From positions 1 through 23,830 of IMG/VR virus record IMGVR_UViG_3300032229_000625: DNA of 23,830 nt. One strand, 5' to 3'. Position 1 is the stretch's first letter, and every line of letters begins with the position of its first letter. The notes below the pieces were generated by a model. That model worked only from the letters and a program-made list of their open reading frames with translations, searched no databases and was not told where the DNA came from. Source of the stretch: a virus. Both the position numbers and the translations under genes were made by a program. Positions 1 to 23,830 of this stretch are shown here, piece by piece.

Positions 1-210
1 GTCGGTAGCGCGTGCCCCAAGGAACCGTTCACGGTCTAGGCGTTGGGTTGCCGTATACAGTGCCCGATTTTTCTGATCCGTCGTGGCAGTAGCCCAAGCC
101 GTTACGTCGTCGTCTTGAACGAAACCTTCAATGATCAGTTCCGCTGCTGCCAGCGTCAGGTAGGAGTTGGCGTTTGCGCCGCCCACCGTTGCGTCGATTG
201 TTATTGCCAT
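1..210 (-). CDS. Head-tail connector protein, DnaT-like phage family, 3' end cut by window edge
   Basis: Seen: a minus-strand frame from an ATG at 210 stays open to the window edge (70 codons). It begins MAITIDATVGGANANSYLTL and continues with WATATTDQKNRALYTATQRLD. Known: an N-terminal 'NSYLTLAEA' stretch followed by 'W..ATTDQK..AL..AT..LD' is typical of the phage protein family annotated as DnaT-like, which usually follows the capsid gene and is thought to act as a head-completion or connector protein. Context fits, since it is last in the order capsid, decoration, 68-aa protein, connector. Its first 83 bases overlap the end of the upstream 68-aa frame. No clear ribosome site was seen. The C-terminal half is missing. 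Family match is from memory of the motif pattern. Confidence 0.8.
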   Translation of the reverse strand, partial: MAITIDATVGGANANSYLTLAAAELIIEGFVQDDDVTAWATATTDQKNRALYTATQRLDRERFLGARATD

Positions 211-334
211 CGGTAGACAGCGGCAGTTCTTTTGTTACTTCAAGTTTAGGCGTGGGCTCTGCAATAGGAAAAGAGGCCCCAGCCGAAGCCAGAGCCTCCA
301 TTTCACGCAGTCGCCGGAAGGCGAACATACCCAT
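128..334 (-). CDS. Small hypothetical protein (68 aa) between decoration-like protein and connector
   Basis: Seen: the start codon at 334 shares one base with the stop of the decoration-like gene (TGATG), the arrangement used for translational coupling throughout this genome. The N-terminus MGMFAFRRLREMEALA is amphipathic and basic; the middle is rich in Pro, Thr and Glu; the tail has STDGNNNRRNG and a run of Arg/Lys. Small proteins beginning 'MFAFRRLRE' are known next to phage capsid genes, but I know of no function. The last 83 bases overlap the connector start, which is longer than the usual 1-4 base overlap here, so the real product could be shorter, or the second half may be read by chance. 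A start at the second Met (328) is possible. Confidence 0.55.
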   Translation of the reverse strand: MGMFAFRRLREMEALASAGASFPIAEPTPKLEVTKELPLSTDGNNNRRNGGRRKRQLLPDAGSSGTDH

Positions 335-753
335 CAGACGCGCTTGAGCAGAACGCTCAGGATCACGCCGGCCAGAGCGGTGGTAGTGCCGGTCACGTCA
401 AGCGACAGGCGGTCGCCGGCCTCAAGGGTGAGGTTGGCAGTGGTGCTGGTCAGTTCACCAGAATCGGCAGCATCGAACTTCTGCTCAGTGAGAGCAGTGC
501 CTTTGAAGTCGATTTTGGTGGAACCCAGCAGGTCATCACCAGCGGTAGCGGCTTCGGTGCCTTGGCAACGACGAATCGTGCCGGACACGGCGCCAGCATC
601 AGAGCCGGCAGTGGCGTGCACCTCACGGATGCTGACCACTTGGCATTTCACTGGGGCGGTGAAGAACTGGACATCAGCCACCGAAGAGGCGATGAAGTGG
701 TCAGCAACGATGTACTGCTCTGTGGACAGTTCAAACTGGGAAGGTTGGGCCAT
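334..753 (-). CDS. Putative capsid decoration / head-stabilising protein (139 aa)
   Basis: Seen: lies immediately downstream of the major capsid gene with 15 bases between, and has the strongest ribosome site in the window. The sequence is beta-rich with many Ala, Thr, Ser and Gly, for example QFFTAPVKCQVVSIREVHAT near residue 30 and LTLEAGDRLSLDVTGT near the C-terminus, suggesting a small beta-sandwich. Known: small beta-rich proteins encoded right after an HK97-fold capsid gene are often decoration or head-fibre proteins. Inference: it binds the outer capsid surface in high copy, consistent with the strong ribosome site. No enzymatic motif. Alternative: a minor structural protein of the head-tail interface. 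Confidence 0.6.
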   Translation of the reverse strand: MAQPSQFELSTEQYIVADHFIASSVADVQFFTAPVKCQVVSIREVHATAGSDAGAVSGTIRRCQGTEAATAGDDLLGSTKIDFKGTALTEQKFDAADSGELTSTTANLTLEAGDRLSLDVTGTTTALAGVILSVLLKRV

Positions 754-760
754 GGTTAGT

Positions 761-767
761 TCCTCCT
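761..767 (-). promoter_or_regulatory. Strong ribosome binding site of the decoration-like gene
   Basis: On the minus strand AGGAGGA lies 7 bases before the ATG at 753. This near-perfect Shine-Dalgarno stands out, because most other genes here have none. It implies high translation of the decoration-like protein. Confidence 0.8.
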
Positions 768-768
768 A

Positions 769-1791
769 TCAATCAAAATTGGAGGTTACGGTACAACGCA
801 CAATTCCTACGTTCTTTGTCTCATAAACCTTGGACCAGTTGCCCACGGTTGCGAGTTGAGCGCGGGTAGGGTTCGTGGTGGTCACGGCCCATTTGGCGCC
901 TACCGGGTGGTAGATGTAGTGCATGTCCAGAGACATGGCATCCGACTTGGCGAGAATGTCGCGGTCGGTTTCAGTCCGCATGGCAGCCTGTTCGCCGGTA
1001 GCCACAGCACCTGCAGTGAAGAAATAGCAAGCGTAGTTGCCAGCACTGTTGGTGATGTCGTCCGAAACGATCACGTTGAGGCCCATGTAGGTGGGAACTC
1101 GCACGTCACCATACGAAGCAGCCACAGAACCGCCAATGGCGTTGATGGTGCTAGCGCCAGTGGCCAGAGTGGACAGACGGGCTTCCGTGTTGGTCACGTA
1201 GTCAATCGCCTTGCGCTCCACGAGGTCGTAGTAGCAAGCCGAGTGCATGGCCACAGCGGTCAGCTTGTCGCCCTGATCGCCCAGAATTGCGCGGGCCCTA
1301 GCCACCTGACGGGGACCGAGAGCAGTTGCGCCGCTGGTGTCAAAACGCAGAGCGTCAAAGGCAGGGGAGTCAGAGCCGGTCAGGCTACCGAACACACCTT
1401 CCAGACACTTGTAGAGGTCAGCCTGCTGCTGGTTAGCAACGTACTCACCGACTTTGGCGCCAATGGCGGCCATGGGATCAGAACCGGCAGCCAGAGCGGC
1501 CAGATCACGAGCCTCAAAGGCGCGACCACGGTGCAGGATCACGCCAACTTGCTTGTCAGCAGTGATTTTGCCGGGGGTCAGGCTGGTGGAATCAGAAAGA
1601 ACTTCCAGATCGCCGGAGAGGTTGGCTTTCCAGAAAGGAACATTCACGAAATCGCCGCCTTCGGTTGCATTGAGTTCAGCCATGGGCTGAGCAACACCGC
1701 TAGCCAGAAACTGGTTCTTCTGGGTGCTTTGCTCAATGACGTAAGGCGTAAAAATTTCGGGAATGATCACATCGGAGCGAAGAGTCGCCAC
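769..1791 (-). CDS. Major capsid protein, HK97-fold, Gp13-like family
   Basis: Role: forms the icosahedral shell. Seen: 340 aa starting MATLRSDVIIPEIFTPYVIE, with the pattern 'ELNATEGGDFVNVPFWKA' and 'ITADKQVGVILHRGRAFEARDLAALAAG', followed by 'DPMAAIGAKVGEYVANQQQ'. Known: these N-terminal blocks are typical of the Gp13-like major capsid family of siphoviruses, which has the HK97 fold. The length is normal for capsids with a separate scaffold. The start is supported by GGAG about 10 bases upstream. Neighbours are the scaffold upstream and the decoration-like gene downstream, the standard order. No protease gene was seen nearby, so a proteolysis-independent maturation with a separate scaffold is likely (inference). 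Confidence 0.92.
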   Translation of the reverse strand: MATLRSDVIIPEIFTPYVIEQSTQKNQFLASGVAQPMAELNATEGGDFVNVPFWKANLSGDLEVLSDSTSLTPGKITADKQVGVILHRGRAFEARDLAALAAGSDPMAAIGAKVGEYVANQQQADLYKCLEGVFGSLTGSDSPAFDALRFDTSGATALGPRQVARARAILGDQGDKLTAVAMHSACYYDLVERKAIDYVTNTEARLSTLATGASTINAIGGSVAASYGDVRVPTYMGLNVIVSDDITNSAGNYACYFFTAGAVATGEQAAMRTETDRDILAKSDAMSLDMHYIYHPVGAKWAVTTTNPTRAQLATVGNWSKVYETKNVGIVRCTVTSNFD

Positions 1792-1875
1792 GGTGAAATC
1801 TCCAAAAATGGTTTTACGGTGCGGGCGTAACCCAATGACGAACCGGCGTAGCCAATTACGTCTGACGGTTACATA

Positions 1876-2571
1876 TTAAGCATTGTTGGCGGCTGCCTTC
1901 AAGCGTTCGTACAAATCACGGTCAGTTCGGTAAAGCCGCGATTGCTCGGTGAGGTTGAAATATTCCCGCGTGAACGGGTTTTTGGTGCCTGCCGGAACAT
2001 CAGACGACACGGGCTTGGTGCCAACGGGAGCGCCAGAACCCTTGACATTCGGAGCCCTGAACAGGTAACCGCGCTCAGCCTTCAGGCGTTCAACCCATTG
2101 ATCCATGGGCACCTCGTTGTAGCCATCAACAGCCACGGGGTTGCCGCTTTCGTCCAGCTTCAGTTGATCGCGGACCAGACGAAGGGCATCATGCGGATTG
2201 TGAGCACCCTGTTCGGCAAGGATGGCAACAACGCGATTGTCCAACTGATTGACGGTGAGCTTTGATTCAAGCTCTGCAATCCGCTTTTTGTAATCCTCTT
2301 CGCGTACTTGGAACTGTTGGGCGTACTGCTTTAGAGCTTCGTCGTACTTACCCTTTGATTCCAGTTCCTCCTGTTCCTTTTGACGCTTGAACTCCAGTAG
2401 TTCTTTAACGTCAACACCATCAGGAATAGCGACGGTCTTTTCCTTTTGTTCCTTGAGCTTGCCGATCAGTTCAAAGTTTTTACGCTCTAAACCTTCAATG
2501 CTGCGCTTAAGTGCTTCAAATTCATCAGCGTTTGCAGTAGGCGTAGCTTCCTGCAGTTGTTCGTCAGACAT
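1876..2571 (-). CDS. Capsid scaffolding protein (231 aa)
   Basis: Role: an internal chaperone that directs procapsid assembly and leaves before or during DNA packaging. Seen: a highly charged protein with long Lys/Glu helices from about residue 18 to 110 (for example 'RSIEGLERKNFELIGKLKEQ'), predicted to form coiled coil, then a Gly/Pro/Val linker (about 175-195) and a short C-terminal helix 'TDRDLYERLKAAANNA'. Known: phage scaffolds are charged, helical, 200-300 aa, and encoded directly upstream of the capsid gene, as here. The C-terminal basic/helical part is usually the coat-binding segment. An 84-base gap separates it from the capsid gene; I see no gene there. A TATACA element lies upstream near 2600 but has no convincing -35. 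Confidence 0.85.
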   Translation of the reverse strand: MSDEQLQEATPTANADEFEALKRSIEGLERKNFELIGKLKEQKEKTVAIPDGVDVKELLEFKRQKEQEELESKGKYDEALKQYAQQFQVREEDYKKRIAELESKLTVNQLDNRVVAILAEQGAHNPHDALRLVRDQLKLDESGNPVAVDGYNEVPMDQWVERLKAERGYLFRAPNVKGSGAPVGTKPVSSDVPAGTKNPFTREYFNLTEQSRLYRTDRDLYERLKAAANNA

Positions 2572-2628
2572 TGTGACCCGTAGGGTTTACCGCCAAAGTG
2601 TATAGGTAAGCCAGCCAAAAGGCACGTC

Positions 2629-2823
2629 ATGTCACGGCGGGAATGGAACACGCCAGTTCGTGAGCCTTGGTGCCCAGTGATTTATTGGCTGCTCAAGGCG
2701 ATTGACCTACACACCCAGCGGTATTTGGAAACTGGGGAGCGGTGGCATGTTGACGCAGCCGATGACCTGCGCCGTTACGTCTCAGAGCTAAAGGATCGAA
2801 TCCACCGCGACGAAGGTCGGTAG
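2629..2823 (+). CDS. Small hypothetical protein (64 aa) on the opposite strand inside the head operon
   Basis: Seen: begins MSRREWNTPVREPWCPVIYW and continues 'LLKAIDLHTQRYLETGERWHVDAADDLRRYVSELKDRIHRDEG'; Trp-rich N-terminus, then two charged amphipathic helices. It reads like a real protein rather than an antisense shadow. An AAAGG lies about 7 bases before the ATG. It runs against all surrounding genes, divergent from the scaffold and convergent with the DUF6321-like gene, with only one base between the two stops. I recall similar short Trp-containing proteins in picocyanobacterial phages but know no function. Codon and amino-acid use look like the neighbours. No confident promoter was seen in the 57 bases before it. 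Confidence 0.65.
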   Translation: MSRREWNTPVREPWCPVIYWLLKAIDLHTQRYLETGERWHVDAADDLRRYVSELKDRIHRDEGR

Positions 2824-2824
2824 A

Positions 2825-3100
2825 TCACCATTTTTCCTTGTCAGCCCAGTAAGCCGCTGACATTTTGCCCTTGGCGATGTTGGCCGCATGGCGTGCCTTG
2901 AATGATGCCCTTCTGGCCTTGTCTGCTGCTGACTCTCCTTTTTGCGCTGGCGAGCCTGACACGCCCTGTTGACCGAACCTGATTAAACGGATTTTTTCAC
3001 CCTCTTTCGCCAAAACTGCATGAGATTTGGTCGGATGGCTTGGCGTGCGCTTCGGTTTGTTGTAGCCGTCGAACTTTTCGCCTCGGTATTCAATCGCCAT
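2825..3100 (-). CDS. Small basic phage protein (91 aa), resembles DUF6321-type family
   Basis: Seen: 'MAIEYRGEKFDGYNKPKRTP' at the N-terminus, then 'IRLIRFGQQG', 'RRASFKARHAANIAKGK' and a Trp-containing end (YWADKEKW). Known from memory: short phage proteins with 'LIRFG' and 'SFRARH' signatures are grouped in a DUF family I believe is DUF6321; function unknown. The high Lys/Arg content suggests nucleic-acid or head-interior binding (inference). Start chosen at 3100 because homologous proteins start with 'MA.EY.G'; this overlaps the preceding 59-aa gene by 11 bases. An ATG at 3112 would add MMGK. Confidence 0.8.
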   Translation of the reverse strand: MAIEYRGEKFDGYNKPKRTPSHPTKSHAVLAKEGEKIRLIRFGQQGVSGSPAQKGESAADKARRASFKARHAANIAKGKMSAAYWADKEKW

Positions 3101-3269
3101 CTTCCCCATCATCCGTGCAGGTGATCACCTCAACGCCCTCAGCCAGTCTGCCCATCAATGCGCCGAGAATTTCTGGGTTGTTGGGCGTCGGGAAAATAAA
3201 CCGGCCTTCAATCATGCCGTCAGCACACTTGAGGTAAGTGCAACTGCCTTCCCAGATTCTGCCGTTCAT
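3090..3269 (-). CDS. Small hypothetical protein (59 aa)
   Basis: Seen: a complete frame starting MNGRIWEGSCTYLKCADGMI and ending 'VITCTDDGEDGD'. Its ATG overlaps the stop of the 55-aa gene by four bases (ATGA), and its end overlaps the start of the DUF6321-like gene. It is acidic at the C-terminus, unlike its strongly basic neighbours, and carries three cysteines (residues 10, 15 and 51). Pattern 'YLKCADGMIEGRFIFPTPNNPEILGAL' suggests a small beta-helix fold, but I recognise no family. The exact tiling is the main evidence that it is translated. Confidence 0.7.
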   Translation of the reverse strand: MNGRIWEGSCTYLKCADGMIEGRFIFPTPNNPEILGALMGRLAEGVEVITCTDDGEDGD

Positions 3270-3433
3270 TTTTTCGGCTTGCGTTTTTTGGCGGTTTTAG
3301 CTGCTGCCTTGAATGCGCCCTTGTCTGGGTAATCGGCTTCACCGGGGCGAGCCTTGCGCTCTTTGGCGCCCTCTTCCATCCGTTTGCGCTTGGCGTTGAT
3401 GTTGGCGTACAAGCCGGGCTTTTTAGGTGCCAT
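3266..3433 (-). CDS. Tiny basic protein (55 aa)
   Basis: Seen: begins MAPKKPGLYANINAKRKRME and ends with repeated Lys/Arg (AAAKTAKKRKPKK). ATG at 3433 shares one base with the preceding stop (TGATG), and its stop overlaps the next ATG. Known from memory: short 'KKPGLYANI.AKRKR' proteins occur in many cyanobacterial and marine phages with no assigned function. Strong positive charge suggests it binds DNA or RNA, or is packed in the head (inference). Confidence 0.8.
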   Translation of the reverse strand: MAPKKPGLYANINAKRKRMEEGAKERKARPGEADYPDKGAFKAAAKTAKKRKPKK

Positions 3434-3618
3434 CACTTTTTACCTTTGGGTTTACGTGCCTTGCCGGCTTCGCTCAGTGCAATGGCGATGGCCTGTTTAC
3501 GGCTTTTGACGACCGGACCTTTGCCGGGACCTTGTTTGCCGCTTTTCAGTGTTCCGGCCTTGTACTCGCTCATCACCTTGCCGATCTTCTTTTCGGCTTT
3601 GGTCGGTTTCTTGGCCAT
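3433..3618 (-). CDS. Small basic DUF6496-type protein (61 aa)
   Basis: Seen: starts 'MAKKPTKAEKKIGKVMSEYK' and contains 'VKSRKQAIAIALSEAGKA' followed by a Lys-rich tail. Known: the 'KIGKVM.E.K.G.L.SG' plus 'V.SRKQAIAIALSEA' pattern is characteristic of DUF6496, a small family found in phages and bacteria with no established function. Its stop overlaps the start of the 55-aa gene by one base. The first 122 bases overlap, in another frame, the end of the 96-aa gene upstream. No Shine-Dalgarno is visible, so translation may depend on the upstream gene. Confidence 0.8.
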   Translation of the reverse strand: MAKKPTKAEKKIGKVMSEYKAGTLKSGKQGPGKGPVVKSRKQAIAIALSEAGKARKPKGKK

Positions 3619-3787
3619 GGGGCAACGGCAAGTGATCCAACTTTAGGCCGGACTTATCCACCCAGCCAATGCTGTCGTCGTCCAACTTTTGCAGTCTGGC
3701 TTCAATGACCGCTTCGCCGTAGGCAACTTCAACCCAATCAGATTGAACGCGACCGTCTAGGTAGCGCCTAATTACCGGCAGATCCAT
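3497..3787 (-). CDS. Hypothetical protein (96 aa) after the MuF-like gene, long overlap with DUF6496 gene
   Basis: Seen: starts MDLPVIRRYLDGRVQSDWVE 20 bases before the MuF stop. The first 55 or so residues (through 'KSGLKLDHLPLPHG') look like a normal folded protein with beta strands. The rest, after about residue 57, is a Gln/Arg/Lys-rich run that coincides with the DUF6496 gene read in another frame, so it may be a read-through tail. A small protein of this kind, located after portal and minor head genes, may be a head-assembly accessory (inference). The N-terminal half is well supported; the C-terminal half is doubtful. Confidence 0.6.
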   Translation of the reverse strand: MDLPVIRRYLDGRVQSDWVEVAYGEAVIEARLQKLDDDSIGWVDKSGLKLDHLPLPHGQETDQSRKEDRQGDERVQGRNTEKRQTRSRQRSGRQKP

Positions 3788-5081
3788 ATCGTTGCTGCAG
3801 TTGTTTCAGAGTAACTTCGCTGCCATCTTCCCGCACCATTCGCGCCAAGGCGTCCTGCGGACCATATTTGTTGGACAGCTTGGTGAAATAAGCAGCACGA
3901 TTTTTACCCAAAACTTCATCCTGGTAAGCCGCAGGCTGTTGCTTTAGCCATTGCCCGTAAGTAAGGCTTCCTTTCACCGGACCATCAGCACTGGCGCGAA
4001 CCGACGGACCTGTACCCCAATCCGGCGGCGGAATGCCCAAGCCCTTGTAATCAATGATCGGGATTGTTGTTGACCGGCAGTTGAAATGAACAGGCGGAAC
4101 GGGCCCCTTGCCGTAAACGTATTCCTTGCCATCAAGGCTCCGGCAAATTGCTGAGGTCCGGCTATCCAATGTGGCAACATATCTGTACTTTTTGGTTATA
4201 TCGTCGTTTGCTCGGTAAACCTGTTCACTGGCGGCGTTAGCAACCTGTTGAACGCTTGTGCGAACAACGGTCAGAACCTGATGGTCAGCCATTCGGGTCA
4301 GTTCACCACCGGCTAGGGCTTGCTGTCGTGCGGTCTTGGCCAGATCACCAAATTCAAGGTTGCCGACAAGACGATTGGCAATTTGCGTGGTCGGTTCACC
4401 GGTAAGGATTCCAGTCCTGACAATGGCGTTGAACTTCTGCGCCTGTGATTCGGCTAGGCCGCGAAATGCCTTTTCGACTACTTCACCATTGGGCAGCGTG
4501 ATCGCAGCGCCTTGGCCAGCGGTCAAGTTAAAGCCACCGGTGCCGGGCAGGGTGAAGTTCAGATCAGTGGGGTCGATGGATGCAACGCTGGCGGCAAAGT
4601 TCGGTGCAACCTCAACGGTATTGATCTGGGCTAAGGCATTGACCTGTGACGGCAGCAGTTCGCGCTGATCAACAATTCCGCCACTTACGGCCAGCCTGAT
4701 TTGTTCGGTGACAAATTCACTTTGCAGCTCCGCCAAACCCTGCAGCTCAGTGGCGACATATCCTGTACTGCGACCCGCCCATCCGTCCAAGGATTCCTTG
4801 AGCTGGGCAAGGATCACGCGGAGCCGTTGGGCTTGAACCGAGGCGGGGCTAACAATGCCTGCACCGGCAGTAGCTTGGCCAAAGTTGATACGGCGTAAGT
4901 CATCAACCGCGCTCAGCACTATGTCGTTGTAATCGCGGACAATCTGTTTGGCGACGGCATTGCCGAAGCGGTTTAGATCAATGGCGTTGCGGTAGATATT
5001 GGCAACAGGATCTTTGCGGTTAATACGCCGCTTGAATTGCTCAACGTTGAGCAGGCGGGGTGTAACGCCTGATTGGGTCAT
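3768..5081 (-). CDS. MuF / SPP1 gp7-like minor head protein (437 aa)
   Basis: Role: minor capsid protein ejected or bound near the portal; needed for head assembly in Mu and SPP1. Seen: a long helical N-terminal region (1-270), then the family signature 'YRYVATLDSRTSAICRSLDG' (about 299-318) and 'PVPPVHFNCRST' (327-338), with conserved T304, D306, R308, C313, H332, N334, C335 and R336. The C-terminal block 'TYGQWLKQQPAAYQDEVLGK' (374-393) is also typical. ATG at 5081 shares one base with the portal stop (TAATG). The order portal-MuF is standard. No extra toxin domain was recognised at the C-terminus. Confidence 0.92.
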   Translation of the reverse strand: MTQSGVTPRLLNVEQFKRRINRKDPVANIYRNAIDLNRFGNAVAKQIVRDYNDIVLSAVDDLRRINFGQATAGAGIVSPASVQAQRLRVILAQLKESLDGWAGRSTGYVATELQGLAELQSEFVTEQIRLAVSGGIVDQRELLPSQVNALAQINTVEVAPNFAASVASIDPTDLNFTLPGTGGFNLTAGQGAAITLPNGEVVEKAFRGLAESQAQKFNAIVRTGILTGEPTTQIANRLVGNLEFGDLAKTARQQALAGGELTRMADHQVLTVVRTSVQQVANAASEQVYRANDDITKKYRYVATLDSRTSAICRSLDGKEYVYGKGPVPPVHFNCRSTTIPIIDYKGLGIPPPDWGTGPSVRASADGPVKGSLTYGQWLKQQPAAYQDEVLGKNRAAYFTKLSNKYGPQDALARMVREDGSEVTLKQLQQRYGSAGN

Positions 5082-6571
5082 TACTCAGGCATCATGACGG
5101 GTTCTTCGTTGTCTTCCTGAATCATCTCCTCACCGATGACATCCTCACTGCCAAGGTTTTCGGGACCGCCCATTTCAATCAACCCACCAGATTGGGTTGC
5201 CTCCAGTTCTTCCTCAACGTCAAAATCGTCGCCCAAAACTTCGCCCTCGGCCAGTTGATCCAACAGCGTTTTTTGGCTGATCACGCCAGCGGTGTAGGTC
5301 TGCAGCAGAGCAAGAATTTCGGCGGGCTCCATCCGTGCGGCGATGAAGTCGCGGTTGACGAAGCTGCTGCCCGATTGCGGCAGGCCAAGGTAATCGGCGT
5401 GATACCGCAGGCAGTTGTCAATTAGATCCTGAACCTGCTGGGCAATGACCATCATGGTGCTGTCGCCTTGGCTGCGGTCAATCCGCTTGGCCTCGGCAGT
5501 TTCGGCGCTCAACTTCTGGCCCAGCACGGCGGACAGACCCAGCTCGTTAATCTGCGCGGCGATCTGCTCAAGGCGGCGGAACTGAGCCTCAAAGCTCTTG
5601 CCACCCGGTTCGATGTACTCAGCGCGACCCTCGGCGGGGAGGGCAAGGGCTTCAGACGGGCCGGCGCTGATTTCCTCGGCGGAACTGGGAAAGCCAAACA
5701 ACGCCAGCATCGGCACGGCGCTGATGTGCAGCATGTTGTCCAGATCGCTTTGGATCTGGTAGGTCTTCAGGTTCAGTTCTGCAATGTCTTCCAGCGGCGG
5801 GCGGGATTCCAGCAGGCCAGCACGGTTTGCGTAGGCAACGGCAAAGGGGATGTAATCAAGGCTGGTGGTGCCAGAGGCGATTTCAACAAAGGCGCCTTTG
5901 GTGTCGTCTTGGCGGAAAATCTGATAGGAGCCCGGACGCAGGACACGAACCTGCTCAACGTACTTTTCGCCAAACTCACCGTCGGGCACGACCACCCGCT
6001 CCATCAGGCGCAGCATGGTCAGACGTTGAGCGCCGTTGGTTACTTCAGAGCGCCACCCCAAAATATCGCGGGGCACATAAGTACACCAGTACGGGCGCAG
6101 GCTGGCCGCGTCGGTGATGTTCTGCAGTTCGTCTTCAGAGTCAGAAGGGAAATCAACTAAAACGCCGGCGTGACCGTAGCGGACCATTTTTCGGGCCAGC
6201 TCGTAAACAAAAATATTCAGGTCATTGCCTTGGAGGTCTACATCAAACAGTTGTTCGCGTAGAACATCGGGCACATCGTCAAGACGGACTGGCTTGCGGG
6301 TCAACATGCCGGCCAGCATCCGCTCAAGGCGCTGGTAATACGGCGGGCAAACAGAACGGGCCAAACGGTTGTCGTAGGACTCGTCTTGTTCGCGGGGTTC
6401 CTGCGGCAGGTAACGGCGATGCTTACGCCGCATTCCGTAGGTGCCTTCCAGCAGGTCTTCAATCAATATCCAATGTGCTTCCTGTGCAGCCCAAGCGCCG
6501 TTGGGATCTTGCACCTGCGTTGCTGTGCGCGTCAGCAGCCGGTCGTAATGCCGAAAACCGGTGTAGGTCAT
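5081..6571 (-). CDS. Portal protein, DUF4055 type (496 aa)
   Basis: Role: forms the ring at the capsid vertex through which DNA enters and leaves, and to which terminase and connector dock. Seen: starts MTYTGFRHYDRLLTRTATQV; contains 'YDNRLARSVCPPYYQRLERMLAGMLTRKPV' (86-115), 'ARKMVRYGHAGVLVDFPS', and a long helical region with 'LDNMLHISAVPMLALFGF' (about 277-294). The C-terminal tail (from about 455) is very acidic. Known: these blocks match the DUF4055 portal family. It is directly followed by the MuF-like gene. A terminator lies about 65 bases upstream, so it probably has its own promoter in 6572-6635, although none is clear there. Confidence 0.9.
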   Translation of the reverse strand: MTYTGFRHYDRLLTRTATQVQDPNGAWAAQEAHWILIEDLLEGTYGMRRKHRRYLPQEPREQDESYDNRLARSVCPPYYQRLERMLAGMLTRKPVRLDDVPDVLREQLFDVDLQGNDLNIFVYELARKMVRYGHAGVLVDFPSDSEDELQNITDAASLRPYWCTYVPRDILGWRSEVTNGAQRLTMLRLMERVVVPDGEFGEKYVEQVRVLRPGSYQIFRQDDTKGAFVEIASGTTSLDYIPFAVAYANRAGLLESRPPLEDIAELNLKTYQIQSDLDNMLHISAVPMLALFGFPSSAEEISAGPSEALALPAEGRAEYIEPGGKSFEAQFRRLEQIAAQINELGLSAVLGQKLSAETAEAKRIDRSQGDSTMMVIAQQVQDLIDNCLRYHADYLGLPQSGSSFVNRDFIAARMEPAEILALLQTYTAGVISQKTLLDQLAEGEVLGDDFDVEEELEATQSGGLIEMGGPENLGSEDVIGEEMIQEDNEEPVMMPE

Positions 6572-6635
6572 TCTTTGCGCCTAGCCATACACAAATTCTA
6601 TGGTTCTAGGTTAGGCCGTAATCCCCGCGCCAATT

Positions 6636-6658
6636 AAAAAGCCCCTTTCGGGGCTTTC
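6636..6658 (-). terminator. Intrinsic terminator between 98-aa gene and portal gene
   Basis: On the minus strand an 8-bp perfect stem AAAGCCCC / GGGGCTTT with a GAAA loop is followed by T residues and AATT. It starts just after the stop of the 98-aa gene and faces the direction of transcription. It is a textbook rho-independent terminator lying inside the head operon. Confidence 0.88.
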
Positions 6659-6660
6659 AA

Positions 6661-6957
6661 TCAAAAGCCGGGAAGCCGTGGCCCCTGCCGTTTGGTTTGT
6701 GCTCCTTGGGCGCGGCCCAGTTGCCGTTCTGCACGCTTAAAGGTTGAACCGAAACCAGAAGTGCCGGCGGCATTACGAAGACGTTTTTCAGCAATGCGAA
6801 CGGCACGTTCTCTTTTGGTTGCCTGAGATTCACCCCGACGACCTTTTTCTGCTGGGTTGCCCTTCATGGCACGAGGGGTTTTAGCGCCAGATTTTTTAGA
6901 TGCGCCGCCGCCACCGCCACCAGAAAAACGCCCTTTGCTATCACGCGCTTGAGCCAT
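6661..6957 (-). CDS. Small basic Gly-rich protein (98 aa)
   Basis: Seen: from the ATG at 6957 the protein begins MAQARDSKGRFSGGGGGGAS and is rich in Lys, Arg, Gly and Ala, with a helical middle 'RERAVRIAEKRLRNAAG'. GCAAGGG just before this ATG supports the start over a further upstream one at 7011 that would add a hydrophobic stretch not seen in such proteins. Known: 'ARDSKGRFSGGG' starts are common in short phage head proteins of unknown function. Probably a DNA-binding or head-interior protein (inference). A terminator follows directly after its stop. Confidence 0.7.
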   Translation of the reverse strand: MAQARDSKGRFSGGGGGGASKKSGAKTPRAMKGNPAEKGRRGESQATKRERAVRIAEKRLRNAAGTSGFGSTFKRAERQLGRAQGAQTKRQGPRLPGF

Positions 6958-7055
6958 GGCCCTTGCAGGAAAGATGAATAAATAATAGCTGGGCCTCCGA
7001 TACCGCCACACACGGCGTTCAGCCTTACGAACAGAACCGACCCAGCGCGGGTAGT

Positions 7056-7244
7056 TTATTCGGCTTCGTCGGCGCGGGTGATTTCGTCTTCTAGGGCTTC
7101 GGCAGCTTCGTCAAAGCCTTCGTCGTAGAGCCACTGCTGAATGGCGGTGAGCATGGCGGAAGCGGCCTCGTTGAACTCGTAACAGGCGTCGTCAACGGTT
7201 GAGTCGAAGGCGGCTTCAAGATCGCGCCAGAGGGGTGCAGACAT
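7056..7244 (-). CDS. Small acidic hypothetical protein (62 aa)
   Basis: Seen: starts MSAPLWRDLEAAFDSTVDDA and consists of Asp/Glu-rich amphipathic helices with one aromatic patch (AIQQWLYDEGFDEAAEAL). It lies between two terminators, with the 98-aa basic gene 98 bases downstream. No ribosome site is obvious, and an upstream terminator (7273-7302) would isolate it unless read-through or a local promoter exists. It may be an acidic partner of the basic protein (speculation). No family recognised. Confidence 0.55.
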   Translation of the reverse strand: MSAPLWRDLEAAFDSTVDDACYEFNEAASAMLTAIQQWLYDEGFDEAAEALEDEITRADEAE

Positions 7245-7272
7245 TGTGATGTTGCGGCGGCTTCAGGGTAGC

Positions 7273-7302
7273 GGCAAAAGAAAAGGCCCCCGAAGGGGCT
7301 GG
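7273..7302 (-). terminator. Intrinsic terminator after the 79-aa gene
   Basis: Minus strand: GCCCC, TTCG tetraloop, GGGGC, followed by CTTTTCTTTT. It begins about five bases after the stop of the 79-aa gene and is oriented with transcription, so it should end or attenuate messages coming from the terminase genes. Confidence 0.85.
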
Positions 7303-7306
7303 GTGA

Positions 7307-7546
7307 TCAATAGTTGGCAGCAAGGCCAGTTGCAAGGTGCTTGAAGAAATGGTGGAAATCACCATTCAAGAAATCAAGACGCTGCAAGGTGCTGATGATT
7401 TGTTCGCGTTCGCGGCCTTGGGTGCGGTGAATGGCTTCAATAACCACGTCGGTGGTGATGATGTGGCTATCGCCGGTGACGAGGCTGATGACCTCGTAAG
7501 TACGAATCTCGAAGTCTTTTTCAGCAAAGAAAGTGGCGAGGCTCAT
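7307..7546 (-). CDS. Hypothetical protein (79 aa) downstream of terminase
   Basis: Seen: starts MSLATFFAEKDFEIRTYEVI, continues 'TTDVVIEAIHRTQGREREQIISTLQRLDFLNGDFHHFFKHLATGLAA'. The second half is an amphipathic helix pair; 'TQGREREQI..TL..LDF.NGD..HF..HLA' looks conserved in style and I recall similar phage proteins, but no function is known to me. It has a candidate promoter of its own (7583-7612) and a terminator right after the stop, so it may be a single-gene transcription unit. Confidence 0.7.
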   Translation of the reverse strand: MSLATFFAEKDFEIRTYEVISLVTGDSHIITTDVVIEAIHRTQGREREQIISTLQRLDFLNGDFHHFFKHLATGLAANY

Positions 7547-7582
7547 GGTCTTGTGTGTGGTGGGGTCGCCCCCTGTCCCCTA

Positions 7583-7612
7583 ATTATGGGGTATACCTCA
7601 TTAGTTTGGCAA
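7583..7612 (-). promoter_or_regulatory. Candidate promoter with palindromic operator-like spacer
   Basis: On the minus strand TTGCCA (7612-7607) and CATAAT (7588-7583) are 18 bases apart, each one mismatch from sigma-70 consensus. The spacer contains the perfect palindrome GGTATACC (7590-7597), related to the GGGGTATACTCC seen at two plus-strand promoters. It precedes the 79-aa gene by 36 bases. Inference: a repressible promoter. Confidence 0.55.
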
Positions 7613-7639
7613 GCACCCCAGTGGTCAGTTCACAAATCG

Positions 7640-8980
7640 TCAATACAGTCTGATGCCAGTGCCACGGCCCGCGTTCGCCTGAAGCGGGTTGAACTCACGC
7701 CACACCACGTACCCCAAGGCGTCAACCATGTGATCGTGCCCAGCTTCCTTGTCTGGCTCGCCCTTCTCTGTCCAGCTCTGCAGCTCTAGGCATTCGATCA
7801 GCCGCGTGCAACCCTGCGCCACCGTCAGCCTGATTTCGCCTTTGCCGTTCTCCAACAGCGCCTGAACAGCAGACACCCGATCACGAACAGCAGGGTTAGA
7901 CCGCCCAGATTGATTGCTAAACCCGTAGGACTCCAATATTTGTATGTCAGTCCGCGAGGCGTTGGTGGAGCGATTGCCGCCTGAGGCGTCAGGGTAAACG
8001 TAAATACGGTGATCGGGATAACGGCGTTTAATTTCTTGCGCCAGTGCATCAGTGTCATGCGCTCCGCTCACTTCATCGACGATGGCCAGTCTGTTGCCAT
8101 TCCTAACACCAATCACAGCGGACATATTGGCAACGTTGAAGTCAACGCCCACACGCAATGGTTCGTTACTGAAGTCATTAACGGTCGCCACTACATGCTT
8201 TGCCCGATCAAACCTGTCGTACACCTGGCCGGTATTTAGGTTCACCCATTGGCCTTCCAAGTACGACTTGATTAACTGCGGCGGATAATTCGCCATCAGG
8301 CTGTCAACAAACCCGTCGGGCAGGTACGGGTTGTCCATGGTGCGAGCACGGATCAGGGCCGTGTCTTCCCCTGCGTTGCGGTCGAACGTATCGAATGCCC
8401 AGCCGTAACCCTCGGGGGTGGTGGCGGCGTAAAACTGCTGCACATTGCCAGCACGAAGACGGGCCAGAGCCATCCGTGTTGCCTGCTCCGCTACCCGCTT
8501 GTTTGCCGTGTCGGCCTCGTCAAAGCCTATGGCGCACAGGTTCTGACCACGAATCCGGTTCCACGTCTCCATCGTCCGCAGAAGGATGGTGTGGCTGCCC
8601 TCGGCAAAGTGCAGGGTGTATTCCGGCAGCGGGCTGACGCGGAAATTAAACGGGATCTCCCACTCTTCCAGCAGGTCATCCATGGTGCGCTGGAGGATGT
8701 CACGCAGCATCGGGGCGACAGGCTCAAACAGGGCGCTGACGTGGCCGATGTTCAGAGCTGCCATGTGAACGGCCTTGGCTACGAGGCCATGGGTCTTGCC
8801 AGCACCGAACCCGCAGACCAAAGCGAGCTTGCGGTGTTGGGTGTCATCACAAAAGGCCAGTTGATGCGGCAGCAGCGTTTGCCGAATGCGATCTAAGGCC
8901 TGTTGGGCTGTTGGTCCTGAGGCTTGGCTTGACGGTGGATCGAGGAGGAAACCACCGGGAGCGTTGGCGAGGAGGCTCAA
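7640..8980 (-). CDS. terL: Terminase large subunit (packaging ATPase-nuclease)
   Basis: Role: ATP-driven motor that cuts concatemeric DNA and pumps it through the portal. Seen: Walker A GFGAGKT (57-63), Walker B 'LCAIGFDEADT' with D154/E155, coupling motif 'AATTPEG' (185-191), and nuclease-domain acids in 'VGVDFNV' (D280), 'YPDASG' (D331) and 'GHDHMVDALGY' (D416, D420). At 446 aa it is of normal length. The start is TTG at 8980: a TGA lies two codons upstream in the same frame and no ATG precedes Walker A, so TTG is the first usable start; it overlaps the small subunit stop as TTGA. Family assignment is secure; the packaging mode (cos or pac) cannot be told. Confidence 0.95.
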   Translation of the reverse strand: MSLLANAPGGFLLDPPSSQASGPTAQQALDRIRQTLLPHQLAFCDDTQHRKLALVCGFGAGKTHGLVAKAVHMAALNIGHVSALFEPVAPMLRDILQRTMDDLLEEWEIPFNFRVSPLPEYTLHFAEGSHTILLRTMETWNRIRGQNLCAIGFDEADTANKRVAEQATRMALARLRAGNVQQFYAATTPEGYGWAFDTFDRNAGEDTALIRARTMDNPYLPDGFVDSLMANYPPQLIKSYLEGQWVNLNTGQVYDRFDRAKHVVATVNDFSNEPLRVGVDFNVANMSAVIGVRNGNRLAIVDEVSGAHDTDALAQEIKRRYPDHRIYVYPDASGGNRSTNASRTDIQILESYGFSNQSGRSNPAVRDRVSAVQALLENGKGEIRLTVAQGCTRLIECLELQSWTEKGEPDKEAGHDHMVDALGYVVWREFNPLQANAGRGTGIRLY

Positions 8981-9294
8981 GTATCAAGGCCGATGAGTTT
9001 GGCTTGAAGCTGAACGGCGTTGAGGGCGACTTGGGTTTGACCGCGCTTGTAAGCGGACTGTTCGTAGGTACGAAGGCGGCCTAGAGCTTCGGCAATCCAT
9101 GCCGGACGGGTCATGGCGGCGTCTTCTTCTAGGCGGATACGAGCACGTTGGATGTATTCATCGGCCTGCCGCGCAGAGCATTTCCACTGATTGGCTGCAA
9201 ATTGAACGATCTGACCACGCGATTGTCCTTCGGTCAAAAGACCGTAAATAGTGTCAACACGGAAGTTGACTTCGGCAGCAGTTGAGCGTGCCAA
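8977..9294 (-). CDS. terS: Terminase small subunit (DNA recognition)
   Basis: Role: recognises the packaging site and stimulates the large subunit. Seen: from a TTG at 9294 the protein reads MARSTAAEVNFRVDTIYGLL, then 'GQIVQFAANQWKCSARQADEYIQRA', a helix-turn-helix-like segment, and a helical C-terminus. The 'ARSTAAEV..RV' start and 'S.RQ.DEYI.RA' are patterns I recall from phage small terminases. An ATG at 9372 would add 26 hydrophobic residues unlike the family, so TTG is preferred (105 aa). The gene overlaps terL by four bases. Confidence 0.8.
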   Translation of the reverse strand: MARSTAAEVNFRVDTIYGLLTEGQSRGQIVQFAANQWKCSARQADEYIQRARIRLEEDAAMTRPAWIAEALGRLRTYEQSAYKRGQTQVALNAVQLQAKLIGLDT

Positions 9295-9424
9295 GTTTGC
9301 GGGAAAAAGTGATAGGAACAGGATAAACCCAAAAGGTAAAGAATGGAGCGGGTATGTCTCAGATTGGGACACTTGGGACGGTTTTGGTGGATGTGAAGAC
9401 TTTCTGGAGTGTGGAGCAGGGCAC

Positions 9425-9452
9425 TTGCCAGCCGATTTTTTCTGGCTAATCT
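9425..9452 (+). promoter_or_regulatory. Weak candidate promoter for the rightward replication block
   Basis: TTGCCA and TAATCT are 16 bases apart, with short inverted arms GCCAG (9427-9431) and CTGGC (9442-9446) overlapping both elements. This is the divergent region between terS and the first plus-strand gene, where a rightward promoter is expected. The -10 match is poor (3 of 6). Confidence 0.3.
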
Positions 9453-9509
9453 TTTCCCGTTGTCCCCCGGAAATTCCCGGACACTACCGAGCTCACCCGA
9501 ATTTCACCG

Positions 9510-10109
9510 ATGCGCCTCGAACTCCAAATTCCCGATGATTTGGCTGAAGACCTCAAGCGTTACAAGCCAAAAACCCTATCCCTACCTATGTTCTGCGCCT
9601 ATTTGCTGGAGCTAGGGGTTGACAGGGACGTTACGCTGGCGGAGCGACCGAAGGGAAGCGAAGCCTCTATTTCTTCTAATAATATTATTGATACTTCTTC
9701 TTCTATTAAAAATATTCCTTTTAATAATATTAATAGTACGGTCGGAAAATCAAAATCCGAAAAGCCGAAAAAGGCCAAGCGACCGGCCTACAGCGACGAG
9801 TTCAACACCTTTTGGAAGCTGTATCAGTCAGCCCCTGATCGTGTCTCATCTCAGACGAAACCCAAGGCCTACGACGAGTGGAGGGGCATTGTGGCGCTGG
9901 AAGGACCGGAGACCCTCCTAAAAGCCGCTACAAGGGCGATTGAGGAGCAGAAGCGGAAGATGACAGCCGGCGAGTTCGTGGGCAGCCTTCCTGACCTGTT
10001 TCGCTGGCTCCGCGACGGCAAGTACGAGGTCTATCTGGAGGAGCACAAGCGCCAGAGCGGTGGGAAGTACTGGGACGAGGACAACCGCTGCTGGGTCTAC
10101 GACGACTGA
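9510..10109 (+). CDS. Putative replication initiator / helicase-loader-like protein (199 aa)
   Basis: Seen: three parts. Residues 1-40 (MRLELQIPDDLAEDLKRYKP and onward) resemble a small DNA-binding domain. Residues 50-85 are a low-complexity Ser/Asn/Ile linker encoded by very AT-rich DNA. Residues 90-175 contain 'DEFNTFWKLYQSAP', 'KAYDEWRGIV', and 'EFVGSLPDLFRWLRDGKY'. Known: 'F..FW..YP.......K..A...W' followed by 'P.T.L..G.W' occurs at the C-terminus of many phage replication proteins of the lambda O / DnaT-like type. First gene of the plus-strand block, which fits. The assignment is from pattern only; it could also be a transcription regulator. The AT-rich linker DNA may double as an origin. 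Confidence 0.6.
   Translation: MRLELQIPDDLAEDLKRYKPKTLSLPMFCAYLLELGVDRDVTLAERPKGSEASISSNNIIDTSSSIKNIPFNNINSTVGKSKSEKPKKAKRPAYSDEFNTFWKLYQSAPDRVSSQTKPKAYDEWRGIVALEGPETLLKAATRAIEEQKRKMTAGEFVGSLPDLFRWLRDGKYEVYLEEHKRQSGGKYWDEDNRCWVYDD
9669..9745. repeat. AT-rich island with repeated AATAATATTA, candidate replication origin
   Basis: About 75 bases inside the initiator-like gene are far richer in A and T than any other stretch seen. AATAATATTA occurs at 9678-9687 and again at 9723-9732; the first copy extends to the 12-base palindrome AATAATATTATT. Known: lambda-type origins lie inside the O gene in an AT-rich segment. Assignment here is inference. Confidence 0.5.
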
Positions 10110-10142
10110 TCACGCCTCACCGTCCACCACCATCAACCAACC

Positions 10143-10430
10143 ATGAAGCTGTACGCACCCGAGAGCAAAGGCAAATACGTCTGGCAGACCGCCGACGCCA
10201 AGACCCGCGCCGTGTCCTATTCCGTGACCACAAGCCGCACGGCCCCGCCTGATGCCTGCTACGGCCATCCCATGGGCAAGTACGACGACACCGGCCTGTA
10301 CCTGACCTTTTGCCCGAACGTCGGCGCTGACGATCCGAAGAGCCCACAGGCGGCTCGCTACGTGCTGCACCCCATGGCCGCTGCCGAACGTGACCGCGCT
10401 GACCGTGATCGGCTTTGGAGGGAAATCTGA
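10143..10430 (+). CDS. Hypothetical protein (95 aa)
   Basis: Seen: starts MKLYAPESKGKYVWQTADAK; contains 'SYSVTTSRTAPPDACYGHPM' and 'DDTGLYLTFCPNVGAD', ends in a charged helix 'AAAERDRADRDRLWREI'. The first two thirds look beta-rich, the end is a coil or helix. Two cysteines only; no known motif. It starts 34 bases after the initiator-like gene and is followed by a perfectly tiled 34-codon frame. GGAGG within its last codons could serve that next start. Function unknown. Confidence 0.65.
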   Translation: MKLYAPESKGKYVWQTADAKTRAVSYSVTTSRTAPPDACYGHPMGKYDDTGLYLTFCPNVGADDPKSPQAARYVLHPMAAAERDRADRDRLWREI

Positions 10431-10534
10431 TGTGCCAGAAATCAAAGCGTCTCTGTAGCGTCGCAACGGCGCAGACGATCTGTACGGTGATGAGCACGCA
10501 GAGATTTCTGCGGTCAACGAACCCACTGCCATGA
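10430..10534 (+). CDS. Very small Cys-containing protein or coupling leader (34 aa)
   Basis: Seen: ATG at 10430 overlaps the previous stop (TGATG), has GGAGG ten bases before it, and its TGA overlaps the next gene's ATG (ATGA). The peptide begins MCQKSKRLCSVATAQTICTV and is basic with Cys at 2, 9 and 18. Either a genuine micro-protein or a coupling frame that delivers ribosomes to the 197-aa gene. The tiling and ribosome site support translation; the GGAGG is also part of the upstream coding sequence, so chance remains possible. Confidence 0.5.
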   Translation: MCQKSKRLCSVATAQTICTVMSTQRFLRSTNPLP

Positions 10535-11124
10535 CAATCACTCTTCCCCGCCGGGAAAAACCCGCCGCCAAGGTGGGCCCACGTCTTGAAATCTCCCCTC
10601 TGGAGTTGAAGGACTGGCTCAAATTGGAACACGGCCTGAGCAAACTGCTCACCGAAGCTGAATCTTGGGAGCCTTTCGCTTGGAAGGGCAATGACCTTTC
10701 CGCTCCGCTTCGCGCCCTATACGTTGCTGAATCCCGTGGCCTGCTCTCACGCCGCGCCGACCGCTCCGTAGAGGTTGCCATTGCCGACATTGCGGCGGAC
10801 ATCAACGGTTATCTGATGTCTTTTGGCAAAACCCCAGTCACCGAAAACACGGTGCTAAACAACCTGCGTCTTGCTTCGCAGTATGTCACTGCAGCCGTTG
10901 GCGTTTCGATCATTCCCGACCGTGGATCAATGAGCGTTCGCCTTGTTGATCAGTACGAAACCATCGCAAATATTGAGCGTTACTTCGCGCAGATGAAGCC
11001 GAAACTCAAGAACCTGAGCCGTCAACTCGATCACGCTGTTTCCTGCGGTTACGACGTGAGCCGTGTGATTTCTGCTTCGGAAGAAACTACCGGCCTCAGG
11101 TTGACGTTGGCTTCTGCTGCCTGA
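10531..11124 (+). CDS. Hypothetical protein (197 aa), possible winged-helix content
   Basis: Seen: starts MTITLPRREKPAAKVGPRLE; helical stretches 'LELKDWLKLEHGLSKLLTEA' and 'SAPLRALYVAESRGLLSRRA'; then 'TENTVLNNLRLASQYVTAAVGVSIIPDRGSMSVRL', a helix followed by a beta hairpin that would fit a winged-helix fold; and a C-terminal helix 'ANIERYFAQMKPKLKNLSRQL'. I recognise no named family. Its position in the early/replication block suggests DNA metabolism or control (inference). The start is coupled to the preceding 34-aa frame. Possibly followed by a weak hairpin at 11131-11157. Confidence 0.75.
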   Translation: MTITLPRREKPAAKVGPRLEISPLELKDWLKLEHGLSKLLTEAESWEPFAWKGNDLSAPLRALYVAESRGLLSRRADRSVEVAIADIAADINGYLMSFGKTPVTENTVLNNLRLASQYVTAAVGVSIIPDRGSMSVRLVDQYETIANIERYFAQMKPKLKNLSRQLDHAVSCGYDVSRVISASEETTGLRLTLASAA

Positions 11125-11130
11125 TCTGTC

Positions 11131-11157
11131 CCGGCCCTCTTCACCGGGGGCCATTTC
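11131..11157 (+). terminator. Weak candidate terminator/attenuator hairpin
   Basis: GGCCC (11133-11137) can pair with GGGCC (11148-11152), followed by ATTTCTC. The stem is short and the T-run poor. It sits in the 44-base gap before the 335-aa gene, so at best a partial terminator. Confidence 0.3.
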
Positions 11158-11168
11158 TCGTTCCCACC

Positions 11169-12176
11169 ATGACAACCGCAATTATTCCCGAGGTGCTAGA
11201 CACCTCAACCCAAATTCTTGAAGCCTCACCAATGACCGACTCGGAAGAGAAGGAATTGGTAATTGTCAAAACTGCAATCCAAATTGCCTACGCCGACAAA
11301 CTTGAGCGTGACCTGGCGATTGGCGCCGGCCTCCTACAAATCTTTCGTCGCAAGCTTTATCGCGGTAAAGAGGGCGGGCGCAGTTGGAAACAATGGCTGG
11401 CAGAAGAATCCGCCGAATTGACTGGAGGCAGAGGGCCGCTTAACGAGGACACATCCCAGCGGCTACGGGCTTTCTACCAGTTCCGTTGCGAAGTGTTACA
11501 GCCCTCCGCCACGTGGCGGGCGGACTCCCCACTGCCTGTCAGCCCCGCGCAGGTTCGTCCATTGATTGGCCAACTGGACACCCACCCAGAGGCCGCCATT
11601 GAAATGTGGAAGGCAGCCGTGGCCGATGCCAAAGGCAAGGTGCCAACCTTTGATCAGGTCAATCGCGCTGCTCTGGCATACAAAGCCAACGAACAAAATC
11701 AGGCGCGTCGCTTAACAGAGGCGCAGCGAATCTCGCAACGCAAGGCCGTATTGGCGTCCGTGGAATCACGGGCAACAGAAGAGCGCGGGGAGCCTGCGGA
11801 ACCGTTCACTTTTTCGCTGCCACGGCCTACAACCACCGCCCCACAAATTCCGGCCTGGGAGTTAGAGAAAGACGACAGCAGCATTGATGCAGTGTCTGAG
11901 TGCAAGCGAATTACGCACGCGCTAAACGATGCCTTCAAGGCCATTGCAACGCTGCGCGGGATTCTCTATAGCCAAATCAATCGCCATGGCGACGAATATC
12001 TGCAGTTTCTTCGTCAGGTTGACGCTGGTGTTTACAGCCTCAGCAATATTGATGATCAGATCGAGCAAATAGGCGACGACGTTGACTTTGTGCTGGGTTT
12101 GTTGAAAACAAGCATCGGCCCAGGCGAGCTTGCTAAGGCAACAGTTGACGTTGGTTCGTTCCCTGTCCGTGCATAA
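11169..12176 (+). CDS. Hypothetical protein (335 aa), DUF3102/ParB-like style N-terminal half
   Basis: Seen: residues 35-110 contain 'AYADKLERDLAIGAGLLQIF', 'LYRGKEGGRSWKQWLAEE' and 'TSQRLRAFYQFR', a helical arrangement reminiscent of small DNA-binding proteins in which a helix-rich block follows 'G..L.....L..G.W..WL' (DUF3102-like). Residues 120-175 have 'LPVSPAQVRPLIGQL' and 'VPTFDQVNRAALAYK'. The middle is Pro/Thr-rich and the last 90 residues are helical. Function unknown; DNA binding is a guess. It is the longest unknown gene in the plus block and ends at a hairpin. An alternative start at the Met of 'MTDSEEKE' (11232) is possible. Confidence 0.75.
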   Translation: MTTAIIPEVLDTSTQILEASPMTDSEEKELVIVKTAIQIAYADKLERDLAIGAGLLQIFRRKLYRGKEGGRSWKQWLAEESAELTGGRGPLNEDTSQRLRAFYQFRCEVLQPSATWRADSPLPVSPAQVRPLIGQLDTHPEAAIEMWKAAVADAKGKVPTFDQVNRAALAYKANEQNQARRLTEAQRISQRKAVLASVESRATEERGEPAEPFTFSLPRPTTTAPQIPAWELEKDDSSIDAVSECKRITHALNDAFKAIATLRGILYSQINRHGDEYLQFLRQVDAGVYSLSNIDDQIEQIGDDVDFVLGLLKTSIGPGELAKATVDVGSFPVRA

Positions 12177-12198
12177 AAAGGGGGCGAATTTCGCCCCT
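12175..12198 (-). terminator. Hairpin with T-tract on the minus strand (inverted to surrounding genes)
   Basis: GGGGCGAA (12181-12188) and TTCGCCCC (12190-12197) are perfect 8-base arms with one base between. On the minus strand the stem is followed by TTTTT, so it would terminate minus-strand transcription; on the plus strand no T-run follows. It overlaps the stop codon of the 335-aa gene. Confidence 0.6.
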
Positions 12199-12250
12199 CG
12201 TCAGAGTTCCCACTGCTGACACCATTATTCTGCCCCACCGCTGATGTTCC

Positions 12251-12730
12251 GTGAACAACTCCACCAAAATTCGCCTACGCAACGCGATTGTTGATGCTCT
12301 AAGTGAGGGCGACGATCTAGCTGCCCACGAAATACTGGGCTTCATTGTCTGCCAACCCTGCAAAGAGGAAAAGGTAGCAACCGTGCATCAACTGGCTTTG
12401 CCTGCAGGGAGAGTTATTGTTGATGGTCCCGCCCGTGATTATCACTACTGGGTGAGGTTTATACGCGAGAACTTTATTCCGTTTATGCAAGCCAATGGCC
12501 GCACACAATTCACCAGCTATGAGTTACTTAATTGGCTTGATAACTTTGGCGGTCTAAAGCTAACCGCTGGTGATACACAGCAACACAGCAGCGGGCGAGA
12601 GGTATGGCGCAGCCAAGTTTATAGCGCGTTGTCAAATCTTAAAACGATGGGCGTTTTAGATGCTCCACCGTTTGCCAAGGACTATACGATCAAAGCAATC
12701 AAAGGGGCCTCATATGAAACCAGCGTTTGA
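12251..12730 (+). CDS. Hypothetical protein (159 aa) with winged-helix-like C-terminus
   Basis: Seen: GTG start at 12251 (an ATG at 12244 is in another frame). The N-terminus MNNSTKIRLRNAIVDALSEG is helical; the middle 'HYWVRFIRENFIPFMQANGR' and 'FTSYELLNWLDN' are aromatic helices; and 'REVWRSQVYSALSNLKTMGVLDA' resembles a recognition helix plus wing. DNA binding or transcription control is plausible (inference). It overlaps the next gene by 17 bases. No family recognised. Confidence 0.65.
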   Translation: MNNSTKIRLRNAIVDALSEGDDLAAHEILGFIVCQPCKEEKVATVHQLALPAGRVIVDGPARDYHYWVRFIRENFIPFMQANGRTQFTSYELLNWLDNFGGLKLTAGDTQQHSSGREVWRSQVYSALSNLKTMGVLDAPPFAKDYTIKAIKGASYETSV

Positions 12731-13154
12731 GCTGGCGGAGGTTCGGCGTCTGCTCCGTCGTGGGGTGGACGCTGGCCACTGGACCCTGTTTGATTTGGAC
12801 GTGCCATCACAGGGCTGGCTGATCACAATGGAGGATGCTAAACGCATTCCTGGCTTCATACCGTCCACGTACCGCAACCTTCTCAGAGATGAGCCCACAC
12901 CAACAGAGCGCGTCGAAATCGTCAGCCCCCGAGACTTCGCGGTGGTTGAAGCCCCTGCCAATCCTGTTCAACGAGGAGGCGCACCGCTACTACCACGAAC
13001 CAACTGGGAAGTGGCTGAACCACTCCGTGACGCAGGTTTGCAAGGGGACGAAGGATCGCTGGGCGATGAAGCGGATTATGGAGACCAAGCACATTTGGGA
13101 ACCTCGGGGGAAGGCGGTACACAAGGCGTTGGAGGATTTCCTGACGACTGGTGA
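12714..13154 (+). CDS. Hypothetical protein (up to 146 aa), C-terminal part overlaps nuclease gene
   Basis: Seen: ATG at 12714 with AAAGGGGCC before it. The first 75 residues (MKPAFELAEVRRLLRRGVDA, then 'WTLFDLDVPSQGW' and 'IPGFIPSTYRNLLRDEP') look like a real helical protein. After about residue 90 the sequence becomes Gly/Asp/Gln-rich and coincides with the nuclease gene in another frame, so the true gene may once have stopped earlier. Small proteins with 'LLRRG.D.G.WTL.DLD.PS' patterns occur beside phage recombination genes in my recollection; no function known. Confidence 0.6.
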   Translation: MKPAFELAEVRRLLRRGVDAGHWTLFDLDVPSQGWLITMEDAKRIPGFIPSTYRNLLRDEPTPTERVEIVSPRDFAVVEAPANPVQRGGAPLLPRTNWEVAEPLRDAGLQGDEGSLGDEADYGDQAHLGTSGEGGTQGVGGFPDDW

Positions 13155-13569
13155 CGCTGGTGAATATCCGGCGGAATACGGCGAATGGGTGGAGCCACTG
13201 CTAGGGCATTCGGTCTGGAATAGCTACGAGGCCATCGCGTGTGAATATCGGCTATGTGACGTAGAGCGCAGCATTGCGGGGAGCTTTGACTGCCTGCTGC
13301 GGCGCAAGGATGACCACGCCCAGATGGTGTTGATTGACCTCAAGACCCAAGGCAAGGCCGATGCCAGCCCGTATGACGTGAGTCCGCAGTTGGGCGGTTA
13401 CCTAGGGATGTTGAGCCTGCACTGGCCGGAGCTGTACGTGCAGAAGGCTGGGGTGCTGTGGTCTAGGCCCGGAGCGACGACGCTGCAAAAAGTGGACGTG
13501 GATGAGGCGGTGATTGAGTGGCAGGGCGCTAGGGATGCGTTCCTGATGCTGAATAAACCGGAGTTCTAA
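12889..13569 (+). CDS. PD-(D/E)XK exonuclease, RecB/Cas4-like (about 226 aa)
   Basis: Role: DNA end processing that feeds single strands to a phage annealing protein. Seen, numbering from the ATG at 12889: 'RGKAVHKALE' (RGxxxH, H78), E119 in 'IACEYRL', 'AGSFDCL' (D134), 'VLIDLKTQ' (D150, K152), and 'PQLGGYLGM' (Q167, Y171). This is the full motif set of RecB/AddB/Cas4-type nucleases; no four-cysteine iron-sulphur cluster is seen. Start uncertain: 12889, a TTG at 12946, or an ATG at 12835 are all open; the first folded segment begins 'WLKPLPILFNEEAHRYY'. Pairs functionally with the Sak3-type protein downstream. Confidence 0.85.
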   Translation: MSPHQQSASKSSAPETSRWLKPLPILFNEEAHRYYHEPTGKWLNHSVTQVCKGTKDRWAMKRIMETKHIWEPRGKAVHKALEDFLTTGDAGEYPAEYGEWVEPLLGHSVWNSYEAIACEYRLCDVERSIAGSFDCLLRRKDDHAQMVLIDLKTQGKADASPYDVSPQLGGYLGMLSLHWPELYVQKAGVLWSRPGATTLQKVDVDEAVIEWQGARDAFLMLNKPEF

Positions 13570-13661
13570 TGACGGATCCGGTGTGGCCGGTGATGGTGCT
13601 GATCAGCGTTGGGCTATTGGGCGTGATGGTGCTGGTGGCTTGGGTCGGGATGCAGGATTGA
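13569..13661 (+). CDS. Micro membrane protein (30 aa, single TM helix)
   Basis: Seen: ATG overlaps the nuclease stop by one base (TAATG). The peptide is MTDPVWPVMVLISVGLLGVM followed by VLVAWVGMQD: one hydrophobic helix of about 22 residues with short polar ends, likely N-in or N-out inner-membrane anchor. It ends within the -35 box of the next promoter. Function unknown; phage micro-membrane proteins include holin antagonists, superinfection-exclusion factors and cell-envelope modulators. Tiling and clean hydrophobicity argue for a real gene. Confidence 0.6.
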   Translation: MTDPVWPVMVLISVGLLGVMVLVAWVGMQD

Positions 13662-13686
13662 CAGCCCCTGCCCCTAGGGGTATACT
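13658..13686 (+). promoter_or_regulatory. Near-perfect sigma-70 promoter with GTATAC palindrome
   Basis: TTGACA (13658-13663), 17-base spacer, TATACT (13681-13686). The -10 lies in GGGGTATACTCC, an imperfect palindrome centred on GTATAC. The 14-base string TAGGGGTATACTCC recurs at the promoter at 15491-15519. Expected start near 13693, just before the 102-aa gene's ATG at 13710, giving a very short leader. Confidence 0.85.
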
Positions 13687-13709
13687 CCTTTTGCAGCGAT
13701 GCCCCACGC

Positions 13710-14018
13710 ATGACCGACCACGCACGACTCCTGTTCGACATCGCCAGCATCAAGCTGGAAATTGCTTATCAAGAAGAAAAGTTGAGGGCGTTGATGGATG
13801 ACCTAACCGCGCTCTATGCCTCCGGCGATTTGGACGCCATCAAAGACGATGACGGCAACCTAGTTGGCGAGGGCGTCAAGGTCACACGCTGCACCCGCAC
13901 GAGCTGGCAATACAGCAAGGCCGTTAAGGAGCTGCAGCAGCTAGAGCAGTTTGAGGGGGTGGCCACAAAGAAGGAAACAGAATATTGGAGGATTTCGCTG
14001 CCAAAGGCAGAGTTCTGA
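13710..14018 (+). CDS. Hypothetical coiled-coil protein (102 aa)
   Basis: Seen: starts MTDHARLLFDIASIKLEIAY; residues 5-38 form a helix with heptad-like spacing, then 'DDDGNLVGEGVKVTRCTRTSWQYSKAVKELQQLEQFEGVATKKETEYWRISL', a beta hairpin, helix and strand. I recall similar phage proteins ('Y...AVKELQ..E..EG.A..K....W') located near recombination genes, function unknown. First gene after the strong promoter, so probably abundant early. Its stop overlaps the next ATG (TGATG). Confidence 0.7.
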   Translation: MTDHARLLFDIASIKLEIAYQEEKLRALMDDLTALYASGDLDAIKDDDGNLVGEGVKVTRCTRTSWQYSKAVKELQQLEQFEGVATKKETEYWRISLPKAEF

Positions 14019-14239
14019 TGGCCGGCACTCCCGTGGACGACCGTATCGAAGCCATCCTTGGCAAATACGACCTACGGGACAAAGACCAATACAGAGACGC
14101 CGTAGCGGAACTGACCGCTTACCTGCTGACCCTGAGCAACCGGCAAATCAAACGCAGCCTGTACCACCAACGGTTGACCGAAAAACTCCACCTTGAAAAA
14201 TGCTTCAACCACGAAACAGATGAATCACAACCCACATGA
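14018..14239 (+). CDS. Hypothetical helical protein (73 aa)
   Basis: Seen: ATG at 14018 is coupled to the previous stop (TGATG); an upstream ATG at 13985 would overlap the previous gene. Sequence MAGTPVDDRIEAILGKYDLR then 'YRDAVAELTAYLLTLSNRQIKRSL' is wholly helical with a polar tail. No motif recognised. The end overlaps the start of the 46-aa gene by 20 bases. Between a probable early gene and RusA, so a DNA-metabolism accessory is possible, but this is only context. Confidence 0.65.
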   Translation: MAGTPVDDRIEAILGKYDLRDKDQYRDAVAELTAYLLTLSNRQIKRSLYHQRLTEKLHLEKCFNHETDESQPT

Positions 14240-14360
14240 CCTGACGCTGTTCACACGCTTTCTGCTGTGGATGCTGTCAACGCGGCCTGATGTCGTCAAG
14301 ATCAACGTTGGCACACCAGTGAATTACCTAGAACGTTGTTACAGCGGCTCTGGCCGATGA
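14220..14360 (+). CDS. Small hypothetical protein (46 aa)
   Basis: Seen: starts MNHNPHDLTLFTRFLLWMLS and continues with 'RPDVVKINVGTPVNYLERC'. ATG at 14220; the stop overlaps the RusA start (ATGA). The hydrophobic N-terminal third is too short and polar-flanked for a confident membrane helix. Filling the gap between two genes with overlaps at both ends supports translation. Function unknown. Confidence 0.55.
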   Translation: MNHNPHDLTLFTRFLLWMLSTRPDVVKINVGTPVNYLERCYSGSGR

Positions 14361-14767
14361 AATTTGCCGTACAGGGTATTGAACCCGCACCGCAAGGAAG
14401 CAAACGACATGTTGGCAATGGCCGCATGATTGAGGCGTCCAAAAAGGTCAAGCCTTGGCGTTTTGCTGTTAGTCAGGCTGCACTTGAAACTGGTTGGCAA
14501 CTGGTTGATCGACCTGTCATGGTGCAGATCACGTTTATGTTCAGCAGGCCAAAATCGCATTACAACAGCAAAGGCCAACTCAAGCCCGCTGCGCCGCTCT
14601 ACAAACAGACCAAGCCCGACCTTGATAAGCTGTGCCGCTCGACCTTAGACGGCCTCACGAATGTCTTGTTAAAAGACGACTCGCAGGTTGTTAATTTGAT
14701 CTGCTGCAAGATTTACGCCAACGAGGGCGAGCTTCCCGGAGCACTAATCACCATCAATCCACTGTGA
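14357..14767 (+). CDS. rusA: RusA-family Holliday junction resolvase (136 aa)
   Basis: Role: dimeric endonuclease that cuts four-way junctions during recombination and replication. Seen: 'PAPQGSKRHVGNG' at the N-terminus, 'KPDLDKLCRSTLDGLTNVLLKDDSQVV' with D88, D90, K91, D98 and D107/D108. Known: in E. coli RusA the catalytic Asp residues D70, D72 and D91 plus a Lys sit in the same 'KPDxDNxxKxxxDxLxxxxxxDDxQ' block; N and second K are replaced here (KPDLDKLCRSTLDGL). The length is typical. Start at 14357 chosen for the ATGA overlap with the 46-aa gene rather than 14336. Confidence 0.92.
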   Translation: MKFAVQGIEPAPQGSKRHVGNGRMIEASKKVKPWRFAVSQAALETGWQLVDRPVMVQITFMFSRPKSHYNSKGQLKPAAPLYKQTKPDLDKLCRSTLDGLTNVLLKDDSQVVNLICCKIYANEGELPGALITINPL

Positions 14768-15504
14768 AAGGTTCAAAGTATCTGCGCCGTTGCATTATTT
14801 GCGATTCGGTTTTTAGTATTCCAATTCTGCGCGGCAACGTCAAAAGTCCACGGCAGACCTGCAGTCTTATTTGCCATCGACGGTTCGTTGGTAAAAGAGC
14901 AAAACGATGGACAAAAGAAGAGATTGAAATTCTTGAAAGTCTCAGCCTGTCGATGCCACCGAAGACGCTGTATACAACCTATTGCCAGTTAGCTGGTAGG
15001 GCTGGTTATCCAAAACGCAGTGAAGCAGCTCTGAGGGCAAAACTCAAGTTGATGGGCATTCCCTTGATGCCAGAAATTGATTGGTACACCTTGAAGCAAC
15101 TGGCGGATTTTTTTGGGGCAACAAGACACGCCATGTTCAAGATGGTAAAAATTGGCTTGAAGGCAAAGAAGGAATCCGACTACCGAAATCAACCGTATTT
15201 CGTGAGCCGTGTTGAATTAAAGCGATTCGCACGAAAGCATCCGGGGTTATTTCGGGAGTTCACGCGCGACGGCCTGTTTGTAGTGCTGGAAGATCGAGCG
15301 CTGATTGATTTGATCATGGAGCAGCCAATACAACGCCAACCAAGCCGCTACAACCCGACCAAGGTGAAGTGCGTTGAGACTGGCAACGTGTATCCAAGTT
15401 GTCGGGCGGCGGCACGGATATTTTTTGTAGATCCATCGGCTATCCACGGAGCGGCAAAGAAGGGGCACAGGGTTGCTGGGTATCACTGGGTTGCACTCCG
15501 CTGA
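14764..15504 (+). CDS. Zn-finger / NUMOD1 DNA-binding protein without nuclease domain (246 aa)
   Basis: Seen: GTG start overlapping the RusA stop (GTGA). Residues 8-45 hold CxxC (10,13) and CxxxC (33,37), a zinc-binding pattern. Residues 48-60 (KRWTKEEIEILESL) resemble a SANT/Myb-like helix. Residues 108-160 look like a helix-turn-helix (TLKQLADFFGATRHAMFKMV). Residues 200-246 (KCVETGNVYPSCRAAARIFF, then 'GAAKKGHRVAGYHW') match the NUMOD1 pattern found at the end of homing endonucleases. No GIY-YIG, HNH or LAGLIDADG motif is seen. Either a derived homing endonuclease that lost its nuclease or a phage regulator built from the same modules. Confidence 0.75.
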   Translation: MKGSKYLRRCIICDSVFSIPILRGNVKSPRQTCSLICHRRFVGKRAKRWTKEEIEILESLSLSMPPKTLYTTYCQLAGRAGYPKRSEAALRAKLKLMGIPLMPEIDWYTLKQLADFFGATRHAMFKMVKIGLKAKKESDYRNQPYFVSRVELKRFARKHPGLFREFTRDGLFVVLEDRALIDLIMEQPIQRQPSRYNPTKVKCVETGNVYPSCRAAARIFFVDPSAIHGAAKKGHRVAGYHWVALR

Positions 15505-15519
15505 ATTTAGGGGTATACT
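15491..15519 (+). promoter_or_regulatory. Promoter with the repeated GTATAC element
   Basis: TTGCAC (15491-15496), 17-base spacer, TATACT (15514-15519) set in TAGGGGTATACTCC, identical over 14 bases to the promoter at 13658. It overlaps the end of the NUMOD1 gene and precedes the Sak3-type gene by about 50 bases. Confidence 0.8.
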
Positions 15520-15570
15520 CCCTCTGGGTCCGAAGCCCCGTCCTCAATCCGACAACCGCACACAACCTCT

Positions 15571-16281
15571 ATGACCGATTACCCCAACCTCGGGGCTGTC
15601 ATTACGCAGGCTGACGTATCAACGAAGGGCACTGGCTCTTATGCCGCTGATTACGTCAACTGGTGCCGTGTTACCCACCTGCTGCATGACAATGCTCCCG
15701 GATGGCAATTTGCTCTCAAAGCTCACGAGGAGACCGGCCACGTTTGGAAGGCTCCCGACGGAACCGCTTATGTGGTCGGGTGCTTTGAGCACATCAACGG
15801 ATCCGATACGCCGCCCTTCCCGCAGGCGATCATGGATAACCGCAATAACGCCATCCTTTTTGAAAAGGTCACGGCCCGCGATCTCACAGACGCGCATCGC
15901 CGCTGCCTCTGCACTGCTGCTGCTGCTCAGTTTGGCTTGGCTTGGCAGCTCTGGGCGAGAGAGCCAGTAGAAAACCCACATCGGGAGGAAGCTGGTAAGC
16001 CTGCCTTACAGCAAGACGCGCCGAAGGAACCGTCCCAAGTGCGGGAAACTCAGCCCAAGGCCAAAGCCAAAGCCGAACCAAAGCCTGAGCCCAAGGTCGT
16101 TTTTCTGACCGAAGAACAGGTTGATGAGGTCAAGGCTGCAGTCAAGGCATACGAAAAACGCGAAGAACTGATTACCGCCTTCAAAAAGCATTTCAAGATC
16201 ATCGCGCCGCGTATTGCTGACCGCATTCAGTTTCCTGAACATAAGAAGTTCATTGACAAGTACATCGCTGAGAACCCATGA
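15571..16281 (+). CDS. Sak3-type single-strand annealing protein (DUF1071-like, 236 aa)
   Basis: Role: anneals complementary single strands in phage recombination. Seen: 'GSYAADYVNWCRVTHLLHDN', 'GWQFALKAH', 'GTAYVVGCFEHINGSDTPPF', 'AIMDNRNNAI' and 'DLTDAHRRCLCTAAAAQFGL' over residues 22-130. Known: the order 'YV.W...W..L', 'V.V.V.I.G......LPVMD.RNKAI', 'DI..A..RCL.KA.A..GLGL' is the DUF1071/Sak3 fold. The C-terminal half is a Lys/Glu/Pro-rich linker and a helical tail. Its stop overlaps the ribbon-helix-helix gene (ATGA). The nuclease and RusA nearby, and the SSB-like gene after it, complete a recombination set. Confidence 0.85.
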   Translation: MTDYPNLGAVITQADVSTKGTGSYAADYVNWCRVTHLLHDNAPGWQFALKAHEETGHVWKAPDGTAYVVGCFEHINGSDTPPFPQAIMDNRNNAILFEKVTARDLTDAHRRCLCTAAAAQFGLAWQLWAREPVENPHREEAGKPALQQDAPKEPSQVRETQPKAKAKAEPKPEPKVVFLTEEQVDEVKAAVKAYEKREELITAFKKHFKIIAPRIADRIQFPEHKKFIDKYIAENP

Positions 16282-16460
16282 GGGCGCCCAAGCCCAAATC
16301 ACCAACCGAAGTCAATCGCAAGAAAAACCGCTTTGTCGTAGCGGCCAAACTTTCGGCTGATCTTCACAAACAGCTTCGGTCGTACTGCGCCAAATCAGGC
16401 CAGAACATCAACCAAGCTCTTCGCCACATCATCACTACCTTTTTCGCCACCCATGGTTGA
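16278..16460 (+). CDS. Ribbon-helix-helix DNA-binding protein (60 aa)
   Basis: Seen: after a basic N-terminus (MRAPKPKSPTEVNRKKN), 'RFVVAAKLSADLHKQLRSYC' and 'SGQNINQALRHIITTFF' give strand-helix-turn-helix of the Arc/MetJ type. Length is typical. Known: such proteins are often repressors that bind short palindromes as dimers. It is a good candidate to recognise the GTATAC palindromes in this genome (inference). ATG overlaps the Sak3 stop, and its end overlaps the next start. Confidence 0.75.
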   Translation: MRAPKPKSPTEVNRKKNRFVVAAKLSADLHKQLRSYCAKSGQNINQALRHIITTFFATHG

Positions 16461-16734
16461 TTATCCCAAAAACGAGTTCACCCTTTGGTTCAACTGTATG
16501 CCCGATCAAAAAAAGGAAGGGCATTACTGGGCAGCCGCTGAAATTCCGGTGGATGAACTTGAGAAGCTTTACAACTGGGCGCTCAAGCAAGATCCCGTGC
16601 AAAACCAGCGCGGTGAACCCTGCGTGAAGCTCCGCGCCAATCTGATGCCTCGCACTGCCGAATCCTCTGGCCGTGAATACCTGAAACTGGCCATCAGCGA
16701 ACAGCGCCCCAAAGCAGAAACGGACCTTTTCTGA
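16453..16734 (+). CDS. SSB-like protein candidate (93 aa)
   Basis: Seen: starts MVDYPKNEFTLWFNCMPDQK; strands 'YWAAAEIPVDEL', 'CVKLRANLMPRTAES' and 'REYLKLAISEQRP'; and ends with acidic/hydrophobic 'ETDLF'. A small beta-rich protein with a C-terminal Asp-Leu-Phe, next to an annealing protein, resembles short phage single-strand-binding proteins whose tail docks partner enzymes. No strict OB-fold motif can be proven by eye, so this is a contextual call. Start overlaps the RHH gene by eight bases. Confidence 0.5.
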   Translation: MVDYPKNEFTLWFNCMPDQKKEGHYWAAAEIPVDELEKLYNWALKQDPVQNQRGEPCVKLRANLMPRTAESSGREYLKLAISEQRPKAETDLF

Positions 16735-16743
16735 TTTACCACC

Positions 16744-17085
16744 ATGATCATCCTTACTGACGCCCAACTCGTCGAACTGACCAATCGAATCAATCAGATT
16801 CGCACCATCATTGACAGCGCACAGGTCATCAAAGCCACCGCTGCACAGCCCAAGACCGTTACCGAGCCCGCCATTCAGGCGCCTAAGCCGGTGGTCAACA
16901 AGCGCCGCAAGGCTCGTGCTCGTCGCGTCATGCTCAATACTGCTCAGGTGGTGGAAATCAAACGGCGTCTGGCTACTGGCAATGAATCAGCCGCCAAAAT
17001 CGCCAAGGATTACGGCGTACACGTCACCACCGTCAACCTGATCAAATACGGGAAGACGTGGAAAGAGGTTCAGGTTCCGGCCTGA
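16744..17085 (+). CDS. Helix-turn-helix protein resembling the tail of homing endonucleases (113 aa)
   Basis: Seen: the N-terminal 40 residues are a helix; a Lys/Arg-rich hinge follows (VNKRRKARARRV); residues 63-113 read 'MLNTAQVVEIKRRLATGNES' then 'AAKIAKDYGVHVTTVNLIKYGKTWKEV'. Known: 'LT..QV..I...L..G..S...IAK.YGV...T...I..GKTWK.V' is the DNA-binding tail of many phage HNH endonucleases. No nuclease domain is present here. It may be a regulator or half of a split homing endonuclease. Its stop runs 16 bases into the convergent gene 17070-17297. Confidence 0.75.
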   Translation: MIILTDAQLVELTNRINQIRTIIDSAQVIKATAAQPKTVTEPAIQAPKPVVNKRRKARARRVMLNTAQVVEIKRRLATGNESAAKIAKDYGVHVTTVNLIKYGKTWKEVQVPA

Positions 17086-17297
17086 CGGTCGTGTTCCATG
17101 ATCTGCAGCTCTAACGCTGCAATTCTGTTAGTGGCTTGCTGCAGCAGCGTTTGCTGCATGTTCCATGCCCTAAAAAGTTGAGCGGCGATAGGTCCGGCGT
17201 TTGGGGTCAGCTCCAAGCGTCGGGCTTCTTTCTCGATGTTGAAGGCTGCTGATGGATCTGGTTTTAACTGCATCCATCCCCAGGCGTCGTTGTCCAT
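17070..17297 (-). CDS. Probable small coiled-coil protein on the opposite strand (75 aa)
   Basis: Seen: ATG at 17297 (a GTG at 17315 would add six residues). Starts MDNDAWGWMQLKPDPSAAFN, then helices 'IEKEARRLELTP' and 'IAAQLFRAWNMQQTLLQQATNRIAALELQIMEH' with clear leucine/alanine heptads. The coding pattern is convincing and no plus-strand gene competes in this 358-base interval. Convergent with the helix-turn-helix gene, overlapping by 16 bases. Function unknown; antisense placement could let it influence the upstream messages (speculation). Confidence 0.6.
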   Translation of the reverse strand: MDNDAWGWMQLKPDPSAAFNIEKEARRLELTPNAGPIAAQLFRAWNMQQTLLQQATNRIAALELQIMEHDRQAGT

Positions 17298-17370
17298 TGG
17301 ATTGGCGCATAGCACATCAACGCTACCGCTTGCGAACGCATCAAGAATTGCGACACCTCGTTTTTTAAGC

Positions 17371-17398
17371 TTGTTTTCGCTTGCAGCCTCGTTACCAT
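17371..17398 (+). promoter_or_regulatory. Weak candidate promoter before the small-gene cluster
   Basis: TTGTTT and TACCAT are 16 bases apart, 47 bases before the ATG of the 44-aa membrane protein. The matches to consensus are moderate. A promoter is expected here because the interval has an opposing gene. Confidence 0.3.
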
Positions 17399-17444
17399 TG
17401 GCCTGTCCGGAGCGATCCGGCTAACCGACAACCCACACAACACC

Positions 17445-17579
17445 ATGAAAGACCGCATTTTCGGAGCCCTTACTTTCGCCCTTCCGGTTCTGATCTTCGC
17501 CGCCATCATCCACGATGGCCTGACACTTCAAACCGCGCAACACAGCGGCACCCAACAAATCCACGTCTCTCAAAAATGA
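17445..17579 (+). CDS. Small single-TM protein (44 aa)
   Basis: Seen: begins MKDRIFGALTFALPVLIFAA and continues 'IIHDGLTLQTAQ...'; one hydrophobic helix from about residue 6 to 23 preceded by Lys/Arg, consistent with an inner-membrane anchor (N-terminus inside) and a short polar Gln/Ser/His tail outside. Its stop overlaps the next ATG (ATGA). No signal-peptidase site is obvious. Unknown function; first of a run of small genes. Confidence 0.65.
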   Translation: MKDRIFGALTFALPVLIFAAIIHDGLTLQTAQHSGTQQIHVSQK

Positions 17580-17875
17580 GCCTCGTCGTCCTTACCGCTC
17601 AATGTTCCGGCATTGTGGTTTCAACCATTCCCACCAGCCAAAAGACCTACAAGATGTCGCCCAATGGTCGCGGCGTCCGCGCTGAGCGCACCCTTTGGAG
17701 ATTCAATGTCGGAATGCCCTGTTACGTGCGCGGCTGGCCTCCTTACGAAGCCACCATCATCGGCAAAGTCGAAGACTGCACATGGCCCACCTATTTAGTC
17801 CAGTCTTTTGACACCGGTGCCACGTACAAGATTTCTCAGCTTTACCTTTCCAAACGACCCATTGAAAACCGATGA
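17576..17875 (+). CDS. Hypothetical SH3-like small protein (99 aa)
   Basis: Seen: ATG at 17576 coupled to the previous stop. Starts MSLVVLTAQCSGIVVSTIPT; the second half 'GMPCYVRGWPPYEATIIGKV', 'PTYLVQSFDTGATYKISQLYLSK' has five short strands with a pattern like small SH3/Tudor barrels (G..V.V......Y.A.IIG.V......Y.V...DTGA.Y.I..LYLS). Such barrels bind peptides or nucleic acid. The reading upstream of 17576 is not coding. Fold call is inference. Confidence 0.7.
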   Translation: MSLVVLTAQCSGIVVSTIPTSQKTYKMSPNGRGVRAERTLWRFNVGMPCYVRGWPPYEATIIGKVEDCTWPTYLVQSFDTGATYKISQLYLSKRPIENR

Positions 17876-18063
17876 TCCAACTTCGTCGCTTCTACTTTGA
17901 AATCCCACAACTCAACGTCTACAACTGGGTAGACGCCTATGGCCCAACAGATGCCAAGCAAATTGCTTTTGACAGGCTGGGACCGTATTACCGTTTTGTG
18001 AAATGGCGGCAACCAATGGAGGCCAAGGAGGTTCAGCTCCCGACCTTTAATGGCACGAACTAA
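17872..18063 (+). CDS. Hypothetical protein (63 aa)
   Basis: Seen: ATG overlaps the previous stop (ATGA). Sequence MIQLRRFYFEIPQLNVYNWV, then 'DAKQIAFDRLGPYYRFVKWRQP' and a polar tail; aromatic-rich, probably strand-helix-strand. It overlaps the next gene by 14 bases. No family recognised. Confidence 0.6.
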   Translation: MIQLRRFYFEIPQLNVYNWVDAYGPTDAKQIAFDRLGPYYRFVKWRQPMEAKEVQLPTFNGTN

Positions 18064-18385
18064 CAACCACAAACTGACGCCTGCCGATGTTCTCATCATC
18101 CTGCAATCCAAAGAACCCAACCACGTTCTCGCAGAGCAGCTTGGAGTTACTCGGCAGGCTATTTCCCTTGTTCGCAATGCCAAGAGCTACACAAACGTTG
18201 CCCCCGATCTACCGCGCATTCCTGTTCGCCTCAAGGGCAGTCGTATTGATCGCAACCTGACCACCTGCAAAAGCTGCATGGAATGGGACGGTCAAGAGTG
18301 TTATTACGGATTCCCAGAGGCCATTGACGAACCCACCTACGCCACTGAATGCAGCTTGTTTAAGCGAAATCCAGACGGTACTTGA
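18050..18385 (+). CDS. HTH plus four-cysteine module protein (111 aa)
   Basis: Seen: residues 9-45 contain 'LTPADVLIILQS' and 'VLAEQLGVTRQAISLVRN', a helix-turn-helix. Residues 72-104 hold 'TCKSCMEWDGQECYYGFPEA' and later 'ATECSLF', giving C73, C76, C84, C101 with W79 and FPEA at 88-91. The same cysteine-Trp-FPEA order occurs in the 128-aa gene at 19191-19577. Likely a zinc-binding module (inference) joined to a DNA-binding domain, suggesting a phage regulator. Start overlaps the previous gene by 14 bases. Confidence 0.75.
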   Translation: MARTNNHKLTPADVLIILQSKEPNHVLAEQLGVTRQAISLVRNAKSYTNVAPDLPRIPVRLKGSRIDRNLTTCKSCMEWDGQECYYGFPEAIDEPTYATECSLFKRNPDGT

Positions 18386-18533
18386 CGCCTGTCTGGCGGA
18401 ATACTGGGCACCACAGTTTAACGATTACACCATTGACCACTGTGCCCGTATGTACGCTGCGCTCCAACCATTTATTCGCTATCAACAAGGCAACTGCCCA
18501 CTGATCAATGACGCCAATAAAGGCGACCCGTGA
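18324..18533 (+). CDS. Hypothetical helical protein (up to 69 aa), uncertain start
   Basis: Seen: the convincing part is 'TVLDACLAEYWAPQFNDYTI' to the end, a helical protein with 'DHCARMYAALQPFIRYQQG'. A TTG at 18324 gives a 62-base overlap with the previous gene; no ATG or GTG lies nearer to the helical part. The gene overlaps the next start by 26 bases. The start is unsolved, but the frame seems coding. Confidence 0.5.
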   Translation: MTNPPTPLNAACLSEIQTVLDACLAEYWAPQFNDYTIDHCARMYAALQPFIRYQQGNCPLINDANKGDP

Positions 18534-18705
18534 GTTCTACGACAGCCCACGCCACCACTGCTACGGAGCTGATTGGGTCGGTTACGGTGTTATGTCCGCC
18601 TTTCAGCCATGGTGCTGGGATGGCACCGCCGTCTGGTACGGCCCGCTCTGCGACACCAGATCTGAAGCCCTTGCGATCGCTAAAACCCATGCTGACTCCT
18701 GTTGA
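18508..18705 (+). CDS. Small Trp-rich hypothetical protein (65 aa)
   Basis: Seen: starts MTPIKATREFYDSPRHHCYG; contains four Trp, two of them in 'SAFQPWCWDGTAVWYGPLC', and ends in a helix 'RSEALAIAKTHADSC'. Likely a small compact fold with three strands and a helix. Cysteines at 18, 36, 48 and 65 lack a clear zinc pattern. It overlaps both neighbours (26 and 17 bases). Function unknown. Confidence 0.6.
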   Translation: MTPIKATREFYDSPRHHCYGADWVGYGVMSAFQPWCWDGTAVWYGPLCDTRSEALAIAKTHADSC

Positions 18706-18952
18706 ACTTGACCAACGCCGCGCCGACTTTATGGAAATGCTGTATCAGCACTATGAAGCCAAAAACCTTTTAACCGGATTATGGGAACGTTTCGCCCATG
18801 AATCGGCAACCAATCTTCGTGACTTGGATTACAACGTTTTGCGCGCTGACCTCATTCGTGCTTTTGGCAGCACTGACAGTGACTTGGCTAACCGGTACGC
18901 TGATGCTGCTATCGCCATTTTGATCAGCCACCTGTTGCCTCAGCGAGCTTGA
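18689..18952 (+). CDS. Hypothetical helical protein (87 aa)
   Basis: Seen: from ATG at 18689, MLTPVELDQRRADFMEMLYQ, then helices 'AKNLLTGLWERFAHES' and 'RADLIRAFGSTDSDLANRYADAAIAILISHLL'. An upstream ATG in the same frame (18530) would add a region that is only the shifted frame of the previous gene. All-helical, charged surface, no motif known. Three bases separate it from the next ATG. Confidence 0.65.
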   Translation: MLTPVELDQRRADFMEMLYQHYEAKNLLTGLWERFAHESATNLRDLDYNVLRADLIRAFGSTDSDLANRYADAAIAILISHLLPQRA

Positions 18953-18955
18953 GTT

Positions 18956-19189
18956 ATGGCTAACCGTTGCCCCTTCCTAAATCGCTTTGAAAACTGGTGC
19001 TTCTGGGTTTTGGCGCGTAGCCCACGCGTCGGAACAATTCAAATCCGATACCGTGGCACGCCGGCTACTTACATTGTTCGGGACCTAAACGACCCCTGCG
19101 TTGAACCTCGCCACGATGAAGAGTTGACACCAGCCTCGTTTGATCTAGAGCGTATCTTCCATATGCCTTCCTTTGGGGAAGACGATTGA
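18956..19189 (+). CDS. Hypothetical protein (77 aa)
   Basis: Seen: starts MANRCPFLNRFENWCFWVLA, with aromatic N-terminus, then strands 'VGTIQIRYRGTPATYIVRDL' and an acidic tail ending 'MPSFGEDD'. It resembles a small beta protein with an exposed acidic C-terminus; proteins that mimic DNA often are acidic, but charge here is not extreme. Followed one base after its stop by the GTG start of the cysteine-module gene. No family recognised. Confidence 0.6.
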   Translation: MANRCPFLNRFENWCFWVLARSPRVGTIQIRYRGTPATYIVRDLNDPCVEPRHDEELTPASFDLERIFHMPSFGEDD

Positions 19190-19190
19190 C

Positions 19191-19577
19191 GTGATCAACC
19201 TCTTCAACGGCAGGGTTGTTTTAGAACGACGAACGCTCGTTGAGAATTGGCGCGCCAAAGTAAAACTCCCCAAGCAAAGTGGCGCATTTATTGTCATTGA
19301 CCTTCAAACAACTGAATTAAAGCTGGCCTTTGTCCGCGCCCAGAACATTTACAGATGTTTGAGGAAGGGCGAAAGTTTTGCGGAATTGGACCCACCGCCA
19401 ACCAATCACCTTTCATGCTGGGATTGCGCTCACTGGTCTGTGTTGCGCGTGAACAATGGAGGCAATGGCTGTGAGTTCCAATTCCCCGAGGCGCGCCAGA
19501 CTGCATATGGCAAATTCGCATCTCAGTGCCACCTTTACGACGATGGAACCGAAAATTCTGAGCAGGACCGACTTTGA
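19191..19577 (+). CDS. Beta-rich protein with four-cysteine FPEA module (128 aa)
   Basis: Seen: GTG start at 19191 preceded by GGGGAAG nine bases away, immediately after the previous stop; a TTG at 19173 is an alternative. Residues 1-60 are beta-rich (INLFNGRVVLERRTLVENW). Residues 74-117 hold 'SCWDCAHW', then 'CEFQFPEARQ' and 'SQCHLY': C76, C79, C94, C113, W82 and FPEA 98-101. The module matches that of the 111-aa HTH protein. Likely zinc binding; role unknown. Confidence 0.7.
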   Translation: MINLFNGRVVLERRTLVENWRAKVKLPKQSGAFIVIDLQTTELKLAFVRAQNIYRCLRKGESFAELDPPPTNHLSCWDCAHWSVLRVNNGGNGCEFQFPEARQTAYGKFASQCHLYDDGTENSEQDRL

Positions 19578-19728
19578 AGACGGTAGCTACATCGAAACGC
19601 TAGAGCCAGTTCAAGGCGGTGAAATGTATTACCGCAGTTGTTACAAGGGAATGTGCAGGTATTCCAGTGATCTTTGGCAGGCACAAATTTATTGCCATCA
19701 AATGACTAGCCCTAGTCTTCCCGAGTAA
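19543..19728 (+). CDS. Small hypothetical protein (61 aa)
   Basis: Seen: ATG at 19543 overlapping the preceding gene by 35 bases. Starts MEPKILSRTDFEDGSYIETL, then 'GEMYYRSCYKGMCRYSSDLW' and 'QIYCHQM', a strand-strand-helix pattern with three cysteines. The last gene of the plus block; its end overlaps the convergent HNH gene by 17 bases. Function unknown. Confidence 0.6.
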   Translation: MEPKILSRTDFEDGSYIETLEPVQGGEMYYRSCYKGMCRYSSDLWQAQIYCHQMTSPSLPE

Positions 19729-20026
19729 TCCAATCCATAATTCGCGCTTCGCCAATTTCAGACCAAAACGGCAAACTTCTATAGAAAACTCGCCAGTCCT
19801 TATGCCCTTTCGCCATATTGCAGCCAAAGCAACAAGCTACTAGGTTATTTATTTTGTCCGTCCCGCCCTTGGCTTTGGGAACTACGTGATCTAGCGTCGG
19901 CGATCTACCCAATGGTTCAAAGCAATACGCGCAGTGGTAACCGAAATGAAGTAGCACGGTGTCCCTGAACCTTCGCTTAGCCTCGTGTTTTGGGACAAGT
20001 TCCGAGCCGTCAATGTGTTCAGTCAC
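19712..20026 (-). CDS. HNH endonuclease (104 aa)
   Basis: Role: metal-dependent DNA nicking/cleavage. Seen: 'HCAYCFEPLG' (C32, C35), 'TLDHVVPKAKGGTDKINNLV' (D46, H47, N61) and 'ACCFGCNMAKG' (C66, C69, N70, K73), the full ββα-metal HNH fold with the structural zinc cysteines. Known: stand-alone HNH proteins in phages are homing endonucleases or packaging accessories; here it is not next to terminase, so free-standing homing or DNA processing is more likely. Convergent with the early block. Start at ATG 20026. Confidence 0.88.
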   Translation of the reverse strand: MTEHIDGSELVPKHEAKRRFRDTVLLHFGYHCAYCFEPLGRSPTLDHVVPKAKGGTDKINNLVACCFGCNMAKGHKDWRVFYRSLPFWSEIGEARIMDWITRED

Positions 20027-20069
20027 CAGGCACCCGCTTGGTTCCTTAAACGGTAGCGACCGAAACCCA

Positions 20070-20240
20070 ATGAACTATTACGTGAGGCTTCCGATTGGCG
20101 TTCGCATCGGGCCGTTCTTGACCGTTGGCGCCGCGCAGCACTGGTGCCTCGTGCGTGAGTACGGCGAGTATTCCATTCATGCGCTGCAGAACCCCCTAGG
20201 GCCGCCTGAGCAATGGATTAAACAAGGTCCAGACCACTAG
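20070..20240 (+). CDS. Small hypothetical protein (56 aa)
   Basis: Seen: from ATG 20070, MNYYVRLPIGVRIGPFLTVG, then 'AAQHWCLVREYGEYSIHALQ' and a Pro-rich tail. Compact beta-alpha-beta look, plausible for a real protein. An earlier ATG (19959) would only add antisense HNH sequence. It diverges from the HNH gene with 43 bases between and points to the terminator at 20249-20278. No family known. Confidence 0.55.
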   Translation: MNYYVRLPIGVRIGPFLTVGAAQHWCLVREYGEYSIHALQNPLGPPEQWIKQGPDH

Positions 20241-20248
20241 GCAATAAA

Positions 20249-20278
20249 AAACCGCCTGCTCCCACGAACAAGCGGTTT
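20249..20278 (-). terminator. Strong intrinsic terminator at the end of the lysis/dcd operon
   Basis: On the minus strand a 13-base stem, AAACCGCTTGTTC with GAGCAGGCGGTTT (including G-U pairs), has a four-base GTGG loop and is followed by TTTATT. It lies 21 bases after the dCTP deaminase stop. The plus-strand direction lacks a T-run. Confidence 0.88.
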
Positions 20279-20299
20279 AGGGTCTCGTCCTCACCCAAG

Positions 20300-20851
20300 T
20301 TAACCAATCGTGGTGGGATTGACCTTAAGCGTTTCCCAAGACGGCATTACAGTTTCATGTCGGTTGTAGTGCCCGATTTCCGCGTAGGACCGTTCGGGGT
20401 CACCGCACAACGGCATGAATACCATTTGGCCAATCAGCATTCCGGGCCAGATGCCTAGCCGATGCTTCTGCCGCACATTTTTCAGCTCCAAAGTTAGACG
20501 ACTTCCATGCCATCCCGGATCACAAAATCCGGCGAGCATATGTTGAAAGCCAATTCGCGCACGGCTTGACTTCAGCACAAACTGTGCAGCAATCGCAGGA
20601 CTATCAGGAAGGTTAAAAATCTCTTGCGTTTCAGCAAGGATGAATTCACCCGGCGCCAGCCAATAAGGATCGCTTGGACTATGCGTGCTGATGCTATGGC
20701 GGATCAGATCAATGGTTTCGGATACCTCAATCATGATGTTGTCGCCCAATGCCACGTCATATGACGCGGGACCAAGCCGCTCAGGATTAAAGGGATGAAT
20801 CAGGGCGTGGCTTTGGCAAAGGGCGCGAATCTCCGAATCGGGCAGCAGCAT
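20300..20851 (-). CDS. dcd: dCTP deaminase (183 aa)
   Basis: Reaction: dCTP to dUTP, first step towards dTTP for phage DNA synthesis. Seen: 'LGPASYDVALGDNI' near residue 26, 'KSSRARIGFQHM' (94-105), 'GFCDPGWHGSRLTLELKN' (108-125) and 'GQMVFM'. Known: 'K.S.AR.G' and 'DPG..G..TLE..N' are the signature of the dUTPase-like trimer family, and E122 aligns with the catalytic Glu of Dcd (E138 in E. coli). Tyr-rich dUTPase motif is absent, so deaminase rather than dUTPase; a bifunctional dCTP deaminase/dUTPase cannot be excluded. Last gene before a terminator; six bases after the lysin gene. Confidence 0.92.
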   Translation of the reverse strand: MLLPDSEIRALCQSHALIHPFNPERLGPASYDVALGDNIMIEVSETIDLIRHSISTHSPSDPYWLAPGEFILAETQEIFNLPDSPAIAAQFVLKSSRARIGFQHMLAGFCDPGWHGSRLTLELKNVRQKHRLGIWPGMLIGQMVFMPLCGDPERSYAEIGHYNRHETVMPSWETLKVNPTTIG

Positions 20852-20857
20852 TCAGGC

Positions 20858-21910
20858 TCAATAATTCCACCGGATTTTAGGGCGATCCGGTCTCATCCCA
20901 AGGTGCACGAAACCCTTTGGCGCACCGTATCCAAGCGAATAACCCCAGTGAGCATCGCACCAAGCCTGCACTGAATAAATGTCGGTTCCGGCGATATAGA
21001 AATCAACGGCGCCCGTATCAGGTGCATCGTATAAATGTTCCGACCGCGCCGAGCCGCCAACCTGCGCGTTGATTTTTGAAGGCCGATAGCCGCTTGTGAT
21101 AACGATGGGTTTGTCGCCAAATGCCTTCCGTGCCCGCTCAAGAAACTGGCAAAGCACCATGGCGGTATCGCATTGAAATTGCTTATTAAAACGACGTGCC
21201 TCTTCGTTTAATGCCAGCTCGCCGTATTTAACGTTTGGCGTTACAGCAAAACTAAATGGTTTGTCGGGTGTAAAGATCACATCCGTAGTAACAGGTTTGA
21301 CGCCATTAAGGAACAGGTCAAGTTCATCACGACGGCGACGCACCAAACCCTCCAGAACACGCCCATCACCTTTGTTCCATCGTGGCAGCTCTTCCATTGC
21401 CGCCTTTTGCGGGTCTTCGCCATTGTTCAGTCGTTTACGCAGCGTGCTCTCCATCAGCGCGCCGTTGCCCACATTGAACGCAAAACTGATCAACGCACAA
21501 CGCTGGTTATTGGTCAGCGGTACGCGAATCTGAGTATCAACGGCACGGGCAAATTTTTCAAGATCGGACAACAACAGCGCCTCGGCGTCGGCCTCGGTAA
21601 TCTTCATGCCTATCTGGACATTTGCGCCAGTATGGCCATACCCAATCGTGGGTACACCAGCCGGACAGATATAACTTTCTAGCCTCAGCCCTTCCCACTT
21701 TTTAATCAGATCAATGGCGGGTTGCAGGTCGTGCTCGGGCTGTTTGCCACCTTGGCTCCAAGCCTTAAACCAAGCCTGGTCACGGCCAAGAATATTTGGG
21801 TTGGCCTTGTTGATGGCCTCCTCAAGCTCACTGATCGCCGCCATCTGATGTGGCAACCCGCGCTGGTAATACCGGAACAGGTCAATCAGTCGAATTTTGT
21901 TTTGGCTCAT
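20858..21910 (-). CDS. Two-domain endolysin: GH24 lysozyme plus M15-type peptidase (350 aa)
   Basis: Role: peptidoglycan degradation at lysis. Seen, from ATG 21910: an N-terminal helical unit (1-55) with 'LFRYYQRGLPHQMAAISELE'; GH24 domain 65-200 with E73 in 'KKWEGL', then C82 and T88 in 'YICPAGVPTIGYGHTG', and 'PLTNNQRCALISFAFNVGNG'; C-terminal domain 225-350 with 'VITSGYRP', 'SEHLYDAPDTGAVDF' (H292, D303) and 'VHLGM' (H336), an M15_3 zinc peptidase pattern. Known: P22/R21-type lysozymes use E-8aa-D/C-5aa-T; here it is Cys. No signal peptide. An ATG at 21925 is an alternative start. Confidence 0.9.
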   Translation of the reverse strand: MSQNKIRLIDLFRYYQRGLPHQMAAISELEEAINKANPNILGRDQAWFKAWSQGGKQPEHDLQPAIDLIKKWEGLRLESYICPAGVPTIGYGHTGANVQIGMKITEADAEALLLSDLEKFARAVDTQIRVPLTNNQRCALISFAFNVGNGALMESTLRKRLNNGEDPQKAAMEELPRWNKGDGRVLEGLVRRRRDELDLFLNGVKPVTTDVIFTPDKPFSFAVTPNVKYGELALNEEARRFNKQFQCDTAMVLCQFLERARKAFGDKPIVITSGYRPSKINAQVGGSARSEHLYDAPDTGAVDFYIAGTDIYSVQAWCDAHWGYSLGYGAPKGFVHLGMRPDRPKIRWNY

Positions 21911-22163
21911 CGCTCCAAGGGGCATGAATACTCATTGGGCCACCCAATAGGCGGCTTTCACCAGTTTGCAGCACATCGTCAATTTCGTGATGAATGACAA
22001 CGGGCGAGGGCTCTATCGGCTGTGCTTTGTGCCAATCCTCAACGGCGCGATCTAGCCGAGGTTTTAACGTGGCATTGAACTTATGGTCCTGCGCCGCCTT
22101 ACGCAGGTGATCGCGCCAGTTCTTTTGGCCAAATCGCGTTAGCCATACCGTGTCGGCATTCAG
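21882..22163 (-). CDS. Hypothetical protein (93 aa) with probable CTG start
   Basis: Seen: an open frame reading, from CTG at 22163, (M)NADTVWLTRFGQKNWRDHL, then 'ATLKPRLDRAVEDWHKAQPI' and an acidic C-terminus. It has no ATG, GTG or TTG before its folded region, and a TAA ends the frame nine codons upstream of the CTG. The CTG overlaps the stop of the holin-like gene as CTGA, mirroring the ATGA overlaps used elsewhere here. Charged helical protein in the lysis cassette, overlapping the lysin start by 29 bases. Function unknown. Confidence 0.65.
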   Translation of the reverse strand: MNADTVWLTRFGQKNWRDHLRKAAQDHKFNATLKPRLDRAVEDWHKAQPIEPSPVVIHHEIDDVLQTGESRLLGGPMSIHAPWSDEPKQNSTD

Positions 22164-22297
22164 CGCTTTGGGAAAACCATTTTGAGCACTTTAACGATCA
22201 GTTGCACCCAAGAGTTTTCACGGATGGGCAGCAGAGCAATAATTTCAGAGCCAGCGGCAATCGCAATGGCAATGACGGCAGCAGTCGTGGGGTCCAT
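22160..22297 (-). CDS. Small holin-like membrane protein (45 aa)
   Basis: Seen: starts MDPTTAAVIAIAIAAGSEII and continues 'ALLPIRENSWVQLIVKVLKMVFPKR'. One hydrophobic helix (6-24), a short loop with 'PIRENSW', then a second amphipathic helix with a basic end: layout of a small class II/III holin or an antiholin. Known from memory: similar 'MDP..A...A.....I..LIP....N...QL......FPK' proteins sit before lysins in cyanobacterial phages. Position two genes upstream of the endolysin supports a pore-forming role. Not proven. Confidence 0.65.
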   Translation of the reverse strand: MDPTTAAVIAIAIAAGSEIIALLPIRENSWVQLIVKVLKMVFPKR

Positions 22298-22330
22298 GGT
22301 TGAAATGACCTTTAGGCCAAGTCTATGGCC

Positions 22331-22579
22331 TTATTTATCCCTGCCAATGGTCATTTCAATTTGCCTAACCCGACCTTCAAGATCCGCCAACCGCTCCTTT
22401 GAGTCGTTCTTCAGCTCTTGGATGTCTTGGGCAACAGTGCTAACCGATTGATCCAGCTTGGCCACTTGGATAAACAACCCGCCTAAACCCAATACGGCGG
22501 CGGCTAACAAGGCCGGTACTGCTTGGCTAAATGCGTTCGGGCCCGACGGGCTTACGTGTCCCTCTTCGTGCCCATCCAT
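22331..22579 (-). CDS. TM plus coiled-coil lysis-associated protein (82 aa), XhlA-like
   Basis: Seen: an N-terminal soluble part (MDGHEEGHVSPSGPNAFSQA), a hydrophobic helix 'VPALLAAAVLGLGGLFIQVA' (21-40), then a 40-residue coiled coil (LDQSVSTVAQDIQELKNDSK onward) with heptads. Known: short proteins with one TM segment and a charged coiled coil next to holin and lysin are annotated as XhlA-like or Rz/spanin-like accessories. Context fits. No lipobox is present, so an outer-membrane spanin is unlikely. Exact role is inference. Confidence 0.7.
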   Translation of the reverse strand: MDGHEEGHVSPSGPNAFSQAVPALLAAAVLGLGGLFIQVAKLDQSVSTVAQDIQELKNDSKERLADLEGRVRQIEMTIGRDK

Positions 22580-22604
22580 TGCAAGGCGTGCGCCAACCCT
22601 CTAA

Positions 22605-22760
22605 TCAGCCTAGCGTCCGTTCCCAATCCTCCCTGTCAAAGGGATCGGCCTTGCCGCGCACAATTTCTACCGCACGTCGGTAATAGTGGTTGTCTGTTTT
22701 ACCAGTCGCCTCTAGGGCTTGTTTTATTTTCAGCCAGTTATCTCGGGTTTGTTTGTCCAT
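22605..22760 (-). CDS. Small hypothetical protein (51 aa)
   Basis: Seen: ATG at 22760 overlapping the previous stop (TAATG). Starts MDKQTRDNWLKIKQALEATG, then 'YYRRAVEIVRGKADPFDRED'. Short helical, charged. Tiling with the preceding gene supports translation. I recall similar 'W..IK.ALE..G.T...YYRRA' sequences in phages with no function. 25 bases before the TM/coiled-coil gene start. Confidence 0.65.
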   Translation of the reverse strand: MDKQTRDNWLKIKQALEATGKTDNHYYRRAVEIVRGKADPFDREDWERTLG

Positions 22761-22897
22761 TAGCCCTTGCCCTGCCCGCGCATCTTTTTTCTGCCGTGGC
22801 TAGGCAGGCTGTGCTGTCCCTGCCCTTGGCGCGTGCGCTTTGGTTTGCCGGGCACATGTTGAACGCGAGCGGTGCCAACCTTGGATTTGACGGCCAA
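22760..22897 (-). CDS. Small basic protein (45 aa) with TTG start
   Basis: Seen: from TTG at 22897, (M)AVKSKVGTARVQHVPGKPK then 'RTRQGQGQHSLPSHGRKK' and 'MRGQGKG'. No ATG or GTG lies in this frame before the conserved region and a TAA is found nine codons upstream, so TTG is the likely start. Known: 'MAVKSK.GT.RVE..PG.PK.TRQG' proteins are widespread in podoviruses and cyanophages; function unknown. Its strong charge suggests nucleic-acid binding. Immediately downstream of the integrase, so possibly co-transcribed. Confidence 0.7.
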   Translation of the reverse strand: MAVKSKVGTARVQHVPGKPKRTRQGQGQHSLPSHGRKKMRGQGKG

Positions 22898-22900
22898 TGG

Positions 22901-22929
22901 GGTTAAACAGAACTGCCGTTAATTTAACC
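22901..22929. repeat. Inverted repeat between integrase and downstream genes
   Basis: GGTTAAA (22901-22907) and TTTAACC (22923-22929) are perfect 7-base inverted arms with 15 bases between. Read on the minus strand the hairpin follows the integrase stop but has no T-run. It could be a weak terminator, a protein-binding site, or part of a recombination site. Nothing decisive is visible. Confidence 0.45.
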
Positions 22930-23823
22930 TCAAAGCACAGGCATTTCATATTCCGTGGTATTGGCCGCATAGTGCTTCCAAATCACCTGAGCCGTGTTGC
23001 CCGCCCACGTTGCAGCCTGCGTAACAGGAATGCCCGCCTCAAGCCAACGGCTAATTGCTACGTGCCGCAAGTCATAGGGCCGATATTTTTTCTGAATAAA
23101 ACCAGCCTCGTGTAACTGCTGCATTCGTTTGGCGAAAAAACTCTGGAACGCAAGGCGATTCCACGGAAACACGTATTCCGAATCCTGCGGCAACGACTCC
23201 AATATTTCCTTGGCCCGAGCATTCAGTGGAACCCACCGTTTTTTATTCGTCTTGGTGCTGTCTTTGTGGCCGTGGGTCAACGTGAAATTGCTATGCACCA
23301 ACACCCGATCTTCCTGAATATCGCTCCATTTCATTGCCCGCACTTCGCCAGTTCGCATTGCGGTCTGCAGCATGAACTCAGCAAACAATGACCAGTTGAC
23401 TTTCTTGTAAGCCAGCTTGCTTTCCAAGGCAACAAGCACCAGTGGAATTTCATTGCGCGGGATCACCACAATTTCGTGGTCACGTTGCGGCGCCTTCGGC
23501 ATTCGGAAATTTGCCACCGGATTCTTCGGCAGCAAGGCCACATCCTCGGCGGCGGCCCATCTGTACAGACTGCGCGTATACATGCAGACCCTGCGAGCTG
23601 ACGGCACAGGCTCCTGCTGCAACAGCCAAGTCAAGACCTTACGACCTTCCTTGAAATTCTGAACAGGACAACGCCCCAGCCATTTCGTGACCTGCCTGTA
23701 GTCGCTGGTCAGACTGGTGGGGCAAAGGGCCACGCTGCGCTCGTCTACGAATAACTGCCAAGCTTCTGACAGTGTGTAATCGCAGGCGGGCGCAGGGGTT
23801 TCTACGCGATAGGATGGTTCCAT
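22930..23823 (-). CDS. int: Tyrosine recombinase / phage integrase (297 aa)
   Basis: Role: site-specific integration and excision of the phage genome. Seen: N-terminal SAM-like region (18-95), catalytic domain with R157 in 'TAMRTGEVRAMKW', Lys at 191 in 'STKTNKKRWVPL', 'YRPYDLRHVAISRWL' with R253 (Tyr250 at the usual HxLR His), and catalytic Tyr285 in 'VIWKHYAAN'. The usual 'GH' second histidine reads N276 in 'WAGNTAQ'. The length is short but complete. ATG at 23823 is seven bases from the window edge, so upstream regulation is unseen. attP is not recognised in this window. It marks the phage as temperate or descended from one. Confidence 0.9.
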   Translation of the reverse strand: MEPSYRVETPAPACDYTLSEAWQLFVDERSVALCPTSLTSDYRQVTKWLGRCPVQNFKEGRKVLTWLLQQEPVPSARRVCMYTRSLYRWAAAEDVALLPKNPVANFRMPKAPQRDHEIVVIPRNEIPLVLVALESKLAYKKVNWSLFAEFMLQTAMRTGEVRAMKWSDIQEDRVLVHSNFTLTHGHKDSTKTNKKRWVPLNARAKEILESLPQDSEYVFPWNRLAFQSFFAKRMQQLHEAGFIQKKYRPYDLRHVAISRWLEAGIPVTQAATWAGNTAQVIWKHYAANTTEYEMPVL

Positions 23824-23830
23824 CGGTCCA

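Follow-up and report, generated by a model that had tools for sequence, protein, structure and literature searches.

Two neighbouring genes of a virus (IMG/VR record IMGVR_UViG_3300032229_000625), here called A and B, encode small proteins that end in a similar arrangement of four cysteines. This raises the question of whether the arrangement is a genuine domain, which other proteins carry it and what it could do for the phage. We analysed the locus within a window of 23,830 nucleotides, which is the whole stretch of DNA available to us; the features discussed below are collected in Table 1.

Two homologous modules on unrelated proteins

Both genes are intact open reading frames, with all eight cysteines at the places reported in the initial annotation and with the spacings given there, C-2-C-7-C-16-C in A and C-2-C-14-C-18-C in B. 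The motif common to the two proteins reads C-x2-C-x2-[WYF]-x(n)-C-x3-FPEA-...-C-x-L-[YF]. The FPEA stretch had been placed four residues past the third cysteine in one protein and three in the other; in fact it begins four positions after that cysteine in both (C-x3-F), so that the likeness is closer than was claimed. The remainder of A and B is indeed unrelated, their N-terminal parts being an HTH and a beta-beta-beta-alpha domain, respectively.

Table 1 Features of the A/B region, in positions of the window
Feature	Position	Strand	Description	Evidence
HTH protein without module	16744..17085	+	related to A, same operon, kept in relatives	HMM of the A HTH, E 1.3e-5
Small gene before A	17872..18063	+	14-base overlap with the start of A	phrog_22131, E 1.1e-11
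Gene A	18050..18385	+	111 aa, ATG start; N-terminal HTH, C-terminal four-Cys module	ORF
HTH of A	18080..18175	+	residues 11-42, phage HNH-endonuclease kind	AF2, tblastn
Module copy 1 (gene A)	18260..18361	+	TTCKSCMEWDGQECYYGFPEAIDEPTYATECSLF	
Small ORFs between A and B	18324..19189	+	18324-18533, 18508-18705, 18530-18952, 18956-19189	
Gene B	19191..19577	+	128 aa, GTG start; beta-beta-beta-alpha N-domain, C-terminal four-Cys module	
N-domain of B	19191..19370	+	strands 2-4, 9-12, 21-25, 33-37; helix 43-58	
Module copy 2 (gene B)	19410..19541	+	LSCWDCAHWSVLRVNNGGNGCEFQFPEARQTAYGKFASQCHLYDD	
Endolysin	20858..21925	-	convergent with the A/B operon; synteny landmark	phrog_28234, E 1.9e-104

A regular expression for the module matches twice in the window; it has no match in eight loci of cyanophage isolates (648,438 residues after translation), nor in shuffled sequence amounting to 4.6 million residues. 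An HMM built from A-class modules alone ranks B second among the 475 ORFs of the window (E 8.1e-7; next ORF 1.4), and one built from B-class modules alone ranks A second among the same ORFs (E 7.4e-7; next 0.11). By these reciprocal class-only searches, with no other significant ORF in the window, the two copies are statistically homologous. A further HMM, from a third class consisting of NrdR-ribbon proteins, recovers A at 3e-12 and B at 2e-8. In the contigs obtained through a search with the whole B protein (L003-L024), the A gene, which was not selected for, keeps its four cysteines and FPEA. The AF2 models place the module at middling to low confidence, with pLDDT of about 69-76 in A and 58-65 in B.

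A family of C-terminal domains

A profile search returning only these two copies would have marked them as chance matches; this was not the outcome. A 30-row profile finds the module in at least 368 ORFs, corresponding to at least 252 distinct proteins and at least 260 loci. Much of this wider set was collected using DNA patterns requiring FPEA; the family counts are lower bounds, and FPEA is partly fixed by construction in the set. Three sets are free of this selection: the copies of A reached via whole B, the additional (second and third) module genes on the collected contigs, and Synechococcus phage S-LBS1. All four cysteines and the proline-acidic core are kept throughout these three sets, with core variants in the second and third module genes that include FPEP, FPES, FPEG and YPDP.

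The module is roughly 35 residues long, always C-terminal and present once per protein, followed by a median tail of 7 aa. Across 30 diverse modules, Cys1-4, P and E never vary; F and A are almost as constant. The features that define the family (C-x2-C-x2-aromatic, C-x3-FPE and a C-terminal C-x2-aromatic) are found in A, in B and in the distinct proteins counted above. No family of Pfam, NCBIfam, PHROG or PDB matches the module, in line with the initial annotation, which recognised no named domain, and we found no description of it in the literature searched. Cellular genomes yielded no B-like proteins; the exact A-spacing pattern occurs in them in 3 stretches, about the chance level, none of which is a real module. 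Plasmids gave no tblastn match.

At their N-termini the module proteins carry an HTH (A type), an NrdR-like zinc ribbon, a ribbon plus HTH, a small 4-Cys knuckle or the B domain; the NrdR ribbon PF22811 is matched in 13 of 43 module proteins. Most of these partner domains look nucleic-acid-binding. Among the matches listed, the HTH occurs in 103 proteins with the module and in 44 without it, the latter including the 16744-17085 protein of the window and HNH endonucleases; the B N-domain is accompanied by the module in 191 of 191 of the matches listed and never stands alone. Modules score 57-76 bits against the HMM of their own class, compared with 15-44 bits across classes A and B. Since each architecture has its own diverged version, the reuse is old. 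The earlier view of a mobile module thus holds for its reuse on several unrelated N-terminal domains, which the class-only HMMs show to involve real homology; of recent movement there is no sign, the versions being class-specific and diverged. Judged from its sequence, the module is a real homologous domain, beyond chance resemblance, as argued by its presence on several kinds of probable DNA-binding protein in hundreds of related uncultured viruses and in S-LBS1.

The N-terminal domains of A and B

Protein A has a three-helix HTH: its AF2 model (41 sequences) contains helices at residues 11-19, 24-31 and 35-42, with pLDDT of about 81-86 over the HTH, and PF01381 HTH_3 is matched in 14 of the 41 relatives (best E 1.4e-4). 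Foldseek returns mostly HTH proteins (DeoR, AcrIIA15, sigma region 4), all of them weak at E of about 1, and tblastn relates the A HTH to that of the endonuclease of Salmonella phage BP12A (E 2e-4). The gene is kept in all 18 relatives, at 49-87% identity.

Gene B, likewise kept in 18 of 18 relatives, likely starts at the GTG at 19191, because relatives show an ATG at the same codon and the stop of the upstream ORF (19187-19189) lies immediately before it, one base away. Its AF2 model (58 sequences) has the order E-E-E-E-H, with pLDDT of about 81-92 over residues 1-60. The beta-beta-beta-alpha layout resembles that of AP2 and integrase arm-type DNA-binding domains. The best Foldseek matches include phage integrases (in BFVD), Mug113 and an AP2 domain (the top match in the PDB), at E-values of 0.08-0.7, none significant or better than 0.08, and no sequence match accompanies them. 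An AP2/Arm-like reading of B is weak, and the domain has no secure homologue.

Gene order around the module genes

The early-region location first proposed for the two genes is borne out: they lie in the late part of the early operon. The small gene that overlaps the start of A is kept in 18 of 18 relatives, as are, by tblastn, the small ORFs between A and B. Homologues of the module-less 16744-17085 protein are present in 60 module loci. Of 84 loci with a detectable endolysin, 81 have the module genes in convergent orientation to it, 1.0-4.6 kb away.

Two or three module genes occur together in 68 non-redundant loci; within each locus they are co-directional, without exception (68/68), and usually 0.7-1.6 kb apart. 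The order is HTH>B in 45 loci, ribbon>knuckle>B in 6, ribbon>B in 5 and B>ribbon in 2, so that the DNA-binder comes first and B last in most. A and B are not obligate partners, as 47 of 100 assessable B genes lack a detectable module partner in the DNA examined; the other 53 are paired.

Several neighbouring genes deserve mention on their own account. An HNH endonuclease gene (19712-20026, minus strand) lies opposite the end of the early operon and is 80-90% identical in 18 of 18 relatives, a conservation exceeding that of A. A dCTP deaminase-like gene (20300-20851, minus strand; PF22769, E 1.3e-31) adjoins the endolysin. In another contig (L127, 5533-7027), a ribbon-HTH-module gene overlaps or abuts a complete gene for a phage sigma-70 factor, beyond which lies a convergent endolysin.

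Carriers of the module

In its portal and terminase, the window shows 55-74% identity to KBS-S-2A, S-H1 and MED4-184, and no other isolate is close; the virus probably infects picocyanobacteria. More generally, 231 of the 260 module loci listed encode proteins that are at least 40% identical to proteins of seven Synechococcus/Prochlorococcus siphophages, compared with 7 of 70 control viral loci; by this measure, the module carriers are cyanosiphovirus-like.

The sole cultured carrier found is S-LBS1, from Lake Bourget, whose ribbon-HTH-module protein is SLBS1_A39 (ATS93211.1). Close uncultured relatives also exist. Most replication genes in the neighbourhood of the S-LBS1 module gene are on the other strand, and the text of the S-LBS1 paper does not mention zinc. 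In ten other cyanophage genomes checked with the HMM, a convincing module is absent. That the module is missing from all cultured phages was suggested by tblastn of short modules and by the HMM on 7 genomes; the HMM on S-LBS1 refuted it. Phage S-EIV1 encodes an NrdR-like ribbon plus HTH protein that lacks the module (L345, 34838-35218), possibly a module-less counterpart.

The window also holds a tyrosine integrase (PF00589, 22930-23823), found in 4 of 26 other module records and in none of the six marine cyanosiphovirus isolates searched; given this gene, the window phage may be temperate. PF10343 Q_salvage (queuosine salvage) is a further, sub-threshold match of the same ORF (E 4e-4).

A possible docking domain of transcription regulators

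We propose, with a probability of about 0.4, that the module is a docking domain, stabilised by a metal, at the C-terminus of a family of small phage transcription regulators. We infer metal binding (likely of zinc), docking and transcription control, with confidence decreasing in that order. Most likely, the module, with its four invariant cysteines, folds around one metal ion, probably zinc; in cyanosiphovirus-like phages it is the tail of small proteins whose various N-domains mostly look nucleic-acid-binding. Protein A, with its HTH and module, would recognise promoters or operators of the phage. B is its usual downstream partner, with a small N-domain of its own. The shared tail could then serve as a docking surface that joins A-type to B-type proteins, or both to a common partner such as the host RNA polymerase, and the A/B set would help to control early-to-late transcription.

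The last step draws mainly on location. The set closes the early operon and faces the endolysin; in four cultured cyanosiphoviruses (KBS-S-2A, S-CBS1, S-CBS3 and S-LBS1) this place is taken by a sigma factor, whose gene is convergent with the endolysin at a distance of about 0.4-1.5 kb, and in L127 the ribbon-HTH-module gene runs directly into the sigma-70 gene. As a basis for a role in transcription this shared location is circumstantial, and the module proteins could serve replication or another process instead. A stronger version, in which the module replaces the phage sigma factor, had some statistical appeal, as sigma region 2 occurs in 4 of 6 module-less marine isolates and in 1 of 27 module records (Fisher 0.0017). 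We dropped it, because S-LBS1 has both and the records are fragments and related to one another; only the shared location is retained. Sigma factor and module also coexist in L127, hence the module is not a simple sigma replacement. A more ambitious extension of the docking proposal, speculative and in our estimate improbable, would be a cyanophage-specific toolkit: a Cys4 docking domain on interchangeable DNA-binding heads (HTH, NrdR ribbon, ribbon-HTH, knuckle, Arm/AP2- or Gp2-like B domain), with two or three proteins per phage that would assemble on the polymerase of the host and bring about the change from early to late transcription, next to a phage sigma factor or in its place.

An unlikely alternative is that the module is a second DNA- or RNA-binding zinc finger, which widens the recognition surface of the N-domain and has no docking role. 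Three points count for a finger: the domain in front of the module is in every case small and mostly of a DNA-binding kind, phage endonucleases commonly combine an HTH with a finger, and the A HTH is of the HNH-endonuclease kind. However, most invariant residues are hydrophobic or acidic (FPEA, A, aromatic), the alignment of modules has no conserved basic stripe, and one tail on very different N-domains within a single operon is better explained by a shared partner.

B could also be a host RNA polymerase inhibitor like T7 Gp2 with an added Cys4 tail, which would shut off host transcription jointly with A. Two libraries agree in pointing to such inhibitors, PF16857 RNA_pol_inhib in 7 of 58 B-class proteins and phrog_1307 in 5 of 58 (best E 0.014 and 0.006, respectively). 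Yet the similarity, confined to some B-class N-domains, stays below threshold: the Pfam scores checked are 12.5-15.3 bits against a curated cut-off of 27, PF16857 has no match in the B of the window itself, and Gp2 is missing from the top 50 of the Foldseek search against the PDB. We consider this reading quite improbable.

Little likelihood attaches, too, to an iron-sulphur cluster in the module, through which redox or light state would switch the DNA-binding domain, as with HiPIP-like or WhiB-like Cys4 sites. By eye, the order and flanks of the four cysteines (C-x2-C-x2-aromatic ... C ... FP ... C-x2-aromatic) resemble those of HiPIPs (PF01355), and a phage protein with CxxCxxW...WCG in L318 weakly matches Pfam HIPIP (E 0.019). 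Profile comparison fails to sustain the resemblance: an HMM of the HiPIP core, made from PDB-derived sequences, scores the modules at a median of 2.7 bits and no better than Cys-fixed shuffles (maxima 10.6 and 12.7 bits, respectively), hhalign gives a probability of 1.4%, and PF01355 has no match to modules in 27 records. HiPIP membership was rejected on these grounds. The L318 protein, MTTNTCKTCRFW...WCGEW, is encoded about 3 kb upstream of the B gene of that contig and has weak HiPIP and HPIP_like similarity; it belongs to a broader phage family, with members in Synechococcus phage MinM1 and in phages of Caulobacter. S-CBS1 encodes a DUF6171-like CxxCxxF...CxxCGCF protein (L154, 26716-26955), from a further family of small phage Cys proteins that begin in a similar way.

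It is very improbable that A and B are remnants of homing-endonuclease-type selfish elements that kept their DNA-binding parts and lost the nuclease, since, in spite of the HNH-like HTH of A and the adjoining HNH gene, the place and order of the genes are the same across divergent phages, Cys and FPEA are strongly constrained, and B is unrelated to endonucleases.

Comparison with known systems

The module amounts to a protein domain without a name, shared by hundreds of uncultured cyanophage contigs and one cultured phage, and it links small 'hypothetical' gene families that annotation treats as unrelated. Its proteins are a concrete candidate for transcription control in picocyanobacterial siphoviruses.

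Two known systems share parts with the module proteins. The HTH of A and of the 16744-17085 protein is of the same type as in phage HNH endonucleases (phrog_59, phrog_6156 and phrog_20467). Contrary to those enzymes, A has no nuclease domain: no HNH nuclease motif was found in it, the phrog_59 match is confined to the HTH stretch, and those families lack the C-terminal module. The NrdR N-terminal zinc ribbon (PF22811) forms the N-terminal part of many module proteins; it is a Cys4 unit distinct from the module and is missing from A and B, PF22811 having no match in the window, so that neither protein has the hallmark of an NrdR repressor.

The closest cultured counterpart is SLBS1_A39 of S-LBS1, in which the same module (HMM E 1.8e-11) stands behind an NrdR-like ribbon and an HTH, with FPDP in place of FPEA. 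The phage also has a sigma factor, and a B-type protein was not detected in it. Together with its host, Synechococcus TCC793, S-LBS1 offers a test system for the module.
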